Source of the DNA: an uncultured Phascolarctobacterium sp.
GTDB taxonomy: Bacteria > Bacillota > Negativicutes > Acidaminococcales > Acidaminococcaceae
Direction of reading: 5' to 3'
DNA: 64,000 nucleotides
Assembly (NCBI GenBank): GCA_949295115.1
Contig: CASFJU010000003.1
Coordinates: forward strand, 1-64,000
Shown: piece by piece, positions 1 to 64,000 of the stretch
Layout: each line of letters begins with the position of its first letter
Position numbering within the stretch: position 1 is the first letter of the stretch
The notes under the pieces: model-generated
What the model saw: only the letters and a program-made list of their open reading frames with translations
The model's database searches: none
Told to the model about the DNA's origin: nothing
Translations under genes and position numbers: made by a program

Positions 1-101
1 GCATCGGCCTTATCGCTGCCGCCGCAGCCGCTGGCCGCAAAACAAAGCATTGCCGCAGCGCCCAGTGCCAGTAATTTTTTCGTCAGTTTTTTGCTAAACA
101 T
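1..101 (-). CDS. Lipoprotein, N-terminal fragment
   Basis: Only the first 33 codons lie in the window; the gene runs off the left edge. The ATG (complement of 99-101) opens a signal peptide: MFSKKLTKK positive region, a hydrophobic stretch (LLALGAAAMLCF), then the lipobox-like ASGC followed by GGSDKADA. This is typical of a solute-binding lipoprotein of an ABC importer, but the mature domain is not visible, so the substrate is unknown. It lies downstream of and in the same direction as two CE4 deacetylase genes, with a 45-bp gap, so it is probably co-transcribed with them. Confidence 0.7.
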   Translation of the reverse strand, partial: MFSKKLTKKLLALGAAAMLCFAASGCGGSDKAD

Positions 102-146
102 AATTAAAACCCCTCTCATCTTTTTTATAAAAAGGCTTACGCCTGA

Positions 147-968
147 TTACGCATATTCCGTAAAGCCGTTCTGCGCCAGAAACCAGCGCGCGGCCTGTTC
201 GTCGGTGCAAATCCAAGCGCCGTTGTCCTTCGCGTAGCGGATAAAATCGCGCAGGGCGCGCACATAACCCGGACGCCCGATAAACTGCGGGTGCATTACA
301 AAGTTCATCATGCGCCCTTCGTCCGCCAGTCCGTCAAATTCTTCCATCCAGATGGCGGTCATCTCACGCCCGCTGCGCAGGTAGTGGTGTTCCGGCGCCT
401 GAATGGTGTACATGTCGTAGCTGGTGTCGTCCACAATGCCGTCCTTCGGCAGCTCCACAATCGGCACGGTTTTGCCGTTGATTTTATGCAGGAACGGCCC
501 GTCGTTATCGCGCCAGTTGGAGGAATAAATATACCCTCTGTCCAGCCATAGCTGAAGGTGGAAGTCATACACATAGCCGTCCGGCGCGCGGTTGCCAATG
601 GGGCGTTTGCCGATTAAGCCGGTAAAAATACCTTCAACCTTTTCCATCAGCGCGTTTTCTTTTTCGTAGGTGTCGTAAACCTCGTGCAGGTAGCCGTGGT
701 AGGCAATTTCGTGCCCGCAGGCGGCAATGCACTTAATCACCTCGGGGTGGATTTCCGCCGTATAAGCGGTGGTAAAAAAGGTAGCCTTTAAATTTTCTTC
801 TTCCAGCATCCGCAAAATGCGGGGCACGCCTTGTTTGACGGAGTAACGCCCGCGGCTTAAATTGGCGGGGTGCACCTTGTTGATGTCGTTGCGGGTCAGC
901 CACAGCGTTTCGGCGTCGATGTCGAACGACAGCATCAGCGCCAGGCGTTTGTTATTCGGCCACAGCAT
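147..968 (-). CDS. Polysaccharide deacetylase family protein (CE4/NodB fold)
   Basis: About 273 residues starting at MLWPNNKRLALML. The ATG at 968 follows a GGGGG-rich ribosome-binding site; the frame stays open further upstream, but that part overlaps the previous gene and reads as nonsense. CE4 hallmarks are SFDIDAE near residue 15 (catalytic/metal Asp), HEIAYHGYLH (metal His pair) and HPQFIGR near the C-terminus. The spacing resembles the cytosolic HpPgdA/PuuE-like CE4 branch rather than exported peptidoglycan deacetylases, and there is no signal peptide. It overlaps the upstream paralogue by 17 bp, so the two are translationally coupled. The substrate is not known; a small amide or amidine is as likely as a glycan. 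Confidence 0.8.
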   Translation of the reverse strand: MLWPNNKRLALMLSFDIDAETLWLTRNDINKVHPANLSRGRYSVKQGVPRILRMLEEENLKATFFTTAYTAEIHPEVIKCIAACGHEIAYHGYLHEVYDTYEKENALMEKVEGIFTGLIGKRPIGNRAPDGYVYDFHLQLWLDRGYIYSSNWRDNDGPFLHKINGKTVPIVELPKDGIVDDTSYDMYTIQAPEHHYLRSGREMTAIWMEEFDGLADEGRMMNFVMHPQFIGRPGYVRALRDFIRYAKDNGAWICTDEQAARWFLAQNGFTEYA

Positions 969-1818
969 TTTGGTACGCCCCCTTTCCGCTTTGCGCCAGC
1001 ACGTAGCGTGCAACTTCCTCGCAGCTTGCAATCCACGCGCCGTTCTGCCGCATGTACAGCACCAACTGCTCCAGCATGCGGATGCGGCTTGAGCGCCCAA
1101 TCAGCTGCGGGTGCAGTTTAAGGCACATAATTTTGTCGCCTTCGTTGGCCAGTTCATCAAAAGCGTCCTTCCAAAATTCGTAAACGTAAGCCGCCGGGTA
1201 GCTGCACGTAATGGTGTGCGCGTCGGCGTAGCTGAAGTAAAAGAACGAAAAATCGTCAAAGCCCGGCTCGGTCGGCAGTTCCACCACAGGCTGCACGCCC
1301 TCGTGGATATAAGCCCAGTCGCAGTCCTTTAAGGTGCTGCTGTATAAATAACCGCGTTTTTGCATCAGCTCCACGCCGTAAGTCTGCAAAGCATCCAGCG
1401 GGGCGCGGTGCCCGATGACTTTTTTGCCGCTGATGGCTTCAAGTATCGCCTCGGCCTTTGCCATATTGGCTTCTTCCTCCGCTTCGGGGATGCCGATGGT
1501 TGCGTCGTGCGCGTAACCGTGGTAAGCAAGTTCATGCCCTGCGGCGGCGATTTGTTTTACTTCGTCCGGGTAGCGTTCTGCCACAATGCCCGGTACAAAA
1601 AAGGTTGTTTTAATGTTCTGGCGCGCCAGCATGTCAAGGCAGCGCTTTAAGCCTTCGTGCGGACCATACTGCCCGCGCGAGATATCCGAAAAGCCCAGCG
1701 TTTTTTGCCCCGTTACGGAATAACGCAGGTATTCGGCGTCAAAATCAAAGGTCAGCAGCACGGCAATGCGCTTGCCTTGCGGCCATTTTATACCGTCACC
1801 GTTTTTTAAGGTGATCAA
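952..1818 (-). CDS. Polysaccharide deacetylase family protein (CE4/NodB fold)
   Basis: 288 residues. The start is TTG (MITLKNGDG), supported by AGGAGG nine bases upstream; no in-frame ATG fits better. Motifs: LTFDFDAEY (catalytic Asp region), HELAYHGYAHD (His pair) and HPQLIGR. It is clearly paralogous to the following gene and overlaps it, so the pair may form a heteromer or act on related substrates. No signal peptide, so the protein is probably cytoplasmic. It is the first gene of a three-gene minus-strand unit ending in a lipoprotein gene, suggesting an uptake-and-deacylation module; that role is inference. Confidence 0.8.
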   Translation of the reverse strand: MITLKNGDGIKWPQGKRIAVLLTFDFDAEYLRYSVTGQKTLGFSDISRGQYGPHEGLKRCLDMLARQNIKTTFFVPGIVAERYPDEVKQIAAAGHELAYHGYAHDATIGIPEAEEEANMAKAEAILEAISGKKVIGHRAPLDALQTYGVELMQKRGYLYSSTLKDCDWAYIHEGVQPVVELPTEPGFDDFSFFYFSYADAHTITCSYPAAYVYEFWKDAFDELANEGDKIMCLKLHPQLIGRSSRIRMLEQLVLYMRQNGAWIASCEEVARYVLAQSGKGAYQNAVAE

Positions 1819-2022
1819 TTTTGGTTGCCTCCTGTTACAGCGTGCATTTTAAAACCGTGCAGCTGTATTTTTATTAACGCTAAAATTATATCACAACGCG
1901 CTGTAATAAACAATTTATAATACGGCTGTTTATAAAAAATAAAACTGTTTTTTTATACATTTCAACGCCGCGCGCATTGTGCTATACTTATTATATAAAC
2001 TGTTTTGAAGGAGCGTCATATA

Positions 2023-2649
2023 ATGAAGGAAGTAATTTTATCGTGCCCGACACTGAAAAAGGAAATTCAGCACATCCTGGGCGAACATAAACTTGATACG
2101 CCGGTGTATTTTCTGCCGCGGCGGCTCCATGCCGACCCGAAGGAACTGGCGGAATATTTGCAGAACACCATCGACAGCTTTGATAATGTAGACAGAATTT
2201 TAATCTGCGTAAGCGGCTGCGGCGGCGGTACTGCCAAATTACGTGCAACAACGGCGGAACTTGTAATACCCAAAACGCGCGACTGCCTTGACCTTTTGCT
2301 GAGCGGCGATGATGTTAAAAGCATTAACCGCGCGCCGGGCGGCATTTTTATGACGGAAAGCTGGTGGGCGACGATGAAAGAGGGCGAGCTGAACCTTGAA
2401 AAGCAGATTGCCGCCAAAGGCAAAGAGGCGGGCGAGGCTTGGCTGCGCCAGATTTTTAAGGGCTTTGAGCATTTTTATATCATCGACACCGGCGTGTATG
2501 ACGTGGACGCTGTGGCAAAGGAAATGCAGCCGTTAATTGACGTGCTGGAGGGTACGGTGGAAGTCGTCCCCGGCAGGTGCGGGCTTTTGCGTAAGCTGCT
2601 TACGGGCGCTATTGATGAAAACTTCCGCGTTATTGCCAAAGAGGGCTGA
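2023..2649 (+). CDS. DUF1638 family protein
   Basis: 208 residues beginning MKEVILSCPTLKKEI; the ATG at 2023 has AAGGAG ten bases upstream, which is better than the TTG at 2005. Cysteine-containing motifs CPTLK (near residue 8) and VSGCGGGTAKL (about 65-75), plus GRCGLLRKLL near the C-terminus, match DUF1638, a family often found near corrinoid methyltransferases in anaerobes. No methyltransferase is nearby. A possible -10 (TATACT, 1983-1988) precedes it. Function unknown; the conserved Cys residues suggest a metal or corrinoid link, which is inference. Confidence 0.75.
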   Translation: MKEVILSCPTLKKEIQHILGEHKLDTPVYFLPRRLHADPKELAEYLQNTIDSFDNVDRILICVSGCGGGTAKLRATTAELVIPKTRDCLDLLLSGDDVKSINRAPGGIFMTESWWATMKEGELNLEKQIAAKGKEAGEAWLRQIFKGFEHFYIIDTGVYDVDAVAKEMQPLIDVLEGTVEVVPGRCGLLRKLLTGAIDENFRVIAKEG

Positions 2650-2749
2650 TTTGCGCGGCACAGCGGGCGTTTTGTTTGCTTTTTTACAGTTATTATTGTA
2701 AAATTAAAGGATAAAGAAACGTAAATTTTTTTACAGGAGGACGAGCCGT

Positions 2750-4293
2750 ATGAAAACCGACAACCAGGAAATGATTTTAGTTATTGACTTCGGCGGTCAG
2801 TACAACCAGCTGATTGCGCGCCGCGTAAGGGAAAGCGGTGTTTACTGCGAAATTATGTCTTACAGGCAGAGCCTTGATAAAATAAAAGCCAAAAACCCCA
2901 AAGGCATTATCTTTACCGGCGGGCCTAACAGTGCTTACCTTGAGGATTCGCCCACTATCAGCGCGGAAATTTACGAACTGGGCGTGCCTGTACTTGGCAT
3001 CTGCTACGGCAGCCAGCTGATGATGCACATGCTGGGCGGCCATGTCTGCAAAGCGCCGGAGCGCGAATACGGCAAAACGCTGGTTGATTTTGATACGGAA
3101 AGCCTGCTGTTTAAGGGCATCCCGGCACAGAATGTTTGCTGGATGAGCCATAACGATTATATTGAAACCGCCGCGCCCGGCTTTAAAATTACGGCGCACA
3201 CCCCCAACTGCCCGGTAGCGGCGGCAGAGGACGCAAGCCGCGGTTTGTACTGCGTGCAGTTCCACCCCGAAGTGCTGCACACCGACAACGGTACCAAAAT
3301 GCTGAGCAACTTTGTTTATAACGTGTGCGGCTGCGCCGGAACGTGGAAAATGGACAGCTTTGTTGAAGAAACGGTGCAGGAGCTGAAAGAAAAAATCGGC
3401 GACGGCAAAGTGCTGTGCGCTTTAAGCGGCGGCGTGGACAGCAGCGTCTGCGCGGCAATGCTGGCCAAAGCCATCGGCAAGCAGCTTACCTGCGTATTTG
3501 TCTTCTGCGCAAAAACGAACGCGAAGAAGTTTGCAGCGTATTCGGCGAAGGCGGCCAGTTTGATATTAACTTTATCTGCGTGGACGCGCGCGAACGCTTT
3601 TACGGCAAGCTGGCAGGCGTAACCGCGCCGGAAGGCAAACGTAAAATCATCGGCGAAGAATTTATCCGCGTGTTTGAAGAAGTAGCCAAACAAATCGGCG
3701 CCGTCGATTATCTGGCACAGGGCACCATTTACCCGGACGTTGTTGAAAGCGGACTCGGCGGCGAATCGGCAACGATTAAGAGCCACCACAACGTAGGCGG
3801 ACTGCCCGACTTTGTAGATTTTAAAGAAATTGTTGAACCTTTGCGTGACCTGTTTAAGGATGAGGTTCGCCAGGCAGGGCGCGAGCTTGGACTTCCGGAA
3901 TATCTGGTAACGCGCCAGCCGTTCCCGGGACCGGGCCTAGCCATCCGCATTATCGGCGACGTAACGGCAGAGAAGGTTGCCATTGTGCAGGACGCCGATT
4001 ATATTTACCGCGAAGAAGTTGACAAACTGCCGCTGGCGCAGCGCCCCAGCCAGTATTTTGCAGCGCTGACCAATATGCGCAGTGTCGGCGTAATGGGCGA
4101 CGAACGTACTTACGATTATGCCATTGCCCTGCGTGCCGTAACCACCACCGACTTTATGACGGCCGAAGTAACCATGCTGCCGCCAGAAACCATCACCACC
4201 GCAGCCAACAGAATAGTAAACGAAGTAAAACACATCAACCGCGTGCTGTTTGACTACACAACCAAACCGCCCGCAACGATAGAGTTTGAGTGA
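2750..4293 (+). pseudogene. guaA: GMP synthase (glutamine-hydrolysing), interrupted by a ~10-nt deletion
   Basis: Two overlapping frames together give a nearly complete GMP synthase, which aminates XMP to GMP. The first (ATG 2750, AGGAGG site) carries the class I glutaminase: GICYGSQ with the nucleophile Cys, FHPE with the catalytic His, then the PP-loop SGGVDSS. The second frame resumes at LLRKNEREE (about 3502) and runs through [20 protein letters not shown] and the C-terminal dimerisation domain ending [10 protein letters not shown]. Between them the usual VDHGLLRK is reduced to V-LLRK: about 10 nt are missing at 3500-3502, so the frame changes and three to four residues are lost. Frameshifting alone cannot restore the missing residues. 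It may be a real null allele or an assembly error. Confidence 0.88.
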
Positions 4294-4380
4294 TTGCTTA
4301 CTTACTGGTCAGTTAGTTAACGTAGTAGTACAATAATTATGTAAAAGCGATAAGCGGAGTTCTTTTGAACACGCAAAAAA

Positions 4381-4426
4381 GCAATACAAAAACCCAAGAG
4401 TGGCAGCTCTTGGGTTTTTGTATTGC
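4381..4426 (+). terminator. Long-stem terminator after guaA
   Basis: A perfect 20-bp inverted repeat (4381-4400 against 4407-4426) with a 6-base loop TGGCAG. The stem contains A- and T-tracts, so it can act as an intrinsic terminator in either direction. It marks the left boundary of the AT-rich island. The preceding 4294-4380 shows no gene. Confidence 0.8.
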
Positions 4427-4461
4427 CATTATTTTGCTTAATTATATGTGCGTAAAGTATA

Positions 4462-4490
4462 TTGTATAGTTATGAAAAATTGTGTAAAAT
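4462..4490 (+). promoter_or_regulatory. Candidate promoter for mrr
   Basis: TTGTAT (4462-4467), 17-base spacer, TAAAAT (4485-4490), in AT-rich DNA about 110 bases ahead of the mrr start. In such AT-rich sequence chance matches are common, so this is tentative. Confidence 0.4.
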
Positions 4491-4601
4491 AAAGTAAATA
4501 GTTTAAGCAGATTTATTTTAGTAAATTTTAAAACTAGAAAGCATATGTTGTTAAATTCATTTTTTCATTATAACTAAAGCATTTTGCAAGGGAGACAAAA
4601 A

Positions 4602-5513
4602 ATGACTGTACCTAAATATTTTGAAATGCATAAACCGTTCTTAGAATTTTTAAAAGATGGAAATCCGCATACATTAAAAGAATTAAAGCTTTTAATAAGC
4701 CAATATTTTCATTTGAAAGATGAAGATTTAACTGAAATGTTACCGAGTGGACGCCAAACTTATTTTACTAATAGACTGGGGTGGGCAAGTACATATTTAA
4801 AAAAGGCTGGTTTAATAACAAGCCCATCCAAGGCAACTTTTGTTATAACCGATGAAGGACGCAAAGTGTTAGCTGAAAATGTAGCTGTTATTGATGCGAA
4901 TTATTTGATGAAGTTTCCTTCTTTTAGAAAATTTCAAAATGTTGATACAGATAATATTCAATCAGTTCAACCAAAAGAAATCAATGATGATGAAACACCG
5001 GATGATGCATTTGAAGATGCTTTCAGAAAAATAAATAAAAGTTTATCTGATGATTTGTTATCAGAAATAATGAAGTTAACACCGGAAGCTTTTGAAAAAA
5101 TGGTTCTGGATTTGATGCGTAAAATGGGATATGGTACTTTTGAAAATGCTGCTCATACAACTGCGGTGACAGGTGACGAAGGTATTGATGGAATAATAAT
5201 GGAGGATAAGCTTGGGTTTGATTTAATTTACATACAAGCTAAAAGATGGGGAGAAGATCATACGGTAGGTCGTCCTGAGGTACAAGCTTTTGTCGGGGCT
5301 ATTGCAGGTAAAGGTGGAAAAGGGTTATTCGTAACTACATCTAAATTTAGTAAACAAGCTGTTGAGTATGCTAAAAACCAACATATTATTTTGTTGGATG
5401 GTGAAAAACTTACAAACTTTATGATTGAACACAATTTTGGTGTTTCAACAAAGAAAGTATTTGAAATAAAAGTAATTGACAGTGATGTATTTAATGATTA
5501 TAAGGATGAATAA
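4602..5513 (+). CDS. mrr: Mrr-type restriction endonuclease (type IV, modification-dependent)
   Basis: 303 residues, the size of E. coli Mrr; ATG at 4602 with GGGAG ten bases upstream. The N-terminal winged-helix (Mrr_N) domain covers about 1-95 (FLKDGNPHTLKELK, then YLKKAGLI), and the C-terminal Mrr_cat PD-(D/E)xK-like domain about 155-275, with GDEGIDGII (catalytic Asp), YIQAKRW (Q-x-K) and VGRPEVQAFVGA. The family cleaves DNA carrying methylated adenine or cytosine. It is much more AT-rich than flanking housekeeping genes, which suggests transfer. It is followed by its own terminator, so it is a separate unit from the methylase operon that comes next. Confidence 0.92.
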   Translation: MTVPKYFEMHKPFLEFLKDGNPHTLKELKLLISQYFHLKDEDLTEMLPSGRQTYFTNRLGWASTYLKKAGLITSPSKATFVITDEGRKVLAENVAVIDANYLMKFPSFRKFQNVDTDNIQSVQPKEINDDETPDDAFEDAFRKINKSLSDDLLSEIMKLTPEAFEKMVLDLMRKMGYGTFENAAHTTAVTGDEGIDGIIMEDKLGFDLIYIQAKRWGEDHTVGRPEVQAFVGAIAGKGGKGLFVTTSKFSKQAVEYAKNQHIILLDGEKLTNFMIEHNFGVSTKKVFEIKVIDSDVFNDYKDE

Positions 5514-5549
5514 ATATAGTATACAAAAACTGATAAATTATTAATTTGC

Positions 5550-5583
5550 AAAAAGATTTGGCGTTATTGCGTCAAATCTTTTT
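5550..5583 (+). terminator. Intrinsic terminator after mrr
   Basis: Stem AAAAAGATTTGGCG (5550-5563) pairs with CGTCAAATCTTTTT (5570-5583) around a TTATTG loop, followed by T-rich sequence. Confidence 0.8.
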
Positions 5584-5668
5584 ATTTCTTTTGTATGTTT
5601 AAGATTGTTATTATTGTTTAATTCTAATATAATAATATAGACATAAGATTTTTTGTTTGGAGGAAAAC

Positions 5669-7426
5669 ATGCACCCGTTTTTAAAGTGGGCTGGTGGCAA
5701 AACACAGCTTTTAGATGAAATAAGAAAATACTATCCTTTCATCACTAAAAACATTACTAAATATGCTGAACCATTCATTGGCAGCGGTGCTGTTTTGTTT
5801 GATGTTCTTTCGCATTATACGCTGAAAGAAATATATATAAGCGATGTTAACAGAGAGTTAATCAACACCTATACGATTATTCGCAATAATATCAATGAAC
5901 TTGTAGAGTTATTGACAAAATATCAAAAAAAGTATTGGGGAATGAATTCATCTGAACAAAAAGAATATTATTTAAAACAACGAGACAGGTTTAATAATCT
6001 GAAAATAAACGGAAATACAAACGAAAATATCGAAAAAGCTGCATTAATGATCTTTTTAAATCGAACTTGTTTTAATGGACTTTATCGTGTTAATACCAAA
6101 GGCTTGTTTAATGTCCCGATAGGTTCTTATAAAAAACCTTTAATATGTGATGAGGAAAATTTAAGAGTAATATCAGAAAAATTACAAAATGTAAACATTA
6201 TATGCGGAGACTATAAATCATCGGCAGATTTTATTGATCAAAATACTTTTGTGTATTTTGATCCTCCGTATCGTCCAATTACTGAAACGGCTAATTTTAC
6301 TTCATATACGGAAAATATATTTGGAGATCAAGAACAAATTAAACTGGCTGAATTTGTTAAAAAAATTACGGGTAAAGGTGCGTTAATTCTTATTAGTAAT
6401 TCAGATCCCAAAAACACCAATATCAACGATACTTTTTTTGATAACCTTTACAAAGACTACGATATAAAGAGAGTAGAAGCTAATCGTATGATAAATTGTA
6501 ACGGTGAAGCACGCGGAAAAATTAATGAATTACTGATTTCAAATTTTAAAGGAGAAATGGGAATGGAAAACAGAGATTTTATTGTATGGTTAGCACATTT
6601 TAAAAAGAGCATTGCTAATTATGAATATTATACAGATTTCAAAAAAGTTTATCATAACGTTAATGAAATGAAAGTAGAATTAAATATTTTAAATTCCTTG
6701 ATTGGTTCTAAAAGCATAGAAGAAGATTTTGAAAATTTATTGTCTAAATATCCTGATGTTTTAAAATGTATACCAATTCTTTTGGCCGTACGTTCAAATG
6801 AAATTGATGCTATTGATGAAGAGGGTTCTTTTACTTATAATTTTGACGAGCCTAATCTTACAATAGAACAATATAAAAAATTTATGCGCAAGACAGGCTT
6901 GTTTGATTTAATTCAAAATCATATAATTAACAATCTTGTCGATTATGTTACAGGTGTAGAAACAGGCCTGGATTCCAATGGACGCAAAAATCGCGGCGGC
7001 CATTTAATGGAAAATTTAGTAGAAAGTTTTATTAAAAAAGCCGGTTTTATTAAAGACCAAACCTATTTTAAAGAAATGTATATCAGCCAAATTACTCAAA
7101 AATGGGGTATAGATTTATCTGCTATTTCTAATCAAGGCAAAATGGAAAAACGTTTTGATTTTGTCATAAAAACCGACAATATGATTTATGGTATTGAAAC
7201 GAACTTTTACAGCAGCGGCGGCAGCAAGTTAAATGAAACTGCCCGTAGTTATAAAACTCTTGCGTTAGAAACAGATACCATAAATGGTTTTACCTTTGTC
7301 TGGTTTACTGATGGCAAAGGCTGGAAAAGTGCCAGAAACAATCTTGAAGAAACCTTTGATGTCATGAAACATATCTACAATATTAACGATATGGAAAATG
7401 GCATAATTACAGAGGTTTTTAAATAA
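5669..7426 (+). CDS. Dam-type adenine methylase fused to a DpnII-type restriction endonuclease
   Basis: 585 residues; ATG at 5669 (MHPFLKWAGGK) with GGAGG upstream. Residues 1 to about 295 are a complete Dam/DpnM-family N6-adenine methyltransferase: WAGGK, PFIGSG (SAM-binding, 35-40), DPPY (198-201), INELLISNF at the usual C-terminus. From Met299 (MENRDFIVWLAHFKKS) the protein is a full DpnII-type endonuclease of about 287 residues, near the size of the free-standing enzyme, with FDFVIK and YGIETNF as likely PD-(D/E)xK-type active-site parts. In known DpnII systems these are separate genes and the site is GATC; the same specificity is inferred. The join keeps a ribosome-binding site and start codon for the nuclease, and losing one T from a T5 run ahead of an ancestral TAA would explain the fusion. 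Confidence 0.88.
   Translation: MHPFLKWAGGKTQLLDEIRKYYPFITKNITKYAEPFIGSGAVLFDVLSHYTLKEIYISDVNRELINTYTIIRNNINELVELLTKYQKKYWGMNSSEQKEYYLKQRDRFNNLKINGNTNENIEKAALMIFLNRTCFNGLYRVNTKGLFNVPIGSYKKPLICDEENLRVISEKLQNVNIICGDYKSSADFIDQNTFVYFDPPYRPITETANFTSYTENIFGDQEQIKLAEFVKKITGKGALILISNSDPKNTNINDTFFDNLYKDYDIKRVEANRMINCNGEARGKINELLISNFKGEMGMENRDFIVWLAHFKKSIANYEYYTDFKKVYHNVNEMKVELNILNSLIGSKSIEEDFENLLSKYPDVLKCIPILLAVRSNEIDAIDEEGSFTYNFDEPNLTIEQYKKFMRKTGLFDLIQNHIINNLVDYVTGVETGLDSNGRKNRGGHLMENLVESFIKKAGFIKDQTYFKEMYISQITQKWGIDLSAISNQGKMEKRFDFVIKTDNMIYGIETNFYSSGGSKLNETARSYKTLALETDTINGFTFVWFTDGKGWKSARNNLEETFDVMKHIYNINDMENGIITEVFK
6548..6565 (+). promoter_or_regulatory. Internal ribosome-binding site and start codon at the methylase/endonuclease junction
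   Basis: AAAGGAG (6548-6554) lies eight bases before an in-frame ATG (6563-6565) that begins MENRDF, the expected N-terminus of a free-standing DpnII-type nuclease. A second in-frame ATG at 6557 is too close to the site. Translation starting here would give the nuclease alone. Confidence 0.65.
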
Positions 7427-8172
7427 TGGTCAAAAAAATAAATACGTGGCAGCCTGAAGATTTTGAACTGGAAATGACAACGCATTGGTCATTTCCAAAA
7501 CGAGGCAATTGGGCAACCCATGACGCAAAATGGCGTGGTAACTGGTCGCCTTATATACCGCGCAATATTTTGCTGCGCTATTCGCAGGAAAATGATTTAG
7601 TATTAGACCAGTTTGCCGGTGGTGGAACTACACTAGTAGAAGCAAAATTGTTGAAAAGAAATATTATAGGTGTTGACGTTAACGATTTTGCGCTTAACAG
7701 ATGTAAAGAAAAAACAAATTTTGAATATCCGGACGCAACAGGTAAGGTTTATATTCGAAAAGGGGATGCAAGACATTTAGATTTTATTCCAAATGACAGT
7801 ATTGATCTTATCTGTACTCATCCACCTTATGCCAACATTATAAAATATAGCGAAGATATAGAAGGTGATTTATCACTTTTAAAAGTGCCGGATTTTTTAG
7901 ATGAAATGAAAATGGTAGCTGATGAAAGCTACCGTGTTTTAAAAAAAGATAAATTTTGTGCGATACTTATGGGAGATACACGTCAAAAAGGGCATGTTAT
8001 ACCAATGAGTTTTAAGGTAATGGAAATTTTTCAAAATGCCGGGTTTAAATTAAAAGAAACTATAATAAAAGAACAACATAACTGTCGCGCAACAGGCTAT
8101 TGGAAAATTAACAGCGTAAAATACAATTTTTTGCTATTGGCTCACGAGTATTTGTTTGTGTTCAAGAAGTAA
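7426..8172 (+). CDS. DNA methyltransferase (N4-cytosine/N6-adenine type)
   Basis: 248 residues; the ATG overlaps the TAA of the fusion gene by one base (TAATG), so translation is coupled. SAM-binding motif DQFAGGGTTLVEAKLL lies at about 63-78, and the catalytic loop is THPPY near residue 135, a variant of D/S-PPY. GNWSPYIPRNIL precedes motif I. Its motif order differs from DpnA, the second methylase of classic DpnII operons, where DPPY comes first, so it is not a plain DpnA. It most likely protects the same or an overlapping site as a companion methylase; the target base cannot be settled from sequence. AT-rich like the rest of the island. Confidence 0.82.
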   Translation: MVKKINTWQPEDFELEMTTHWSFPKRGNWATHDAKWRGNWSPYIPRNILLRYSQENDLVLDQFAGGGTTLVEAKLLKRNIIGVDVNDFALNRCKEKTNFEYPDATGKVYIRKGDARHLDFIPNDSIDLICTHPPYANIIKYSEDIEGDLSLLKVPDFLDEMKMVADESYRVLKKDKFCAILMGDTRQKGHVIPMSFKVMEIFQNAGFKLKETIIKEQHNCRATGYWKINSVKYNFLLLAHEYLFVFKK

Positions 8173-8185
8173 GGAGGAGATGTTT

Positions 8186-9916
8186 ATGGAATTAAAAGCA
8201 GTATCGTCAAGTATAGATGATGTTTTAAGACTTAGAAGGAAATATGTAATTCCAAGATTTCAAAGAGAATTTTCTTGGGACAAAGATGAGTTAATAGAAC
8301 TTTTTGATGATTTAATAGAAAATATAATTGTAAAAGACGGACAAATGTTGGCCAATGATTATTTTGTTGGTTCGTTAGTTCTGGTTGGTGATGATGATGA
8401 TACAACAAAAATAGAAAGATTTGTTGTAGATGGGCAGCAAAGGTTAACAACATTTACAGTAGCTTTTGCGGTTTTAGCACAAAAATTTAAGGATTTAAAC
8501 GAGACGACTTTAAGTGAAATTACTCATTTAAATGTTTTAGGTAAAGATAATGATGGTGTTTCATATGAAAAATTAGTAAATGAAAATCCTAAACCGTTTT
8601 TCCAAAAGAGAATACAAAGTAAAAATATTGATTTTAAAATTAAGCCGACGACTCAAGAGGAGAAAAGATTATTATATGCGTATAATTTTTTTGATAAACA
8701 ATTAAGCAAAGAATCTTTATTAGAGAGCATTAGAGAACACAATTGTTATAAAGGCGAATTGAATTATATAGATGCTTTAAAAGCGTTTAGAGACCAAATT
8801 TTGAAATGCAAAGTTATTTATGTTACTGTAAAATCATTTGATGATGCATATACAATATTTGAAGTTTTAAATGCCAAAGGCAAAGATCTAACTCCTGTTG
8901 ATATAATTAAAAATTCTATTTTTAGCATATTAACCGATCAAGTTCCTATTGATACAGCAGATGAAAAATGGAAATTTGCTAAAAATGAGATAAAAAAATG
9001 TAATTCAGTAGAATATAATACCTTTTATAGACATTATTGGATTTCAAAGTATTGTTTGTCAACGAGTCGCAATTTAGTAAAAAACTTTGAAAAACATATA
9101 AAAAAAGATATCGAAAGTTATTCTAAATTTATAGACGATTTAGCGGATGCTGCCAGTGATTATTCAAAAATAGTCGTTTCTAATGCAAATGATTGGAAAC
9201 AGCCGGAAGAGTTATCAACTTTTACTACATTATCATCATTAAATATTTTTAATGTTACACAAGTAAGAGTATTTCTTTTAGGCTTATTTGATGCCAAGAA
9301 GAGAAATGTAATTACTCATAAAAATTATAGAAAAATTTTAAATTATTTAGAGCATTTTCATTTTATTTTTACTGCAGTATGTTCAAGTAGACCTTCTGGT
9401 TTGGAACGAAGATATTCGTTTTATGCAAGAAAATTAAGGCATTGTAATACTAAAGAAGATAGTGAACGTTGTATTAACGATCTAATTACTGATTTAAGTG
9501 AATCTTTACCTGAATATAATGTATTTGAAAGTGCATTTAAAAATATTGTTTATACATCAATAGAGGAAAAGGATAAAAAGTTAGTTCAGTATATTCTAAA
9601 AAAAATAGAAACTTATTATTCTACTCCTGAACTTAAGCCAAATTCTTTTACTATTGAACATATAATGCCAGAATCAAGTAATAGAACAAAAATAGGAATG
9701 ATAGGCAATTTATTACCATTAGGAGACAAAATAAATAGCAATATTCAAGATAAAGATTTTAAAATAAAGTTAACTAAATATAAAGAATCACAATATGTAA
9801 CTGTGAGAAAATTTATAGAAGAATATCGTGATACAGAAGAATGGACAGAAGAGTTGATTCAAAAAAGAACTATTGATTTAGCTAAAATTTTATATGAAAA
9901 TATTATAGAAGGTTGA
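8186..9916 (+). CDS. DUF262/DUF1524 protein (GmrSD-type modification-dependent nuclease)
   Basis: 576 residues; ATG at 8186 eight bases after AAGGAGG, fourteen bases past the methyltransferase gene, so probably the last gene of that operon. The N-terminal DUF262 ParB/Srx-like domain shows [15 protein letters not shown] (about 24-38) and [10 protein letters not shown] (about 83-92), the NTP-binding/hydrolysis motif of GmrS. The C-terminal DUF1524 HNH-like nuclease has [10 protein letters not shown] and IGNLLPLG. Both halves are in one chain, as in the single-polypeptide GmrSD enzymes that cut glucosylated hydroxymethylcytosine DNA. Full length and apparently intact. The modified base it recognises is not known. 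Confidence 0.87.
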
Positions 9917-9936
9917 ATTTCAAAGGAGGCAACCCC

Positions 9937-10257
9937 ATGATTGTTACGACTACACAAAATGTTGAAGGCAGGCAGATTGCCGAGTATAAGGGCATTGTTT
10001 TTGGTGAAGTGGTGTCCGGCGTAAATTTTGTTAAGGATATGTTTTCGAGCATAACCGATATTTTTGGCGGGCGCAGCAGCACTTATGAAAACGAGCTTGA
10101 AGAAGCACGCCAAAAAGCCATTGAAGAAATGTGCGGACGTGCCGAAAGATTAGGCGCTGACGCCGTTGTCGGTGTCGATGTTGATTACGAAGTTTTGGGC
10201 AAGGAAAACGGTATGCTTATGGTCAGCGTAAGCGGCACGGCAGTAAAATTAAAATAA
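9937..10257 (+). CDS. YbjQ/UPF0145 family protein
   Basis: 106 residues; ATG at 9937 preceded by AAGGAGG. The YbjQ-like (heavy-metal-binding domain, DUF74) signature is visible: early [21 protein letters not shown], then [29 protein letters not shown]. The family forms pentameric rings of unknown role. Base composition is closer to the housekeeping genes than to the AT-rich neighbours, so it may be an older resident now within the island. Twenty bases after the DUF262 gene; read-through transcription is possible. Confidence 0.85.
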
Positions 10258-10264
10258 TATGGTA

Positions 10265-10290
10265 AAAGGCAGCCTTCAGGGCTGCCTTTT
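10265..10290 (+). terminator. Intrinsic terminator after the ybjQ-like gene
   Basis: AAAGGCAGCC, a TTCA loop and GGGCTGCCTTTTT form a compact GC stem with a T-tail. Between here and the helicase start (10434) nothing else was recognised. Confidence 0.88.
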
Positions 10291-10433
10291 TGTGTGCAAA
10301 CTAAAATCAGGGAACTTTTGCGCAAAAAAATTAACAATTTGTTCCATAAAGTGAACTTGTATAAAAGTTTGTTGCTAATAAAACTGGCTTTGTGATAAGA
10401 TTATTTTATAAAACATATTTAATGAGGTTTATT

Positions 10434-13400
10434 ATGAAAACAGGATTATACGAGCAGCCAATCAATAAAAAACTTGATAAAGAGTTAAAAGAACTAACAG
10501 ATAATTTTGCTGTCGAAAAAGAGCAAATCGACGATGAGGAAGCTGCGGGTATTTTATCTAAATATGTTAAAAACGTTGTTGAACAAAGCCTGCGTAACAT
10601 TAGTGATAGCGGAAACGATTTGAACGAACAGCTTGCACTTGTTAACAAAGTAATTAATGCTATTCAAGCAGAAACTAATACAGATATAGCTGAACTGGCA
10701 CTTGCTAATGATGAACAACTGTTGTCGGTAATATATAAGACGAATACTGCGCAAGCAGTTAACCAAAATATTAAAACAATTCGTCCGGTAACATCAATAG
10801 CTCAAAGCTCACTTTTTACTGGTGCTGTGCACGAACCGCAAATGTTTAGCGAGCTGAAAAAAGAAATTTTTTCATGCGATAGCATTGATATGTTGGTTTC
10901 GTTTATAAAATGGAGCGGGTTACGCCTTTTGATTGATGCGTTGAGGGAGTTTACCGATAAAGGTGGTAAATTACGCGTAATTACAACTTCTTATATGGGC
11001 GCAACAGACATTAAAGCTATTAACGAGCTTGCTAAATTGCAAAATACCGAGATTAAAGTTTCTTACGATACGAAACGGACGCGCCTGCATGCAAAAGCCT
11101 ACATTTTTTACCGTGAAACAGGTTTTACTACTGCTTATGTAGGTTCTTCCAATCTTTCTAATGTTGCAATATCCAGTGGTCTGGAATGGAATTTAAAAAT
11201 TTCCAAGCAGGACCAACCAGAGGTTTTGCAAAAGATTGCAGCGACTTTTGATAGTTATTGGAATTCTAACGAGTTTGAATTTTATGATGTAGAGCAAGAG
11301 CCGCGTTTGGCGAAAGCCTTAAAACTGGAGCGCACGCATACTGAAGACACTAACTTTTTTGCATTTGACATCAACCCTTACCCGTACCAACAGGAAATTT
11401 TGGATAAGTTAGAGGCGGAGCGTACTATTCGCCAAAATTTTAAAAATTTAATTGTGGCGGCTACGGGTACAGGTAAAACAATTATCGCTGCGCTGGATTA
11501 TAAAAGGCAATGTGTAAATAATCGCAAGCCACGTTTACTTTTTGTAGCGCATCGTGAAGAAATTTTAAAACAAAGTTTAAATACTTTTAGAGTTGTTTTA
11601 AAAGACGCTAATTTTGGAGATTTATTTGTTGGTAATCACGTGCCGTCAAGTTTAGATCATTTATTTATATCGGTACAAACCTTTGACGCTAAAAATTTGA
11701 CAACGCAGATAACGCCAGATTTTTATGATTATATAATCATCGACGAAGTTCATCACGCACCGGCGGATACTTATAAAAACATTTTAGAGCATTTTAAACC
11801 GAAGATTTTATTAGGTTTAACGGCAACGCCAGAACGTATGGACGGCAGAAGCATTTTGCCGTATTTTAATAATAAAATAACAGCAGAAATCCGCTTGCCG
11901 GAAGCGATTGAGCGTAAATTGTTATGTCCGTTTCAGTATTTTGGTGTGACGGATAATGTTGATTTAAGTAATTTGCGTTGGGAGCAAGGCGGTTACAATA
12001 AGGATGAGCTTTCTAAAATTTATACAATATCAACATTGTATGCTAAAAGTCGCGCAGATTTAATAGTTAGATCGGTTTTTAAATATGTTACCGATATCGA
12101 CGATGTTAAAGGCTTGGGCTTTTGCGTAGCTAAAGAACATGCTCACTTTATGGCTGATTATTTTAATGAGAGCAATATTCCGTCACTTTGTTTAACTGGC
12201 GATAGCCCCAAAGAAGAACGCGAAAGTGCTAAAAATAAATTGCTTAACGGTGAGTTGCGTTTTATTTTTGTAGTTGACCTTTATAATGAAGGTGTCGATA
12301 TTCAAGAAGTTAACACAATTTTATTTTTGCGTCCGACGGAATCACTTACAATTTTTTTGCAGCAACTTGGGCGTGGTTTGCGTTTGGCAGAAGGCAAAGA
12401 ATGTCTGACTGTTTTAGATTTTATCGGGCAAGCCAACAAGAAATACGATTTTGAAATTAAGTTTAAAGCCTTGCTTGCTAATACTGAAAGAAATATCGGC
12501 GTTGAAATAAAAAACGGTTTTCTATCTGCCCCGAAGGGCTGTTATATACAGCTTGAGAAAAAGGCGCAGGAATATGTGCTGAACAATATTAAAGCAGGTT
12601 TTGACCGCAGAGATGGTTTGGTGGCGCGTATTGCCAGCTTTACAGAAGATACTGGCAAAGAGCTAACTTTAACAAATTTTGCAGAGCATTATGAACTTAA
12701 TTTGCAAAGCATTTATAAAAAAGGTTTTGCTTTTGCACGCTTATGCGTGATGGCTGGGGAGCGTTTTGATTTTAATGAGACGTTAGAAACAGATAAATTT
12801 GTTAAAGCTTTAGGGCGTGTGGCGTTAATTGATTCACGTCGTTTAATAGAGTTTTTGACTAATACCTTTGCTAATTTGGATAGCATTAATTTTGATGATT
12901 TAACGCCGTTAGAAAAACGTATGCTGCGTATGTTTCAGTATACTATTTGGCAAGCTGATTATGACGCTTGCGGTTTTACAAATCCGTTAGACGGTTTGCG
13001 AGAAATTAAAAGCAGCCCAGTTTTATTTGCCGAACTGCTTGAAGTTTTAAATTATAACTATAACAAAATTGATTTTATTGATAAAGCTGTAAACATCGGC
13101 TTTGATTGTCCGATTGATTTGTATTGCAGTTATTCGCGCGACCAGATTTTTGCTGCGCTTGATGTTAACAACCCGCTTGCAATCCGCGAAGGCGTAAAAT
13201 TTGTAGCAGATAAAAATTTGGATGTACTTTTAAACACGCTTAATAAATCAAGCAAGTATTATTCGCCAACGACGATGTATAATGATTATTCTATTAACGA
13301 ATGGTTGTTCCATTGGCAGACTCAAAGCACGACAAGTGCAAGTTCCCGAACAGGTCAGCGATATATTCATCACAAAGAGATGGGCACAAAGGTTTTGTTG

Positions 13401-13570
13401 TTTGTGCGTGAGAACAAGCAGGACATGTTTGGCAACGCAGCAACATATACTTTTTAGGCACGGCAAATTATGTTAGCCATGATGGCACAAATCCAATGAA
13501 CATAATTTGGAAATTAGATAACCCGATACCTGCAAAATTCTTAAAGAAAACTAATAAACTTGTCATCTAA
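10434..13570 (+). pseudogene. PLD-nuclease/superfamily II helicase (DUF3427 type), frameshifted near its end
   Basis: ATG at 10434 (MKTGLYEQPINKK) seven bases after GAGG. The open frame gives about 1007 residues and stops at 13455-13457; the next 113 bases encode the missing tail in the -1 frame (FLGTANYVSHDGTNPMNIIW to LKKTNKLVI), ending at TAA 13570. One extra T in the T5 run at 13451-13455 restores the frame. Order of domains: phospholipase D-like nuclease with RLHAKAYIF (H-x-K, about 219) and GSSNLSN; SF2 helicase with Walker A ATGTGKT (about 345), DEVHHAP (about 435), LTATPER (about 460) and QQLGRGLR (about 645); then DUF3427. Such fusions are common in defence islands. Loss of 38 C-terminal residues may or may not inactivate it. 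Confidence 0.85.
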
Positions 13571-13573
13571 TAC

Positions 13574-13606
13574 AAAACGCTCCCTTCATAACCAGGGAGC
13601 GTTTTA
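13574..13606. terminator. Bidirectional terminator between helicase and TSCPD gene
   Basis: AAAACGCTCCC and GGGAGCGTTTT flank a short loop; A- and T-tracts on both sides suit both convergent genes. Confidence 0.88.
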
Positions 13607-13628
13607 ATTTATACTGCACTGTTCAGTT

Positions 13629-13871
13629 TTATTCCCCAATCGCTTGTTCCAGCGCTCTGGCGAGCTGGTCGGGGCAGCTGGTAGGTTTGTGCCCGCAGGT
13701 TACGCCTTTCAGGCGGCGGATTACTTCCTGCGCGGGCATGCCCTGCACCAAAAGTTCAATGCCGCGGGTGTTGCCGGGGCAGCCGTTAATAAATTTTACC
13801 TGCCTGACGATGCCGTCTTCAACTTCCACGTCGATAGCGGTGGAGCAAGTTCCGTGCGTTTTATATAACAA
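13629..13871 (-). CDS. TSCPD domain protein (TIGR03905 type)
   Basis: 80 residues, single domain: MLYKTHGTCST, FINGCPGNTRGI, GVTCGHKPTSCPDQLARAL. The TSCPD motif that names the domain is present, and four cysteines suggest metal binding. The domain also occurs at the C-terminus of adenosylcobalamin-dependent ribonucleotide reductases; the free-standing form has no established function. AAGGAGG precedes the ATG. Confidence 0.88.
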   Translation of the reverse strand: MLYKTHGTCSTAIDVEVEDGIVRQVKFINGCPGNTRGIELLVQGMPAQEVIRRLKGVTCGHKPTSCPDQLARALEQAIGE

Positions 13872-13903
13872 AGTGCTTCCTCCTTAAAATTTACTGCCCT
13901 TTG

Positions 13904-13932
13904 ATTATACCGCAAAATGCGGCGTGCGCCAA
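13904..13932 (-). promoter_or_regulatory. Promoter for the TSCPD gene
   Basis: On the minus strand TTGGCG (complement of 13927-13932), 17-base spacer, TATAAT (complement of 13904-13909), about 35 bases upstream of the start codon. Confidence 0.6.
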
Positions 13933-14063
13933 GTACATCCGCGCGGGCGCGCTGTTTTTGCATAAAGTTCACTTTTAGGGGCAGGATTTTACAGGTAAAA
14001 AGTGAAATAAAACAAATATGGATTAGTTTGCGCCAACCGGCGTGATGAGTTAAAGGAGCTTAT

Positions 14064-14435
14064 ATGATTATCGGTATTGGCTGCGATTTGGCAGAGGTAA
14101 ACCGCATACAAAAGGCGCTGGGGCAGGCAGGTTTTGCGGCGCGCGTTTTTACACAGTGCGAGCAGGATTATTGCAACAGCCGCGGCGTGCAGTCGGCGCA
14201 AAGTTATGCTGCCCGTTTTGCTGCAAAGGAGGCTTTTTTAAAGGCTATCGGCACGGGGCTGCGCGGCGGGCGCCTGACGGAGATTGAAGTTATTAACGAC
14301 GATATGGGCAGGCCGCAGCTTGCCCTGCATGGTTATTTTAAGGATTTTGCCGCCGGGCTTGGCGCGGAGCGTGTGCATTTAACGCTTAGCCACACGAAGG
14401 AGCTGGCAATGGCGCAGGTTATTTTGGAGGGATAG
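14064..14435 (+). CDS. acpS: Holo-[acyl-carrier-protein] synthase
   Basis: 123 residues; ATG at 14064 after AAAGGAG. Transfers 4'-phosphopantetheine from CoA to a serine of acyl carrier protein. GIGCDLAEVNRI (Mg-binding Asp near residue 8) and ARFAAKEAFLKAIGTG (catalytic Glu/Lys near 55-60) are intact, as is LSHTKELAMA. First gene of a plus-strand cluster with nnr two bases after its stop. Upstream, TTCACTTTT (about 13968-13976) and AAAAAGTGAA (about 13997) form an imperfect inverted repeat that could be an operator; not assigned. Confidence 0.95.
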   Translation: MIIGIGCDLAEVNRIQKALGQAGFAARVFTQCEQDYCNSRGVQSAQSYAARFAAKEAFLKAIGTGLRGGRLTEIEVINDDMGRPQLALHGYFKDFAAGLGAERVHLTLSHTKELAMAQVILEG

Positions 14436-14437
14436 TA

Positions 14438-15994
14438 ATGAAGCTTGTTTACGCGCGTGAAATGGGCGCGCTGGATAAAAAGGCGGCGGAGGAGTTTTAC
14501 CTGCCGACAGCCGTACTGATGGAAAACGCCGGGCGCGCGGTGGCGGAGGCTGCCGCAGAGCTTTTGGACGGCGACGTTTACGCCAAAAGCGTGGTAATTT
14601 TTGCCGGTAAGGGCAACAACGGCGGCGACGGTTTGGTGGCTGCGCGCTGGCTCAGTGCCGAAGGGGCGCGGGTTAAAATCTTTTTAGCAACGCCTGTGGC
14701 GGATTTTACGGGCGCAGCGGCTATGCAGCTTAAAATTTGCGCTAAAAGCGGACTGGCAATAAACTTGCTGAACGATGAAACGGACTGGCATGTGGCGGAA
14801 ATTGCCGCCGCTCATGCGGATTTACTGATTGACGCGCTTTTGGGCACGGGCTTTAAGGGCGAACTGACCGGCAGTTACAAACGCGCCTGCGAACTGATGA
14901 ACGGCGCGCGTGCCGATGTGTTGGCGGTGGATGTGCCGAGCGGCGCGGAAGCGGACACCGGGCTTGCGGATGAAAGTGCAGTGCAGGCAGCGGCTACTGT
15001 GACTATGCAGCTGCCGAAGGTGGGGCTTTATCTGTACCCCGCTGCTGAACTTGCAGGCAAGCTGATTGTTGCGCCTATCGGTATGCCGGAGGCGCTGACG
15101 GAACAGGCGGAGGGCAGCAAGTACCTTTTGGACAGCGGAATTGTACGTGACTTTTTGCCCATCCGCAGCGGCAACTGCCACAAGGGCGAAGCCGGGCGCG
15201 TGATGGTAACGGCGGGTTCGCCGGGTTACACCGGTGCAGCGGCGCTGTGTGCCAATGCTGCCGTTAAGGCGGGCGCGGGGCTGGTAAGCTTGTACACGCC
15301 GCTGTGTTCGCGTGAGGTTTTGGCCGTTAAGCTGACGGAAGTTATGGTTAAAGGTTTGATTGAGCGCATGCCGGGTGTTTTGGGCGGCGGCGCTGCCAAT
15401 GAAGTGCTGGACGCTGCGGGTAAGGCAGACGTACTGGCAATCGGGCCGGGGCTGGGAACGAGCGAAGCAACCGGCGAAGTGATTATGAATATTCTGCAAG
15501 GCTATGAGGGCACGGCGGTTATCGACGCCGACGCGCTGACTGCTTTAAGCCGCAGCGTTGACGTGCTGCCGCAGCTTAAATGCACTAAAATTTTGACGCC
15601 CCACCCGGGTGAGATGGCGCGTTTGTGCGGCTTAACCGCGGACGAAGTTGATGTGCGCCGCGTGGAGCTGGCAGAAAAATATGCCAAAGAATGGAACTGC
15701 GTGCTGGTGCTGAAAGGCGCGCCGACGGTTATCGGCTGCCCGGACGGTACGGTTTACGTTAACACCACGGGCACCAGCGCTATGGCGACGGGCGGCTGCG
15801 GAGATGTGCTGACGGGCATTATTGCGGGGCTGTGCGCACAGGGTGTGGAAGCGGAAGCTGCCGCTGTCTGCGGCGTTTATCTGCACGGGCTGGCGGGCGA
15901 GCTTGCCGCCGACGGCTGTATCGGCCTTGCGGCCGGTGAACTTGCGGCTTTACTGCCGGAAGCACGCCGCATGGTGGAAAACGGCGAAATTTAA
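14438..15994 (+). CDS. nnr: Bifunctional NAD(P)H-hydrate epimerase / ADP-dependent dehydratase
   Basis: 518 residues, the normal size for the fused enzyme. It repairs hydrated NAD(P)H. N-terminal epimerase (YjeF_N, about 1-215): PTAVLMENAGRAVAE, FAGKGNNGGDGLVAARWL, DALLGTGFKG. C-terminal kinase-fold dehydratase (about 230-515): GSPGYTGAAALCANAAVKAGAGLV, AIGPGLGTS, VIDADALTAL, LTPHPGEMARL, and TGGCGDVLTGIIAGL with the catalytic Asp. GGAGG precedes the ATG. The acpS-nnr order is common in Firmicutes. Confidence 0.95.
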   Translation: MKLVYAREMGALDKKAAEEFYLPTAVLMENAGRAVAEAAAELLDGDVYAKSVVIFAGKGNNGGDGLVAARWLSAEGARVKIFLATPVADFTGAAAMQLKICAKSGLAINLLNDETDWHVAEIAAAHADLLIDALLGTGFKGELTGSYKRACELMNGARADVLAVDVPSGAEADTGLADESAVQAAATVTMQLPKVGLYLYPAAELAGKLIVAPIGMPEALTEQAEGSKYLLDSGIVRDFLPIRSGNCHKGEAGRVMVTAGSPGYTGAAALCANAAVKAGAGLVSLYTPLCSREVLAVKLTEVMVKGLIERMPGVLGGGAANEVLDAAGKADVLAIGPGLGTSEATGEVIMNILQGYEGTAVIDADALTALSRSVDVLPQLKCTKILTPHPGEMARLCGLTADEVDVRRVELAEKYAKEWNCVLVLKGAPTVIGCPDGTVYVNTTGTSAMATGGCGDVLTGIIAGLCAQGVEAEAAAVCGVYLHGLAGELAADGCIGLAAGELAALLPEARRMVENGEI

Positions 15995-16089
15995 GTGAAA
16001 TCTGCCGCGGGCAGGCTGTAATTTATTTACATAACTTTGTAAACATGATAAAATTATTTAGTTAAATTGCGACAAAGGAGTGACGGGGC

Positions 16090-17271
16090 TTGCACAAAAA
16101 AATAATTTGCTGCCTTATGTTTGTAATAAGTATTTTTGCCACCGTCAGCGCGTACGCGGCCGAGGTTACGGACGTGCGCTGGGGGCTTGACAGGTATAAC
16201 GTGCTTCGCCTCGTTGTGGACTTGGATTCTGCGCCTGGCTATAATGTCAGCTTTCAGGGGCAGACGATGCTGGTAACGCTTAATGCCGATTTAAACAGCA
16301 AGGTTGCGCGCAGTTTTAAAATGCGCAGCACGCTTGCGCCGACGATGACGGTTACAACCAGCCCCGGCAAAACGGTGCTGAAACTGCCGCTGACGCGCAC
16401 AATCGGCACGCAGGATTATAAAGCCTTTACCTTAAAGAACGACCCTGTAACCAAACGCCCGAACCGTTTGGTTGTGGATATTACGGCGGATAAAACCGCA
16501 ACGCCGAGCGTGGTAATACCTAAAGCCACACCTGCCAAAACCGAAGCAGCCAAATCGGCGGTAACCGCGCCGAAAGCAACTGAGCCTAAAGCGTCTGCAC
16601 CCAAGGCTACCGTGCCGAAGGTGACAACTCCGAAAAAGACGGAGGAGAAAAAAGAAGAAAAGAAAGTTACCAAGTCCAGGAGCAGCTATAAAACAAGCGG
16701 CGGCCTGAAGGGCAAAAAAATTACCCTTGACGCCGGCCACGGCGGCAGCGACCCGGGCGCTATCGGCGCAAGCGGCACGCGCGAGAAGGACGTAACTTTA
16801 AAAATTACCAAAAAAGTGCAGGAGCTGCTGAAGAAAAAAGGCGCGAAGGTAAGCATGACCCGCACCGGCGATAAGGACGTTTACGGGCCTAACGCCAGCG
16901 ACGTGCAGGAATTGCAGGCGCGCGTGGATGTGGCGGAGGATAACGACGCCGACGCATTTATCAGCATCCACATCAACTCTTCTACCAATAAAAACGTGGG
17001 CGGCTTCTCGTCCTACTATTACCCCAAAACCAGCAACGACGCCCGTCTGGCACAGGCCGTGCAGGACAGGCTGGTTAAAAACTTCGGGCTGGATGACCTT
17101 GGCATCCGCAAGGCGAACTTTTACGTTAACAAACGCTGCACCATGCCTTCCACATTGCTGGAGCTGGCGTTTATCTCCAACCCCAAGGAAGAAAAGCTGA
17201 TGAAAAGCAACTGGTACATCAACAAGCTGGCAAAATCCATTGCCGACGGCATTGAAGATTATTTTGATTGA
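16090..17271 (+). CDS. N-acetylmuramoyl-L-alanine amidase with AMIN domain
   Basis: 393 residues. TTG start at 16090 with AAGGAG ten bases before; no ATG fits. Signal peptide (MHKKIICCLMFVISIFA, cleavage near AYAA), AMIN targeting domain (about 27-135), an Ala/Lys/Pro/Thr-rich linker (about 140-200), then the Amidase_3 zinc amidase: LDAGHGGSDPGAIG (Zn His), SIHINSS (Zn His), LLELAFISNPKEE (catalytic Glu). It cuts the lactyl-amide bond in peptidoglycan, acting outside the inner membrane, typically at division. The GerMN gene follows 14 bases after, so the two are co-transcribed. Confidence 0.93.
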   Translation: MHKKIICCLMFVISIFATVSAYAAEVTDVRWGLDRYNVLRLVVDLDSAPGYNVSFQGQTMLVTLNADLNSKVARSFKMRSTLAPTMTVTTSPGKTVLKLPLTRTIGTQDYKAFTLKNDPVTKRPNRLVVDITADKTATPSVVIPKATPAKTEAAKSAVTAPKATEPKASAPKATVPKVTTPKKTEEKKEEKKVTKSRSSYKTSGGLKGKKITLDAGHGGSDPGAIGASGTREKDVTLKITKKVQELLKKKGAKVSMTRTGDKDVYGPNASDVQELQARVDVAEDNDADAFISIHINSSTNKNVGGFSSYYYPKTSNDARLAQAVQDRLVKNFGLDDLGIRKANFYVNKRCTMPSTLLELAFISNPKEEKLMKSNWYINKLAKSIADGIEDYFD

Positions 17272-17285
17272 CGGAGGGTACTGAT

Positions 17286-17819
17286 ATGCTGAAAAAATTT
17301 TTTGCGGTACTCTGCGTAGTACTGATGACTTTGCTGACGGCAGCCTGCACGCAGGAAAACAATCAGGTTGTGCCGGATAAACCTGCGGTAACGCAGACGG
17401 AAAAGCACACGGTAACTGTTTACCGCCTGCCTGCGGACGGGACGGAAATGCTGTATGCCGAAAAGGTGACTGTTGAAGGCGACAGCAACGAGCAGCCGCT
17501 TTTGGCGCTGGAGGCTTTGATAAACACCAAACCGCAGGATGAAAAGCTGGTTAACGCCTTTCCGCAGGGCTTAAAAATCCTCAGCCTTACGGTGGATAAA
17601 GGCGTGGCGGTTGTGGATTTAAGCAAGGAGATTTACAACATCGAAGCCGGTTCTTACACCGAAATGATGCTGACTCAGGCTATGACCAACACGCTGACGG
17701 AGTTCCCGAACATCAAGGAGGTAACCTTTTTGATTGAGGGCAAAAAGGAAGCCAGCATAAAAGGGCATATTGATTTGTTGGACGCCTTTGAGCGCGATAC
17801 GACTATGATAGCAAAATAA
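17286..17819 (+). CDS. GerMN domain lipoprotein
   Basis: 177 residues; ATG at 17286, GGAGG upstream. Lipoprotein signal peptide MLKKFFAVLCVVLMTLLTAAC, with lipobox LTAAC and Cys near residue 20. The mature part is one GerMN domain (HTVTVYRLPADG, VDKGVAVVDLSKE, VTFLIEGKKEASIKGHIDL). GerM functions in sporulation and germination in Bacillus, but the domain is also found in non-sporulating Firmicutes beside amidases, where it probably binds peptidoglycan. The AMIN amidase upstream supports a cell-wall role. Confidence 0.9.
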   Translation: MLKKFFAVLCVVLMTLLTAACTQENNQVVPDKPAVTQTEKHTVTVYRLPADGTEMLYAEKVTVEGDSNEQPLLALEALINTKPQDEKLVNAFPQGLKILSLTVDKGVAVVDLSKEIYNIEAGSYTEMMLTQAMTNTLTEFPNIKEVTFLIEGKKEASIKGHIDLLDAFERDTTMIAK

Positions 17820-17821
17820 CA

Positions 17822-17856
17822 AGGGCAGTACCGGCAGGTTCCGGTACTGCTTTTTG
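17822..17856 (+). terminator. Intrinsic terminator after the GerMN gene
   Basis: GGCAGTACCGG pairs with CCGGTACTGC around CAGGTT, followed by TTTTT. Confidence 0.88.
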
Positions 17857-17878
17857 GCATTACATGGAAGGGATTTTT

Positions 17879-18352
17879 ATGATGGAAATTTATTGCAGTG
17901 ACAGTGCGGCAACCGAAGCACTGGGGCAGCTTTTGGGCAGCCTTGCGGCTGACGGCGACGTTTACTGCCTGACGGGCGGCCTTGGCGCGGGCAAAACTTT
18001 GTTAAGCCGCGGCATTGCTGCCGGACTGGGCGCGGACGTGGCGGAAGTAAACAGCCCCACCTTTGCCATTATGAATGTGTACGGCGGCAGGCTGGAAATG
18101 CGCCACTTTGATTTGTACCGCATAAAGGACGCGGACGAGCTGTACAACACAGGCTTTGGCGAATACTGCGGCGGCGACGGCATCACCGTTGTCGAATGGG
18201 GCGAGCTTTTTATTGACGAGCTGCCGGAGGAATATCTGCATATTACGATAGAGATTGCGGGCGCGGGGCGTAAGGTTATTTTTAATCCGCACGGGGCGCG
18301 CTACGAAAAACTTTGCAAGGAAGTGGAAGAACATGCTGGTACTGGCAATTGA
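17879..18352 (+). CDS. tsaE: tRNA t6A biosynthesis ATPase TsaE
   Basis: 157 residues; the ATG at 17879 (next codon also ATG) lies six bases after GGAAGGGA, better than the ATG at 17864. Walker A GGLGAGKTLLSRG, switch region SPTFAIMNVY, and HFDLYRIKDADEL followed by VVEWGE are diagnostic. TsaE is the ATPase that resets the TsaBD complex making N6-threonylcarbamoyladenosine on ANN-decoding tRNAs. It overlaps tsaB by 20 bp. Confidence 0.95.
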   Translation: MMEIYCSDSAATEALGQLLGSLAADGDVYCLTGGLGAGKTLLSRGIAAGLGADVAEVNSPTFAIMNVYGGRLEMRHFDLYRIKDADELYNTGFGEYCGGDGITVVEWGELFIDELPEEYLHITIEIAGAGRKVIFNPHGARYEKLCKEVEEHAGTGN

Positions 18353-19028
18353 CACGGCAACCAAAGCCTGCGCCGTCGGCTTATGCCGCGACGGCAAAAT
18401 TCTGGCAGAATATAAAATCAACATGGGCATGACCCATTCCGAAGGCCTGATGCCGCAGTTGGAACAGCTTTTACAGCGTACCGGCGTGCAGAAGGGCGAT
18501 ATTGATTTAATCGCCGTCAGCATGGGCCCGGGCAGCTTTACCGGCCTGCGCATCGGGCTTGCAACGGCAGAAGCGCTGGCTTACGCTTGGCAGAAGCCTT
18601 TGCAGGGCGTAGCGACGCCGCTGGCACTGGCGTACAATCTGCCGGTGCAGGGTATTGTGCTTTCGCCGGTGCTGGACGCGCAGAAGGGCAATTACTATCA
18701 GGCGCTGTACGAATGGCAGGACGGCGAAGTGAAGGAATTGCAGGGCGTGCAGGTTGTCAATAAACAGCAGCTGTTGGAAAATTTAGCAGTGCAGGGCAAA
18801 CCCGCCGTTATCCTTGGCGAATGTAACAAACTGGAAGGCATGGAACTGCCCGCATGGTGCAGCCTTGCGCCGGATTATCTGCGCCTGCCGCAGGCCGCCG
18901 GTACAGCACTGGCAGCGCTTAAAGCCTACAATCCGCAGGAACAAAACGGCATTTTCGGCCTGGAGCCTTACTATATCAGAAAATCGGAGGCGGAGGAATT
19001 ATGGGAACAGAAGCACGGGAAACAGTAA
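18333..19028 (+). CDS. tsaB: tRNA t6A biosynthesis protein TsaB
   Basis: 231 residues starting MLVLAIDTATKACAVG; the ATG at 18333 lies inside the end of tsaE and the longer upstream frame is only tsaE shadow. ASKHA-fold scaffold: SMGPGSFTGLRIGLATAEAL is the hallmark motif, followed by SPVLDAQKGNYYQAL. Partner of TsaD. Overlaps rimI by 28 bp, giving a tightly coupled tsaE-tsaB-rimI-tsaD unit. Confidence 0.95.
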   Translation: MLVLAIDTATKACAVGLCRDGKILAEYKINMGMTHSEGLMPQLEQLLQRTGVQKGDIDLIAVSMGPGSFTGLRIGLATAEALAYAWQKPLQGVATPLALAYNLPVQGIVLSPVLDAQKGNYYQALYEWQDGEVKELQGVQVVNKQQLLENLAVQGKPAVILGECNKLEGMELPAWCSLAPDYLRLPQAAGTALAALKAYNPQEQNGIFGLEPYYIRKSEAEELWEQKHGKQ

Positions 19029-19474
19029 TCCGTGACATGTCCTTCGGCGATATTATCGACGCCGCCAAAATAGAAAGCGACACTTTTTTTGACGCCTGGA
19101 ACGAAAGCATGTGGCTGGACGAACTGAACAACAGCCTGACGACTTACATTGTGCTGGAAGAAAACGGAAAGGTCATCGGTTACGCCGGTTACTGGCTGGT
19201 AGCGGGCGAAGCGCAGATTACGCGCGTGGCGGTTGTACGCGATGAACGCGACCGCGGGCTGGGCACTAAACTTACGGCGGCGCTGATAAACCGTGCGTGG
19301 CAGGCAAACGCCGACGCTATTACGCTGGAAGTGCGCAAGGGCAATGCCGCCGCGCAGAAAATGTACCTTACCTGCGGCTTTCGCGCCGAGGGCGTGCGCC
19401 CCAATTATTACGCCGACAACCACGAGGACGCAGTGATTATGTGGCTGTACAGGGAGGCTGAAACGCATGAATAA
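19001..19474 (+). CDS. rimI: Ribosomal protein alanine N-acetyltransferase RimI (GNAT)
   Basis: 157 residues; GGAGG upstream within tsaB. The GNAT acetyl-CoA site is in ITRVAVVRDERDRGLGTKL (V-x-x-x-x-RGxG/A form), followed by LEVRKGNAAAQKMYLTCGF, strongly RimI-like. The family acetylates the N-terminal Ala of ribosomal protein S18, and bacterial RimI commonly sits between tsaB and tsaD, as here. Overlaps tsaD by 8 bp. Confidence 0.92.
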   Translation: MGTEARETVIRDMSFGDIIDAAKIESDTFFDAWNESMWLDELNNSLTTYIVLEENGKVIGYAGYWLVAGEAQITRVAVVRDERDRGLGTKLTAALINRAWQANADAITLEVRKGNAAAQKMYLTCGFRAEGVRPNYYADNHEDAVIMWLYREAETHE

Positions 19475-20480
19475 AGACATTTACATACTCGGCATCGAAT
19501 CGAGCTGCGACGAAACCGCGGCGGCCGTCGTTAAAAACGGGCGCGAAGTTTTAAGCAACATCATCGCCTCGCAGGTGCCAATTCACCGCAAATACGGCGG
19601 CGTCGTGCCGGAAATTGCCTCGCGCAACCACATCCGCAACGTGCTGCCGGTAATAGATGAAGCGCTGGCCAAAGCCGATGTGCCGCTGGAGAAGATTGAC
19701 GCCGTGGCAGTTACCTACGGCCCGGGGCTGGTCGGCGCGCTGCTGGTCGGGCTTTCCGCAGCCAAAGCGCTCGCGTGGGCGGCGGATAAACCGCTGATTG
19801 GCGTGAACCATCTGGAAGGGCATGTTTTTGCTAACTTTTTAAACGACGCGGACTTAAAGCCGCCGTTTCTGGCGCTCGTCGTCAGCGGCGGGCACACGGC
19901 GCTGCTGGTCGTTAAGGATTACAACAGCTTTGAGCTTTTGGGGCAGACTCGCGACGACGCTGCGGGCGAAGCTTTCGATAAAGTGGCGCGCGTTCTGTGC
20001 TTGCCGTATCCCGGCGGGCCGGAGGTGGAAAAACTGGCGCTGGAAGGCAACCCTCTGGCAATTGACTTTCCACGCGCCAAACTGGGCGATAATTTTGAAT
20101 TCAGCTTCAGCGGTTTGAAGTCGGCGGTTATCAACTACCTGCACAACAAGCAGCAGGCAGGCGAAGACGTAAGCCGCGCCGATGTGGCAGCGTCGTTCCA
20201 GCATGCCATTGTGGACGCGCTGGTGCAGAAAAGCGTACACGCCATTAAGCAGACCGGCCTGAAGGAAATTGTGCTGGCGGGCGGTGTATCTGCCAACAAA
20301 ACCTTGCAGGAAACTCTGGCCAAAGCGGCGGAGCGTGCCGGTGCGCGCCTCGTTCACCCCACGCCGATACTTTGCACGGATAACGCGGTGATGATTGCCT
20401 GCCGCGGTTACTTTATGTACGTCAATGGCGAAAAAAGCCCGCTTGATTTGAATGCCGTTCCTTCGTTAAAATTGGGATAA
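19467..20480 (+). CDS. tsaD: tRNA N6-adenosine threonylcarbamoyltransferase TsaD
   Basis: 337 residues, usual length. GIESSCDETAAAVV, PEIASRNHIRNV (metal His), TYGPGLVGALLVG, GVNHLEGHVFAN (second metal His), VVSGGHTALL, DAAGEAFDKVAR, FSFSGLKSAV, AGGVSANKTL and CTDNAVMIA are all intact. Transfers the threonylcarbamoyl group to A37 of tRNA. Last gene of the t6A unit. Confidence 0.97.
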   Translation: MNKDIYILGIESSCDETAAAVVKNGREVLSNIIASQVPIHRKYGGVVPEIASRNHIRNVLPVIDEALAKADVPLEKIDAVAVTYGPGLVGALLVGLSAAKALAWAADKPLIGVNHLEGHVFANFLNDADLKPPFLALVVSGGHTALLVVKDYNSFELLGQTRDDAAGEAFDKVARVLCLPYPGGPEVEKLALEGNPLAIDFPRAKLGDNFEFSFSGLKSAVINYLHNKQQAGEDVSRADVAASFQHAIVDALVQKSVHAIKQTGLKEIVLAGGVSANKTLQETLAKAAERAGARLVHPTPILCTDNAVMIACRGYFMYVNGEKSPLDLNAVPSLKLG

Positions 20481-20506
20481 ACACTGTCTATTATCTTGCC
20501 ACAAAC

Positions 20507-20600
20507 TGTGGATAACGTGCATAAGTATGTGAAAAAGCATGAAAATGACAGGTTTAGTTGCGGAAAACTCTGTGCATAATGTGGAAAACATTGTGAATTA
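20507..20600. promoter_or_regulatory. Cluster of DnaA-box-like nonamers
   Basis: In the tsaD-kinase gap, one exact DnaA box (TGTGGATAA, 20507-20515, complement of TTATCCACA), one TGTGCATAA (20571-20579), and near matches CGTGCATAA (20516-20524), TGTGGAAAA (20580-20588) and TGTGAATTA (20592-20600), all in the same orientation. It could be a DnaA-regulated promoter region for the kinase gene or a DnaA-titrating site. No dnaA/dnaN genes are near, so an origin is not claimed. Confidence 0.5.
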
Positions 20601-20650
20601 AGGTGTAAAACACAGGCGTTGTAAATTTTTTGAAAACTTGGTGTTAACAC

Positions 20651-22024
20651 ATGTTAAAGAATCTTAACAGTGAACAGAAGAATATACTGGCTTCCATCAG
20701 GCAGGGCATGGACTTTGCCGCCGATATCGCCCACGCCTGCATTACAGTGTATATCGCGTCGGACGACAAACGTTTTTTGCGCGTTTATCATCAGTCGATG
20801 CCGAAAACGCAGTTTTTGCAGCAGGCGGAGCTGGCGCCCGGGCGTGAGGTTCGCAGCGGCGAAGAACCGCTTGTTGTGCGCTGTTTGCAGCGCAACGTGC
20901 CGCTGGAAGGCAAGCGCGAATTAAGCCTCGGCAAATTTGCGGGCGTGCGAGTTTACCCCGTGCAGGACAGGCGCGGCAAGTGCTTTGCCGCTGTGGTGTT
21001 TGATTTAAGCGGCGTGGAGGACGTGTTCATCAACGTTGCGTTTGAATTTTTAAAAACGCCGGCACGTCAGGAGGGCGCGAGCGAGTTTTACGAGCGGCTG
21101 GCGCCGGGCGACGGGCTGATGGTGGTGGACGCTGATAAAAAAATCATCGCAGCCAATTCCACCGCGCGGCATATTTTTCAGGTCGTCGGCGTAACAAGCC
21201 TTGTCGGGCTGCGCACCAACAGCGTGCAGATTAACTGGCCGCTGGTCGGCATGGTGCTGAAAACCGGCACGGCGGAAGGTAAGGAAATCCGCCTGCGCGG
21301 GATGCTTTTAGCCATGCGCGTGGTGCCCGTGGGCGGCATGACGGAAGCACGCTACGCCGTTGTGGTGCTGCGCGACATTACCGAGCTGAAAAAGCGCGAC
21401 GAGGAACTGCTTGTTAAAGCGGCGGTCATTAAGGAAATTCACCACCGCGTAAAAAATAATTTGCAGACCATTGCCAGCCTGCTGCGCCTGCAAATGCGCC
21501 GCGCTAAAGCGGATGAAACCAAAGAGGTGCTGCGCGACTGCATCAGCCGCGTTAACAGCATTGCCGTGGTGCACGAATTTTTATCGCAGCAGGGCAGCGG
21601 TGCGGTGGACATGGCGGCGGTGGCGCAGGGCATTTACAAAGCTATTTTAAGCGGCATGGCCGCGCCGGAGCTGGATTTAAAAACAGAGTTCAGCGCCGAT
21701 AACATCGAGGTGCCGTCCGAAAAGGCGACAAGCATCGCGCTGGTGCTGAACGAAATGCTGCAAAACTGCTTTGACCACGCTTTTACCGGGCGCACGCAGG
21801 GCGCTATCAGCGTAAGCCTGCAAAAAACGCAGAGTGGCTGCCGCCTGACGGTGACGGACGACGGCGTGGGGCTGCCGCCTGATTTTGACGGCCTGCCGCA
21901 GAACAGTTTGGGGCTGCGGATTATAAAAACAATGGCCGAAGCCGATTTGCACGGCACTTTTAAGATAGAAAACAGGCCGCAGGGAGGGACCTGCGCCGAA
22001 GTTACATTGCCTTTGGGGGGATAA
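20651..22024 (+). CDS. Sensor histidine kinase (H_kinase_N/PAS, HisKA_2 type)
   Basis: 457 residues, no membrane segments, so a cytosolic sensor. N-terminal H_kinase_N-like region (about 1-140), PAS (about 155-245, DGLMVVDADKKIIAANSTA), HisKA_2 with phospho-His in KEIHHRVKNNLQTIASLLRL (about 260), HATPase with NEMLQNCFDHAF and DDGVGLPPDF. The architecture is that of EutW-type kinases that partner ANTAR regulators, and an ANTAR regulator follows two bases later. The start has no clear ribosome-binding site; ATG 20651 is the longest reasonable choice. The signal sensed is unknown. Confidence 0.88.
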   Translation: MLKNLNSEQKNILASIRQGMDFAADIAHACITVYIASDDKRFLRVYHQSMPKTQFLQQAELAPGREVRSGEEPLVVRCLQRNVPLEGKRELSLGKFAGVRVYPVQDRRGKCFAAVVFDLSGVEDVFINVAFEFLKTPARQEGASEFYERLAPGDGLMVVDADKKIIAANSTARHIFQVVGVTSLVGLRTNSVQINWPLVGMVLKTGTAEGKEIRLRGMLLAMRVVPVGGMTEARYAVVVLRDITELKKRDEELLVKAAVIKEIHHRVKNNLQTIASLLRLQMRRAKADETKEVLRDCISRVNSIAVVHEFLSQQGSGAVDMAAVAQGIYKAILSGMAAPELDLKTEFSADNIEVPSEKATSIALVLNEMLQNCFDHAFTGRTQGAISVSLQKTQSGCRLTVTDDGVGLPPDFDGLPQNSLGLRIIKTMAEADLHGTFKIENRPQGGTCAEVTLPLGG

Positions 22025-22026
22025 AA

Positions 22027-22608
22027 ATGGAAGGGTTAAAAATTGTTATTGCCGATGACGAAGCGTTAATCCGGCTGGATTTGCGCGAAATGCTGACAGA
22101 CGCGGGGCACACCGTGCTGGGCGAGGCGGCGGACGGCGAGGAAGCCGTGGAGCTGGCGCAGCGCTTAAAGCCCGATTTGGTGATAATGGACGTAAAAATG
22201 CCAAAGCTGGACGGCATAACGGCAGCGGGGATTATTACGGAGCGGCACATCGCGCCGGTGCTGCTTTTAACGGCGTACAGCCAGCAGGACGTGGTGGAAA
22301 AAGCCAACAGCAGCGGCGTAATGGCGTACCTTGTAAAACCGGTGCGCGAGGAGCAGCTTTTTGCCAGCATGCAGGTGGCAATGGCACGCTTTAAGGAATA
22401 CCAAAAAATGGACAGCGAACTGGCGGATTTACGCGAAAGTTTGGAAACACGCAAGCTGCTGGACCGTGCCAAAGGTATTTTAATGGCGGCGCACGGGCTG
22501 ACGGAGGACGAAGCGTACAGCAAAATGCGCCAGTACAGCATGAACCGCCGCATAACCTTAAAAGAACTGGCCGAAGCCGTCATCGCCAGCGCGGAAAAGA
22601 AGAAATAA
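22027..22608 (+). CDS. ANTAR-domain response regulator (antiterminator)
   Basis: 193 residues. Receiver domain with IADDEALIRLDL (acidic pocket), VIMDVKMPKLDG (phospho-Asp near 55) and LVKPVREEQL (Lys switch). C-terminal coiled coil (about 130-145) leads into ANTAR (RKLLDRAKGILMAAHGLTED, then EAYSKMRQYSMNRRITL). ANTAR proteins bind paired RNA hexaloop hairpins and prevent termination in leader RNAs when phosphorylated by the partner kinase. The target transcript is not apparent in this window. Confidence 0.93.
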   Translation: MEGLKIVIADDEALIRLDLREMLTDAGHTVLGEAADGEEAVELAQRLKPDLVIMDVKMPKLDGITAAGIITERHIAPVLLLTAYSQQDVVEKANSSGVMAYLVKPVREEQLFASMQVAMARFKEYQKMDSELADLRESLETRKLLDRAKGILMAAHGLTEDEAYSKMRQYSMNRRITLKELAEAVIASAEKKK

Positions 22609-22658
22609 AAGATAAACAAAGGCACGTTAACTTTTTAATTTAGTCAGCGTGTCTTTTT

Positions 22659-22691
22659 AATTTAATCATTTAAAAGCGGAATGATTAAATT
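22659..22691. promoter_or_regulatory. 12-bp perfect inverted repeat upstream of mutT
   Basis: AATTTAATCATT (22659-22670) and AATGATTAAATT (22680-22691) flank a 9-base loop. The arms are AT-only except for one base each, and no clean T-tail follows, so it may be an operator or a weak terminator for the ANTAR gene. Function not settled. Confidence 0.45.
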
Positions 22692-22794
22692 GAAATAAAA
22701 ATGATAAAATTAAAAGCACTGTTATTGTGCTGATTTTTGCAAGACGCGCGCGTTTATGTTAAGATGAAGCTGATAATGTTTTGAGGTGACGGCA

Positions 22795-23157
22795 ATGGTT
22801 GAAGTTGTGGCGGCGCTGGTCTGGCGCGATGGAAAAATACTTATTTGCAGGCGTCCGGCGGATAAGGCGCGGGCGCTGTTGTGGGAGTTCCCCGGCGGCA
22901 AGGTGGAAGCGGGCGAAACAAAACAGCAGGCGCTGGTGCGCGAGTGCCGCGAGGAACTGGCGTTTGAGGTTGTGCCCGGCAGCGTGTTCTGCGAAACGCT
23001 GTTTAACTGCACGGCACAGGGCGAGCCGCAGCAGTTGGAGCACGCCGCGCTAAAATGGGTGCAGCCGCAGGACGTAGCCGCCTATAACTTTTGCCCGGCG
23101 GATAAGGTGATAGTGGAGAAGCTCTACGCTTTAGCGAAGGAGGACGGGCATGTTTGA
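22795..23157 (+). CDS. mutT: NUDIX hydrolase, 8-oxo-dGTP diphosphatase type
   Basis: 120 residues; ATG at 22795 after GAGGTGA. The Nudix box is intact (GGKVEAGETKQQALVRECRE, then EL), preceded by WEFPGGK, the form typical of MutT, which removes oxidised guanine nucleotides. Overlaps the next gene by 8 bp. Confidence 0.9.
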   Translation: MVEVVAALVWRDGKILICRRPADKARALLWEFPGGKVEAGETKQQALVRECREELAFEVVPGSVFCETLFNCTAQGEPQQLEHAALKWVQPQDVAAYNFCPADKVIVEKLYALAKEDGHV

Positions 23158-23806
23158 TTTACAGCACTGGCTTGATGAATATGTAAGCGCGGTGGACGCA
23201 GCTTTTGGCGCGCGTATTGAATTTATCGGTTTACAGGGCAGCTATGCGCGCGGCGAGCAGCACGAGGGCAGTGATATTGATGTGGTGCTGCTGCTTGATA
23301 AGTTGACTGTTGAAGATTTAAAGCTCTACCGCGAGGCGATTGCCAATTTGCCGCAGCGGGATTTGCTGTGCGGCTTTGTCGGCGGCATTGAAGAACTGAA
23401 GGCGTGGGACAGAGCGGATTTGTTTCAGTTTTACCATGATACCAAAGCGATTTACGGCGATTTGGATTTTTTAGCGCCGTTGATTACGGAAGCTGATGTA
23501 AAACGGGCGGTGCATCATGCGGCGTGTGATATTTATCACGCCTGCGCGCATGATTTTGTGCATGAACGCAGTGCGGAACTGTTGAAAGGTTTGTACAAAG
23601 CGGCGTTTTTTGCCTTGCAGGCGAAGTATTATGTGGAGCATGGCGCATACATCGGCCGCAAAAAGGATTTGCTGGCAAAATTGAGCGGCGCTGATTATGA
23701 AGTGTTAGCCGCCGGTATGGCGTTGCCGCAGTATGGGTTGGGGGATGCTGTAAGGCTGTTGTTTAACTGGAGCGGCGGGTTGATAAAAGAGTACAAAGAG
23801 GAATAA
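23150..23806 (+). CDS. Nucleotidyltransferase domain protein
   Basis: 218 residues. GLQGSYARGEQHEGSDIDVVLLL (about 25-47) is the Pol-beta-like nucleotidyltransferase motif G-S-x9-11-D-x-D, followed by a helical C-terminal half (YHACAHDFVHERSAELLKGLYKAAFFA) resembling HEPN-like substrate-binding domains. Similar proteins are called nucleotidyltransferases of unknown target. It overlaps mutT by 8 bp. A MNT/HEPN-type fused toxin-antitoxin element is possible but not shown. Confidence 0.8.
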   Translation: MFDLQHWLDEYVSAVDAAFGARIEFIGLQGSYARGEQHEGSDIDVVLLLDKLTVEDLKLYREAIANLPQRDLLCGFVGGIEELKAWDRADLFQFYHDTKAIYGDLDFLAPLITEADVKRAVHHAACDIYHACAHDFVHERSAELLKGLYKAAFFALQAKYYVEHGAYIGRKKDLLAKLSGADYEVLAAGMALPQYGLGDAVRLLFNWSGGLIKEYKEE

Positions 23807-23897
23807 TTTGCAAAAACTTCACCGTTTGGATAAACTTTAGCCAAAGCCTTTTGGTATGATTAAGGTGCAGCAAAGATAGAAACGAAGGTGAGATGAT

Positions 23898-24137
23898 ATG
23901 CAAATTAAGGTTTTAGGGCCGATGACGAAGCAGGTGGAGCTGCTGTTTCAGAATACTGCCATGGCGGCCAAAAAGCTGAAATGCCATGCCAAATTTGAAC
24001 ATGTCAGCGAGCTGCGCCGCATTATGGCTTACGGTGCGATGGCACTGCCGGCGCTGCTTATTGACGGCAAGGTTGTGGCAGGCGGCAATGTGCTTGGCGT
24101 TGAAGAAATTATGCAGATAATTAAGCAAATGCAGTAA
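23898..24137 (+). CDS. Thioredoxin-fold small redox-disulfide protein lacking CxxC
   Basis: 79 residues, ATG after a GGTGAG-containing site. The order MQIKVLGP, central helix (AAKKLKCHAKFEHV), then MALPALLIDGKVV with the cis-Pro loop, is that of the small redox-active disulfide family (TIGR00412). Where the family has a CxxC after the first strand, this protein reads LGPMTKQVELL; its only Cys is in KCHAK. Thiol-disulfide exchange by the usual mechanism is therefore not possible. Stand-alone gene with its own terminator. Confidence 0.8.
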   Translation: MQIKVLGPMTKQVELLFQNTAMAAKKLKCHAKFEHVSELRRIMAYGAMALPALLIDGKVVAGGNVLGVEEIMQIIKQMQ

Positions 24138-24158
24138 CAACTGAACAGATAAATAAAA

Positions 24159-24190
24159 AAACTTGCAGAGGCAAATGCTTCTGCAAGTTT
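24159..24190. terminator. Terminator after the thioredoxin-like gene, also facing the toxin transcript
   Basis: AAACTTGCAGAGGCA and GCTTCTGCAAGTTT with A/T tracts on both sides; it can also end the oppositely transcribed toxin mRNA from 24413. Confidence 0.8.
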
Positions 24191-24230
24191 TTGTGTTTGA
24201 CAATGCTTTTTAGTTTGGTATAATATACAT

Positions 24231-24323
24231 AAGAGATAGCCGGTTTGGGGAAACGTCGGCTCTCCCTAATAGAATTTTTAGTTCAGAAGGAAGCCGCGTA
24301 CCGCCAGTAGGCGGTTTCTTTTT
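24231..24323 (+). ncRNA. Antisense antitoxin RNA, copy 1
   Basis: Promoter TTGACA (24197-24202), 16-base spacer, TATAAT (24219-24224); a transcript would start near 24231 and end at the ACCGCC-AGTA-GGCGGT hairpin (24300-24315) followed by TTCTTTTT. No ORF. It faces the toxin gene at 24336-24413 and would be complementary to the 3' part of its mRNA, the arrangement of txpA/RatA-like type I systems. A second copy with the same design is at 32756. Confidence 0.75.
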
Positions 24324-24335
24324 ATCTAAAAGTAA

Positions 24336-24413
24336 TTACTTTTTTGATAAGCAGATAACAGCAATCAATGCTCCGAAGGAAATCATCAAAGACAATGCCT
24401 CGAAAACAGTCAT
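24336..24413 (-). CDS. Type I toxin, small hydrophobic peptide (holin-like toxin family)
   Basis: 25 codons: MTVFEALSLM, then the hydrophobic ISFGALIAVICL, ending SKK. This is the Hol_Tox/TxpA-like pattern with one membrane-spanning helix and a basic tail; such peptides depolarise or damage the producing cell's membrane. Extended -10 TGCTATAAT on the minus strand (complement of 24465-24470 for TATAAT). The ribosome-binding site GGAGG can pair with an upstream CCTC, so translation is probably held back. Outer repeats 24235-24243 and 24446-24454 are perfectly complementary. Confidence 0.8.
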   Translation of the reverse strand: MTVFEALSLMISFGALIAVICLSKK

Positions 24414-24489
24414 GCTATCACCTCCCGTATTGAGAGGAACCGACTCCGGCTATCAATGAAAAATATTATAGCATAAAAATATAAAAAAT

Positions 24490-24516
24490 AACAGCAGGTT
24501 TTAAAGCCTGCTGTTA
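24490..24516. terminator. Terminator downstream of lpdA
   Basis: AACAGCAGG and CCTGCTGTT with T-runs on both flanks; ends the minus-strand glycine cleavage operon. Confidence 0.85.
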
Positions 24517-24521
24517 TTTTT

Positions 24522-25913
24522 TTACCGTTTGTGCGGGGGCATGGTGTGGATGCTGTGGCCATCGGCAGCGTGTACTGCTTCGGTAATGCCTTCGCAGAAG
24601 GTGGGGTGCGGGTGCAGCGCCATTGCCATTTGCGCTTTGGTAAGCCCGGCGCTGATGGCAGTTACAAGCTCGCCAATCATGTCGGTGGCGCGTCCGCACA
24701 TCAGCTGCGCGCCGATGAGTTTTTCCGTTTCCGCTTCAAACACCAGCTTGATAAAGCCGCGTTCTTCGTTTTCGATAATGGATTTGCCGTTGCTGCTCAT
24801 AATGTATTTGCCGGTAATAACGGCTTTGCCCTGCTGTTTGGCTTCGTCCGCCGTAATGCCAACGGTGGCAATCTCGGGCGAAGTGTACACGCAGGCAGGC
24901 ACAATGTTCGGGTCAACGGTGCGGGTTACGCCGCAAAGGTGTTCCACAGCGGCAATGCCCTGCGCTTCGGCTGCGTGTGCCAGCTGGATGCTGCCGGTAA
25001 CATCGCCGATGGCGTAAATATGCGGCACGTTGGTCTGGTAATTTCCGTCAATCTTAACTCGCCCGCGGTCCAGCTCAATGCCTGCCGCTTCGGTGTTCAG
25101 CCCTTCGGTAACGGCGCGGCGTCCTACGCAAATCAGCACGCCGTCGGCGGTAACGCTTTCACTTTGCCCTTTGCGCTCAAAGGTGCAGGTCAGTTTGCCG
25201 CCTTCTGCCGCAATGCCGGTAACGGTGCTGGCGGTGTTCACGGTTACGCCGCGTTTTTTTAAAATCATGGAGAGGTTCTGCGAAATCTCGCGGTCCATAT
25301 TCGCCAGAATCCTGTCCAGCGCTTCAATAATTGTAACCTTGCGGCCGATGCCGTTATAAACGCTCGCCATTTCCACGCCGATAACGCCGCCGCCGATAAT
25401 AACAAGCTCGCCAAAATCGCAGGCGTCGGTGTCCAGCATTTCGTCGCTCGTCACAACTCCGGGCAAATCCGCACCGGGGATGGGCGGCACAAACGGCTTG
25501 CTGCCGGTAGCGATAATAAAATCTTTGGCGGTGTAGGTTTCGCCGTTAACGCAAATCGCCCCGGCGGATGTAAAAGCTGCTTCGCCTTCGATAACGTCAA
25601 CGCCGTTGCCTTTTAAAAGCTGTGCCACGCCGCCGCGGAGCTGTTCCACAACCTGCGCTTTGCGTGCGTGCATGGCTTTAAAATCAGCGGAAGTGCCCGT
25701 TACGTTAATGCCCATTTTGGCGGCGCTGTCCAGTTCACGGTACAAGTTGGCGCTGTGCATTAAGGTTTTGGTGGGTATGCAGCCGCGGTTCAGGCAGGTG
25801 CCGCCAATCTCTGCACGCTCAACCACAGCTGTTTTCAAACCCAGCTGCGCCGCGCGGATGGCAGCCACATAGCCGCCCGGGCCTGCGCCGATAACAATTA
25901 AATCGTATTGCAT
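24522..25913 (-). CDS. lpdA: Dihydrolipoyl dehydrogenase (L protein)
   Basis: 463 residues. FAD motif IGAGPGGYVAAIRAAQLG, redox pair GGTCLNRGCIPTK, NAD motif VIIGGGVIGVEMASVYNGIG, second FAD site YAIGDVTGSIQLAHAAEAQG, and C-terminal ALHPHPTFCEGITEAVH with the catalytic His-Glu region. Reoxidises lipoyl groups with NAD+. Last gene of gcvT-gcvH-gcvPA-gcvPB-lplA-lpdA, so it is dedicated, at least partly, to glycine cleavage. Confidence 0.96.
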   Translation of the reverse strand: MQYDLIVIGAGPGGYVAAIRAAQLGLKTAVVERAEIGGTCLNRGCIPTKTLMHSANLYRELDSAAKMGINVTGTSADFKAMHARKAQVVEQLRGGVAQLLKGNGVDVIEGEAAFTSAGAICVNGETYTAKDFIIATGSKPFVPPIPGADLPGVVTSDEMLDTDACDFGELVIIGGGVIGVEMASVYNGIGRKVTIIEALDRILANMDREISQNLSMILKKRGVTVNTASTVTGIAAEGGKLTCTFERKGQSESVTADGVLICVGRRAVTEGLNTEAAGIELDRGRVKIDGNYQTNVPHIYAIGDVTGSIQLAHAAEAQGIAAVEHLCGVTRTVDPNIVPACVYTSPEIATVGITADEAKQQGKAVITGKYIMSSNGKSIIENEERGFIKLVFEAETEKLIGAQLMCGRATDMIGELVTAISAGLTKAQMAMALHPHPTFCEGITEAVHAADGHSIHTMPPHKR

Positions 25914-25927
25914 GGTGATGTACCTTT

Positions 25928-26917
25928 CTATATTGATAGTTGTGCTAAAAATTCTGCAATTTCGTTTCCTGCTTCACCGGGTATTTGGCGCGCTGCCTGT
26001 GCCAGCGCCTGCGGCGTAAAGGCTGTGCCGGTAAAAAAGCGCCCGGCGTTTTGCAGCGCCTGCCAGTCCATAGCGTCGGTGTAAACTTCGGCCTGCTGCA
26101 CAATGCCGCCGTCAATCCGGCAGGCCAGCGTAAAGCTGCCCCAGTCAAAGTGTGCTTCCGTCTGCCAGGTAAAGGGCAGGCGTTTGCCAAGGCGGAAGGC
26201 ATCGTCGCGGAACTCCGCTTCGTATTTTGCCAGCTCTGCTTCGTCAAAAAAATCTGTGCCAAGCTCTTGCGGCACGCTGTTATAAATCTGCCCGAAGGCG
26301 GTAATAAGCGCCTGTGAGAGGGCGGCCACAGTGAGATTGGGGCAGGCTTCCTTTAAATTAAGCACGCGGCTTTTGACGGAGCTTACGCCTTTAGCCTGCA
26401 ATTTAAGCGGCGACACGGTTAAATACTTTGCCATTACGTCCGTTTTAACGTCGATTAAAAGTGTGCCGTGGTGGTATTTTTTATTGCCGCTTGTGTAAAA
26501 GGCGTTGCCCGATACCTTGCGTCCGTCTACCAGAATATCATTGCGCCCGCTTTTTTCGGCTTTAATGCCGAGCGAGCCAAGCGCGGTGATGATGACGCTA
26601 AGCTGGCGGTCAATGTCGTAGGTGGCGGTGTCCGTCAAAAAGGTAAAGTTTAAGTTGCCGCTGTCGTGGTACACAGCGCCCCCGCCGGAAAGACGGCGGA
26701 CAAGATGCCCGCCGTCCCGACGTAAAAGCGCCATGTTACATTCCGCCCACGGGTTTTGGTTGCGCCCGATGACGACCGTGTTTTTGTTCTGCCACAGGTA
26801 CAGCGTTACGCTGCCTGCGGGCGTGTGCTCCAAAAGGTAACGCTCCGCCGCAAGGTTGCGGCAGGGGTCGGTGCAGCGGGTGACGTAACAGGAAACCGGT
26901 ATTTTACTGGTGTACAT
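25928..26917 (-). CDS. lplA: Lipoate-protein ligase A
   Basis: 329 residues. WQNKNTVVIGRNQNPWAECN, VRRLSGGGAVYHDSGNLNFTF (lipoyl/AMP site) and GRNDILVDGRKVSGNAFY (catalytic Lys) identify LplA, followed by the C-terminal accessory domain. It activates lipoate with ATP and attaches it to GcvH. Overlaps gcvPB by 14 bp. Its presence implies scavenging of lipoate. Confidence 0.95.
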   Translation of the reverse strand: MYTSKIPVSCYVTRCTDPCRNLAAERYLLEHTPAGSVTLYLWQNKNTVVIGRNQNPWAECNMALLRRDGGHLVRRLSGGGAVYHDSGNLNFTFLTDTATYDIDRQLSVIITALGSLGIKAEKSGRNDILVDGRKVSGNAFYTSGNKKYHHGTLLIDVKTDVMAKYLTVSPLKLQAKGVSSVKSRVLNLKEACPNLTVAALSQALITAFGQIYNSVPQELGTDFFDEAELAKYEAEFRDDAFRLGKRLPFTWQTEAHFDWGSFTLACRIDGGIVQQAEVYTDAMDWQALQNAGRFFTGTAFTPQALAQAARQIPGEAGNEIAEFLAQLSI

Positions 26918-28313
26918 ATTTTAAAACAGGCTTGCGTGCCGCCTGCACTTCGTCCGGGCGTTTAATCTGCGCGTTGTGCGGTGCGTGGTGCATATAGTCC
27001 GCGTCGGTATGCGCCAGCTGGTGCAGTTCCAGCAGCGCTTCAACCGCTTTGTCCAAAGTTTTGCGGGCTTCGGTTTCGGTCGGCTCCAGCATCAGCGCTT
27101 CATGCACAATCAGCGGGAAGTACATCGTCGGCGGATGGATGCCGCGGTCGATTAAGGATTTTGCTACGTCCAGCGCGGTAACGCCGGTGGCTTTTTTCAG
27201 TTCTTCCAGGCTCATAACAAATTCGTGCATGCAGGTGTGGTCGTAAGCCATATCGTAGGTGCCCTTTAATTTGTGCATCATGTAGTTGGCGTTAAGCACC
27301 GCCGTTTCGCTCGCTTCGCGCACGCCTTCCGCGCCGAGCGTCAGCACATAGGCCAGCGCCCTTACGCATACCAAAAAGTTGCCGTAAAAAGCGCGCATCT
27401 GCAAATGCCCTTCACCTGCGCCGTCGCCAAGGGCGGATTCAGGCAAAAATTCTTCCAGCAGGGCTTTGCAGCCGACAGGGCCAGCGCCCGGACCGCCGCC
27501 GCCGTGCGGAGTGGAGAAGGTTTTATGCAGGTTGAGGTGGACAACGTCGAAGCCCATATCGCCGGGGCGGGCAATGCCCATAACGGCGTTCAGGTTGGCG
27601 CCGTCGTAATAGCACAGGCCGCCTGCCTGATGGATGATGTCCGTAATTTCAAGAATGTTGCTGTCAAACAGGCCGACGGTGTTCGGGTTCGTCAGCATCA
27701 GCCCTGCCGTGGTGTCGTCCACAGCGGCGCGCAGTGCGTCAAGGTCAACGCAGCCGTTCGCGCCGGAAGCAACATTAACAATGGTAAAGCCTGCCATGGC
27801 AGCGCTGGCGGGGTTGGTGCCGTGGGCGCTGTCGGGCACGATAATTTTTGTGCGTTTATAATCGCCGTGTGCTTCGTGATATTTTTTAATCAGCAAAAGC
27901 CCGGTAAATTCGCCGTGTGCGCCGGCCGCAGGCTGAAAGCCCATTTTATCCATGCCGGTAATTTCGCACAGGTATTTATCTAGTAATTCCAGCGCTTCGG
28001 TGCAGCCTTGTACACTTTCTTTCGGCTGCAGGGGATGAACGGCGGCAAAGCCGGGCAGTGCTGCCATTTCTTCATCAATGCGCGGATTGTATTTCATGGT
28101 GCAGCTGCCCAGCGGGTAAAAACCGTTGTTAACGCCGTGCGCGCGTTTGGCAAGCGCGGTGTAGTGGCGGCTGATTTCAGTTTCGCTCAGTTCCGGCAGC
28201 GGCAAAGCAGCCTTGCGGGTAAGTTCCGCGGGAAGTGTGGTTACAGGCACGTCGCACTCCGGAAAAATATCGCAGCCGTGGCCGAGCGTGCTTTTTTCAA
28301 ATAACAGTTCCAT
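26904..28313 (-). CDS. gcvPB: Glycine dehydrogenase (decarboxylating) subunit 2
   Basis: 469 residues; the ATG at 28313 shares its A with the gcvPA stop (TAATG) and lies ten bases after AAGGAGG. PLP enzyme of the split P-protein: YPLGSCTMKYNPR, PDSAHGTNPASAAMAGF, and LHKTFSTPHGGGGPGAGPVG with the Schiff-base Lys in NLHKTF. Works with GcvPA to decarboxylate glycine and pass the aminomethyl group to lipoyl-GcvH. Confidence 0.97.
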   Translation of the reverse strand: MELLFEKSTLGHGCDIFPECDVPVTTLPAELTRKAALPLPELSETEISRHYTALAKRAHGVNNGFYPLGSCTMKYNPRIDEEMAALPGFAAVHPLQPKESVQGCTEALELLDKYLCEITGMDKMGFQPAAGAHGEFTGLLLIKKYHEAHGDYKRTKIIVPDSAHGTNPASAAMAGFTIVNVASGANGCVDLDALRAAVDDTTAGLMLTNPNTVGLFDSNILEITDIIHQAGGLCYYDGANLNAVMGIARPGDMGFDVVHLNLHKTFSTPHGGGGPGAGPVGCKALLEEFLPESALGDGAGEGHLQMRAFYGNFLVCVRALAYVLTLGAEGVREASETAVLNANYMMHKLKGTYDMAYDHTCMHEFVMSLEELKKATGVTALDVAKSLIDRGIHPPTMYFPLIVHEALMLEPTETEARKTLDKAVEALLELHQLAHTDADYMHHAPHNAQIKRPDEVQAARKPVLKYVHQ

Positions 28314-29626
28314 TACGCGCACACCTCCTTCACAATGGCAATTGCTTTATCAAGCGCAGTTTTGTCTGCTTTTTCGGTTACGCACCACAGCACGCCCTCT
28401 TTAATGGGCAGCCCGCCGAGGATGTCTTCTTTGGCAAGCGCTGCCAAAACTTCATCCTGTTTGGGCAGGGTGGTAACAAATTCATGGAAAAATTCGCCGG
28501 TGTAAACAAGGTCCACGCCGGGGATTTGACAAAGGCCTTGTGCCAGATAATGCGCTTTGCTGAGGCACAGCGTTGCCGCCTGTTTTAAGCCCTTCGGCCC
28601 GACGGTAGCAAGGTAAACCGATGCGGTCAGCGCGCATAAGGCTTCGTTGGAGCAGATGTTGCTGCTGGCTTTTTCGCGGCGGATGTGTTGCTCGCGTGCC
28701 TGCAAAGTCAGCACGTAAGCGCGGTTGCCTTCAGCGTCAACCGTTTCGCCGACAATGCGTCCCGGCAGTTTGCGCATCATGGCGCCGCTTGCAGCCATAA
28801 AGCCAAGGTACGGCCCGCCGAAGCCCAGCGGCAAACCAAGGGGCTGCCCTTCGCCAACGGCGATATCGGCACCGCATTCGGCAGGGGTTTTCATCAGCGC
28901 AAGCGCCATGGGGTTAACGCCCATGATGTATTTTGCGCCGCCTGCGTGGGTCAGTTCGCTAATAGCTTCTGCGTCTTCAAACTGACCGTAAAAGTTGGGC
29001 TGCTGTACGTAAACGCAGCAAACATCCGGCGTCAGCATTTCTTTCAGCGCGTCCATGTCGGTTTTGCCGTCTTTGGCGGGCACAAGGCGCAGCTCGGTGT
29101 TAGCGCCGTAGCAGTAGGTCTGCATGGTGGCAATAACATCCGGGTTAGCGGCTGCGCTTACAAGCGCTACGGTGCGTTTGCGGTCGCGGCACATGGCAAT
29201 GGCTTCCGCCGCAGCGGCAGCACCGTCGTAAACGGAAGCGTTGGCGGTGTCCATGCCGGTCAAATCGCAAATCATCGTCTGGTATTCAAAAATGGATTGC
29301 AGGATGCCCTGGCTCATTTCCGCCTGGTAGGGCGTGTAGCTGGTTACAAATTCTTCCTTGGCGGTGATGTATTTTACAATGGAAGGAATGTAATGGTCGT
29401 AAGCGCCTGCGCCGCGCAGAATGGTTTTGAACACGGTGTTTTTACCGGCCAGCTCCTGCATTTTGGCACGCACCTGCATTTCGCTCATCCCTGCGGGCAG
29501 GTTCAGTGGTTTGTCAAGGTACACGGCGTCGGGAACATCGGCAAACAGGCTGCGGATATCCTTATAGCCGGTTTCCGCAAGCATCTCGCGCCGTTCTTCT
29601 TTGGTGGAAGGAATATAGCTTCCCAT
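28313..29626 (-). CDS. gcvPA: Glycine dehydrogenase (decarboxylating) subunit 1
   Basis: 437 residues. N-terminal MGSYIPSTKEERREML, GAGAYDHYIPSIVKYI, TSYTPYQAEMSQGILQSIFE and IVGETVDAEGNRAYVLTLQ are standard for the first half of the split P-protein. GGAGG precedes the ATG; gcvH ends twelve bases upstream. Forms an alpha2-beta2 complex with GcvPB. Confidence 0.97.
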   Translation of the reverse strand: MGSYIPSTKEERREMLAETGYKDIRSLFADVPDAVYLDKPLNLPAGMSEMQVRAKMQELAGKNTVFKTILRGAGAYDHYIPSIVKYITAKEEFVTSYTPYQAEMSQGILQSIFEYQTMICDLTGMDTANASVYDGAAAAAEAIAMCRDRKRTVALVSAAANPDVIATMQTYCYGANTELRLVPAKDGKTDMDALKEMLTPDVCCVYVQQPNFYGQFEDAEAISELTHAGGAKYIMGVNPMALALMKTPAECGADIAVGEGQPLGLPLGFGGPYLGFMAASGAMMRKLPGRIVGETVDAEGNRAYVLTLQAREQHIRREKASSNICSNEALCALTASVYLATVGPKGLKQAATLCLSKAHYLAQGLCQIPGVDLVYTGEFFHEFVTTLPKQDEVLAALAKEDILGGLPIKEGVLWCVTEKADKTALDKAIAIVKEVCA

Positions 29627-29638
29627 AAGCGAGCCTCC

Positions 29639-30022
29639 TTATTTTTGTTCGGACTCTACAAATGCTGCGTATTCTTCGGCAGTCAGCAAATCTTCCTGGT
29701 CGGTAATTTGGTCAAAGCGCACCAGCCATGCTTCGTAAGGCGCTTCGTTAATGGTCTGCGGCGCGTCGGCCAGTTCTTCGTTAACATCGGCAACAACGCC
29801 GGTAACCGGGCTGTAAACATCGCTTACCGCTTTAACGGATTCCACGTCGGCAAAGGTGTCGCCTGCGGCAAAGGTGTCGCCTGCCATGGGCAGATTAACG
29901 AATACAAGGTCGCCCAGTTCGCTCTGTGCGTAATCGGTTAAGCCAACGGTAGCGCTGCCGTCATCGGCAAATTTTACCCATTCGTGGGATTTGGTGTAGC
30001 ACATGTTTTCAGGGATGTTCAT
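29639..30022 (-). CDS. gcvH: Glycine cleavage system H protein
   Basis: 127 residues. [23 protein letters not shown] and [18 protein letters not shown], with the lipoylated lysine in ESVKA, are intact; [12 protein letters not shown] follows. Lipoyl carrier between P, T and L proteins. GGAGG upstream. Confidence 0.97.
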
Positions 30023-30057
30023 AGTAATAGCCTCCTTAATTTTTGTTTATGTTAATT

Positions 30058-31140
30058 TTAAGAACGTTTGTAAAACGGCAGGGGTACGACTTCGGCGGCA
30101 ATTCTGCGCCCGCGTACGTCAACTTCCACCTGCGTGCCAACTTCGGCGTACTTGGTGGGCACCATAGCCATGGCAACCGGTGCGTTAAGGTAGGGGCAGT
30201 GCGTGCCGCTGGTAACAACGCCGATTTTTTCATCGCCGCTGTAAACGTCGCAGTGTTCGCGCGCAATGCCGCGCCCGGTAATTTTTAAGCCCACACGGAT
30301 GCGTTTGGGTTCGCCTTTTATCAAAAGTGCGTCCATGCCGATGAAATGGTCTTTTTCGAGTTTGACAAAAAAGTCCAAGCCTGCTTCAAACGGGGTGATG
30401 TCATCGGCAAGTTCATGCCCGTACAGCGGCATAGCTGCTTCCAGACGCAGGGTGTCGCGTGCGCCTAAGCCGCAGGGGATAAGCCCGTATTCTTCGCCGA
30501 CTTTTAAAAGCAAATCCCACAGTTTCGGCCCGTCCTCGGCGGCGCAGTAAAACTCGTAGCCGAATTCGCCGGTGTAGCCGGTGCGCGATACGGTGCATTT
30601 AATGCCTTGCACGTCCACGTCTTTTACAAAACTGTAATATTTTGTGGGGATGCCTTCCGCCGGTACAACTTTGGCGGCAATTTCCTTGGCTTTCGGCCCT
30701 TGCAGGGCAAGCTGCGCAATGCTGTCGCTGATATCTTCAAAAACAGCGTTGCCTGTCAGGTTGCGCTGTACCCATTCGGCGTCCTTGTGGCGGTTGGCGG
30801 CGTTAACGACCAGCATGTATTCTTCACCGCTTATTTTGTAAATCAGAACGTCGTCCACAATGCCGCCCTGTCCGTTCAGCATAGGGCTGTAACGTACCTG
30901 CCCGTCGTACATATTGGTAAAATCGTTGCAGAACAGGTTCTGCACGTTAGCCAGCGCGTCCGCTCCTTTAATTAAAAATTCGCCCATGTGCGATACATCA
31001 AAAAGGCCGCAGGCAGTACGCACTGCCATATGCTCCTTAATAACGCCCGTGTACTGCACCGGCAGCAGGTAACCCGCAAACGGCACAATTTTTCCTCCGG
31101 CCGCAACATGGCAATCATAAAGAGGTGTTTTCAATTCCAT
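30058..31140 (-). CDS. gcvT: Aminomethyltransferase (T protein)
   Basis: 360 residues; start chosen at MELKTPLYDCHVAAGG, ten bases after AAAGGAG (a TTG just before it is also possible). MGEFLIKGADAL, DDVLIYKISGEEYMLVVNAANR, SRTGYTGEFGYEFY and GLGARDTLRLEAAMPLYGHEL are diagnostic. Transfers the methylene group to tetrahydrofolate and releases ammonia. First gene of the operon; the leader is too short and lacks the conserved cores of a glycine riboswitch. Confidence 0.96.
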   Translation of the reverse strand: MELKTPLYDCHVAAGGKIVPFAGYLLPVQYTGVIKEHMAVRTACGLFDVSHMGEFLIKGADALANVQNLFCNDFTNMYDGQVRYSPMLNGQGGIVDDVLIYKISGEEYMLVVNAANRHKDAEWVQRNLTGNAVFEDISDSIAQLALQGPKAKEIAAKVVPAEGIPTKYYSFVKDVDVQGIKCTVSRTGYTGEFGYEFYCAAEDGPKLWDLLLKVGEEYGLIPCGLGARDTLRLEAAMPLYGHELADDITPFEAGLDFFVKLEKDHFIGMDALLIKGEPKRIRVGLKITGRGIAREHCDVYSGDEKIGVVTSGTHCPYLNAPVAMAMVPTKYAEVGTQVEVDVRGRRIAAEVVPLPFYKRS

Positions 31141-31207
31141 CAAAATGATGCTCCTTTGTCCGTTGTCATGCAACGCATAATCCGGTAGTTATCCGGTATT
31201 CAACTTC

Positions 31208-31236
31208 ATTATATAATAACCGTATACGCTATTCAA
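31208..31236 (-). promoter_or_regulatory. gcvT: Promoter of the glycine cleavage operon
   Basis: Minus strand TTGAAT (complement of 31231-31236), 17-base spacer, TATAAT (complement of 31208-31213), about 65 bases before the gcvT start. Confidence 0.75.
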
Positions 31237-31281
31237 CCGCCAGCCGCAGCGCAAAAAAATTTATTTTCCGCGCAAGCAAAA

Positions 31282-31308
31282 AAGCAGAAGCCGTTAAGAC
31301 TTCTGCTT
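31282..31308 (-). terminator. Terminator after the HAD phosphatase gene
   Basis: AAGCAGAAG and CTTCTGCTT flank a nine-base loop; on the minus strand a T-run follows the stem. Confidence 0.82.
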
Positions 31309-31338
31309 AAAAAGGTTGGTGCTGTTGTTTTAAATAGT

Positions 31339-32127
31339 TTACTCTTTGGGTACAATATCACCGACGCCGTTTAAAATGTGGCGCGGGCGGTAAGCAAACA
31401 CCTGCATGTTTTCGCGCGTGGTGACGCCGCTTAAAACAAGTACCGTTTCAAGCCCGCTTTCCATACCGGCAACAATGTCTGTGTCCATACGGTCGCCAAT
31501 CATCGCCGCTTCATCGCTGTGTACGCCCAGCATGCGCAGGCCGGTGCGCATCATTAAGGGGTTGGGCTTGCCCACAAAGTAAGCGTTCTTGCCGGTGGCA
31601 AGCTCAATCGGCGCAACAAAAGCGCGGCACGCCGGGATAATTCCGCTTTCCGTCGGGCCTGTCAGATCAGAGTTGGTAGCGACGAGTTTCGCGCCGTTCT
31701 GAATCAGCTTAACGGCTTTGATAATCATTTCGTAGTTGTAGGATTTCGGCTCGCCGATAACGACATAATCCGGCGTGGTGTCGTTCATGGTGATGCCTTC
31801 TTCATACAGCGCGTTCATCAGGCCAGCTTCGCCCATCACGTAAGCGCTGCAGCCGGGCTGCTGGCTTTTTAAAAAGCGCGCCGTTGCCTGGGCGCTGGTG
31901 TAAAAATGTGTTTCGTCGATATCCAGCCCCATGCGCTGCAATTTTTGCATTAAATCGCGCGGCGAGCGGTCGCTGGAATTGGTAAGGAACAGGAATTTTT
32001 TATCTTCGCGGTACAGCCAGTCAACAAATTCCTTAACGCCGGGCAGCAGCTTGTTGCCGTGGTAGATAACGCCGTCCATATCGCAGATAAAGCCTTTTTT
32101 GTTTCTGATTTCGTCTAATGTTTCTAT
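31339..32127 (-). CDS. HAD-IIA family sugar/nucleotide phosphatase (NagD-like)
   Basis: 262 residues if translation starts at the ATA codon at 32127, nine bases after AAAGGAG; that length fits the family. HAD motif I ICDMDGVIYHG, motif II FLTNSSDRSP, motif III region KPNPLMM, motif IV GDRMDTDIVAG. An ATG at 32184 extends the frame but lies inside the promoter spacer, so it cannot be in the mRNA from that promoter. A GTG at 32136 touches the ribosome-binding site and is poorly placed. Members dephosphorylate small phosphometabolites (p-nitrophenyl phosphate, UMP, phosphoglycolate); the substrate is not predicted. Confidence 0.88.
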   Translation of the reverse strand: METLDEIRNKKGFICDMDGVIYHGNKLLPGVKEFVDWLYREDKKFLFLTNSSDRSPRDLMQKLQRMGLDIDETHFYTSAQATARFLKSQQPGCSAYVMGEAGLMNALYEEGITMNDTTPDYVVIGEPKSYNYEMIIKAVKLIQNGAKLVATNSDLTGPTESGIIPACRAFVAPIELATGKNAYFVGKPNPLMMRTGLRMLGVHSDEAAMIGDRMDTDIVAGMESGLETVLVLSGVTTRENMQVFAYRPRHILNGVGDIVPKE

Positions 32128-32163
32128 GGTAAACACTCCTTTCAGGTGGTAGACCCTGTTTTT

Positions 32164-32192
32164 ATTATGCAGGAAAAACAACATAAATTCAA
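32164..32192 (-). promoter_or_regulatory. Promoter for the HAD phosphatase gene
   Basis: Minus strand TTGAAT (complement of 32187-32192), 17-base spacer, CATAAT (complement of 32164-32169); predicted start near 32157, about 30 bases before the ATA/GTG region. Confidence 0.6.
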
Positions 32193-32304
32193 CAGCGGCA
32201 GCGTAAAAATTGCAAAGTTAACAAAAAATTTACGCCTGTTTAAAACTGCCTGCGCAGATGATATAATAATGTAAAAAGTGCGCGGCACTTACGTGGAGGT
32301 TAAT

Positions 32305-32724
32305 ATGAGGATTGTTTTTATAGACGGCATGGGCGGCGGGCTGGTGGCGCAGGTCATCAGCCAGGTTATAGGGCGTTTGCCGCAGGATACGGAGCTTATC
32401 GGGCTTGGCACTAACGCTTTGGCAACGGCGGCGATGCTGAAAGCAGGGCTGAAACGGGGCGCGACCGGTGAAAACGCAGTGTGCGTAACATCGCAGACGG
32501 CAGACGTTATCGTCGGGCCCATCGGCATTGTGCTGCCCAATTCCATGCTGGGCGAAATTACGCCGCAGATGGCGGCGGCGGTAGCTTCATCGCGCGCGCG
32601 CAAACTGCTTTTGCCCGTAGCGCAGAACCATTTTGAAATTATCGGCACGGATAACAAGCCCATGAGCCAGCTTGTAAAAGAAGCAGCCGATAAGATTGTG
32701 GAAATCTGCGGCGGCAAAATTTGA
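32305..32724 (+). CDS. DUF3842 family protein
   Basis: 139 residues; ATG at 32305 preceded by GGAGG. MRIVFIDGMGGGLVAQVISQ resembles a Rossmann-type glycine loop, with LIGLGTNALATAAMLKAG and DVIVGPIGIVLPNSMLGEIT. Found in clostridia and negativicutes without known function. A TATAAT (about 32263-32268) 17 bases after TTTAAA is a plausible promoter. Its stop codon lies in the -35 box of the antitoxin RNA that follows. Confidence 0.8.
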   Translation: MRIVFIDGMGGGLVAQVISQVIGRLPQDTELIGLGTNALATAAMLKAGLKRGATGENAVCVTSQTADVIVGPIGIVLPNSMLGEITPQMAAAVASSRARKLLLPVAQNHFEIIGTDNKPMSQLVKEAADKIVEICGGKI

Positions 32725-32755
32725 CAAAGCGTTTTTGTTTGCTATAATATAAAGA

Positions 32756-32845
32756 AAGAGATAGCTGACAGTCGCACGTTGGCTCTCCTTCAGAAAATTT
32801 AAACGTGAAAAGAAGCCACGTACCACGTGTATGTGGTTTCTTTTT
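32756..32845 (+). ncRNA. Antisense antitoxin RNA, copy 2
   Basis: TTGACA (32721-32726), 16-base spacer, TATAAT (32743-32748), the same spacing as copy 1. A transcript from about 32756 ends in the hairpin around ACCAC-GTGTAT-GTGGT followed by TTCTTTTT. It contains no ORF and faces the toxin gene at 32859-32933. Its 5' GAGATAGCTGA differs from copy 1, but each copy matches its own outer repeat. Confidence 0.75.
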
Positions 32846-32858
32846 ATCTAAAAATTAA

Positions 32859-32933
32859 TTACTTTTTAGATAAGATAATAGCAATCAAAGTTGCAAAAGC
32901 AATCATCAAAGATAATGCTTCAAACACCGTCAT
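32859..32933 (-). CDS. Type I toxin, small hydrophobic peptide (holin-like toxin family)
   Basis: 24 codons: MTVFEALSLM, hydrophobic IAFATLIAIIL, then SKK. Paralogue of the toxin at 24336-24413. GGAGG of the ribosome-binding site can form a perfect CCTCC-GTTAA-GGAGG hairpin on the mRNA, hiding the start region. Extended -10 TGCTATACT upstream on the minus strand. Probably membrane-damaging when released from control, as in the TxpA family. Confidence 0.8.
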   Translation of the reverse strand: MTVFEALSLMIAFATLIAIILSKK

Positions 32934-33126
32934 GCTATCACCTCCTTAACGGAGGAACCAACATATCAGCTATCTCGTAAAGAAAAGTATAGCATAAAAA
33001 TAAACTTTTGCAAAGTAGCAAGACTGCTAAATAAACATAAATAAATTTGCAGCGTTACTTTAACAGTGGTATAATAAAATATCTGTAAGGTGAATTTGAA
33101 ATTTGCAAAATACAAGGAGTTATTAT

Positions 33127-33552
33127 ATGGTAAGCATTTGTGACCGTGTCCGTTATGTAGAAACCGACATGATGGGCGTTGTGCACCACAGCAACTATTT
33201 CCGCTGGTTTGAGATGGGCCGCGTGGCGTGGCTGCGCGCTGCCGGTGTAGAACTGTGGGAACTGATGAACGCCAATATTATTTTCCCCATCACGCATGTG
33301 GAATGTAATTACAAGGAATCGGCGCTGTACGATGATGAAATTGAAATCTGCGCCACGATGACGGCGTTCACCCGTGCGAAAATGGATTTTAAATACCAAA
33401 TTGTCCGCAAAAAGGACGGCGCTGTGCTGGCAGAAGGCGAATCGCGCAATGTGTTTACGGACAGCAACGGGCATATCACCCGCTTAAGCGGAGCTTTTTA
33501 CGACAGGATTAACGCTTATTACCTTAAAGAGCAGGCAGAGGAGAAGCACTGA
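33127..33552 (+). CDS. YbgC/FadM-type acyl-CoA thioesterase (hotdog fold)
   Basis: 141 residues; ATG at 33127, AAGGAG upstream. RYVETDMMGVVHHSNYFRWFEMGR is the 4HBT active-site region (catalytic Asp in the ETD position), followed by VECNYKESALYDDEIE. Hydrolyses acyl-CoA or acyl-ACP thioesters. Its TGA overlaps the ATG of the next gene, so the two are coupled. Confidence 0.9.
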   Translation: MVSICDRVRYVETDMMGVVHHSNYFRWFEMGRVAWLRAAGVELWELMNANIIFPITHVECNYKESALYDDEIEICATMTAFTRAKMDFKYQIVRKKDGAVLAEGESRNVFTDSNGHITRLSGAFYDRINAYYLKEQAEEKH

Positions 33553-34196
33553 TGGAAGAAAAATACGAAATTATACCGGTGCCGACGCGCATTTTAACGC
33601 ACCATGACAATATCGTCGACGCCATTTTGGAATACGGCAAGGATAAAATCGGCCCGCGCGACGTTGTTTGCGCTGCCGAAAGCGTTGTTGCCATTACGCA
33701 GGACGGCGCAAAACGCTGCGAGGATTTTAAACCGTCGTTTTTGGCTAAAACTTTGTGCCATTTGTTCCCCGCCAAGGGCAGTATCAGCGGCTGGTACAGC
33801 ATGCAGGCACTGCTTGACGCCGAAGGCGCGATGAAAGTTATCATCGCCGTTATCTGCGGCTTTGCCGCCAAATGTGTTGGCAAACGCGGTGTGTTTTACG
33901 AAATGGCAGGTTATCAGGCACGCCTGATTGACGACGTTACCGGCACCATGCCGCCGTACGACAAGCACATTGTTTACGGCCCGTTTGAACCGCACAAGGT
34001 ATCGGAAGAAATCCGCAAGGCGACGGGTTGCTACGGTGCGGCCATTGCCGACGTTAACGATTTGAAACGCGCCGCCGTTTTGGGATGGAGCGAAGGCGTT
34101 GACCCGGACAAGGTTGCGCAGATTTTGATTGATAACCCCTTTGGCAACGGCAGCCAGAAAACGCCGATTGTTGTTATTAAAAATTACGCTGAATAA
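33552..34196 (+). CDS. CofE-like (F420-0:gamma-glutamyl ligase family) protein
   Basis: 214 residues. IPVPTRILTHHDNIVDAI, VVCAAESVVAITQDGAKR, GVFYEMAGYQARLIDDVTG and NPFGNGSQKTPIVVIK match the F420_ligase family (PF01996). The host shows no other F420 gene here, and this short clostridial form is probably not making F420; its glutamyl acceptor is unknown. Coupled to the thioesterase gene upstream. Confidence 0.78.
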   Translation: MEEKYEIIPVPTRILTHHDNIVDAILEYGKDKIGPRDVVCAAESVVAITQDGAKRCEDFKPSFLAKTLCHLFPAKGSISGWYSMQALLDAEGAMKVIIAVICGFAAKCVGKRGVFYEMAGYQARLIDDVTGTMPPYDKHIVYGPFEPHKVSEEIRKATGCYGAAIADVNDLKRAAVLGWSEGVDPDKVAQILIDNPFGNGSQKTPIVVIKNYAE

Positions 34197-34208
34197 GGAG
34201 GACTTGTG

Positions 34209-34733
34209 ATGTTACTGATACTGGAAATTATCGCAGGGCTTTTCCTGCTGGGCGTAGCGGCGGTGGCAGTGTTTATTGCCATGCAGCCCAAACATAAATT
34301 TGTTTTTGACGTTGCCAAACGCACCAAAGCGGAGCTGGCGGGCAAAACCGACGATAAGCTATGCTTTAACGTGGACATGCCTTTTACCAACGAAGGCGGC
34401 GACGAAGGCCTTGTGCTGGACGCTTTTATGCGCATTTACCTGCCGCAGGAGCAGTACGACAAAGCGCTTATCCGCGGTAAAATTAATTTGAAGGACGTGC
34501 CGCGCGACGATGATTATTTTGAAGCGCTGGTAATGCCCAAAGGCGAGCATAAAACCATGACCGCTAAATTTGAAGTGACCCCGATGCACGGTGCGACGCT
34601 GAAAGAAGCGGTTGAAGGCCTGCCCGATTTTGACGTGGCACTGTTTTGGGAATGCCGCGGCCGCGAAAACCTGTATACCGTTAAAAAGTTTATAACTATC
34701 AGTGCGGACGAAGTAAAAGCCCTGCTGAAATAA
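34209..34733 (+). CDS. Membrane-anchored protein of unknown function
   Basis: 174 residues; ATG at 34209 seven bases after AAGGAGG. One N-terminal transmembrane helix (MLLILEIIAGLFLLGVAAVAVFI region), then a soluble domain of about 145 residues with acidic and basic character (KLCFNVDMPFTNEGGDEGLV, LPQEQYDKALIRGKINLKDV). No family recognised. Third gene of the thioesterase-CofE-like unit and closed by a terminator. Confidence 0.75.
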   Translation: MLLILEIIAGLFLLGVAAVAVFIAMQPKHKFVFDVAKRTKAELAGKTDDKLCFNVDMPFTNEGGDEGLVLDAFMRIYLPQEQYDKALIRGKINLKDVPRDDDYFEALVMPKGEHKTMTAKFEVTPMHGATLKEAVEGLPDFDVALFWECRGRENLYTVKKFITISADEVKALLK

Positions 34734-34738
34734 AAGCA

Positions 34739-34760
34739 AGCCCTGCCTTTTGGCGGGGCT
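34739..34760 (+). terminator. Terminator after the membrane-anchored protein gene
   Basis: AGCCCTGCC and GGCGGGGCT around a TTTT loop; short T-rich tail only. Confidence 0.7.
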
Positions 34761-34818
34761 TTAGTGTTTGTGCAGGCGTTATGTTATAATTAAATTAACA
34801 AATTAAGGGGGCGGGTAC

Positions 34819-36354
34819 ATGCAGAACATTTTTATTATAGAAGCCGTTTCGACAGGGCGCTTTTACGCCAAGGAAATCGCCTGGCGCGGCTATCATCCGG
34901 TGGTTATCTATCCGTATCTGGAAAATATTACCGACGTGTACAAGCAATACCGCAACGGCGGCAGCGATTATGCGCGCAAATTTACGGACGATATTATTTT
35001 TATGGACAGCGACAGCAGCGAAGCGTATCAGGCACTGCTGGATAAGTTTCAGCCGGTGGCGGTGGTGGCAGGCAGTGAGCTGGGCGTAATCGCAGCGGAT
35101 TATCTGGCTCGCAAGGCCGGTCTGCCGGGCAATGACCCTGCAACAGCGGAATGCCGACGCAACAAATTTTCTATGGTGGAAGCCCTGCAAAAAGCAGGTG
35201 TGCCTGCCATCCGCAGCGCAAAATTAAACAGCGTTGATGAGTGTTTGCAGTTGGCGGCAGAGTGGAATACATGGCCGGTCGTTATCAAGCCGCTCAGCGG
35301 CGCGGGCACTAAAGGTGTGCATTTTTGCAGCAGTATGGACGAACTGCGCACCAAAGCGGAAGAAGTATTTAAAGACAGTGACCTTTTCGGTTACGGCAAC
35401 GCGCAGATTTTAATGCAGGAATTCGCCAAAGGCACGGAATTCATCGTCAACACGGTATCCTGCGGCGGCAGGCATGCTATTACAGACGTGTGGCGTTACC
35501 GCAAAATCGCTGTGGGCGATAAGGGCAACGCTTACGATTACGCCAAACTGGTAACGCAGCCGGACGCGGACGAGCGGGCGGTAATGGATTATGCTTTGCA
35601 GGTGCTTGACGCGCTGGGCTTTGAATATGGACCTTCGCACACTGAGATAATGCTGACGGAACGCGGTCCGCTTTTGATTGAAACCGGCGCGCGCCCGATG
35701 GGTGCGGTGCATGACACGGAAGCCTTGCAGGAAGCGCTGGGGCATTTTATTATTGATGTTTCGCTTGATACCTACATCGACCCGGCAGCAGCGGAAGCCT
35801 TTGCGGCTAAGCCTTACAGCCCCGCCAAAACGATTATGACGAAGGTGTTTATCTCACAGGAATCTGCGGAGCTGAAAGAGATTCCGCTGTTTACGCTGCT
35901 TAAATATCTGCCGACGGTGCGTAAGGGCGATTTTGATTATGTTAAAAGAACCATGCGCGTGGAAGTAACGGTCGACCTTGCCACTACGCCGGGCGAACTG
36001 CAATTATGCGGCAGCGAGGAGCAGGTAATGCACGATTACGCAGCGTTGCGCGCGTTTGAGCAGCAGGCGTTTGACCTAATCTTTGCCAAAGAAGTGCATT
36101 ATTTTACCGCTCCGCAGGTAACGGTAAGCCTTGCCGACGGCGGCGAATGGCTGGAACTGGCGCTTTCCGAACGCAGCGACGGCACAATCCGCTGGACGGA
36201 TTTAATTGACGACCTTGGCAGCCTTGCGGGCAGTGCCGATGTGCAGGTAAAATTTACCGGCGTTGTGCCGGAACTGGCACAGGGGCTGGAACTTTTAATG
36301 CAGGCACTGTACTTTGAAAACAGCGGCGGCGTGTGGAAAAAGGTGGAGGCATAA
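34819..36354 (+). CDS. ATP-grasp carboxylate-amine/thiol ligase family protein
   Basis: 511 residues. N-terminal pre-ATP-grasp Rossmann-like domain (about 1-105, ending VVAGSELGVIAADYLA), ATP-grasp core (about 115-320): GNDPATAECRRNKFSMVEAL, PVVIKPLSGAGTKGVHFC, LMQEFAKGTEFIVNTV, LLIETGARPMG, and a long C-terminal domain (about 330-511). The layout resembles BacD/L-amino-acid ligase-like enzymes. It stands alone between terminators with its own extended -10 promoter (TATAAT, 34785-34790), so no partner genes reveal its substrate. An amino-acid or peptide ligase role is inference. Confidence 0.78.
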   Translation: MQNIFIIEAVSTGRFYAKEIAWRGYHPVVIYPYLENITDVYKQYRNGGSDYARKFTDDIIFMDSDSSEAYQALLDKFQPVAVVAGSELGVIAADYLARKAGLPGNDPATAECRRNKFSMVEALQKAGVPAIRSAKLNSVDECLQLAAEWNTWPVVIKPLSGAGTKGVHFCSSMDELRTKAEEVFKDSDLFGYGNAQILMQEFAKGTEFIVNTVSCGGRHAITDVWRYRKIAVGDKGNAYDYAKLVTQPDADERAVMDYALQVLDALGFEYGPSHTEIMLTERGPLLIETGARPMGAVHDTEALQEALGHFIIDVSLDTYIDPAAAEAFAAKPYSPAKTIMTKVFISQESAELKEIPLFTLLKYLPTVRKGDFDYVKRTMRVEVTVDLATTPGELQLCGSEEQVMHDYAALRAFEQQAFDLIFAKEVHYFTAPQVTVSLADGGEWLELALSERSDGTIRWTDLIDDLGSLAGSADVQVKFTGVVPELAQGLELLMQALYFENSGGVWKKVEA

Positions 36355-36366
36355 ATTTTGCATTTT

Positions 36367-36394
36367 AGCGGATATGGCGGAAGCTGTATCCGCT
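36367..36394 (+). terminator. Terminator after the ATP-grasp gene
   Basis: AGCGGATA (36367-36374) pairs with TATCCGCT (36387-36394), followed by TTTT. Confidence 0.85.
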
Positions 36395-36433
36395 TTTTAA
36401 TTTGCTTTATATGGTACAATGATAACAACGGCG

Positions 36434-36476
36434 TTCAGCTTTAATTCATTTTGGGTTAAGGTTGCGGCGGTATATT
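36434..36476 (+). promoter_or_regulatory. 11-bp direct-repeat promoter of the response regulator gene
   Basis: TTCAG (36434), TTCAT (36445) and TTAAG (36456) are exactly 11 bp apart, and a -10 TATATT starts at 36471, 15 bp after the last repeat start. This is the geometry of an OmpR/PhoB-type activator binding over a missing -35 box. The same layout precedes the GT39 gene, implying autoregulation. Confidence 0.65.
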
Positions 36477-36509
36477 TTGGGTATAAAATGGCAGAATGCA
36501 GGTGATAGA

Positions 36510-37178
36510 ATGAAGGTTTTACTGGCGGAAGACGATTTGCGCCTTGGCAAAATGCTGAAAAATATTTTAAGCAGGCAGGGCATTAACGCCAAATGGGTGA
36601 CGGACGGCAACGCTGCGTACAGCGAATGTTACGCCGACAGCTACGATGTGCTGGTGCTGGACTGGATGATGCCGGGCATGGATGGCATTGAGCTGTGCCG
36701 CCTTTTGCGCGAAGAAGAATATCAGGGCAAAATTTTAATGCTGACGGCGCGCGATACGCTGGACGACAAGGTTAACGGGCTTAACGCCGGTGCGGATGAT
36801 TACCTTGTAAAGCCCTTCGCCGTGGCGGAACTGCTGGCGCGTTTAACGGCGCTGACCCGCAGGCAGGGCAGCTATATTAACGAAAACCTTGAATATAAAG
36901 GCTATGTGCTGAAAAGCGATAACTACACCATCGGCTACAACGGCGAATTTGTCGAGCTGCGCCCGCGAGAGTTTAAACTGATGGAAGTGCTGCTGCGCAA
37001 CGCAGGCAAAATCATCCCGCGCGACGTGCTGCTGGAACGCGTATGGGGTATAGAAAGCGATATTACCGATAACAACCTTGACGTGCATATCCGCGCTTTG
37101 CGCCGCAAGCTGGAGCAGATACACGCCGGTGAGCTGATAAGAACCGTGCGCGGCGTAGGCTACATGGCAGAGGCGTAG
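36510..37178 (+). CDS. OmpR/PhoB-family response regulator
   Basis: 222 residues; ATG at 36510 (MKVLLAEDDLRLG). Receiver: AEDD acidic pair, VLDWMMPGMDG with phospho-Asp near 51, LTARDTLDDK, YLVKPFAVAEL. C-terminal winged helix: ELRPREFKLMEVLLRNAGK, VWGIESDITDNNLDVHIRAL, IRTVRGVGYMAEA. Resembles the QseB/PmrA subgroup. Three bases separate it from the kinase gene. The repeats upstream of itself and of the GT39 gene are the likely binding sites. Confidence 0.93.
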   Translation: MKVLLAEDDLRLGKMLKNILSRQGINAKWVTDGNAAYSECYADSYDVLVLDWMMPGMDGIELCRLLREEEYQGKILMLTARDTLDDKVNGLNAGADDYLVKPFAVAELLARLTALTRRQGSYINENLEYKGYVLKSDNYTIGYNGEFVELRPREFKLMEVLLRNAGKIIPRDVLLERVWGIESDITDNNLDVHIRALRRKLEQIHAGELIRTVRGVGYMAEA

Positions 37179-37181
37179 GCA

Positions 37182-38441
37182 ATGTTCGGTAAATTAAAAC
37201 GCAGGCTGGCGTTAATTTATACAGGGATTTTTGCGTTGATACTCGTTATCGTGGTGGCGGCAACGGTAATTATCGGCGGCGTATCCGTTATTAAAAACGA
37301 AAAAGAAATGCTGATAGCCGATATTCACGACGAATGGCGTGAGTGGACGGGCAGCGGCGAACTGCCGGTAGACCCGGTAATGGTTGAGCGCGGCGAGATG
37401 ATGTCGCTGCTGTACGACGGCAGCGGCAGGCTGGTAGTAGACCAGATGTCTGGCAGCCCTTATGCGGAGCAGATTATGTCGATGCGCGAAAATTGGCCGC
37501 AGGAGGACGGCAGCACGGAGATACTGTGTTTTGAAAACGGCGGTGAAAAAAAGTTTATCCTCATGGGGTTGTGCCGCTTTGTAACCAACGGAACCGTGCA
37601 GGGTGACCTGTATACTTTTGTTAACCTTGAAGATTATTACGACATGGCGGTGGACGGTTTTGCCTTTTTGCTGCTGCTGTGCCTGGTGTGCATTGTTACG
37701 GCGGGCGGCGGCGGTTACTACATGGCTGCCAAAAACATCAAACCGCTGGAGCTTTTGTTTAAGCGTGAGCATGAATTTGCCGCAAACGCTTCGCATGAGC
37801 TGCGCACGCCGCTGACGGTGATGAGCCTTGGCATAGAAAGTTTGCAGAACGACCCGGACAGCAAATTCAGCCCTTACGCCGAAGAAACACTGCGTGATAT
37901 GCAGCAGGAAACGCAGTATATGTCCAAGCTGACGGAGGCGCTTTTAACTTTGGCGCGCGGCGATGAGGACAACGTAACATTACAGAAAGAGAAGGTTGAT
38001 TTAACCGCCGTAATGGCGGATATATGCGCGCAGCTGCGCCCGCTGGCGGAGCAGAAAAATTTGCAGCTGGTTTTTAACGGCACGCGCAGGGTGTTTTCGC
38101 TGTGTGATAAGGATAAAATCAAACAGCTTTTGATAATTCTGGTGGACAACGCCATAAAATATTCCGATAGCGGCACGATTACGGCCGAGGTAGAAGCGGA
38201 CGGCATGCAGGCAGTAATCCGCGTGCTTGATGAAGGTATCAGCATTACCGAAGGCGAGGCAGAACGCATTTTTGAACGATTCTACCGCGTGGACAAAGCC
38301 CGTTCGCGCGCAAGCGGAGGTTTTGGGCTGGGTTTAAGCATTGCTCAGTGGATTGTAAAACGCCACGGCGGCAGCATTACGGCGCACCAGCGTGATGGCG
38401 GCGGCACGGTGTTTACGGTGCGGCTGGCGCTGTACAGATAA
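37182..38441 (+). CDS. Membrane sensor histidine kinase
   Basis: 419 residues. TM1 about 12-32 (LIYTGIFALILVIVVAATVI), an extracytoplasmic sensor of about 125 residues, TM2 about 160-183 (FAFLLLLCLVCIVTAGGGG), no clear HAMP domain, then HisKA (EFAANASHELRTPLTVMSLG, phospho-His) and HATPase_c (VDNAIKYS, FGLGLSIAQWIV). Cognate kinase of the preceding regulator. The stimulus is unknown; given the GT39 target, a cell-envelope signal such as cationic peptides is a reasonable guess. Confidence 0.93.
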   Translation: MFGKLKRRLALIYTGIFALILVIVVAATVIIGGVSVIKNEKEMLIADIHDEWREWTGSGELPVDPVMVERGEMMSLLYDGSGRLVVDQMSGSPYAEQIMSMRENWPQEDGSTEILCFENGGEKKFILMGLCRFVTNGTVQGDLYTFVNLEDYYDMAVDGFAFLLLLCLVCIVTAGGGGYYMAAKNIKPLELLFKREHEFAANASHELRTPLTVMSLGIESLQNDPDSKFSPYAEETLRDMQQETQYMSKLTEALLTLARGDEDNVTLQKEKVDLTAVMADICAQLRPLAEQKNLQLVFNGTRRVFSLCDKDKIKQLLIILVDNAIKYSDSGTITAEVEADGMQAVIRVLDEGISITEGEAERIFERFYRVDKARSRASGGFGLGLSIAQWIVKRHGGSITAHQRDGGGTVFTVRLALYR

Positions 38442-38471
38442 CAACTTAACAAAAACATAAAGCTCCTTAAC

Positions 38472-38525
38472 TTCAGGCAGGGTTCAGACTACGTTCAGTC
38501 TGGTTTAATGGCACCTTTGTATAAT
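38472..38525 (+). promoter_or_regulatory. 11-bp direct-repeat promoter of the GT39 gene
   Basis: TTCAG at 38472, 38483 and 38494, then TTAAT at 38505, each 11 bp apart; -10 TATAAT at 38520-38525, 15 bp after the last repeat start, with no recognisable -35 box. Identical geometry to the regulator's own promoter. Confidence 0.7.
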
Positions 38526-38559
38526 GAAGGTGAACTTGAAGCTAAGGAGCTGATTTTTT

Positions 38560-40170
38560 ATGAAACGGTATGGGTGGTATTTATTCTGGCTGGCTGCCGC
38601 ACTGTTGTTGTTTTTCGGCAACGGGCAGCTGTGGATTACCGACAGTGTTGAATCGAACTACGCGCTGACGGCAAAAGAGATGCTGCAAACTGGCGACTGG
38701 GTTTCGCCGCAGATTTACGGGCATTACTGGTATGACAAGCCCATCTTTTTTTACTGGCTGACGGCGCTGGGTTTTAAGCTGTTCGGCTTTACGGAATTCG
38801 GTGCGCGTTTCTTCCCTGCGCTTTTGGGCATGGCGGGGCTGGCTCTTGCGGTTTATGCAGGTGGTAAATTATATGGCGGCAAAACTGCTTTTTGGGGCGG
38901 TGTGGTGCTTTTAACCAGCACGGAGTTTTTCCTCATCAGCAAATCCGTTATTACGGACAGCACGCTGTTCTTTTTCTTCAGCATGGCGCTGGTGTTTTTT
39001 TACCTTGGTTACAGCACGCCGCACAAAAATTATTACTACGGCATGTACGCGGGCATGGCGCTGGCAACTTTAACCAAAGGGCCGATTGGCTTTTTGCTGC
39101 CGGGACTGATTATGGTGCTGTTTTTAACGGCGGATAAAGGCTGGCGCGAAATAAAAAATATGAAGGTGTTCAGCGGCGCGCTGCTGTTTGCCATTATTGC
39201 CGTGCCTTGGTATGCGGCGATGTATAACTTGCACGGCAGCGCTTTTATTGATAACTTTTTCGGTACGCATAATTTTTTGCGCGCCACCGTGTCCGAACAT
39301 CCGCGTGACGATGTTTTTTATTACTACACTCTGGTGCTGCTTCTGGCACTGTTCCCGTGGAGCGGGCTACTGCCGCAGTATTTGTGGCGCACGCTGCGCA
39401 GGGACGGGCACTGGCAAAAGCCGGACAGTACAACGCTGTTTCTGTTAATTTGGGCGGCAACGGTGTTCTTCTTCTTCCAGAATATGGCGACCAAATATTT
39501 AACCTATACATATCCTATGATGTTTCCGCTGGCGTTGCTGCTGGGCAATTATCTGGCGCAGCGCGGCGGGCTTGCCATTAATGCAGGCACGTTAATTGTG
39601 CGAGATATTATTTACATTGCGCTGTTCGGCGGTGCGCTGTGGTGCTGGTGGAACGGCATTACGGATTCCGGTTCGGTAATTTTAATCGGCGCGGTAGTGC
39701 TGGCCATTATCGGCGTCAGCTGGATTTACGCCGGCGTGGAGCGCGGTGTGGCGGCACCGGCTGTTATCGCCGTAACGGCGCTTTTGTTTAACCTGCTATT
39801 GATAAACGAAGTGGCTGTGCCGTTCAGCAGCCTGCGTTCCGCCAAAGCGCTGGGGCTGGAACTGGCGCAGACTTACAAAACGGTTGACGAAGTAGGGCTG
39901 TACGGTAATTACCCAACTTCCGCCGTGTTTTATTCTGGCAAAAACATCGTCAAGCTGGTTAACGACGACGGTTTAAACAGTTTTGCGCCCAGGGCTTACA
40001 GCTGGAACGTGAAAAACGTAATGCCCTTTGACGGCGTAAGCGCCTTTAGCGGACACGGGCAGCTGGTTGTTGTTAAAAAATCGGAAATTGAAAAATTCCT
40101 GACGGCGCAGAACAAAAACTGGCTGATTGTAACTGAAAAAAGCGGCTGGTACATTTTAAAAAGCGCATGA
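38560..40170 (+). CDS. GT39-family (ArnT-like) membrane glycosyltransferase
   Basis: 536 residues, many transmembrane helices. The first periplasmic loop has the GT-C signature WITDSVESNYALTAKEMLQT with the catalytic acidic residues, followed by GDWVSPQIYGHYWYDKPIFF and GARFFPALLG, closely following the ArnT/PMT pattern. ArnT transfers 4-amino-4-deoxy-arabinose from undecaprenyl phosphate to lipid A; other GT39 enzymes mannosylate proteins. Donor and acceptor here are unknown. The direct-repeat promoter and adjacent two-component genes suggest envelope modification on demand. AAGGAG upstream of ATG. Confidence 0.87.
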   Translation: MKRYGWYLFWLAAALLLFFGNGQLWITDSVESNYALTAKEMLQTGDWVSPQIYGHYWYDKPIFFYWLTALGFKLFGFTEFGARFFPALLGMAGLALAVYAGGKLYGGKTAFWGGVVLLTSTEFFLISKSVITDSTLFFFFSMALVFFYLGYSTPHKNYYYGMYAGMALATLTKGPIGFLLPGLIMVLFLTADKGWREIKNMKVFSGALLFAIIAVPWYAAMYNLHGSAFIDNFFGTHNFLRATVSEHPRDDVFYYYTLVLLLALFPWSGLLPQYLWRTLRRDGHWQKPDSTTLFLLIWAATVFFFFQNMATKYLTYTYPMMFPLALLLGNYLAQRGGLAINAGTLIVRDIIYIALFGGALWCWWNGITDSGSVILIGAVVLAIIGVSWIYAGVERGVAAPAVIAVTALLFNLLLINEVAVPFSSLRSAKALGLELAQTYKTVDEVGLYGNYPTSAVFYSGKNIVKLVNDDGLNSFAPRAYSWNVKNVMPFDGVSAFSGHGQLVVVKKSEIEKFLTAQNKNWLIVTEKSGWYILKSA

Positions 40171-40173
40171 AAA

Positions 40174-40203
40174 AAGGGAGCGTATCGTTCGATATGCTCC
40201 CTT
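40174..40203. terminator. Bidirectional terminator between GT39 and dtd
   Basis: AAGGGAGCGTATCG and CGATATGCTCCCTT with a two-base loop (one G-T pair), flanked by A- and T-rich tracts. Confidence 0.85.
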
Positions 40204-40207
40204 AATT

Positions 40208-40669
40208 TTATTTTTTCTTCGCTAAATCAACATCGCTGTCTAAAATAATCGTTACAGGGCCGTCGTTAAATATTTTAACATGCATTTCCGCGCCAAACTC
40301 GCCTGTTTGCACATCCACACCTTTAGCGGCGATAATTTTGTTAAACTCATCGTACAGCTGCGCCGCCGTATCGGGCTTTGCCGCGCCGCTGAAGCTGGGG
40401 CGCCGTCCGTGGCGGCAATCGGCGTAAAGCGTAAACTGCGATATGGAAAGCACGCTGCCGCCCACATCAAGCAGGCTTAAATTCATCTTGCCGTTACCGT
40501 CTTCAAACACGCGCAGGTTCAGCATTTTATCCGCCATAGGCGCAAGCACGGTTTCATCGTCATCCGGCCCAAAGCCGATAAGTGCCACAAACCCGCGGCC
40601 GATTGCGCCTTTAACTGCGCCTTCAATAGTAACGCTGCCTTCGGTAACACGTTGTAAAACCAATTTCAT
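40208..40669 (-). CDS. dtd: D-aminoacyl-tRNA deacylase
   Basis: 153 residues. MKLVLQRVTEGSVTI, LSISQFTLYADCRHGRRPSF (SQFTL catalytic motif) and MHVKIFNDGPVTIILDS (the N-x-GP-V-T cross-dimer motif) are intact. Removes D-amino acids and glycine mischarged on tRNA. Its start is followed upstream by the alpha/beta hydrolase gene with an 18-bp gap, same strand. Confidence 0.96.
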   Translation of the reverse strand: MKLVLQRVTEGSVTIEGAVKGAIGRGFVALIGFGPDDDETVLAPMADKMLNLRVFEDGNGKMNLSLLDVGGSVLSISQFTLYADCRHGRRPSFSGAAKPDTAAQLYDEFNKIIAAKGVDVQTGEFGAEMHVKIFNDGPVTIILDSDVDLAKKK

Positions 40670-40687
40670 CGTCAGGCAGTAACCTCC

Positions 40688-41515
40688 TTATGCGTTGCAT
40701 TTATTGACAAAATCGCGCACCATGGCGTTGAATTTGTCCGCTTCTTCGTAAAACAGCATGTGCCCGCTTTCGGTAAACGGCACAAATTCGCCGTAAGGAA
40801 TCTGCGAGGCTATGTATTCGCCCTGTTTGATACCGGCGCTGAAAACAGGTCCGTCGGCGTTGCAGACCAGTACCGGCACGTCAATGGTGCCAAGCACGCC
40901 GGTAAAGTCGCTGCTCAGGTAGTCCGAATAAATGGCGGAAGAAATCCATGGCGGCAGTTTTCTGAACTCCTCAATTACCCAGTCCGTACCTTCTGGACGG
41001 TTGCCGTCCTTAAAAATGTTGGCGGCAAATGTTGCCAGGTACGCCTCGCGGTCATAAAGCAGGCGCTGCACAATTACGTTAAAGCCGTCCATGTTGTAGC
41101 CGTGCAGTCCCTGCGTGTTCCACGGCTCGGGGCTGAATGGGAACGGAGTCATGTCAATCAGGCCGAGGCCTTTGATTTGTTCCTGACCAAACTGATTGAA
41201 GTACGACAGCAAAATGGGCCCGCCCATGGACCAGCCCATCAGCACAACGTCCTTCAAATCAAGGTAGTTGATTAAATCGTACACGTCGCAGGCAAACTGC
41301 TTGATGGTAATGCCGTGCAGCCCTTTGGACGAATTGCCGTGCCCGCGCAAATCCAGCGTAAGAACGGTAAAATCCTTTGCAAGCTCATCCACGTTGCGCT
41401 GCCAGAACAAATGCGAGCACTGCCAGCCGTGCACCAGCACCAACGGCCTGCCGCTGCCGCGCACTTCGTAATATAAATGCGCGCTGTCCGCCGTGTTAAA
41501 ATAACCCTGTTTCAT
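40688..41515 (-). CDS. Alpha/beta hydrolase
   Basis: 275 residues from MKQGYFNTADSAHL; the ATG at 41515 is eight bases after GAGG. Oxyanion-hole motif LVHGW, nucleophile elbow MGWSMGG (Ser near 98), acid in VLVCNADGPVF, and His in TESGHMLFYEEADKFN. No signal peptide. Resembles esterase/haloperoxidase-type hydrolases; substrate unknown. Co-directional with dtd, probably one transcript. Confidence 0.88.
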   Translation of the reverse strand: MKQGYFNTADSAHLYYEVRGSGRPLVLVHGWQCSHLFWQRNVDELAKDFTVLTLDLRGHGNSSKGLHGITIKQFACDVYDLINYLDLKDVVLMGWSMGGPILLSYFNQFGQEQIKGLGLIDMTPFPFSPEPWNTQGLHGYNMDGFNVIVQRLLYDREAYLATFAANIFKDGNRPEGTDWVIEEFRKLPPWISSAIYSDYLSSDFTGVLGTIDVPVLVCNADGPVFSAGIKQGEYIASQIPYGEFVPFTESGHMLFYEEADKFNAMVRDFVNKCNA

Positions 41516-41644
41516 ACATAACACCTCGCTTTGTTAAACTTTTTGTAATTACAATTATATTTCGCCGCGCAAGGCAAAAAGCCTGCCGCTTACGCGGATT
41601 AAAAAGAGGGTTTTGGTTGCTGCTTTGCATGAAGAATGCTCCAT

Positions 41645-42103
41645 TTACCTTCCCAACTTATTCTCCTCATCACAATCGCCGTTGAGCGGTAGGGAGAATT
41701 TAAAATGGAAGTTATGCATGCCTTCGCGCAGGTAGAAGCGGTGGGTGTCGTGGCGCAGTTGGTTGCAGGCAACTTCAAACTGCACGCAGCCCTGCGCTTT
41801 GGCTATTTTAAGCGCTTCGGCAAACATAATTTTGCCAACGCCGCGGTTTCGGTAATCCGGCGCAACGGCAAATTCCATAATCTCGGCGATGCGTGCGGTG
41901 TGGTGCAGCTGCTGTTCAAAACGCAGGTTCAGCATGCCGCAGGTTTTGCCGTCTTCTTCGTAAATCAGGCAGTAGTAATTTTCATCGGCAAGCTGCTGTA
42001 AATAGATTGCCATAAATTTTTCGTAGTCCAGTGCTGCCGCTTCCATATCACAGATTAAATTATATACTTCGCGGCAGTCCGCCGCTGTGCTTTGGCGTAA
42101 CAT
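41645..42103 (-). CDS. GNAT acetyltransferase, PhnO-like
   Basis: 152 residues. The C-terminal two thirds follow PhnO: HHTARIAEIMEFAVAPDYRN, RGVGKIMFAEAL (acetyl-CoA loop), ACNQLRHDTHRFYLREGM. PhnO N-acetylates aminoalkylphosphonates; no phn genes are near, so the substrate may be another small amine. The ribosome-binding site lies within a 12-bp inverted repeat (42109-42144). Confidence 0.83.
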   Translation of the reverse strand: MLRQSTAADCREVYNLICDMEAAALDYEKFMAIYLQQLADENYYCLIYEEDGKTCGMLNLRFEQQLHHTARIAEIMEFAVAPDYRNRGVGKIMFAEALKIAKAQGCVQFEVACNQLRHDTHRFYLREGMHNFHFKFSLPLNGDCDEENKLGR

Positions 42104-42108
42104 AAAAA

Positions 42109-42144
42109 CCTCCGTATGTTTTTGTATATTGTAACATACGGAGG
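42109..42144 (-). promoter_or_regulatory. 12-bp inverted repeat over the ribosome-binding site of the PhnO-like gene
   Basis: CCTCCGTATGTT (42109-42120) and AACATACGGAGG (42133-42144) are exact complements with a 12-base loop. On the mRNA the downstream arm ends in the GGAGG that drives translation of the GNAT gene, so the hairpin would block it; at DNA level it could equally be a repressor site. Confidence 0.55.
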
Positions 42145-42162
42145 TAAAGCGCAGGTAAAATT

Positions 42163-42693
42163 TTAGCTCTGCTTAAAGCGCGGCAAGATGTTTAACACAA
42201 CCGTGCTGCCAAAGTAGGCGGTAACAATGCCGCCGATAATATCCAGCGGGTAATGCACGCCAAGGTACAGGCGCGAAAACGCAACCAGCACGGCAAGCGC
42301 CATAATAAAGCCGCTGAAATATTTGGGCAGCAGGCGCCAATACACAAAAGCGCTGGCAAACGCCGCCGTGGTATGCCCGCTGGGGAAGGAATAGCCGCTT
42401 GCTTCGGCGAGCGGTGCAAGTTGTGTCAGCACTTCAAACGGGCGCGGGCGCATAACGGCGTTTTTTAAAATAACATTGCTGACAAACGTGCTTAACAATA
42501 GTGCCGCAGCTGCTGCAATGCCAACGCTGCGCGTTTTGGGGTTTATAATCAAAACGGCGGCGGTAAAAATCCAAAACCAGCCCAAATCGCCCAAAAAGCT
42601 TATGCCCGCCCAGAACCAGTGCAGCGGTTCGTGGTACAGCGCGTCATGTATAAAAAGCAAAAGCTGTGCGTCAAGCTGCGTTAAATATGCCAT
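42163..42693 (-). CDS. PAP2-family membrane phosphatase
   Basis: 176 residues with about five membrane helices. The three phosphatase motifs are present: KNAVMRPRP, YSFPSGHTT and SRLYLGVHYPLDIIGG. Likely dephosphorylates undecaprenyl diphosphate or phosphatidyl glycerophosphate at the membrane; sequence does not decide which. AGGAG upstream of the ATG. Confidence 0.9.
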   Translation of the reverse strand: MAYLTQLDAQLLLFIHDALYHEPLHWFWAGISFLGDLGWFWIFTAAVLIINPKTRSVGIAAAAALLLSTFVSNVILKNAVMRPRPFEVLTQLAPLAEASGYSFPSGHTTAAFASAFVYWRLLPKYFSGFIMALAVLVAFSRLYLGVHYPLDIIGGIVTAYFGSTVVLNILPRFKQS

Positions 42694-42762
42694 GCTGCCA
42701 CTCCTTTCCGCCTGCGGGCGTTTTTGTTATTTTTATTGTAACATAAATAAATTAAACGCATA

Positions 42763-45417
42763 TTAAAACCTGCTTGCGCTGATTTTTTTAAAAAACTTGC
42801 ACACTTCAATCTGCACGATGGAAAGTGCGGACAGTCCGAACACCGTCAGCCACAAACCGCCGCTGAGCGTGGTGAGCTTAAAGACGCTCTGCAAGGCAGG
42901 CAGCAGCAAAATGCAGGCCAGCAGCGCGGCGCTGACGGCAAAGCTTACCCACAGCCACGGGTTATGCCCTTCGGCGCGCACCCAGATGTATTCCGTATTG
43001 GAACGCTGGTTAAAGGCGCGCAGCATCTGCGAAAACGCCAGTACGCAGAACGCCATCGTCTGGCCGGTGCTGTGGCTGTGGCTTGCGCCGATGTAGTAGG
43101 CGGCAAGGGTCAGCATTGCCACAAACACGCCCTGCGTTACAACGCGGTGGATAAGGCCGCGTTCAAACAGCGTGCCGCTTTTTACGGGTTTGTGCTTCAT
43201 AATATTTTTGCTGGCAGGGTCAACGCCAAGTGCCAGTGCGGGCAGCGTAGCGGTAGCCAGGTTTACCCACAAAATATGCACTGCAAGCAGCGGCGCGGGC
43301 AGGTTAAACAGCGTGGCGGCAAATAAAGTGGTAATTTCGGCAATGTTGCCCGCCAGTAAAAACTGAATAACCTTTTGCAGATTGCGGTAGACGCGGCGGC
43401 CTTCCTTAATGGCAAAGGCAATGGTGTTAAAGCTGTCGTCCAGAAGTATCATATCTGCCGCGTTTTTGGCAACGTCGGTGCCGGTAATGCCCATGGCGAT
43501 GCCGATGTCCGCAGCTTTCAGCGCGGGCGAATCGTTCACGCCGTCGCCGGTCATGGCGGCAATTTCGCCGGTGCGTTTCAGCGACTGGATAATGCGAAGC
43601 TTATCGGCGGGGGATACGCGCGCAAACACGGTGGTATTTTTTACTGCGCTGTCCAGCTCCGCGTCCGTCATGGCGTTCAGCTCGCTGCCGGATATAACCA
43701 TATCGCCGTCGCGGTAAATATCCAGCTCGCGCGCAATGGCAGCAGCGGTAATTTTGTGGTCGCCGGTAATCATCACGGTACGGATGCCTGCTTCGCGGCA
43801 GGTGCGCACGGCAGCGGCAACTTCCTTGCGCGGCGGGTCAATCATGCCGGCGGCGCCGATAAAGGTTAAGCCGTGCTCAATGTTTTCATCGTCATCCTGC
43901 GGCACGGAGGCAAGCGTTTTGGTGGCAAAGCCCAGCACGCGCAAAGCCTGCTGCGACATCTTATGGCACAGCGCTGAAATATTTTCCTTATCACTTTCGG
44001 TAATCTGGCGCACGCCCTGCGCCGTTAAAATATGGCTGCACAGCGGCAGCATTTCATCAACCGCGCCCTTGGTGTAAGCGGTAAAGCAGCCGTTAATTTT
44101 ATGCACGGTCGTCATGCGCTTGCGCGCCGAATCAAAAGGCTGCTCAAACAGGCGCGGGTATTTATCTTCCAAAGCGTCGTGGTTAATGCCAAACTTCTGC
44201 GCCAGGTAAATCAGCGCGCCCTCCGTCGGGTCGCCGATAATCTCGCCCTTGCGGTCAGGGTCAAGGCTCGCGTCGTTGCACAGCGCGGCGGCGTAAACAA
44301 GTTCCCTGTACAGCGCAGGGTGCTGCATGGCAGCGGTGTCGGTAGGGGTGGCGCTCTGCTTTTCAAAATCGCCGTTCAGCGCCAGCTGCGTCACCGTCAT
44401 TTTGTTCAGCGTAAGCGTGCCGGTTTTGTCGCTGCAAATTACCGTCGCGCTGCCCAAAGTTTCAACGGAAGGCAGCTTGCGTATCAGCGCGTTCTGTTTT
44501 GCCATACGCTGTACGCCCAGCGCCATGGCAATGGTGGCGGTGGCGGGCAGCCCTTCCGGGATGATGGAAATAGCCAGCGACACCGCGATTAAAAACTGCG
44601 GCACCAGCGGGCGTCCGTAAAAAGCGCCCAGCGCAAAAATCAGCACGCAAACGATTAAACCGATAACCGTAAGCGTCTTGCCCGCAGCGTTCAGCTTGCG
44701 TTTCAGCGGCGTGTCAAACTCGTCCTGCCCGTCCAGCAGTGCGGCAATGCTGCCAACCTCCGTCCTCATGCCGGTGGCGGTGGCAATGCCTACGGCGCGC
44801 CCGTAAGTAACTATCGAGCCCGCATAAGCCATATTCGCGCGGTCGCCCAGCGGGCAATCTTCCGGCAGCACAACCTCTGCTTCCTTTTCGGCAGCGACCG
44901 ATTCACCCGTCAGCGAAGCCTCCTGAATCTGCAAATTGGCGCTGTCTGCCAAACGCAGGTCGGCGGGCACCATATCGCCGTCGCTTAAAAACACAATGTC
45001 GCCGGGCACAACTTCCCTTGCGGGGATAATGCTTTCCTCGCCCTGCCTTAACACGCGCGCGTTAGGCGCGGACATGCTGCGCAAAGCCTCCAGCGCGGAC
45101 TGCGCCTTTTTCTCCTGCACAATGCCGATAAGGGCGTTGACGATGACGATGGTAAAAATTACGCCTGCTTCCGCCAGCTCGCCCAGCGCGAAGGACACTG
45201 CCGCCGCACCGACGAGGATTAAAACCATCGGGTCGAAAATCTGCTCTTTAAGCATGGCGGCAATGCTTTTGGGCGGCTTGGCGCGCAGTTCGTTATAGCC
45301 GTATTGCCGCAGCCGTTCAGCCGCTTGTGCGTCGCTCAAACCTTCGGCGCTGCTGCCGAGCTGTTGGTAAACCTGTTGTAAATTTTGTGCGTGTGCATTG
45401 TTACTGTGATAATCCAT
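42763..45417 (-). CDS. P-type cation ATPase, type IIA-like
   Basis: 884 residues from MDYHSNNAHAQNLQQ; the ATG at 45417 is about 13 bases after AAGGGAG. Actuator TGES in EASLTGESVAAEKE, phosphorylation site CSDKTGTLTLNKM, hinge TGDGVNDSPALKAADIGIAMG. Ion site in TM4 IIPEGLPATATIAMALG (Glu kept), TM5 GNIAEITTLF (Asn and Glu kept), but TM6 reads NLATATLPALALG where Ca pumps have N-L-V-T-D: the coordinating Asp is Ala. So Ca2+ is not certain. The gene sits behind a 40-codon leader peptide and terminator. Confidence 0.9.
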   Translation of the reverse strand: MDYHSNNAHAQNLQQVYQQLGSSAEGLSDAQAAERLRQYGYNELRAKPPKSIAAMLKEQIFDPMVLILVGAAAVSFALGELAEAGVIFTIVIVNALIGIVQEKKAQSALEALRSMSAPNARVLRQGEESIIPAREVVPGDIVFLSDGDMVPADLRLADSANLQIQEASLTGESVAAEKEAEVVLPEDCPLGDRANMAYAGSIVTYGRAVGIATATGMRTEVGSIAALLDGQDEFDTPLKRKLNAAGKTLTVIGLIVCVLIFALGAFYGRPLVPQFLIAVSLAISIIPEGLPATATIAMALGVQRMAKQNALIRKLPSVETLGSATVICSDKTGTLTLNKMTVTQLALNGDFEKQSATPTDTAAMQHPALYRELVYAAALCNDASLDPDRKGEIIGDPTEGALIYLAQKFGINHDALEDKYPRLFEQPFDSARKRMTTVHKINGCFTAYTKGAVDEMLPLCSHILTAQGVRQITESDKENISALCHKMSQQALRVLGFATKTLASVPQDDDENIEHGLTFIGAAGMIDPPRKEVAAAVRTCREAGIRTVMITGDHKITAAAIARELDIYRDGDMVISGSELNAMTDAELDSAVKNTTVFARVSPADKLRIIQSLKRTGEIAAMTGDGVNDSPALKAADIGIAMGITGTDVAKNAADMILLDDSFNTIAFAIKEGRRVYRNLQKVIQFLLAGNIAEITTLFAATLFNLPAPLLAVHILWVNLATATLPALALGVDPASKNIMKHKPVKSGTLFERGLIHRVVTQGVFVAMLTLAAYYIGASHSHSTGQTMAFCVLAFSQMLRAFNQRSNTEYIWVRAEGHNPWLWVSFAVSAALLACILLLPALQSVFKLTTLSGGLWLTVFGLSALSIVQIEVCKFFKKISASRF

Positions 45418-45476
45418 AAAGGATTCATCACTCCCTTCGTAAAAATTTTTATAGCCAAAGCGCATAGCGCAAGTGC

Positions 45477-45599
45477 TTAAAACAAAAAGGCATAGCCCGC
45501 AGTCCCAAACGGAACGCAGGTTATGCCTTTAAAAATTTGCGTTTTTAAATTGTAAGCACCGTTATTTCGGTGAGGGTCACTGTCGTCAGAGGCAGTCAT
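45477..45599 (-). CDS. Putative leader peptide of the P-type ATPase gene
   Basis: 40 codons, too short for the usual ORF cut-off. ATG at 45599 lies eight bases after GGAAAGGA (complement of 45608-45615). The peptide opens MTASDDSDPHRNN, i.e. three Asp and a Pro within the first nine residues, then GAYNLKTQIFKG, ITCVPFGTAGYAFLF. Its last third overlaps a terminator hairpin. Acidic residues followed by Pro near the N-terminus are the pattern that makes ribosomes unstable at low Mg2+ in the E. coli and Salmonella MgtL leader. I do not recognise this peptide as a named family; the regulatory role is inference. Confidence 0.6.
   Translation of the reverse strand: MTASDDSDPHRNNGAYNLKTQIFKGITCVPFGTAGYAFLF
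45486..45530 (-). terminator. Attenuator-type terminator inside the ATPase leader
   Basis: AAAGGCATA (45486-45494) and TATGCCTTT (45522-45530) close a stem extended by CCCGCAGTCCC/GGAACGCAGG-type pairs; on the minus strand it is followed by TTTTTG. Placed between leader promoter and ATPase gene, and overlapped by codons 24-39 of the leader peptide. Confidence 0.7.
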
Positions 45600-45656
45600 G
45601 GTAATTTTCCTTTCCAAAAGCGGGAAGAAACTAAATAAGATGTGTTATCACTTTGA

Positions 45657-45685
45657 ATGTTAGCATAGCTTTACCTATTTGTCAA
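45657..45685 (-). promoter_or_regulatory. Promoter of the ATPase leader transcript
   Basis: Minus strand TTGACA (complement of 45680-45685), 17-base spacer, TAACAT (complement of 45657-45662). Predicted RNA start near 45650, giving a 230-base leader before the ATPase start codon. Confidence 0.65.
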
Positions 45686-45801
45686 GATAGCAAAGGGTTA
45701 AATCGGAAAGATGTAGTATGATTTATTATCTGTGCAGGCAGGTATTTTTTGCGCGCGCATTGAATATTACACTATTGCAGTTTAACGGAAGGGGTGAAGT
45801 T

Positions 45802-47463
45802 ATGCTTTTAGGTATAGATGTTGGCGGAACTTTTACCGACGCCGTTTTGGTGGACAGCGGCGCTGTTTACGCGCAGGCCAAACGCCCGACGACGCACGGC
45901 GAAGTGCTGCGCGGAATACTGGACGCGCTGGACGCTGTGCTTGACGGCGCAGACGTAACGCAGATTGAGCGCGTGGTCATCAGCAGCACGATTGTTACCA
46001 ACGCGCTGACGGAGGGCAAAACGCAGCCCGTGTTTTTAGCTGTTATGACGGGCCCCGGCATGAACGTAAAAGGGTGTTTCCCGGTTGAGCCGTACCTTGT
46101 AAGCGGTTATGTTGACCACCGCGGTAAAATTGCGGCGCGCACGGAGTTCAATAAGCATTACGGTTTATTGGACAGGCAGAGCGGCGTAACCGTGGCAGCG
46201 GTCAGCGGTAAATTTGCAGTGCGCAACCCCGAAAACGAATACGTTTTGGCGCATGAGCTGAAAAAGAGCGGCTATAAAAAAGTTTTCCTCGGTTCGGAGC
46301 TTTCGGGCGAATTAAATTTTATCCGCCGGACGAACAGCGCATATTTTGCGGCGGCGGTAGATAAAACTTTTGAAGCCTTTGGCAAACAGGTGGAATGGGC
46401 GCTGAAGGAACGCAGCATTACCGCGCCGGTGCAGATTTTAAAGGCGGACGGCGGCACGCTTCCGTTGGAAGCGGCGCTAAAGCAGCCTGTTGAAGCCGTG
46501 TTTACCGGTCCTGCTGCCAGCGTGCTGGGCATTGAGGCTTTGGGCGCGCCGCAGGGTAAAAGCATTTCGCTTGATGTCGGCGGCACGACGACTGACATTG
46601 CCTTTTGGGATAACGGCGAGCCGCTGCTTGCGAAAAAGGGCGCCATGATTGGCAAATACCCGACGGCTGTGCGCTCGTTCCACATGCGCAGCGTGGGCAT
46701 TGGCGGCGACAGCGCGATAACAAAACTGCCGCAGGGCTTTAAAGTAGGGCCGGAACGTGAGGGCAGGGCTGCTGCGCTTGGCGGTGCTGCGCCGACACTT
46801 GCAGACGCGCTGATTGTTCTGCGTCTGGCGGATTTCGGCGACCGCGAGGCTTCAGTAAGCGCCATCGGTACTTTATGCCACGAAGGTGAAACGACGGAAA
46901 CAGCGGCACAGAAGATTTTGGACGCGGCGCTGGACGTTATCGAAAACGCGATTAAGGAGATGCTGCACGAGTGGAGCATCCAGCCTGTATATACTGTAAG
47001 CGACGTTATCAGCGGCAGTGATTTTGAACCGCAGCAACTTGTCGGCGTCGGCGGCGGTGCGCCGGGGCTTATCCACGCGCTGGGCAAGCGTATGGGGCTG
47101 CCCGTAATCATCCCGCCCGGCGGCATGGTGGCCAACGCCATTGGCGCGGCACTGGCACGCCCGACTGTGGCGGCAAGCCTGCGCGCCGATACGACCGAAG
47201 GCTATTATTTAATCCCGGAAAGCGGCAAACGCGAACGCCTGCCCAAACGCTTCAACATGCAGGCGGCGGAAGAAATTTTAAGCGCGTGGCTGCACGATAA
47301 AGCGGGCGGCTGGCAGATGGAGGGCAACGAAACCGAAGTTATCAGCCACGAATATTTCCGCACGGTACACGGTTATTACGACACCGGCGAAATTATTTAC
47401 CTGCGTATGCAGCTTAAACCGGGCATTTTGTATAAAATTACCGGCAGGGAGGTGGCGTTTTGA
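45802..47463 (+). CDS. Hydantoinase/oxoprolinase family protein (HyuA-like)
   Basis: 553 residues; ATG at 45802 seven bases after GGAAGGGG. Opens MLLGIDVGGTFTDAVLVDSG, the ASKHA phosphate-binding loop, with VVISSTIVTNALTEGK, QILKADGGTLPL, AVFTGPAASVLG, SLDVGGTTTDIAFW and GVGGGAPGLIH. HyuA-type proteins hydrolyse cyclic amides (N-methylhydantoin, 5-oxoproline) with ATP, usually with a HyuB partner. No hyuB is present; instead an HDAC-like amidohydrolase gene follows, overlapping by four bases. Confidence 0.87.
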   Translation: MLLGIDVGGTFTDAVLVDSGAVYAQAKRPTTHGEVLRGILDALDAVLDGADVTQIERVVISSTIVTNALTEGKTQPVFLAVMTGPGMNVKGCFPVEPYLVSGYVDHRGKIAARTEFNKHYGLLDRQSGVTVAAVSGKFAVRNPENEYVLAHELKKSGYKKVFLGSELSGELNFIRRTNSAYFAAAVDKTFEAFGKQVEWALKERSITAPVQILKADGGTLPLEAALKQPVEAVFTGPAASVLGIEALGAPQGKSISLDVGGTTTDIAFWDNGEPLLAKKGAMIGKYPTAVRSFHMRSVGIGGDSAITKLPQGFKVGPEREGRAAALGGAAPTLADALIVLRLADFGDREASVSAIGTLCHEGETTETAAQKILDAALDVIENAIKEMLHEWSIQPVYTVSDVISGSDFEPQQLVGVGGGAPGLIHALGKRMGLPVIIPPGGMVANAIGAALARPTVAASLRADTTEGYYLIPESGKRERLPKRFNMQAAEEILSAWLHDKAGGWQMEGNETEVISHEYFRTVHGYYDTGEIIYLRMQLKPGILYKITGREVAF

Positions 47464-48779
47464 AACAGGCAAATTTGGGACTGATTTTCTTTCCGGCCTT
47501 TGACTGGATGATTAGCCCGGGGCACCCCGAGCGTCAGGAAAGGCTGTTATATACGCGCGACCAGCTGACGGAGGAAGGGCTGTTTGACCGTCCGGAAATC
47601 CGCGAGTACCGCCTGCGCATGGCGGAGGTCAACGATTTGCAGCGCGCCCATGTCGGCGTTCCTTCGATAGCTAAACTCATCACGCCTGCGCACCTTGCTT
47701 CTGCCGGTGGCTGCTTAACGGCGGCCGACGCTGTAATGAGCGGCGAGGTTAAACGCGCCTTTGCACTTGTCCGCCCGCCGGGACACCATGCCATGCGCAT
47801 TGTGCACGGCATACGCGGCTTTTGCACCATTAACATTGAAGCGGTGATGGTGGAATACCTGCGAAGCCGCTACGGCATTAAAAAAATTGCGGTGGTTGAT
47901 ACGGACGTGCACCACGGCGACGGCAGCCAGGACGTTTTTTACCACGACCCGAACGTGTTGTACATTTCGTTCCATCAGGACGGGCGCACGCTGTATCCGG
48001 GCACGGGCTTCCCCAACGAGGCGGGCAGCCCTGCGGCATGGGGATATAACTTAAACCTGCCGCTTTTACCCGGCAGCGGGGATAAGGAAATTCACCGCCT
48101 GTTTGACGGCTTGATTAAACCGGTACTGGATGATTTTGAACCGGAGCTGATTATCAACTCCGCCGGGCAGGACAACCACTTCAGCGACCCGCTGGCCAGC
48201 ATGAGCGTAACAGCGCACGGCTATGCGGCGCTGGCCGATAAATTAAAGGCGGATATTGCGGTGCTCGAAGGCGGCTATTCCATCGAAGCGGCGCTGCCTT
48301 ACGTCAACACCGGCATCATCCTCGCCATGGCGGAGATGGATTACAGCAAGGTTATCGAGCCGGACATCCGTGCTTTGCGCACGCCCGACCCGCGCTGCAT
48401 GACGAGGGTTGAGCAGCTTATCGACCAGGTAGGCACTATCTGGCGCAGCCGCCATGAAGTCGGCAAAATGCTGCTGGATAAATGCGGCAATAAGTGGCAG
48501 CGCAAAAAAGGCATTTACTATGATGAAGAAGGAATCCGCGAGGAGCAGCTTGAAACGGCGCGTTACTGCACCAAATGCAGCGGCTGGATGAGCATTGACA
48601 CCAACGCGCGCGGCACCCGTTACGGCGACCAGAGCGCTTACGTTGTGTGCCTGCACCGCGACACCTGCGCGGATTGCCAAAAGGCGGCTTATGACGACGC
48701 ACTGCGCGCCAAACAGAGCTGCGCTTATAAATATATTCTGTTACAGCACCCCGATACGGGCGTTGTGGAAACTATTTGA
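47460..48779 (+). CDS. Histone deacetylase-family amidohydrolase with Cys-rich C-terminal extension
   Basis: 439 residues. TTG start at 47460 overlaps the TGA of the HyuA-like gene; AGGGAGG lies six bases before it. Zn amidohydrolase core (about 1-310): VRPPGHHAMRI, VVDTDVHHGDGSQDVFYHD (metal ligands), NSAGQDNHFSDPL (third ligand Asp) and LEGGYS. About 130 residues follow, with YCTKCSGW and CLHRDTCADC, which looks like a small zinc-binding module not found in ordinary acetoin-utilisation or polyamine deacetylases. Probably hydrolyses an acylated small molecule made accessible by the HyuA-like partner; inference. Confidence 0.87.
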   Translation: MKQANLGLIFFPAFDWMISPGHPERQERLLYTRDQLTEEGLFDRPEIREYRLRMAEVNDLQRAHVGVPSIAKLITPAHLASAGGCLTAADAVMSGEVKRAFALVRPPGHHAMRIVHGIRGFCTINIEAVMVEYLRSRYGIKKIAVVDTDVHHGDGSQDVFYHDPNVLYISFHQDGRTLYPGTGFPNEAGSPAAWGYNLNLPLLPGSGDKEIHRLFDGLIKPVLDDFEPELIINSAGQDNHFSDPLASMSVTAHGYAALADKLKADIAVLEGGYSIEAALPYVNTGIILAMAEMDYSKVIEPDIRALRTPDPRCMTRVEQLIDQVGTIWRSRHEVGKMLLDKCGNKWQRKKGIYYDEEGIREEQLETARYCTKCSGWMSIDTNARGTRYGDQSAYVVCLHRDTCADCQKAAYDDALRAKQSCAYKYILLQHPDTGVVETI

Positions 48780-48797
48780 AGATTGGAGTAACTAAAA

Positions 48798-49388
48798 TTG
48801 AAGGAAATTGTAATTGCAACAAGCAACCCGGGCAAACTGGAAGAATTTAAGGAAATGTTAAAGGATATGGAGGTGGAACTTCACTATTTAGCCGAGTGGC
48901 CGGACATTGAAGCGCCGGTGGAAAACGGTCGCACCTTTGCCGCCAACGCACGCTTAAAGGCAACGTATTACGCCAAGGCAACGGGCATGACCTGCATTGC
49001 CGACGACAGCGGGCTGGAGGTGCAGGCACTGGACGGCGCACCGGGAGTTTACAGCGCGCGTTACGCCGGTGAAAAAGCCACCGATAAGGAAAACAACGAT
49101 TTGTTACTCGCCAACATGAAGTTGCAGGTTAAACGTACCTGCCGCTTCCGCTGCGCTTTGTGCGTGGCCGGTGCTGACGGCAAGGTGCAGGTGGAAACCG
49201 ACGGCATCTGCGAGGGCATGCTGCTGCATGAGCCTTTGGGCGATAACGGCTTCGGTTACGACCCGCTTTTCTGGTCCACGGAGCTGCACATGGGCCTTGG
49301 CGAAGCAACGCCGGAAGAAAAAAATAAAATCAGCCATCGCGGCAAGGCCGTTAAAAAACTGATTGCCAACTGGAAGAAAGTAAAATGA
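48798..49388 (+). CDS. rdgB: XTP/dITP diphosphatase (RdgB/HAM1)
   Basis: 196 residues; TTG start (48798) after TTGGAG. IATSNPGKLEEFKEM, ARLKATYYAKATG, CIADDSGLEVQALDGAPGVYSARYAG and HEPLGDNGFGYDPLF are diagnostic. Removes deaminated purine nucleotides. Overlaps yfcE by four bases (ATGA). Confidence 0.95.
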   Translation: MKEIVIATSNPGKLEEFKEMLKDMEVELHYLAEWPDIEAPVENGRTFAANARLKATYYAKATGMTCIADDSGLEVQALDGAPGVYSARYAGEKATDKENNDLLLANMKLQVKRTCRFRCALCVAGADGKVQVETDGICEGMLLHEPLGDNGFGYDPLFWSTELHMGLGEATPEEKNKISHRGKAVKKLIANWKKVK

Positions 49389-49873
49389 AAATAGGTTTAA
49401 CGGGTGATACTCACGGCAGTATGCAGGCCATGCGCCGCGTGATAGCCGCCGCCCCGCCGGTGGAGCAGTGGCTGCACACGGGCGATTACGGACGCGACGC
49501 TTTATATTTAAAGGCGCAGACGGGGCTGCCCGTAACGGCGGTTGCCGGTAACTGCGATGTGGGCGACAACAGTGTGAACCCCGACGAATTTGTAACAATA
49601 GAAGGCTTTAACATCTGGCTGCTGCACGGGCACCGCTATCTGCACGGCGGCGACCCGCAGGAGCTTGTGTGGTGGGCGCACAAGCTGGAAGCCGATATTG
49701 TTGTGTTCGGGCATACGCATGTGCCGCTGGTAAAATGGTACGGCGATGTACTTTTGATTAACCCCGGCAGCCCGGCGAAACCGCGCAGCGCGGAGGGCGC
49801 AACCTTCGGCGTACTGAACGTGAAGGCGGGGCAGAAGCCAACGGCGGAGATTATAAAACTGGCGGCGCTGTAA
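49385..49873 (+). CDS. YfcE/MJ0936-family metallophosphoesterase
   Basis: 162 residues. GLTGDTHG (metal ligands), HTGDYGRDAL, AGNCD, LLHGH and VFGHTHVPL give the full calcineurin-like metal site; NPGSPAKPRS completes it. Small phosphodiesterase with broad activity; it commonly follows rdgB, as here. Confidence 0.93.
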   Translation: MKIGLTGDTHGSMQAMRRVIAAAPPVEQWLHTGDYGRDALYLKAQTGLPVTAVAGNCDVGDNSVNPDEFVTIEGFNIWLLHGHRYLHGGDPQELVWWAHKLEADIVVFGHTHVPLVKWYGDVLLINPGSPAKPRSAEGATFGVLNVKAGQKPTAEIIKLAAL

Positions 49874-49948
49874 AAAGCCTTGCCAAATTACAGTGTACGA
49901 TATAAAATAAGTAGTATACACCAATAAAACAACGAGGGGGTATTTGTT

Positions 49949-51175
49949 ATGTCATTTGTTGAAGACGCTATTAAATTCCATGCCGAAAAGAACGGTATGC
50001 TGGCAGTTGCCAGCAAGGTGCCTCTGCGCAACCGCGAAGATTTGTCGCTGGCTTATACGCCTGGCGTTGCCGAACCCTGCAAGGCGATTAAAGAAAACAA
50101 AGAGCTGTCGTTTGAATATACCTGCCGCGGCAACACGGTAGCCATCGTCAGCGACGGCACGCGCGTGCTGGGCCTTGGCGATATCGGCCCTGAGGCCGCC
50201 ATGCCCGTAATGGAAGGCAAGGCCGTACTGTTTAAAACCTTCGGCGATGTGGACGCTATCCCCATCTGCATAGATACCAAGGACACGGAAGAAATTATTG
50301 AAACCGTGCGCCGTTTGCAGCCGACCTTTGCCGGCATTAACCTTGAGGACTTTTCCTCGCCGAAATGCTACGAGATTGAAGACCGCCTGCGCGAAATCTG
50401 CGATATCCCTGTGTTCCACGACGACCAGCACGGCACTGCCATTGCCTGCCTGTCTGCCGTTATCGGCGGGCTGCGCTATGTTAAAAAGGATATCAAGGAC
50501 GTTAAAGTCGTAGTTAACGGCTGCGGCGCTGCGGGCTCTGCCATCGGCCGTCTGCTGGTAAGCATGGGCGCTAAAAACGTAATTATGGTAGAAAAAGTCG
50601 GCGCTTTGTATAAAGGCATCGACGCCAAACTCGATAAAATCCAGACCTATCTGTCCGAAGTTACCAACCCGAACATGGAAAAAGGCACGCTTGTTGACGT
50701 TGCCAAAGGCGCGGATGTGCTGCTCGGCGTATCCGGCCCGAACCTGTTTACTAAAGAGATTATCGCCGGCATGGCGGATAAAGCCATTGTTTTTGGCATG
50801 GCCAACCCCGTGCCGGAAACCACTTACGACGCTGCCATTGAAGCAGGCGCAGCCGTTGCCGGTACCGGCCGCAGCGACAGCCCGAACCAGGTTAACAATG
50901 TAACCGTATTCCCGGGCGTGTTCCGCGGTGCTATCGACGTGCGCGCGCGTGCGATTAACGAAGAAATGAAAGTGGCAGCCGTTTACGCCATTGCCAATTT
51001 GATTGACGAAAAAGACCTGCGCGCCGATTACGTTGTGCCCGACGCTTTTGACCCGCGCGTTGCACCGGCAGTTGCAGCCGCAGTTGCCAAAGCAGCAATG
51101 GAAACCGGCGTGGCACGCGTACAGGTTGACCCGCAGGAAGTTTACAACAACACCTTAAAACGTGTTGGCAGATAA
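49949..51175 (+). CDS. Malic enzyme (NAD(P)-dependent, oxaloacetate-decarboxylating)
   Basis: 408 residues; strong GGGGG-rich site before the ATG. AYTPGVAEPCKAIKEN, VAIVSDGTRVLGLGDIGPEA, LEDFSSPKCYEIED, VFHDDQHGTAIA, VNGCGAAGSAIGRLL (dinucleotide fold) and FGMANPVPETTYDAA are typical of the short bacterial form. Converts malate to pyruvate and CO2. Ten bases separate it from the fumarase genes: together they take fumarate to pyruvate. Confidence 0.95.
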   Translation: MSFVEDAIKFHAEKNGMLAVASKVPLRNREDLSLAYTPGVAEPCKAIKENKELSFEYTCRGNTVAIVSDGTRVLGLGDIGPEAAMPVMEGKAVLFKTFGDVDAIPICIDTKDTEEIIETVRRLQPTFAGINLEDFSSPKCYEIEDRLREICDIPVFHDDQHGTAIACLSAVIGGLRYVKKDIKDVKVVVNGCGAAGSAIGRLLVSMGAKNVIMVEKVGALYKGIDAKLDKIQTYLSEVTNPNMEKGTLVDVAKGADVLLGVSGPNLFTKEIIAGMADKAIVFGMANPVPETTYDAAIEAGAAVAGTGRSDSPNQVNNVTVFPGVFRGAIDVRARAINEEMKVAAVYAIANLIDEKDLRADYVVPDAFDPRVAPAVAAAVAKAAMETGVARVQVDPQEVYNNTLKRVGR

Positions 51176-51184
51176 GGAGCAGCC

Positions 51185-52030
51185 ATGCGTGAATTAGATG
51201 TAAGGGAAATCACCGCAGCCGTTGCCAGACTGTGCTGCGACGCCTGCTATTACCTGCCGGAGGATTTGCTGGCGCGCTTTAAGGAGTGCCAAAAGGTTGA
51301 AGAATCCCCGTTAGGGCAGGAAATTTTGGGCACGATTATAGAAAACGCGGAGCTTGCCAAAGCCAAGGACGTGCCGCTGTGCCAGGATACCGGTCTTGCC
51401 GTTGTATTTTTGGAGATTGGGCAGGAGGTACATTTTACCGGCGGTGCTTTGGAAGCAGCCGTGCATACCGGTGTGGCGGAAGGCTACACCAACGGCTATC
51501 TGCGCAAATCCAGCGTGGATGACCCGCTGTTTGAGCGCAAAAACACGCAGGACAACACGCCTGCCATTATCCACACGCGCCTTGTGCCGGGCGATAAAGT
51601 AAAAATCACCATCGCCCCTAAGGGCTGCGGCAGCGAAAACATGGGCGCGATGAAAATGTTAAAACCTGCCGACGGCGTGGAAGGCGTAATTAACTTTGTG
51701 CTGGAAACCGTCCGTAACGCAGGTCCGAACCCCTGCCCGCCGGTAACGGTCGGCGTGGGCATCGGCGGCAATATGGAACGCTGCGCCGAACTGGCAAAAT
51801 ATTCGCTGACCCGCCCGATTGGCGAGCATAACAAAGATGAGCGTTACGCCAAACTGGAAGCCGAGCTTCTGGAACGCATCAATAAAACCGGCATCGGCCC
51901 TGCGGGGCTGGGCGGCACAACTACCGCCGCTGCCGTAAATATCGAATACGCACCGACGCATATCGGCGCACTGCCGATGGCGGTAAACCTTAACTGCCAT
52001 GCGGCGCGCCGTGCAAGCACCGTTTTGTAA
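51185..52030 (+). CDS. Class I fumarate hydratase alpha subunit
   Basis: 281 residues. PLCQDTGLAVVFLEIGQ (Cys ligand), APKGCGSENMGAMKML (Cys ligand), NPCPPVTVGVGIGG, and LGGTTTAAAVNIEYAPTHI. Carries the oxygen-sensitive 4Fe-4S cluster; works with the beta subunit encoded 11 bases downstream. Tartrate dehydratase is the main alternative, but malic enzyme next door favours fumarase. Confidence 0.93.
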   Translation: MRELDVREITAAVARLCCDACYYLPEDLLARFKECQKVEESPLGQEILGTIIENAELAKAKDVPLCQDTGLAVVFLEIGQEVHFTGGALEAAVHTGVAEGYTNGYLRKSSVDDPLFERKNTQDNTPAIIHTRLVPGDKVKITIAPKGCGSENMGAMKMLKPADGVEGVINFVLETVRNAGPNPCPPVTVGVGIGGNMERCAELAKYSLTRPIGEHNKDERYAKLEAELLERINKTGIGPAGLGGTTTAAAVNIEYAPTHIGALPMAVNLNCHAARRASTVL

Positions 52031-52041
52031 GGAGGGGTACG

Positions 52042-52605
52042 ATGAGCGAAGCACAAATTAAACACATTACTACCCCGCTTACGGCGGATACTATTAAAAA
52101 CCTGCGTGCAGGCGACGTGGTGCGCATTACCGGCCCTGTTTACACCGCGCGCGATGCTGCGCACAAACGCATGACGGAAGCGCTGGCAGCAGGCAAACCC
52201 CTGCCGTTTGATATTAACGGGCAGGTTGTGTATTACGTCGGCCCTTCGCCGACCAAACCGGGCGAAGTAGTCGGCAGCGCAGGGCCTACCACTAGCGGGC
52301 GCATGGATAAATACACGCCGGCGCTGATTGAAAAAGGCATGCGCGGCATGATTGGAAAGGGCTCGCGCAGCAAGGAAGTTATTGACGCCTGCGTTAAATA
52401 CGGCGCGGTGTACTTTGTGGCTGTCGGCGGCGCGGCGGCAGTAATTTCGCAGTCCATCAAGGGCGAAGAAATGATTGCCTACGAAGATTTGGGGCCGGAA
52501 GCCATCCGCCGCTACGAAGTGGAGGACTTCCCCGCCATCGTCTGCATCGACGCCGAAGGCAACGACTTTTACAAAGTCGGCATTGCCAAATACCGCAAGG
52601 AATAA
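52042..52605 (+). CDS. Class I fumarate hydratase beta subunit
   Basis: 187 residues. GDVVRITGPVYTARDAAHKRM, YYVGPSPTKPGEVVGSAGPTTSGRMDKY and VGGAAAVISQSIK are diagnostic. AAGGAGG upstream. Completes the fumarase. Confidence 0.94.
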   Translation: MSEAQIKHITTPLTADTIKNLRAGDVVRITGPVYTARDAAHKRMTEALAAGKPLPFDINGQVVYYVGPSPTKPGEVVGSAGPTTSGRMDKYTPALIEKGMRGMIGKGSRSKEVIDACVKYGAVYFVAVGGAAAVISQSIKGEEMIAYEDLGPEAIRRYEVEDFPAIVCIDAEGNDFYKVGIAKYRKE

Positions 52606-52627
52606 AACAAAACACATAATTCTTAAT

Positions 52628-52653
52628 AAAAGTGTGATTTTTATCACACTTTT
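52628..52653 (+). terminator. Terminator after the fumarase operon
   Basis: AAAAGTGTGAT and ATCACACTTTT around a short T loop; T-rich tail. Confidence 0.85.
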
Positions 52654-52723
52654 ATTGTATATAGAAACCTTTGCGTTAGACGCAGTGTTTGGAAAGTTTA
52701 AACGATAAAGAAATGGTAATAAA

Positions 52724-53323
52724 AATTCCTCTTTTGATAAAATAAATTTGTGGTCTGCTAATAGCAAAATATCAAAGGAGGAATTTGTCATGAAAGACAT
52801 TTATAGTTTATCACACAAAATAGAACTGCAAACACTATATAGTATTCGCATCAAAGTATAGAAGAAAAGAGATTATAAATAGGTAAAATATTAAGAGAAT
52901 TATGCAAATGGAAGAGCGTAAACATTATAGAAGCCGAAGTTTGTCCTGTTCATGTACCTATGTTAGTAGAAATACCGCTAAAAATAGCAGTGTCATGGTT
53001 GATGGGATTGCTCAAAATGGAAATTAGTCATGAAAAATGGAGAAATTTAAAATATAAATATAGAGGGAGAGAATTATGCTGCAGAGGGTATTACGTAGAT
53101 ACAGTAGGAAAGAACACAAAAGCGATAGCAGAATACATAAAGAATCAGCTAAAAAAGATGCGCTGAACTAATAATTAGTATTGGATTAAGGAGACACGTT
53201 TACGGGTGGCAAATAAAGAATGAACGCGAGCGGCTGACCGAGGAATGCTTTTTAGGCGTGGCTGGTAGAATAGCTGTTAAGATGGTAAAAGACAAACCAC
53301 CGGCTATGCTAGTAGTTTTGATT
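52724..53323 (+). mobile_element. Degenerate IS200/IS605-type insertion sequence
   Basis: Left side: AATTCCTCTTTTGATA (52724-52739) pairs with TATCAAAGGAGGAATT (52770-52785), the hairpin that in IS200 hides the transposase ribosome-binding site. Right side: ACCACCGGCT followed by an eroded partner arm (about 53296-53323), the usual IS200 end hairpin. Between them lies a tnpA remnant. Both ends and the gene are worn, so it is immobile. Confidence 0.8.
52790..53214 (+). pseudogene. tnpA remnant (IS200-type Y1 transposase)
   Basis: AAGGAGG precedes an ATG at 52790 that reads MKDIYSLSHK, then stops and frameshifts accumulate. Recognisable blocks include NIIEAEVCP, MLVEIPLKI, LKYKYRGRE and CRGYYVDTVGKNTKAIAEY, the last holding the catalytic Tyr. 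The HUH motif HVH is changed to HVP. An eroded DTFTGGK end is at about 53191-53214. No function remains. Confidence 0.85.
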
Positions 53324-53406
53324 ATACAATTATAAGCAAAAAGGTGCTAAATTGCCGCCGGTATGTTAAAATAGAAGCACAATACAAGAATGGAGTGATT
53401 ATATAA

Positions 53407-53898
53407 ATGGCTAAAGACAGTTCTTTTGACGTTGTTTCTCAGGTGGATATGCAGGAGATGGACAACGCCGTTAACCAGACCAAAAAGGAAATTGCGCAGC
53501 GTTACGATTTCCGTGGCAGCAACGCCAGCATTGAGCTGGAAGAAAAGTGCATTAAGCTGGCTGCTGAGGACGAGTACAAGCTGAATGCGATTATCGACAT
53601 TCTGCGTGCGCGTATGGCTAAACGCGGCATCCCTCTGCGCTGCCTGGAGCTGGGCAAGGTTGAGCCTGCTACCAAAGGCACGGTGCGCCAGCAGCTGAAC
53701 ATTTTGCAGGGCATTCCCAAGGAAAAAGCCAAAGCAATTATCGCCGCCGTTAAGGCGACCAAGTTAAAAGTAACGGCGCAGATGCAGGACGATCAGGTTC
53801 GCATCAGCGGCGCGAAGAAAGACGATTTGCAGGCCGTAATCCAAACCTTAAAGGCTGGGGATTTCGGCGTGGATTTGCAGTTTATCAACATGAGGTAA
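53407..53898 (+). CDS. YajQ-family nucleotide-binding protein
   Basis: 163 residues. [38 protein letters not shown], and [19 protein letters not shown] match YajQ throughout. Members bind cyclic di-GMP and nucleotides; the physiological role is unsettled. Extended -10 TGTTAAAAT at about 53365. The adenine deaminase gene starts five bases later. Confidence 0.95.
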
Positions 53899-53902
53899 AA
53901 TT

Positions 53903-55624
53903 ATGGGACAGGCAGAATTTGAACAAAGGCTGCTTAAAGTTGCCCGCGGGCTGGAACGTGCCGACCTTGTTTTAAAGGGCGGCAAGGTGTTTAACAGTTT
54001 TACGGGCGAATGGGAAACTGCCGATGTTGCCGTGTGCGGCGGAGTGATTGCCGGTATCGGCAGCTACAAAGGCGCGGAAGAATACAACATGGAGGGCAAA
54101 TTTTTAACGCCGGGCTTTCTGGACGCGCACATGCATATTGAAAGCACGATGCTGGCTCCGCGTGAGCTGGCGCGTCTGCTTTTGCTGAACGGCGTTACCG
54201 GTATTTTTGCCGACCCGCATGAAATTGCCAACGTGCTGGGCACGGAAGGTTTGCAGTGGATGCTGGACGAAACGGAGGATATGCCGCTGGATGTGTTCTT
54301 TATGTTGCCTTCATGCGTACCGGCAACGAATATGGAAACGAGCGGCGCAGTGCTGGAAGCAGAAGATTTGCAGCCGTTTTTGAGCCATCCGCGTGTGCTG
54401 GGCTTGGGCGAGATGATGAATTACCCCGGCGTGCTGGCGGGTGACGAAGGCGTATATAAAAAGCTGGCGTTGGTGCGCGGCGGTATCTGCGACGGGCATG
54501 GGCCGGGCGTTACCGGCAACGATTTGAACGCTTATGCTGCGGCAGGCGTTACCAGCGACCATGAGGCAACGACGAGCGCGGAAGGTTTGGAAAAAATCCG
54601 CCGCGGCAGTTATTTGATGCTGCGTGAAGCAAGCGGCGCGCATAACCTGTTGGAGCTGCTGGAATGCGTTACGCCGCTGAACAGCCGCCGCTGCTGTTTA
54701 GCAACGGACGACCGCCATTTGGACGAACTGGTAGCGCAGGGCAGCATTAACTACATGGTGGAAATAGGCGTTACGCACGGCTATCCGGTGGAAATGCTTT
54801 TGCAGATGGCGACGCTGAACACGGCGGAGCGCTTCCGTTTGTACAACAGGGGCGCGCTGGCACCGGGTTACATTGCTGATATTAACGTATTTACCAATTT
54901 GCAGGATTTTACGCCGCAGTTTGTGTTCAAAAACGGAAAAAAAGTTGTGCAGAACGGCAAGCTGCTGTGGGAAAGCGAACCTTATCTTAAACCTGCAGCA
55001 ACCGGTACGGATATTAAGGATTTGGACAGCAGCAGGCTGAAAATCGCGGCGGAGCCGGATAAAAAAATAAAAGTCATCTGCGTGGTGCCGGAACAGATTT
55101 TGACCGCGCAGCGCACCGAAACGCCGCTGTGCATTAACGGCGAAGCGGTAAGCGATACCTCGCGCGATATTTTGAAGCTGGCGGTGTTTGAACGCCACCA
55201 TGCAACAGGCAATGTCGGGCTTGGCTTTGTGCAGGGTCTGCATTTAAAACGCGGCGCTGTTGCTTCTACCGTGACGCACGATTCGCATAACTTGATTGTG
55301 GCAGGCACTAACGACGCCGACATGCTGACGGCGGCTGCGGTGCTGCGCAAAGAAGGCGGCGGTATCGCCGTGGCGGTGGACGGTGAAATTAAAGCAATTT
55401 TGCCGCTGCCGTTTGCAGGACTCATGTGCGGCGAAAAAATCGAAGCCGTCAACCGCAAAATAAAACAGCTGTATTACTGGACGGGCGAACTTGGCGTGCC
55501 CGAAGGGCAGAACATTTTTATGACGCTGTCCTTTCTCGCGCTGCCGGTTATCCCACATTTGCGGCTGACCGATAAAGGCCTTGCCGACGTAGATAAATTT
55601 ACCCTGACAAGTTTATGGGCATAA
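53903..55624 (+). CDS. ade: Adenine deaminase
   Basis: 573 residues, normal length. Amidohydrolase with LTPGFLDAHMHIESTML (metal His pair), FADPHEIANVLG, GHGPGVTGNDLNAY, ATDDRHLDEL and VTHDSHNLIVAGTND. Deaminates adenine to hypoxanthine; purine salvage. Relevant because guaA in this window is broken: hypoxanthine made here still needs GuaA to become GMP, whereas guanine salvage would not. Confidence 0.95.
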   Translation: MGQAEFEQRLLKVARGLERADLVLKGGKVFNSFTGEWETADVAVCGGVIAGIGSYKGAEEYNMEGKFLTPGFLDAHMHIESTMLAPRELARLLLLNGVTGIFADPHEIANVLGTEGLQWMLDETEDMPLDVFFMLPSCVPATNMETSGAVLEAEDLQPFLSHPRVLGLGEMMNYPGVLAGDEGVYKKLALVRGGICDGHGPGVTGNDLNAYAAAGVTSDHEATTSAEGLEKIRRGSYLMLREASGAHNLLELLECVTPLNSRRCCLATDDRHLDELVAQGSINYMVEIGVTHGYPVEMLLQMATLNTAERFRLYNRGALAPGYIADINVFTNLQDFTPQFVFKNGKKVVQNGKLLWESEPYLKPAATGTDIKDLDSSRLKIAAEPDKKIKVICVVPEQILTAQRTETPLCINGEAVSDTSRDILKLAVFERHHATGNVGLGFVQGLHLKRGAVASTVTHDSHNLIVAGTNDADMLTAAAVLRKEGGGIAVAVDGEIKAILPLPFAGLMCGEKIEAVNRKIKQLYYWTGELGVPEGQNIFMTLSFLALPVIPHLRLTDKGLADVDKFTLTSLWA

Positions 55625-55629
55625 AAAAT

Positions 55630-55661
55630 ACCACACTGGCTGCTAAGCAGTTCAGTGTGGT
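55630..55661. terminator. Bidirectional terminator between ade and the glutamate synthase-like gene
   Basis: ACCACACTG and CAGTGTGGT flank a 14-base loop, with A-tract before and T-tract after. Confidence 0.85.
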
Positions 55662-55671
55662 TATTTTTTGC

Positions 55672-57063
55672 TTATTTTAAGTTTTCAGGTACTTCTTCAC
55701 ATTCGGCAAGCAGTTTCTTGGCGTCGATGTACTGCGCAATGCCTGCGGCAACTTTTTTGGATTCTTTCATTGCCAGAACCACGGTAGCCGGGCCGTGTAC
55801 AACGTCGCCGCTGCTGAATACGCCGGCACGCGTCGTCATGCCGTAGGGGCGCTCGCGCGTGATGACAAAGCCGCGGTCGTCAACCTGAATGCCCTTGGTG
55901 GTGGAAACAATCCTTGCCGCCGGGCGCTGGCCGATAGCGAGGATTACGCAGTCGCACGGCAGTGCTTCCTGGCCGCCTTCTTCAACAAACTGGCCGTCCT
56001 CGGTTTTTACAATGTGCTGAACGAGTAAACCTGCCAGCGCAGTTTCGTCGTTTTCGCCCGGCTTGGCACGCATGGCATTCAGCGCGCGCATCTGCTTTTT
56101 GTTCAGGTAAGCAATCGGCTGCTGCAAAAAGTTAAACTGCACGCCTTCTTTAACGGCCGCTTCGTATTCGCTCGGGAAGCAGGAAATTTCTGCTTCGGTT
56201 TTATGGTAAACAATGGTAACATTCTGCGCCCCGCGGCGGATAGCGGTACGGGCTGCGTCCATTGCCACGTTGCCTGCGCCGATAACGATAACATTATCGC
56301 CGGTGTGCAGAAGCGTTTCGCTTTCGTCGAGCTTACCGCTGTCGGACAGCACAACCATGCGCAGGAAGTAAGTTGCGGTTAAAATGCCGGTCAGTTCGTT
56401 GCCGGGAATGTTCAGCGTGCGCGGCAGGGAAGTGCCGGTGCCCATGAAGATGGCGTCATAGCCCATGTTGAACAGGTCGTCCACGGTGTAGTCCGGACCG
56501 ATGAGCACGTTGGTTTTAATTTCTACGCCAAGGTGCAGCAGTTCTTTAATTTCACGGCGCACAACATCTTTATTCAAGCGGAATTCCGGAATGCCGAACA
56601 GCAAAATGCCGCCCGGTTCGCTCTGGCCTTCAAAAATAGTTACGGCAAAATTCATTTTTGCAAGGTCGCCGGCAACTGTTAAGCCTGCCGGGCCGCTGCC
56701 GATAACGGCTACTTTACCGCGTTTGCCGTTGGAAGGCGGCAGCGGTTTCAAATTGTTCTCGTGCGCAAAGTCGGCAATAAACATTTCAAGGCTGCCGATT
56801 TCGATGCCGTGCTTGTTCTTGGCCATTACGCAATGGGCTTCGCACTGGCGTTCATGCGGGCAAACCCTGCCGCAGATGGCGGGAAGGTTGCTGCGTTCGG
56901 AAATAATCTCGTAGGCAAGCCCGATGTTGCCTTCGCTTAACGCGCGGATAAATTGCGGAATATTGTTTTCTATCGGGCAGCCTGTCCTGCACAGCGGACG
57001 GGCACAGTTTAAACAGCGCCTTGCTTCGTTAATCGCTTCGGAAGTAGTCATGCGCCTGCTCAT
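55672..57063 (-). CDS. Glutamate synthase small subunit-like NADPH oxidoreductase
   Basis: 463 residues. N-terminal double 4Fe-4S cysteine set: EARRCLNCARPLCRTGCPI and ICGRVCPHERQCEAHC. FAD motif VIGSGPAGLTVAGDLAKMN, NADPH motif VIVIGAGNVAMDAARTAIRRG, C-terminal FSSGDVVHGPATVVLAMKES. Equivalent to GltD/NfnB-like subunits. No large subunit is adjacent, so it may serve as a stand-alone flavin-iron-sulphur reductase. GAGGTGA precedes the ATG. Confidence 0.9.
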   Translation of the reverse strand: MSRRMTTSEAINEARRCLNCARPLCRTGCPIENNIPQFIRALSEGNIGLAYEIISERSNLPAICGRVCPHERQCEAHCVMAKNKHGIEIGSLEMFIADFAHENNLKPLPPSNGKRGKVAVIGSGPAGLTVAGDLAKMNFAVTIFEGQSEPGGILLFGIPEFRLNKDVVRREIKELLHLGVEIKTNVLIGPDYTVDDLFNMGYDAIFMGTGTSLPRTLNIPGNELTGILTATYFLRMVVLSDSGKLDESETLLHTGDNVIVIGAGNVAMDAARTAIRRGAQNVTIVYHKTEAEISCFPSEYEAAVKEGVQFNFLQQPIAYLNKKQMRALNAMRAKPGENDETALAGLLVQHIVKTEDGQFVEEGGQEALPCDCVILAIGQRPAARIVSTTKGIQVDDRGFVITRERPYGMTTRAGVFSSGDVVHGPATVVLAMKESKKVAAGIAQYIDAKKLLAECEEVPENLK

Positions 57064-57126
57064 TATTCTTCACCTCGTGTTGTATTTTATCTGTTTTTAA
57101 ACGGCGTTAAAATTTGTTGCTAATTT

Positions 57127-57156
57127 ATTTTAGCATAATCAGGCGCTAAAGTGCAA
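57127..57156 (-). promoter_or_regulatory. Promoter of the glutamate synthase-like gene
   Basis: Minus strand TTGCAC (complement of 57151-57156), 18-base spacer, extended -10 TGCTAAAAT (TAAAAT complement of 57127-57132). Confidence 0.5.
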
Positions 57157-57283
57157 ACAACTTTACAAAATATCGTGACAGAAAATTAAATTTACATTAA
57201 AGAGAACTTGATGATTAAAAAATCGCATATTTGTGTTATAATAATAGTACATTTTATTTAATTTGGTAAAGGAGAAAAGCGTT

Positions 57284-58591
57284 GTGAATAAAGATGAATT
57301 AAAAGCTAAAGTGTGTGCGGCTATTGACGATTATAAAGATAAAATTGCCGCTATCGCCGACAGTATAGCTGATGAGCCGGAGCTTGGCTTTAAAGAAGTA
57401 AAAACATCTGCCAAAGTTGCGGCGTTTATGCGTGAGCTTGGTATTGAACCGCAAACAGGCCTTGCTATTACCGGTGTAAAAGCAAGGGTGAAAGGAGCAA
57501 AACCGGGCCCGACAGCTGCTGTTTTGGGAGAACTTGATGCTGTCGGCTGCCCGGACAGCTGCAAGGCCGATCCGCTTACAGGTGCTGCTCATGCCTGTGG
57601 CCATAACTTGCAGATTGCAGTAATGCTGGCGGTTTGCTGTGGTATTGTAAAGTCCGGTGCCGCACAATATTTTAGTGGTGATGCTGTATTTTTCGGCGTA
57701 CCGGCGGAAGAGTATGTTGAAATTGAATATCGCAAACGCCTTGCTGAAGAAGGCAGGATACACTTTTTAAGCGGCAAAGGCCAGCTTATTTATGAAGGTG
57801 CTTTTGATGACATTGACATGGCAATGCAGATGCACGCCGATAAAAATATGCCGGAGCCTACTGTTTCTGTTGGTGAATCAAGCAATGGTTTTATCGGTAA
57901 AACCATTCAATATGTGGGCAAAACTTCGCACGCGGCAGATGCACCGGATCAGGGAATTAATGCACTTAACGCTGCTATGTTGGGGCTGATGGGCATTAAC
58001 GCACTGCGTGAAACTTTCCGCGAGCGTGATGTAGTGCGTGTACATCCGATTATTACCAAAGGCGGCGACCTTGTTAACAGCGTTCCTGCTGATGTGCGCA
58101 TTGAAACCTATGTGCGTGCCAAAACGATGGAAGCAATTGAACAAACACATCATAAAGTTGATGCTGCTTTAAAAGCTGGCGGCGATGCAATCGGTGCACA
58201 AACCATTATTCACACTTTACCGGGTATGCTGCCTTTATCATGCAATAAAACCATGAATGAGCTTTTTGTAAAAAATGCCCAAATTGCCAATCCGCAGGTT
58301 AATGTTAAGGACGCAGGACATTTCAGTGCATCTACAGACATGGGAGATGTATCGCACCTGATGCCGGTAATTCATCCGTTTATCGGTGGCGTGGACGGCT
58401 TTTTACATACAGCAGATTTTCACGTTGTAGATTTTGATGCTGCTGTTATTTTGCCAGCCAAAGCTTTTGCCATGATGCTGGTAGACCTTTTGGCAGACGA
58501 TGCCGCAGAAGGCAAAAAAATACTGGCAGAACATAAGCCGCTTATGACGAAGAAAGAATATATTGAAAAGCTGGAAAGCTATTTCAGTTAA
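57284..58591 (+). CDS. M20-family amidohydrolase (AbgB-like)
   Basis: 435 residues; GTG start at 57284 nine bases after AAAGGAG. GELDAVGCPDSCKADPLTGAAHACGHN holds the metal ligands, with FFGVPAEEYVEIEYR (Glu base) and GKTSHAADAPDQGINALNAA (dimer/lid domain). Closest in plan to aminobenzoyl-glutamate or peptide amidohydrolases. Followed by two integral membrane genes, so it likely hydrolyses what they import. Codon use is more AT-rich than flanking genes. Confidence 0.88.
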   Translation: MNKDELKAKVCAAIDDYKDKIAAIADSIADEPELGFKEVKTSAKVAAFMRELGIEPQTGLAITGVKARVKGAKPGPTAAVLGELDAVGCPDSCKADPLTGAAHACGHNLQIAVMLAVCCGIVKSGAAQYFSGDAVFFGVPAEEYVEIEYRKRLAEEGRIHFLSGKGQLIYEGAFDDIDMAMQMHADKNMPEPTVSVGESSNGFIGKTIQYVGKTSHAADAPDQGINALNAAMLGLMGINALRETFRERDVVRVHPIITKGGDLVNSVPADVRIETYVRAKTMEAIEQTHHKVDAALKAGGDAIGAQTIIHTLPGMLPLSCNKTMNELFVKNAQIANPQVNVKDAGHFSASTDMGDVSHLMPVIHPFIGGVDGFLHTADFHVVDFDAAVILPAKAFAMMLVDLLADDAAEGKKILAEHKPLMTKKEYIEKLESYFS

Positions 58592-58609
58592 TTATTAGGG
58601 GGGATTATT

Positions 58610-59410
58610 GTGTATAATTTTAAGCTGCACGCCATAGTGCTAATTTTGATTATTGCTGCTGAAATGATTGGCAATATTTCTTTTAAAATAGGTATTGGTA
58701 CTATTGTACTTTTGCCGATGCTGTACGCGTTGATTATGGGCATTTTTACAGCTCCTAAATTTTTAAAAATTGTTAATCTGAAAGATATGAATGATGCAAG
58801 TTCGCTTATCGGCATTACGCTGATGCTTTTAATGGCACGCTATGGAACTTTGGTAGGACCTACATTGCCTGAAATTTTAAAAGCTTCCCCGGCACTTGTT
58901 TTGCAGGAATTTGGTAACCTCGGTACAGTGCTGCTTGGCATTCCTGTTGCAATGTACTTTGGTTTAAAACGCGAAGCTATCGGCGCAGCACATTCTATTG
59001 CCCGCGAACCGAACGTGGCTCTTATCGGCGAACGCTATGGTCTTGACAGTGCTGAAGGACGCGGAGTTATGGGTGTTTATATCAGCGGCACTGTATTTGG
59101 TACAATTTTCTTTGGTATTTTGGCAAGCCTTGCCGCAGCGTATCTGCCTGTTCATCCTTATGCGCTGGCAATGGCAGCAGGCGTAGGCTCCGCTAGTATG
59201 ATGACCGCAGCAGTTGGTTCGCTTACGGTAATGTATCCTGATATGGCAGAACAGATTGCGGCATTTGGTGCAGCAAGCAATATGCTTTCCGGCCTTGACG
59301 GTGTGTATATGTCCATTTGGATGGCACTGCCGCTTAGTGAATGGCTTTATAAGAGAATTTATAAATTTAAATATGGTGTTGAACCTTCCGGGGAGGATGC
59401 TGCAAAATGA
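58610..59410 (+). CDS. DUF3100 integral membrane protein
   Basis: 266 residues; GTG start after GGGGGG-like site. About seven hydrophobic helices (IVLILIIAAEMIGNISF, LLPMLYALIMGIFTAP, LGITLMLLMARY region). GLKREAIGAAHSIAREPNVALIGERYG is the conserved cytoplasmic loop of DUF3100. A transport role is inferred from pairing with the M20 gene and the small membrane protein that follows with a four-base overlap. Confidence 0.85.
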   Translation: MYNFKLHAIVLILIIAAEMIGNISFKIGIGTIVLLPMLYALIMGIFTAPKFLKIVNLKDMNDASSLIGITLMLLMARYGTLVGPTLPEILKASPALVLQEFGNLGTVLLGIPVAMYFGLKREAIGAAHSIAREPNVALIGERYGLDSAEGRGVMGVYISGTVFGTIFFGILASLAAAYLPVHPYALAMAAGVGSASMMTAAVGSLTVMYPDMAEQIAAFGAASNMLSGLDGVYMSIWMALPLSEWLYKRIYKFKYGVEPSGEDAAK

Positions 59411-59853
59411 CTTTAAAAGATTCGCTTATAGTATTATTTATCGTTGGAGCAATGTCGTTAGTTGCCAATGTTATCGGAACGCCTTATGGCGTCATTGAAT
59501 CAATTCCCGGTCTGTTAATTTTAATTGCTATGGCTATTACTGGTATGGCAATGGCCAAGTTTTTGCCCGGCAATATTCCGGCTGTTGCTTATGTGGTAAC
59601 GCTGGCTTGTCTGCTTTCATATCCCGGTGTTCCCGGTAGTGAGTATGTAAACGCATACGTTAAAAAAGTTGGCTTTTTGCAGTTGTGCACGCCAATTCTG
59701 GCGTATGCCGGTGTTTCTATAGGCAAGGACTTGGACGCATTCGCAAAAAGCGGCTGGCGAATTGTTGTTATTTCCTGCATAGTTTTTATCGGTACCTATA
59801 TCGGATCAGCAGTTATTGCACAGTGCATTTTAAAAGCGTTGGGACAAATCTAA
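59407..59853 (+). CDS. Small integral membrane protein, partner of the DUF3100 protein
   Basis: 148 residues; its ATG overlaps the stop of the DUF3100 gene (ATGA). Four to five helices (SLIVLFIVGAMSLVANVIG, PGLLILIAMAITGMAMA, IVVISCIVFIGTYIGSAVI) and the loop PGVPGSEYVNAYVKKVG. This type of half-size permease is repeatedly paired with DUF3100 next to M20 hydrolases; the two probably form one transporter. Confidence 0.8.
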   Translation: MTLKDSLIVLFIVGAMSLVANVIGTPYGVIESIPGLLILIAMAITGMAMAKFLPGNIPAVAYVVTLACLLSYPGVPGSEYVNAYVKKVGFLQLCTPILAYAGVSIGKDLDAFAKSGWRIVVISCIVFIGTYIGSAVIAQCILKALGQI

Positions 59854-59961
59854 ACGGCATAACTTTTTCGCCACTTTGTATTTTTATCGCCCGCGGCATA
59901 TTGAATTTGCGGCGGGGATAAAGTAAAATTAAATATAGATTTAAATGTGGAGGTAAATATT

Positions 59962-60408
59962 ATGTCCGAAATTTTAGCAACTGCTGAATTTTCCAGCGTC
60001 ATTCATAATAACGAAGTTTGCGATGAAATCGTAAAATGGGGCAACGCCAACGGCTACCCGCTGACGAAGGCAAAACTTTACAACTCGCTCGGCGGCGCTT
60101 ATGTCGGCTTTGCGCCGGGATACATGATTAAGGCAACCCGCCGTCCGCCCGTTCCCGGAGGCTGGGATGTTGTTGTGGAAACCTACGAAGCCGAAACCCG
60201 TATCATTCCGCTGAACGTCAACAACGAAACAGGCGAAACCAACCGCTTTATTTTAAAAATGATTGAAGAATACAAAAAAGAAGGCCTGACGATGGAGATG
60301 GCTGAAACCTGGTACGAATCCTACGGCACTTACCTGCGCGATTTAAAAGTTACCGGCCATCCGATTTTAATCAACGCCTTCGAGGACTTCATCGAAAACA
60401 TGCGTTAA
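59962..60408 (+). CDS. Conserved hypothetical protein
   Basis: 148 residues; ATG at 59962 after GGAGG. Soluble, no cysteine-rich site beyond one Cys (NNEVCDEIVKWGN). Blocks such as SLGGAYVGFAPGYMIKATRR and GWDVVVETYEAETRIIPLN are distinctive, but I do not recognise the family. Single-gene unit with its own terminator. Confidence 0.7.
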   Translation: MSEILATAEFSSVIHNNEVCDEIVKWGNANGYPLTKAKLYNSLGGAYVGFAPGYMIKATRRPPVPGGWDVVVETYEAETRIIPLNVNNETGETNRFILKMIEEYKKEGLTMEMAETWYESYGTYLRDLKVTGHPILINAFEDFIENMR

Positions 60409-60420
60409 CAGCAAAACAAA

Positions 60421-60449
60421 AAGCACTTCACCATTACGGCGAAGTGCTT
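60421..60449. terminator. Bidirectional terminator between hypothetical and ABC-F genes
   Basis: AAGCACTTC and GAAGTGCTT with A-tract and T-tract flanks. Confidence 0.85.
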
Positions 60450-60462
60450 TTTTATGTCCGTT

Positions 60463-62019
60463 TTAAATTACTTTCGTCGTCCAGTCCTCAATGTTCCAGA
60501 CGGCGGTTACCCAGTCTTCGTAAAATTCCGGTTCGTGCGATACCAGAAGCACGCTGCCCTTAAAATCAATCAACGCGCGTTTAAGCTCCGCTTTGGCGTC
60601 CACGTCCAAATGGTTGGTAGGTTCGTCCAGCACCAGCCAGTTGACGTTTTTCAGCATCAGTTTGCACAGGCGCACCTTGGCAGCTTCGCCGCCGCTTAAA
60701 ACAAACACCTTGCTGGTAATATGCTCGTTGGTCAGTCCGCAGGCTGCCAGCGCGGCGCGTACTTCGTAGTTCGTCATGCCGGGGTACTCGTTCCACACAT
60801 CTTCCAGCGCCGTGTTTTCGTTTTTGTCGCGTTCTTCCTGCTCAAAATAGCCCGGCTCCAAAAACTGGCCCAGTTCAATTTTTCCGCTTATGGGTGGGAT
60901 AATGCCTAAAATTGTTTTCAGCAGCGTGGTTTTGCCCAAACCGTTTACGCCGCGGATGGCGATTTTCTGCCCGCATTCGATTTTAAAGCTGACGGGGCGG
61001 GTCAGCGGCGAATCGTATCCCAGCACCAAATCTTCGGCAACGGCCAGATAACGGCTCGGCGTGCGCGCTTCTTTAAACCGGAAGTGCGCTTTCGGTTTTT
61101 CGCGCGGTTTTTCAATCATTTCCATTTTGTCCAGCTTTTTCTGGCGGCTCTTGGCCATGTTGGTGGTTGCCACGCGCGCCTTGTTGCGGGCGATGAAGTC
61201 CTCCAGCTTGGCAACTTCCTGCTGTTGGCGTTCGTAAGCAGCTTCCTTCTGCGCCTTGTAAATGGTGTACATTTCCTGGAACTTGTCATAGTTGCCGGTG
61301 TAGCGCGTCAGCTCGCAGTTTTCCAGATGGTAAATGACGTTAACGACTTTGTTCAAAAAGCTGATGTCGTGGCTGATTAAAATAAAAGCGTTTTCGTAGT
61401 TCTGCAAAAACTTCGTCAGCCATTCAATGTGTTCCACGTCAAGGTAGTTTGTCGGTTCGTCCAAAAGCAAAATGGAGGAGTTTTGCAAAAGCAGCTTGGT
61501 CAGTAAAACCTTGCTGCGCTGGCCGCCGCTTAATTCCGATACGTCGCGGTCCAGCCCGATGCTGCCAAGCCCCAAACCGTTAGCGGTTTCTTCAATCTTG
61601 CTGTCCAGCGAATAAAAGCCGCCGTGCTCCAGCTCCGTCTGGATTTCGCCGACAGTTTCCATCATTTTATCCATTTCTTCAGGCGTGGCGTCGCCCATTT
61701 TTTCATAAAGCTCCAGCATTTCCGCTTCCATTCTGTACATCTCGTCAAAAGCGGTACGCAAAACCTCGCGGATGGTCATGCCCTTCTGCAAGGTGCTTTG
61801 CTGGTCGAGGTAGCCTACGGTCACTTTGCCGGGCCATTCAACCCTGCCTTCATCCGGCAGCGTGTGGCCGGTAACAATATTCAAAAAGGTCGATTTGCCT
61901 TCGCCGTTGGCGCCGACGAGACCGACATGCTCGCCGCGCATCAGTTTGAAGGAAACGTTCTCTAAAATCTGGCGTCCGCCAAAGGAATGCGATACATTGG
62001 TGACATTTAAATAGCTCAC
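60463..62019 (-). CDS. ABC-F family ATP-binding protein
   Basis: 518 residues from a GTG start (VSYLNVTNVSHSFGG) nine bases after AGAGGA; the longer frame has no ribosome site. Two ABC domains with Walker A GANGEGKSTFL and GVNGLGKTTLL, signatures LSGGQRSK and LSGGEAAKVR, Walker B LLLDEPTNYLD and LVLDEPTNHLD, and the charged inter-domain linker (about 235-300). No membrane domain. ABC-F proteins act on the ribosome E site, in translation fitness or antibiotic protection; closest in type to YkpA/YbiT. Not evidently a resistance factor. Confidence 0.92.
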   Translation of the reverse strand: MSYLNVTNVSHSFGGRQILENVSFKLMRGEHVGLVGANGEGKSTFLNIVTGHTLPDEGRVEWPGKVTVGYLDQQSTLQKGMTIREVLRTAFDEMYRMEAEMLELYEKMGDATPEEMDKMMETVGEIQTELEHGGFYSLDSKIEETANGLGLGSIGLDRDVSELSGGQRSKVLLTKLLLQNSSILLLDEPTNYLDVEHIEWLTKFLQNYENAFILISHDISFLNKVVNVIYHLENCELTRYTGNYDKFQEMYTIYKAQKEAAYERQQQEVAKLEDFIARNKARVATTNMAKSRQKKLDKMEMIEKPREKPKAHFRFKEARTPSRYLAVAEDLVLGYDSPLTRPVSFKIECGQKIAIRGVNGLGKTTLLKTILGIIPPISGKIELGQFLEPGYFEQEERDKNENTALEDVWNEYPGMTNYEVRAALAACGLTNEHITSKVFVLSGGEAAKVRLCKLMLKNVNWLVLDEPTNHLDVDAKAELKRALIDFKGSVLLVSHEPEFYEDWVTAVWNIEDWTTKVI

Positions 62020-62140
62020 GTTAAAATCCTCTCTTAAAATAGCGATATGCACAATTTTATCGTAAACGGCGGCTTTTTGCAAAGGATTTTTAACGACGGC
62101 GCAGAATATAACAAATATTTAACAGGAGAGGGCTGATAAC

Positions 62141-62608
62141 ATGATTTTTGGACATAAAACCGATATTGAAAAATTACTGCCTTACGTCAGTGAAGATTTG
62201 CAGAAGGCGCTGAAATATTTAGCAGCGACGGATTTTAGCAAAGTGCCTAACGGCAGATACGAGCTGGACGGCGAAAAAATGTACGCCAACGTAGATACCT
62301 ACACGACGGAGGACAGCAGCAAAAAGAAACCGGAAGCGCACAACAAATACATCGACGTGCAATACCTTGGCAAAGGCTCGGAAAAGATTTATTTTGCGCC
62401 GCGCACGGCTGACGTGAAAGTTGTGGAGGATTACGCCGCCGAACGTGACCTGCTGTTTTTTGAAAACATCGCCGAAAAAGACAGCGTTGTTTTAAACGCA
62501 GGCGACTTTGCCGTACTGTTTCCGTGGGAGCTGCACCGCCCCGGCTGCAACGCTGACGGAACGCCGAGTGACGTGCAGAAAATCGTTGTAAAAATCGCCG
62601 TAAAATAA
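62141..62608 (+). CDS. YhcH/YjgK/YiaL family protein
   Basis: 155 residues; AGGAGAG upstream of ATG. EAHNKYIDVQYLGKGSEKIYF and FAVLFPWELHRPGC, the latter with cupin-like metal ligands, identify the family (DUF386). Members act on sialic acid or other sugar anomers. No sugar operon nearby. Confidence 0.9.
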   Translation: MIFGHKTDIEKLLPYVSEDLQKALKYLAATDFSKVPNGRYELDGEKMYANVDTYTTEDSSKKKPEAHNKYIDVQYLGKGSEKIYFAPRTADVKVVEDYAAERDLLFFENIAEKDSVVLNAGDFAVLFPWELHRPGCNADGTPSDVQKIVVKIAVK

Positions 62609-62633
62609 TTTTTAAAAATTTTTCAAAAAAGTG

Positions 62634-62662
62634 TTGACAAGAAGGCGCTGAAACCGTATAAT
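62634..62662 (+). promoter_or_regulatory. Promoter of the tRNA operon
   Basis: Consensus TTGACA (62634-62639), 17-base spacer, TATAAT (62657-62662), 30 bases before the first tRNA. Confidence 0.88.
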
Positions 62663-62691
62663 AGCATATGTGGTCAGCACCACAGTGAAAT

Positions 62692-62767
62692 TCCCCGATA
62701 GTTCAGCCGGTAGAACACCTGACTGTTAATCAGGGCGTCGTAGGTTCGAGTCCTACTCGGGGAGCCA
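62692..62767 (+). tRNA. tRNA-Asn (GTT)
   Basis: TCCCCGA acceptor arm pairs with TCGGGGA; anticodon loop CTGTTAA gives GTT; TTCGAGT T-loop; CCA is encoded. ANN codon reader, hence a target of the t6A genes tsaB/D/E in this window. Confidence 0.96.
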
Positions 62768-62770
62768 CCT

Positions 62771-62845
62771 GGCCGGTTGGTCAAGCGGTTAAGACACCGC
62801 CCTTTCACGGCGGTATCGGGGGTTCGATTCCCCCACCGGTCACCA
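62771..62845 (+). tRNA. tRNA-Glu (TTC)
   Basis: GGCCGGT/ACCGGTC acceptor arm, anticodon stem CCGCC/GGCGG with loop CTTTCAC giving TTC, GGTTCGATTC T-arm, encoded CCA. Confidence 0.96.
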
Positions 62846-62848
62846 TTC

Positions 62849-62924
62849 GGGCGCTTAGCTCAGCTGGGAGAGCGTCTGCCTTACAAGCAGAATGTCAGCG
62901 GTTCGATCCCGTTAGCGCCCACCA
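62849..62924 (+). tRNA. tRNA-Val (TAC)
   Basis: GGGCGCT/AGCGCCC acceptor arm, TCTGC/GCAGA anticodon stem with loop CTTACAA giving TAC, encoded CCA. Confidence 0.96.
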
Positions 62925-62933
62925 TCGAAAATC

Positions 62934-62957
62934 AGCAGTCTTCTAACGAAGGCTGCT
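62934..62957 (+). terminator. Terminator of the tRNA operon
   Basis: AGCAGTCTTC and GAAGGCTGCT around TAAC, then a T-run. Confidence 0.85.
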
Positions 62958-62980
62958 TTTTTTATTCTGCCGCAACTTAT

Positions 62981-63135
62981 GAAAGCAAATGGTTTGTGCT
63001 ATTAGGCGACAGCTAAAACTGCGTCGGCTGAATTTATGGTAATAAATTTCAGGAGCCCAGCCGCGCAGCCTGGGCGGAATCGGAGAAGACGCAGCATTTT
63101 AGCCGAGCCGTAATAGTATAAACCGTTTGCTTTTG
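62981..63135. repeat. Imperfect inverted-repeat element with nested hairpins
   Basis: The left arm (62981-63025) and right arm (63088-63135) are imperfect complements over about 45 bases; shared blocks are AAAGCAAA, GGTTT, CTATTA, GCTAAAA and CTGCGTC. Inside are two further hairpins, GAATTTAT/ATAAATTTC (about 63030-63050) and GCCCAG/CTGGGC (about 63055-63075). No ORF. It may be a miniature inverted-repeat element or a structured RNA. Confidence 0.6.
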
Positions 63136-63210
63136 ATAACGAGTAAAATTGTAATCTTTAATGTAATTTAATTATTTGCTTTTGTAATTAACCCGTGCTA
63201 TAATAAAGGC

Positions 63211-63288
63211 ACAAAAGCGAAAATGCTGTCACCAGACATGGTGCACGCAAAAGAAAAACCGGGAGTTGCAGCTCCCGGTTTTTTATTG
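63211..63288 (+). ncRNA. Antisense antitoxin RNA of the third type I locus
   Basis: Extended -10 TGCTATAAT (TATAAT 63199-63204) with TTGCTT 17 bases upstream; short RNA of about 75-80 nt ending in the AACCGGGAG/CTCCCGGTT hairpin and T-run. Its 5' part repeats GCGAAAATGCTGTCA (63217-63231), identical to 63373-63387, which spans the toxin start codon, so the RNA can pair with the toxin initiation region in addition to the shared terminator. Confidence 0.75.
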
Positions 63289-63302
63289 GGCTCACTGTGA
63301 TT

Positions 63303-63392
63303 TTACAGGTATCTGTCGAGCCACTTGCAAATATAATATGCAGTTATACTTGCCATAACAGATACTAAAAATGCGAAAATGCTGTCAAACAT
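63303..63392 (-). CDS. Type I toxin, small membrane peptide
   Basis: 29 codons: MFDSIFAFLVSVMAS, then ITAYYICKWLDRYL. One hydrophobic helix with a basic/aromatic tail, a pattern common among small Firmicute type I toxins. Promoter TTGACA (complement of 63457-63462), 17-base spacer, CATAAT. AAGGAGG is locked in a perfect TCCTTCC/GGAAGGA hairpin (63401-63418 region), so translation is probably repressed. Shares a bidirectional terminator (about 63254-63285) with the antisense RNA. Confidence 0.78.
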   Translation of the reverse strand: MFDSIFAFLVSVMASITAYYICKWLDRYL

Positions 63393-63526
63393 AGTACACC
63401 TCCTTCCTGCTGGAAGGAATCACAGCTTTTCTATTATGCCTGACAAATATAAAACTGTCAATATTTTACACCAAATAAAAAATCCCCGCAGTTTGCTGTT
63501 CATTGGCATAGAATAAAAACTCCGGC

Positions 63527-64000
63527 TTAATGCCCGGAGTTTTTTCGTTTTCTGTATTCACTTGGTAAAATTTTAAAAAGTGCTTTGAAAGCAGAAGTAA
63601 ATTTACTTTGGCTTTTGTAGCCGCAGTTTTTGGTAATTTCAGAAATGCTTAAGTTTGTTTCATCAAGCAGCTTTGCTGCATAACGCAGACGCTGCTCTTT
63701 GGCATAAGCACCGATGCTTACACCGTAAATGTTTTTAAACGCTGTTTTTAAGGTTGTGGTGTTAAGGTGATGGCGGAGCGCCAGTTCTTTAATGGTTAAG
63801 CGTTTGCTTATATTTTGTTGCAAAAGGCTATGTATTTCACGGATAACAGCTTCGTTGCCTGCCGTGTATTCCGGCAGTAGGGCTTGCGGTGAAAGCTTAG
63901 TGTTTTGCAGCAAAATAAGCAGCTCATAAAATTTTAAACGGGCATAATTTAAAGTGTTTTTATCCGGCAGGTTATAAAACCCTTCAAAAATAGTTTCAGT
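63527..64000 (-). CDS. AraC-family transcriptional regulator, C-terminal part
   Basis: The frame is open to the right edge, so the N-terminus lies outside; about 157 residues are visible. The last 105 form the double helix-turn-helix: LTIKELALRHHLNTTTLKTA (first HTH) and LSISEITKNCGYKSQSKFTS (second HTH), ending SEYRKRKNSGH. Similar to PchR-type regulators of siderophore uptake. The upstream part (GFYNLPDKNTLNYARLKFYE) belongs to the sensor domain. Confidence 0.88.
   Translation of the reverse strand, partial: TETIFEGFYNLPDKNTLNYARLKFYELLILLQNTKLSPQALLPEYTAGNEAVIREIHSLLQQNISKRLTIKELALRHHLNTTTLKTAFKNIYGVSIGAYAKEQRLRYAAKLLDETNLSISEITKNCGYKSQSKFTSAFKALFKILPSEYRKRKNSGH

What the first reader, a model, noticed from the sequence alone, without database searches (positions are those of the whole stretch)
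5669..7426. Dam methylase and DpnII-type endonuclease in one polypeptide, with a retained internal start
The sequence shows a full Dam-type methylase joined in frame to a full DpnII-type nuclease at residue 299, where AAAGGAG and ATG remain. Classic DpnII systems encode these separately. A one-chain enzyme would couple cutting and protecting activities, and internal initiation could still supply free nuclease, giving two products from one gene. The companion methylase (7426-8172) is also not the usual DpnA.
Basis: partly seen in the sequence, partly recalled or inferred. Interest (0 to 1): 0.78.

Follow-up and report, generated by a model that had tools for sequence, protein, structure and literature searches.

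The report
Fused GATC-cutting and GATC-protecting enzyme
In three closely related gut Phascolarctobacterium genomes, the protective methylase and the DNA-cutting enzyme of a DpnII-type (GATC) restriction system, normally made from two genes, have become one protein; the fusion is real and rare, and a second fusion that arose separately occurs in Staphylococcus phages.

Summary
ORF 5669-7426 (585 aa) is an uninterrupted Dam/DpnM-type methylase (residues 1-293) joined in frame to a complete DpnII endonuclease (299-585). It is not an assembly error: two sibling-species assemblies carry the same fusion (98-99% protein identity, no indels), the three copies lying at two genomic sites, with purifying selection on both halves and on the companion methylase. 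The closest unfused relatives end the methylase ...SNF-stop at the junction, so one base change (lost T, or stop TAA to AAA) made the fusion. It is rare: 3 of 88 near-full-length DpnII domains in about 1,600 genomes, all this cassette. An independent Dam-DpnII fusion, without the internal start, occurs on an S. aureus plasmid and in eight viral contigs (seven intact); trees require two origins. The internal ATG (residue 299) keeps the second-strongest Shine-Dalgarno of 22 in-frame start codons, in all three copies, so free nuclease is plausible but unproven. The companion methylase is indeed not DpnA. Likely reading: a mobile, natural Type IIC-like version of a DpnII/MboI-type system, probably with a second, nuclease-only product. 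New variant of a known kind; activity and GATC specificity are inferred from homology.

The parts
5669..7426 (+). Fused gene, 585 aa: Dam-type methylase + DpnII-type endonuclease
   Evidence: Open frame; Pfam/NCBIfam domains; same fusion in L002 and L003
5669..6547 (+). Methylase half, residues 1-293 (FIGSG motif I at 36-40, DPPY motif IV at 198-201)
   Evidence: TIGR00571 1-292; best solved relative DpnM 2dpm
6548..6562 (+). Junction: former stop position and Shine-Dalgarno AAAGGAG of the endonuclease gene, now read as K-G-E-M-G
   Evidence: Comparison with unfused relatives ending ...SNF-stop
6563..7426 (+). Endonuclease half, residues 299-585, with the retained internal ATG at 6563
   Evidence: PF04556 304-581; SD energy -8.7 kcal/mol, second of 22 in-frame start codons
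7426..8172 (+). M2, second methylase (248 aa, THPPY), start overlapping the stop of the fused gene (TAATG)
   Evidence: PF01555; PADLOC PDLC03376 E 3e-142; 70-83% identity to M2 of L004, L007, L008, L009, L012, L018, L057
5601..8173 (+). Mobile unit: the only stretch that L002 shares with this locus (97.6%)
   Evidence: blastn; GC 0.32 against 0.52 in the rest of the window

Best explanation
This is a DpnII/MboI-type restriction-modification system (gene order methylase, endonuclease, second methylase) in which one base change at the methylase stop codon fused the first two genes. Main product: a 585-aa chain whose N-terminal half methylates adenine in GATC and whose C-terminal half, probably after dimerising, cuts unmethylated GATC, an architecture of the Type IIC kind. 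If, as in orthodox systems, the methylase works as a monomer and the nuclease as a dimer, newly made chains should protect before they can cut, which would suit a cassette that moves between genomes. The preserved internal start probably adds some free 287-aa nuclease, and M2, whose start overlaps the stop of the fused gene, adds further methylation. Shown: the fusion, its presence in three genomes and two sites, purifying selection on all three domains, an intact internal start signal. Inferred: activity, GATC specificity, order of action, second product.
For: One open frame with two complete domains; same fusion in three assemblies, no indels; non-synonymous changes 8 of 25 and 11 of 32 against about 0.77 expected under neutrality, p 1.8e-6 and 2.8e-7, and each half significant alone; fused cassette found at two different sites; methylase half groups with unfused L007/L008, whose methylases end at the junction; independent intact Dam-DpnII fusion in Staphylococcus phages and a plasmid shows that this domain order is tolerated and maintained; internal SD second only to the gene's own start and kept in all three copies. 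Delay-by-assembly idea for Type IIC: PMC12707154. Engineered RM.Eco29kI fusion was active in both functions: PMC3039593.
Against: No activity, product or methylation data. Only three closely related copies, so retention of the internal start may be lack of time rather than selection. GATC avoidance is genus-wide, also in genomes without the cassette, and so says nothing about this enzyme. Free nuclease from the internal start would partly undo the coupling.
Confidence: 0.7

Rival explanations
1. The fused frame is incidental: the nuclease that matters is the 287-aa protein from the internal start, and the long chain works mainly as a methylase with an idle tail.
For: The original start signal of the nuclease gene is intact and strong; the fusion is only one base change old.
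Against: An independent fusion without any internal start stays intact in Staphylococcus phages, so a fused nuclease half can be maintained in its own right.
Confidence: 0.2
2. Recoding restores separate products: a -1 slip of the ribosome at A-AAT-TTT reads TAA and frees the methylase, so that fused and separate methylase coexist.
For: The string AAATTTT has the X-XXY-YYZ form in the reading frame and the -1 frame meets TAA at once; kept in all three copies.
Against: The string is inherited from the ordinary SNF-stop ending; the local fold is not unusual (z -1.14); the Shine-Dalgarno-like element lies after, not before, the site.
Confidence: 0.05
3. The nuclease half is dead or dying and the gene is in effect a GATC methylase.
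For: Fusion can cost activity: engineered RM.Eco29kI restricted 100-fold less than the separate enzymes (PMC3039593).
Against: Nuclease half is full length, keeps the residues invariant across 16 relatives and is under purifying selection (p 0.0055 and 0.0026).
Confidence: 0.04
4. Sequencing or assembly error that removed a stop codon.
For: The same contig has a 10-bp deletion breaking guaA that the siblings lack, so its sequence may not be perfect everywhere.
Against: Two other assemblies from other samples have the identical fused frame with their own silent changes around it, one of them at the junction.
Confidence: 0.01

Closest known systems
DpnII / LlaDCHI / MboI GATC restriction-modification systems (PF04556 endonuclease with Dam-type methylase)
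   Same: Both main domains are of these families, full length, with a second methylase gene beside them
   Different: Methylase and nuclease are separate genes there (LlaDCHI: L061); the second methylase of DpnII/LlaDCHI is of the DpnA type, here it is a different family
Unfused M-R-M2 systems of gut Firmicutes and Fusobacterium (L007, L008, L009, L012, L057)
   Same: Gene order or gene set, methylase 54-70%, nuclease 66-81% and M2 74-83% identical; these are the direct relatives
   Different: Stop codon between methylase and nuclease; L007 also has a small ORF between them and L057 an extra ORF before M2
S. aureus phage/plasmid Dam-DpnII fusion (WP_001286806.1; L058, L115-L121)
   Same: Same two domains in the same order in one chain (552 aa)
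   Different: Separate origin (about 31% identity), no internal start at the junction, no M2 beside it on the plasmid
Type IIC/IIG single-chain enzymes, in particular BtgZI (PMC4081073)
   Same: Methylase and nuclease in one chain; BtgZI is also described as alpha-class methylase first, nuclease second
   Different: BtgZI recognises an asymmetric site and cuts at a distance; most others are nuclease first with a gamma-class methylase
RM.Eco29kI, engineered fusion (PMC3039593)
   Same: Orthodox Type II R and M joined by removing the stop between them; the paper predicts natural examples
   Different: Engineered, nuclease first, different families; here natural, methylase first

Membership tests
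DpnII/MboI-type II restriction-modification system | Dam/DpnM-type alpha-class adenine methylase | tested here: met
   TIGR00571 1-292, E 1.3e-86; DpnM 2dpm best solved relative
DpnII/MboI-type II restriction-modification system | DpnII-family endonuclease (PF04556) | tested here: met
   PF04556 304-581, E 1.2e-111
DpnII/MboI-type II restriction-modification system | Methylase and endonuclease as separate polypeptides | tested here: not met
   One open frame in three assemblies; whether a free nuclease is also made is unknown
DpnII/MboI-type II restriction-modification system | Second methylase of the DpnA type (DpnII, LlaDCHI) | tested here: not met
   M2 is THPPY, motif I before IV; only short weak matches to DpnA relatives
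DpnII/MboI-type II restriction-modification system | Methylation and cleavage of GATC | not testable with these tools
   Inferred from both domain families; needs an assay or a methylome
Type IIC (combined R and M in one protein) | Endonuclease and methylase domains in the same chain | tested here: met
   definition from PMC4081073
Type IIC (combined R and M in one protein) | Both activities present in that chain | not testable with these tools
   Both domains complete and under purifying selection; no biochemistry
Type IIC (combined R and M in one protein) | Recognition module shared by both activities, cleavage away from the site | not testable with these tools
   Two complete, separately derived domains suggest two recognition surfaces, which would differ from typical IIC/IIG; inference only
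Two products from one gene by internal start | In-frame internal start codon with a good Shine-Dalgarno | tested here: met
   ATG 6563, -8.7 kcal/mol, second of 22; -8.7 and -8.4 in the other two copies
Two products from one gene by internal start | Detected short product | not testable with these tools
   Needs proteomics or ribosome profiling

The most novel reading that the evidence does not exclude
A naturally arisen single-chain GATC restriction-modification enzyme that makes two functional products from one gene: a coupled methylase-nuclease and, from an internal start, a free nuclease, whose ratio sets when a newly entered cassette begins to cut.
Probability: 0.4. Interest if true: 0.6.

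Novelty: new variant of a known kind. Interest (0 to 1): 0.42.

Why it matters
Orthodox Type II systems are expected to give rise to single-chain enzymes by simple gene fusion; this was shown by engineering (RM.Eco29kI) and predicted in nature. Here one base change has done it for the DpnII family, with related unfused systems for comparison, a cassette that has moved in fused form, and an independent second case in Staphylococcus phages. That gives natural fused and unfused versions for testing whether fusion changes how safely a restriction system establishes in a new host. It also shows that a database name such as 'DpnII family endonuclease' can hide a methylase.

Tried and rejected
Assembly error: rejected, three assemblies agree. 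Fusion as a one-site oddity: rejected, L002 carries it at another site. Phage or plasmid source of this very cassette: no close fused match in phages, plasmids or viral contigs. GATC avoidance as proof of activity: rejected, since genus members lacking the cassette avoid GATC equally and the cassette itself is not depleted. Single-piece tblastn hits on Psychrobacter, Fusobacterium and Staphylococcus sp. IVB6181 looked fused but have stops between the halves, as do L004-L006. A first protein alignment of all halves together (A1) misaligned methylases onto nucleases and was replaced by A3. An alignment of guaA with L110 in the wrong orientation was discarded and redone with blastn. The M2 structure prediction was too poor to use (pLDDT 52). 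Literature searches found no published natural Dam-DpnII fusion, but the library is partial and REBASE is not held.

Full report
WHAT IS THERE. Window 5669-7426 is a single open frame of 585 aa. Its first half is a complete Dam/DpnM-type adenine methylase (TIGR00571 residues 1-292, E 1.3e-86; PF02086 7-275, E 5.8e-62), its second a complete DpnII endonuclease (PF04556 304-581, E 1.2e-111). The methylase half matches the solved DpnM (2dpm) best, by sequence (E 1.4e-57) and by fold of the predicted model; the junction (297-301) is a low-confidence linker in a moderate model (mean pLDDT 72.8). The nuclease half has no solved relative by sequence. The next gene, 7426-8172, overlaps the stop (TAATG) and encodes a second methylase.

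IT IS REAL. The genome (1.7 Mb, 28 contigs) has one copy. Two sibling genomes hold the same fusion: L002/G005 (uncultured Phascolarctobacterium MAG) and L003/G002 (Acidaminococcaceae MAG), 98-99% identical in protein, with 26 and 33 base differences in 1755 and no indel. In L003 one silent difference lies in the junction itself (AAA to AAG). Changed codons are mostly silent (8 of 25 and 11 of 32 non-synonymous against about 0.77 expected under neutrality; p 1.8e-6 and 2.8e-7), also for each half and for M2 taken alone. So the fused frame is old enough to have accumulated changes and is maintained by selection.

HOW IT AROSE. In unfused relatives the methylase ends S-N-F-stop at exactly this place: AATTTTTGA (L008), AATTTCTAA (L007), AATTTTTAA (L027), AATTTTTAG (L032). 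The window has AATTTTAAAGGAG. Loss of one T from TTTTTAAAGGAG, or change of TAA to AAA in TTTTTAAGGAG, gives it; the data do not choose. Unfused nuclease genes begin at the position of residue 299 or just after. Several relatives (L004, L005, L006, Fusobacterium L057, Psychrobacter L059) have both genes in one frame parted by a single stop, so such fusions need little.

HOW RARE. Surveys of the class, the phylum, a Bacteroidota set and a Bacilli set, plus genomes behind fetched loci (about 1,600 genomes), gave 88 near-full-length DpnII domains by my count of the tables; only the three copies of this cassette lie in a frame longer than 340 aa. In plasmids one other fusion appeared: S. aureus p19-00012_1, 552 aa, WP_001286806.1, annotated only as DpnII-family endonuclease, with both Pfam domains. 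It recurs in eight viral contigs, seven intact, one of them at 87% identity, and one frameshifted. Trees of the methylase and nuclease halves each require two origins of fusion in all bootstrap trees (some rows have long branches and the nuclease tree is poorly resolved, but in the methylase tree the Phascolarctobacterium copies group with unfused L007 and L008, support 100/99). The Staphylococcus fusion has no ATG or Shine-Dalgarno at its junction and no M2 beside it on the plasmid.

INTERNAL START. AGGAG at 6550-6554 lies 8 nt before ATG 6563. Duplex energy with the 16S tail is -8.7 kcal/mol, second only to the gene's own start (-9.3) among 22 in-frame start codons (next -5.3); -8.7 and -8.4 in the other two copies. 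This is the old start of the nuclease gene, still usable. Three closely related copies cannot show that selection keeps it. A -1 slip at A-AAT-TTT would read TAA and free the methylase, but the string is inherited from the ordinary ending and no unusual structure follows it.

COMPANION METHYLASE. M2 (THPPY, motif I before motif IV) is 70-83% identical to M2 of unfused systems in L004, L007, L008, L009, L012, L018 and L057, and only weakly similar, over short stretches, to the DpnA type of LlaDCHI (L061) and of methylase-methylase-nuclease loci. PADLOC has a Type II methylase model for it (PDLC03376, E 3e-142).

CONTEXT. L002 shares only 5601-8173 with this locus (97.6%), so the fused cassette has moved as a unit. 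Its GC is 0.32 against 0.52 around it. A housekeeping stretch differs by about 4% between the three carriers, the fused gene by 1.5-1.9%. In the window the cassette lies in an AT-rich defence island between guaA and nnrD with Mrr, GmrSD-type and PLD-helicase Type IV proteins. Outside the island GATC occurs 7 times against 118 expected, but at expected frequency in the cassette; the avoidance is genus-wide, also in genomes without the cassette. So the lineage has long been under selection against GATC and this copy looks like a recent arrival. Avoidance has been reported for orthodox Type II sites and not for Type IIC sites (PMC4687349).

MECHANISM AND STATUS. Best reading: a natural single-chain methylase-nuclease derived from a DpnII/MboI-type system, probably active as methylase at once and as nuclease after dimerising (the assembly-delay idea for Type IIC is from PMC12707154), with possible extra free nuclease and with M2. 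Fusion, distribution, selection and start signals are shown; activity, specificity and coupling are inferred. By architecture it meets the Type IIC definition (PMC4081073), where BtgZI is the noted methylase-first case. An engineered fusion of Eco29kI genes kept both activities, with weaker restriction (PMC3039593). I found no published natural Dam-DpnII fusion, in a partial library without REBASE. Verdict: real, rare, a new variant of a known kind.

Noticed in passing
window 2750-4293: guaA (GMP synthase, only copy found in this genome) is split by a 10-bp deletion that removes the DHG motif and shifts the frame; siblings G002, G005, G004 and G001 have it intact. A true loss or an assembly flaw.
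   Followed up: partly
whole window and sampled genome contigs: Very strong GATC avoidance across the genus (observed/expected 0.04-0.18), also in genomes without the DpnII cassette; GGCC is depleted too (0.42-0.55). Cause not identified.
   Followed up: partly
window about 4300-13560; G001:C2:308411-316017; G004:C3:97460-102956: The stretch after guaA looks like a defence hotspot in the genus: Mrr, the fused system, GmrSD-type and PLD-helicase proteins here; DNA methylase genes after guaA in G004 and G001, and a degenerate second copy of the guaA 3' end in G001.
   Followed up: partly
L058 2986-4644 and L115-L122: Staphylococcus phage/plasmid Dam-DpnII fusion (WP_001286806.1) annotated only as an endonuclease; one copy (L122) is frameshifted.
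   Followed up: yes
window 10392-13457: 1021-aa PLD-helicase-DUF3427 protein with a strong match to a Type IV restriction model (PDLC03659, E 5.7e-221); blastn between this locus and L003 skips this stretch, so it is absent from L003's island.
   Followed up: no
L057 4750-5580: In Fusobacterium vincentii an extra 276-aa ORF of unknown function lies between the DpnII endonuclease and M2.
   Followed up: no
L007 about 4900-5150: A small ORF beginning MICKKDHRY lies between methylase and endonuclease genes in the closest unfused system.
   Followed up: no

Follow-up and report, generated by a model that had tools for sequence, protein, structure and literature searches.

A two-component regulator with matched tandem-box promoters and a hairpin around the promoter of its candidate GT39 target in Phascolarctobacterium

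When a response regulator, its kinase and a membrane glycosyltransferase are encoded in a row, and the promoters of the first and the last carry the same repeats, does the regulator act at both promoters, and what becomes of transcripts that run from the regulator operon into the enzyme gene? This is the question raised by a locus of an uncultured Phascolarctobacterium, which lies in the 64,000-nucleotide stretch of DNA that we analysed and refer to as the window; its features are on the + strand unless stated otherwise. An ordinary intrinsic terminator (36367-36394; a 12-pair stem followed by a T-run) insulates the regulator operon from an upstream ATP-grasp gene. The operon itself encodes a response regulator, RR1 (36510-37178), whose Response_reg (PF00072, 100.8 bits) and Trans_reg_C (PF00486, 90.7 bits) domains place it in the OmpR/PhoB family, and a sensor histidine kinase with HisKA and HATPase_c domains (37182-38441). 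It is followed by the gene of a 536-residue membrane glycosyltransferase of the PMT_2/ArnT-like type (38560-40170), in the following called GT39, which was recognized by profile and structure-family matches and belongs to the GT39/PMT family (PF13231, 74.3 bits against a cut-off of 26.1).

Both promoters are built alike. Ahead of the regulator, an array of three TTMAK pentamers (36434-36460) consists of TTCAG at 36434, TTCAT at 36445 and TTAAG at 36456; ahead of GT39, four such pentamers (38472-38509) comprise TTCAG at 38472, 38483 and 38494 and TTAAT at 38505. The pentamers follow each other at 11-bp steps, and in each case the last one ends 10 bp before a -10 element (15 bp from start to start), namely TATATT at 36471-36476 and TATAAT at 38520-38525. 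Rereading the sequence thus reproduced exactly the arrays, steps and gaps that an earlier, sequence-only reading of this DNA had described, and its statement that both promoters lack a -35 box was borne out by a promoter scan of the + strand from 36300 to 38700, which found no TTGACA-type promoter or -35 element. That reading had also called for a genome-wide motif search. Within the window, TTMAK-N6-TTMAK-N6-TTMAK matches the two arrays only, with 0.00 matches expected from shuffled sequences, and a pattern search of the 1.7 Mb genome likewise returned these two exact matches and no others; with one mismatch allowed, the genome holds 25 matches against 20 in a reversed control, which is chance level.

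Among known operators, the arrays come closest in sequence to the BqsR box, and next to the PmrA box. In Pseudomonas aeruginosa, BqsR recognizes TTAAG-N6-TTAAG, which occurs in clusters of up to five pentamers, the most downstream of which overlaps the -35 region, while extra pentamers upstream raise the output (PMC4682146); the PmrA box is a direct repeat of YTTAAK (PMC10927774). The RR1 arrays share with the BqsR operator the tandem pentamers with 6-bp gaps, the clustering and the overlap of the last pentamer with the -35 region, and thus exhibit the geometry of this operator type: direct pentamer repeats at 11-bp steps that adjoin the core promoter. They differ from it in their upstream boxes, which are mostly TTCAG or TTCAT and therefore carry C instead of A at the third base, in the regulator, and in the host lineage, the Negativicutes.

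The sequence-only reading had further claimed that the adjacent OmpR-type regulator activates its own promoter and that of GT39. We surveyed 59 genomes of the family, 15 of which encode the regulator, with 16 regulator genes in total. The motif TTMAK-N6-TTMAK-N10-TA is found upstream of 15 of the 16 regulator orthologues, the exception being that of genome G018, and before GT39 in 11 of the 12 genomes with a regulator-linked GT39 gene; the exception here is G036, where GT39 lies upstream of the regulator. By contrast, the TTCAK form precedes none of the 13 unlinked GT39 genes, that is, orthologues in genomes without the regulator. In genome G004, the array is kept even though the DNA preceding the regulator promoter is not the same as in the window, and across 28 regulator-linked promoters the distance between the boxes and the -10 element is invariant. 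The association between box and regulator is deep, reaching beyond the family into the Sporomusaceae as far as genome comparison can tell: in Pelosinus, Anaerospora and their relatives, TTCAT/G-N6-TTCAG-N10-TA...T precedes operons of the type GT2-(epimerase)-GT39-GT39-RR-HK, in which one or two GT39 genes are joined by a GT2 glycosyltransferase gene, frequently by an epimerase gene, and in several cases also by those of the regulator (46-50% identical) and the kinase. Comparative genomics therefore strongly supports RR1 control of both promoters, given that the boxes follow the regulator gene and that the TTCAK form is absent from unlinked GT39 genes, and we regard the control circuit as well supported by comparison.

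The same invariant spacing bears on the direction of this control. The boxes overlap the region from -35 to -23, as deduced from their spacing, so that RR1 bound there could block the polymerase and act as a repressor; yet a usable -35 element is absent, the box-to-(-10) distance is what one would expect of an activator that replaces it, and the related BqsR system activates (PMC4682146). We consider repression highly improbable.

A more relaxed pattern, TTMAK-N6-TTMAK-N10-TANNNT, yielded 92 matches against 33 in the control across 12 genomes, an approximately three-fold enrichment, and its two-box sites mark genes of the envelope, encoding PepSY, UppP/BacA, PAP2, DedA and GT2 proteins. We had taken all of these sites as RR1 targets, a view that we dropped once a second OmpR-type regulator, RR2, was found beside PepSY sites. 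In the window's genome (G000), RR2 is encoded on contig C4 at 194760-195428, divergently from a PepSY-domain periplasmic protein (G000:C4:194658-195428; loci L133 and L260) with the promoter TTAAT-N6-TTAAT-N10-TATAAT, an arrangement conserved in G001, G004 and G006. For a PepSY protein beside a two-component system, DbfQRS of Vibrio cholerae provides a tested precedent (PMC12714742).

This raises the alternative that the arrays in the window are bound chiefly by RR2, or by both regulators, and that GT39 is one member of a broader, shared regulon. RR2 apparently uses similar boxes, since its orthologues in G000, G001, G004, G006 and G022 have TTAAT-N6-TTAAT sites alongside, and the GT39 promoter of G022, a genome without RR1, carries a TTAAT-type site, the only one among the 13 unlinked GT39 genes. 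However, the TTCAK boxes track RR1 and not RR2, both at the RR1 promoters and in the RR1-type operons of the Sporomusaceae, and the two kinds of site differ at position 3 of the first box, which is C in 25 of 28 regulator-linked sites and A in all eight RR2-type sites, each of which reads TTAAT-N6-TTAAT. We therefore think it unlikely that RR2 is the main or a joint regulator at the two arrays, and favor RR1. Conversely, sites of the TTAAT-only kind, such as those of PepSY, PAP2 and UppP, probably belong to RR2, to judge from their sequence. The window contains one of them, on the - strand: TTAAT-N6-TTAAT-N10-TACAAT (42735-42766, found by pattern match), before the gene of a PAP2-family phosphatase that profile matches relate to undecaprenyl-diphosphatases (42163-42693, - strand). 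Because it is of the TTAAT kind, we assign it to RR2, probably, rather than to RR1. With these look-alike sites falling to RR2, the RR1 targets that can be securely assigned in the window's genome are its own operon and GT39.

Several further sites were noted in the course of these searches. The two-box promoter of the PAP2 gene is kept in G004, and PAP2 genes with such sites are also present in G036 and G022; likewise, the undecaprenyl-diphosphatase UppP/BacA is encoded behind two-box sites, at varying distance, in five genomes (L134, L139, L142, L156 and L158). Two-box sites in G031 and G036 (L166 and L169) are located upstream of an apparent RNase P RNA, possibly by chance, and for this reason a GT2 target in G031 and the G036 site were rejected; the GT2 orthologue in G000 has no site. 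Sites at sigma-factor genes overlap the end of the upstream gene and were left uncounted. In G068, CTTAA-type repeats form a long series, with 11-bp steps between several of them, upstream of the second copy of the regulator gene (L274).

What the sequence-only reading had overlooked is an inverted repeat at GT39: one of its arms takes in the Shine-Dalgarno sequence of the gene, and the two arms flank the -10 element and most of the array. The left arm, AGCTCCTTAACTTCAGG (38461-38477), lies upstream of the inferred transcription start and overlaps the first box, whereas the right arm (38535-38551) contains the Shine-Dalgarno sequence AAGGAG and shows covariation; a terminator-like run of six T (38554-38559; four to six in relatives) separates the hairpin from the start codon. 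The predicted fold is strong, with z-scores of -4.6 for the kinase-GT39 junction and -5.1 from the left arm to the start codon. The GT39 start is the strongest outlier among the 59 ORF starts in the window (z -5.05). Across genomes, the z-scores of the hairpin range from -5.1 to -7.0. Pairing of the Shine-Dalgarno arm with upstream sequence reaches p <= 0.003 in eight genomes and is visible in one more (L177, corresponding to the G070 locus), whereas at GT39 genes without the regulator such pairing is insignificant (p 0.10-0.95). In the hairpin core, 98% of the cells are paired over the nine genomes and seven of eight pairs change on both sides (0-3 for slid partners); since MAFFT misaligned the divergent right arms, the arms were set by hand in the register of the Shine-Dalgarno sequence and partly by complementarity, so that these counts are strong, but not independent, evidence. 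A search of the junction against known RNA families gave no match at E <= 1.

The repeat might instead be a DNA binding site or an incidental palindrome. Its arms do include box sequences, and in G021 the hairpin is still kept although an opposite-strand Fic-like gene (L183, 2931-3992) separates kinase and GT39, from which it follows that read-through from the kinase is not the sole possible reason for it; G010, with a divergent GT39 gene, has a weaker version of 7 bp. Against this stands the manner of its conservation: pairing is kept through G-U pairs in several genomes as well as through double changes, the arm sequences otherwise vary freely, and the Shine-Dalgarno sequence invariably makes up one of the arms. 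We accordingly regard a purely DNA-level role as improbable. A more serious contender, though still a doubtful one, is that the hairpin merely terminates the regulator operon and plays no part in translation. It is followed by a run of four to six T in all cases, and in G018, where it is absent before GT39 and the regulator lacks a site, too, an ordinary terminator-like stem takes its place. Still, a standard terminator has a compact, G+C-rich stem with a small loop, whereas here the entire promoter lies within the loop of the outer stem; the terminator scan did not flag the hairpin, and its 3' arm is again always the Shine-Dalgarno sequence. In G018, we also observed a GT2 promoter array inside a palindrome, TAACACTCCAG...CTGGAGTGTTA (L171, about 990-1045), in which the Shine-Dalgarno sequence is not involved.

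We thus favor a hairpin that acts in the RNA and involves translation, an arrangement that resembles gene e of phage T4. There, long early transcripts hide the Shine-Dalgarno sequence, whereas translation proceeds on transcripts from a late promoter, in which the 5' arm is missing; soc, 49 and I-TevI of the same phage have similar inhibitory leader structures (PMC3014915). GT39 shares with gene e the promoter inside the structure and the short transcript without the 5' arm: in silico, the Shine-Dalgarno sequence is paired in the long transcript, and a transcript starting where the -10 element suggests contains the right arm only and leaves the Shine-Dalgarno sequence outside the long stem, which cannot form there because the left arm lies upstream of the regulated start. 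Differences remain, as GT39 is a chromosomal bacterial gene whose predicted hairpin contains an activator array and a -10 element in its loop and is followed by a U-run. The hairpin probably keeps read-through mRNA of the regulator operon silent, and the odds seem to us about even that an array and promoter in the loop of a conserved, Shine-Dalgarno-hiding and terminating hairpin constitute a start-site-dependent insulator on a bacterial chromosome.

As for the enzyme, the sequence-only reading had proposed an ArnT-like, lipid A-modifying target reminiscent of PmrAB control. GT39 matches the ArnT of Cupriavidus metallidurans (PDB 5ezm, 5f15), with which it shares the protein family, with an E-value of 6e-46 over 440 residues (5ezm), and its residues D133, K60 and H247 align with identical residues of that protein, which we take to be catalytic. 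The ArnT motif PDE, on the other hand, is replaced by SVE, with the aspartate two residues earlier (TDSVE), and every aligned orthologue of this subfamily has TD(S/P)VE with the same shift. The closest relatives of GT39 all come from Phascolarctobacterium (95% identity in an uncultured species, 78% in strain ET69 and 59% in P. faecium). Against the ArnT equivalog NF009784, GT39 scores 133.9 bits where 567 are required, and a PF01041 profile search of the window's genome, which is 94% complete, yielded no convincing ArnB but two partial matches of 50.9 and 29.7 bits, the L-Ara4N pathway being judged by ArnB rather than by ArnA, C or D. The aminoarabinose role is therefore unsupported. The PmrAB parallel holds for the operator type and the broad theme, namely an OmpR/PhoB-type regulator, a related direct-repeat box and an ArnT-family enzyme as target; it ends at RR1 itself, which reaches 172.7 bits against the curated NCBIfam cut-off of 330 for the PmrA (BasR) equivalog, so that naming it PmrA or BqsR would be unjustified, and at the donor pathway, for which a convincing ArnB was missing. 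The same reading had been struck by finding such a system in a Firmicute-type genome. A Firmicute it is, but the surprise fades, since this is an LPS-type Negativicute: LpxC is present in the window's genome, which is consistent with LPS.

Taken as a whole, we consider it probable that RR1 activates both promoters and that the hairpin silences read-through GT39 mRNA. In this model, the kinase would phosphorylate RR1, which would then bind the pentamers TTCAK-N6-TTMAK, arranged head to tail at intervals of one helical turn, and, from boxes ending 10 bp before the -10 element, take over the part of a -35 element in recruiting RNA polymerase, at its own promoter and at that of GT39. Read-through mRNA from the regulator operon would contain both arms, with the GT39 Shine-Dalgarno sequence paired and a U-run behind it, and should either terminate or remain untranslated; mRNA from the regulated promoter would lack the left arm and expose the Shine-Dalgarno sequence. 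With long transcripts silent and short ones translatable, GT39 would be produced only when RR1 is active at the GT39 promoter. The enzyme itself would probably transfer a sugar from a polyprenyl carrier to an envelope lipid, and the GT2 and NAD-epimerase genes of the Sporomusaceae operons would fit the supply of a polyprenyl-linked sugar donor.

The regulators of the outer envelope in LPS-bearing Firmicutes, that is, in the Negativicutes, which are common gut bacteria, are apparently little charted: the full-text literature searched, outside which most subscription journals lie, yielded neither a PmrA-like or other envelope-regulator system in this class nor a case like T4 gene e tied to a two-component operator. 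For one of these regulators, our results supply both an operator and a target that are concrete and conserved, and they set this regulator apart from RR2 with its look-alike boxes. It is the hairpin around the promoter that distinguishes this circuit from known tandem-box circuits. If it works as we infer, a regulator operon can directly precede its own target without read-through switching that target on, a trick that is documented in phage T4.

Follow-up and report, generated by a model that had tools for sequence, protein, structure and literature searches.

Cis-acting attenuators in front of metal transporter genes include the Mn2+, M-box, and NiCo riboswitches. In E. coli, acidic N-termini lead to intrinsic ribosome destabilisation (IRD), which is stronger at low Mg2+ and through which the leader peptide MgtL controls mgtA; EttA rescues such acidic motifs, that of MgtL included (PMC11282234). 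Control of mgtB is exerted via mgtQ, and IRD has been reported for MgtQ, where it is opposed by bL31 (PMC8092293). Leader peptides preceding an intrinsic terminator are known from Firmicutes, for example the His leaders of hisS/hisZ (PMC2965389). We found no description of an acidic leader of the MgtL kind in Firmicutes in the open-access literature.

Here, we analyzed a 64,000-nt stretch of DNA from an uncultured Phascolarctobacterium sp. (the window), in which a short ORF with an acidic N-terminus and an intrinsic terminator precede the gene of a P-type ATPase. The combination of a conserved acidic leader with a terminator suggests translation-based sensing of metal or of ribosome stability. 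Judged by the comparison described below, the leader-peptide attenuator is real and conserved and has apparently not been described before; its metal signal and polarity are predictions.

The locus resembles that of MgtL in front of E. coli and Salmonella mgtA in its short ORF, in the very N-terminal position of the acidic residues, in its location 5' of a cation P-type ATPase gene, and in transcription termination within the leader (PMC11282234). It also shows the marks of IRD leaders, namely acidic residues within the first ~10 codons and placement before a cation-transporter gene and a switch. However, no sequence relationship to MgtL was recognised, and the origin is Gram-positive. The terminator is intrinsic here but Rho-dependent in MgtL, the acidic segment is an Asp/Ser block without a conserved Pro in place of EPDP, and the pump is a P2A-type ATPase instead of MgtA, with a predicted polarity opposite to that of MgtL. 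Moreover, MgtL involves an RNA rearrangement, whereas no alternative pairing with the 5' arm of the terminator was seen here. As at the mgtQ uORF of Salmonella mgtB, a hairpin holds the downstream ribosome-binding site (PMC8092293); yet mgtQ acts on translation within an operon, while the main switch here would be the intrinsic terminator, and the hairpin also occurs in leaderless homologues. The hisS/hisZ leaders share the short ORF before an intrinsic terminator but contain codon runs for a single amino acid (PMC2965389), whereas the present leaders conserve charge instead of particular codons.

Leader, terminator, and pump gene in the window

The sequence-only reading of this DNA had placed three elements in front of the ATPase gene, and each was borne out (Table 1): a promoter, an ORF of 40 codons preceded by a good ribosome-binding site, and a terminator overlapping the 3' third of that ORF. 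The terminator hairpin is followed by a U tract and has a folding energy of about -26 kcal/mol. A simple terminator scan of the window did not report this hairpin; the interruption of its stem and the geometry of the U tract probably lie beyond the limits of the scan. That no known riboswitch consensus is present held as well: neither the leader of the window nor those of 10 relatives matched an Rfam family at gathering score, the best weak scores being far below threshold, which sets the locus apart from the Mn2+, M-box, and NiCo riboswitches. We assigned the ATPase start to ATG 45417 (MDYHSNN...), as a longer start is ruled out by the sister genome G002, where a TAA lies in frame ahead of MDY. 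A PAP2-like gene lies 3' of the pump gene, and three tandem tRNA genes are located at 62692-62921 of the window on the plus strand.

Table 1 Features of the leader-ATPase locus, with positions given for the window.
Feature	Position	Strand	Evidence or remark
Sigma-70-like promoter, TTGACA-17-TAACAT, with TG extension	45657..45685	-	10/12 consensus matches; hexamers (TTGACA 45685-45680; TAACAT 45662-45657, extended; spacer 17 nt) kept in 4 sister genomes
Shine-Dalgarno sequence of the leader ORF, GGAAAGGA	about 45608..45615	-	8 nt 5' of ATG 45599; invariant in 4 genomes
Leader ORF, 40 codons and stop, MTASDDSDPHRNN...	45477..45599	-	Counterpart of Clostridial MDD[AS]DSSD[AST]DR leaders
Acidic N-terminal block, codons 1-11	45567..45599	-	Alignment and codon-level tests; proposed ribosome-destabilising segment
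Intrinsic terminator over leader codons 24-39	45484..45530	-	Fold energy; covariation in relatives
Shine-Dalgarno sequence of the ATPase, GAAGGGAG	45431..45438	-	Sequence
Start-codon hairpin over the ATPase Shine-Dalgarno end and AUG	45406..45431	-	z = -4.4 for the window sequence; compensatory pairs in relatives
P2-type ATPase, Ca2+-ATPase-like	42763..45417	-	TM6 NLATATLPA, without SERCA D800 equivalent

The product of the leader ORF is MTASDDSDPHRNNGAYNLKTQIFKGITCVPFGTAGYAFLF, with three Asp and Pro9 within positions 2-11. Only 0.6% of the ORFs of 20-60 aa in the window have at least three acidic residues at these positions. In three sister genomes, the leader DNA is 97-98% identical and the peptide 100% identical, with only two substitutions in the coding sequence, both synonymous and in the region of the hairpin loop; the divergence among the sister genomes alone is too small to judge coding constraint. 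A search for the leader peptide across the order returned, apart from the four sister genomes, only weak matches, because conservation is limited to the first 11 residues.

The acidic block in Clostridial leaders

Homologues of the ATPase with 60-77% identity are present in diverse Clostridia, and 5' of this same ATPase clade we found leader ORFs with the N-terminal consensus M-D-D-[AS]-D-S-S-D-[AST]-D-R, located 157-211 nt upstream of the ATPase gene at 23 distinct loci. Examples are MDDADSSDADRSN in Yanshouia, Butyricicoccus, and Anaeromassilibacillus, MDDSDESDSERS in Metaclostridioides, MDDADSDAARS in Hungatella, and MDDSDSSNNNN in Clostridium sp. 12(A), along with MDASDSDADGK and MESDSGESDSN. 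Across 291 Clostridia genomes, a degenerate MDDxDSSDxD pattern gave a single match. It lies at the end of a contig, and the sequence runs on from there into the contig starting with the ATPase of that genome.

The frame of the leader is open from the ATG to the hairpin at 23/23 loci, compared to 3/23 and 0/23 for the other two frames and to a mean probability of 0.30 in shuffled sequence. In the 11-codon block, diversity at codon positions 1, 2, and 3 was 0.22, 0.12, and 0.29, respectively, and was hence lowest at position 2 and highest at position 3. The synonymous share of codon differences amounted to 0.38 compared to 0.18 +/- 0.06 after column permutation, a value reached in 1/2000 permutations, and the share of synonymous or conservative differences to 0.70 compared to 0.33 (reached in 0/2000); these counts are non-independent, as the sequences are related, and column permutation preserves that kinship. 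The comparative evidence thus strongly supports conservation at the peptide level, since the codon-level tests reject a constraint on RNA alone. A chance small ORF lying over a riboswitch or a protein-bound RNA element would account for the good conservation of the terminator stem AGGCATAACC and for the hairpin at the ATPase start codon. With the codon-level results, the negative Rfam search, and RNAalifold detecting the terminator as the only structure in the leaders, we regard this explanation as highly improbable.

Acidic residues average 4.5 at positions 2-11 of the 23 leaders and are almost absent from positions 12-24. Within the block, Asp is exchanged for Glu or Glu occurs in four leaders (L073, L169, L176, and L089), Ser, Ala, and Thr interchange across leaders, and codon deletions are tolerated. 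As far as the alignment can tell, it is charge rather than codon identity that is kept, which together with the Asp/Glu exchanges fits drop-off of ribosomes and not the sensing of tRNA. A classical attenuator in which stalling at Asp (or Ser) codons reads tRNA charging could draw on the 4-5 Asp among codons 2-11 of most leaders, but it would have to accommodate these exchanges, the missing evidence of an antiterminator, and a cation pump unconnected to Asp supply, and is scarcely credible to us. Beyond the block, the leaders differ both in sequence and in their length of 19-75 aa, which makes it improbable that the peptide functions as a protein.

The proposal that a translated leader and a terminator govern this P-type ATPase gene is strongly supported by the recurrence of the peptide 5' of ATPase genes elsewhere. 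Conservation confined to the RNA, the outcome that the sequence-only reading had named as a refutation, is not what the comparison showed. The active part had been described as acidic residues plus Pro. The acidic residues stand, whereas the alignment indicates that Pro9 is a trait of the window lineage only and that the conserved feature is Asp/Ser. Similarly, codons 24-39 had been thought to decide over the terminator. Those codons are unconserved in sequence and length, and the point that counts is a frame without stops as far as the terminator. The window leader has only three Asp and no longer has DD at positions 2-3, and may for this reason respond less strongly than its relatives.

Pump clade, transfer, and loss

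The pump is P2A-like by full-length similarity and its DKTGT motif. Its best NCBIfam matches are TIGR01522 and TIGR01116, with E-values of about 1e-200 that are nevertheless below the curated cut-offs, and the best PDB match is LMCA1 (lmo0841), the Listeria Ca2+-ATPase that provides the closest solved structures. In contrast to LMCA1 and SERCA, where the Asp in TM6 is essential, the window pump and most leader-bearing homologues have NLATATLPA in TM6 and have lost the Asp equivalent to SERCA D800, the residue that co-ordinates Ca2+. Homologues with 60-63% identity keep this Asp and have the same leader. The ion of the pump is uncertain, because one group lacks the TM6 Asp and the other keeps it, and the label 'exporter' is one we base on family membership. 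The leader-bearing ATPases form one clade (FastTree support 0.999), of which the earliest branch, L169, has the leader, while homologues at 42-48% identity are without it. Mapped on this tree, the loss of the TM6 Asp appears to be a single event inside the leader-bearing clade.

In the family of the window, the ATPase was found only in the four sister genomes, the next best match among 59 genomes being 45% identical, and its branch nests among Clostridia. This distribution and tree position indicate that leader and pump came together from Clostridia into this genus by horizontal transfer. None of the plasmids searched for the leader region of L069 carries it. Recombinase-like and mobilisation-like genes adjoin the pump gene at L067:874-2481 and 5767-8368 and at L069:5789-7438, and an undecaprenyl-pyrophosphate-phosphatase-like gene lies downstream of the pump gene in L067; these genes were named by reading their sequence only.

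L145, L178, and the Lactobacillus johnsonii group no longer have the leader, which is dispensable in this sense. In L145, a second copy in Hungatella, the promoter abuts the region following the terminator, with leader and terminator deleted, and constitutive expression of the pump would be expected. Another genome of the window's genus (G005) is without the pump but retains the terminator with 96% identity over 49 nt. It lies behind an autotransporter gene, between hydantoinase-like and PAP2 genes, where L061:12023-14530 is the slot of 42693-45718 in the window. This hairpin is more likely what is left of a leader-ATPase unit that has disappeared; the reverse order of events, with an older terminator of the autotransporter gene and the leader as a deletion scar, was rejected, as the Clostridial leaders have the same hairpin.

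RNA structures and the proposed switch

A terminator with a T tract is present at all leader loci, mostly with folding energies of -17 to -32 kcal/mol, and those of Metaclostridioides are weaker (about -11 kcal/mol). The hairpin of L067 and L068 was positioned by eye, the script having chosen a later one. In the terminator consensus, 8/11 pairs show double-sided compensatory change. Origin of the terminator from a dispersed repeat was excluded. Single-sequence folds of L083:2844-3011, L162, and L176 contain a possible outer helix UCAGAAUA/UAUUCUGA enclosing the terminator, and a GC hairpin is seen in folds of Oscillospirales leaders. No antiterminator is evident, because upstream leader segments pair with the 5' arm of the terminator no better than shuffled sequence at 20/22 loci. 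At every locus, the leader stop codon lies at most 5 nt before the hairpin (L067 and L068 read by eye) or further downstream. In L083, L167, and L168, the leader extends as far as the ATPase start, the two meeting in TAATG, and translation of the window leader ends beyond the hairpin.

The second RNA structure, GUGAU..AUCC-loop-GGAU..AUCAC, spans the end of the Shine-Dalgarno sequence and the AUG of the ATPase. Its z averages -3.9 over the leader-bearing loci, and it is supported by compensatory pairs in relatives (GAU/AUCC, GAA/UUCC, and GAC/GUCC); its stem score was equalled in 0/500 permutations, a result to be read with the relatedness of the sequences in mind. As it persists in some leaderless members (L145, L178, and others), we regard it as a separate layer, which probably provides added translational control.

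We favour, somewhat above an even chance, a leader-peptide attenuator in which full translation of the leader would switch the pump on and drop-off at the acidic codons would switch it off. The leader RNA made from the promoter would by default fold into the intrinsic terminator, as indicated by sequence, energy, and covariation. From the geometry of the loci, a ribosome that has passed the acidic codons would run into or over the 5' arm of the terminator and prevent termination, so that the ATPase gene is transcribed; with stop codons no further than 5 nt ahead of the hairpin, completed translation should block termination. The model assumes the timing between ribosome and RNA polymerase that masking of the terminator requires. 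Ribosomes destabilised on the acidic nascent chain, which low Mg2+ promotes in E. coli, would in contrast drop off and allow the terminator to form. Such a switch would turn on a P2-type exporter when divalent cations are plentiful, with metal sensing by the leader as a prediction. The MgtL model of the sequence-only reading is retained as regards the acidic N-terminal leader, but the polarity is likely opposite, which suits an exporter.

The same acidic leader and drop-off might instead be wired as in MgtL, with low Mg2+ switching on the ATPase as an importer via an unrecognised RNA rearrangement. Drop-off at MgtL and MgtQ raises the expression of Mg2+ importers (PMC11282234, PMC8092293), and a hairpin over the start codon is also found at mgtB (PMC8092293). 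However, the terminator lacks a conserved competing antiterminator, the pump is P2A-like rather than of the MgtA type, and frames that are open into or through the terminator, or end on the ATPase start as in L083, favour activation by translation. We consider this wiring unlikely. A further alternative concerns the signal: drop-off might report a translation-factor or energy state, through an ABC-F protein of the EttA type or a bL31 variant, or Ca2+ or Mn2+ bound by the Asp-rich nascent chain. EttA does rescue acidic motifs including MgtL in E. coli (PMC11282234), bL31 counters destabilisation at MgtQ (PMC8092293), and D-x-D-S-S-D-x-D looks to us like a set of metal ligands, but tolerance of Asp/Glu exchange and of codon deletions is unlike a precise metal site. 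We judge a signal other than Mg2+ to be rather improbable.

Extending the favoured reading, in which translation turns the pump on, we tentatively propose, at less than an even chance, charge-sensing IRD leaders throughout Firmicutes that act on an intrinsic terminator without antiterminator, switch an exporter on at high Mg2+, and are combined with a start-codon hairpin switch on a P2 subclade without the TM6 Asp. So far, IRD sensing has been documented in enterobacteria and for Mg2+ importers. If our interpretation is correct, the same principle would operate in Gram-positive gut bacteria in a simpler circuit, based on the presence or absence of a ribosome over an intrinsic terminator, and probably with the opposite output. 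It would also draw attention to a pump subclade whose ion is uncertain.
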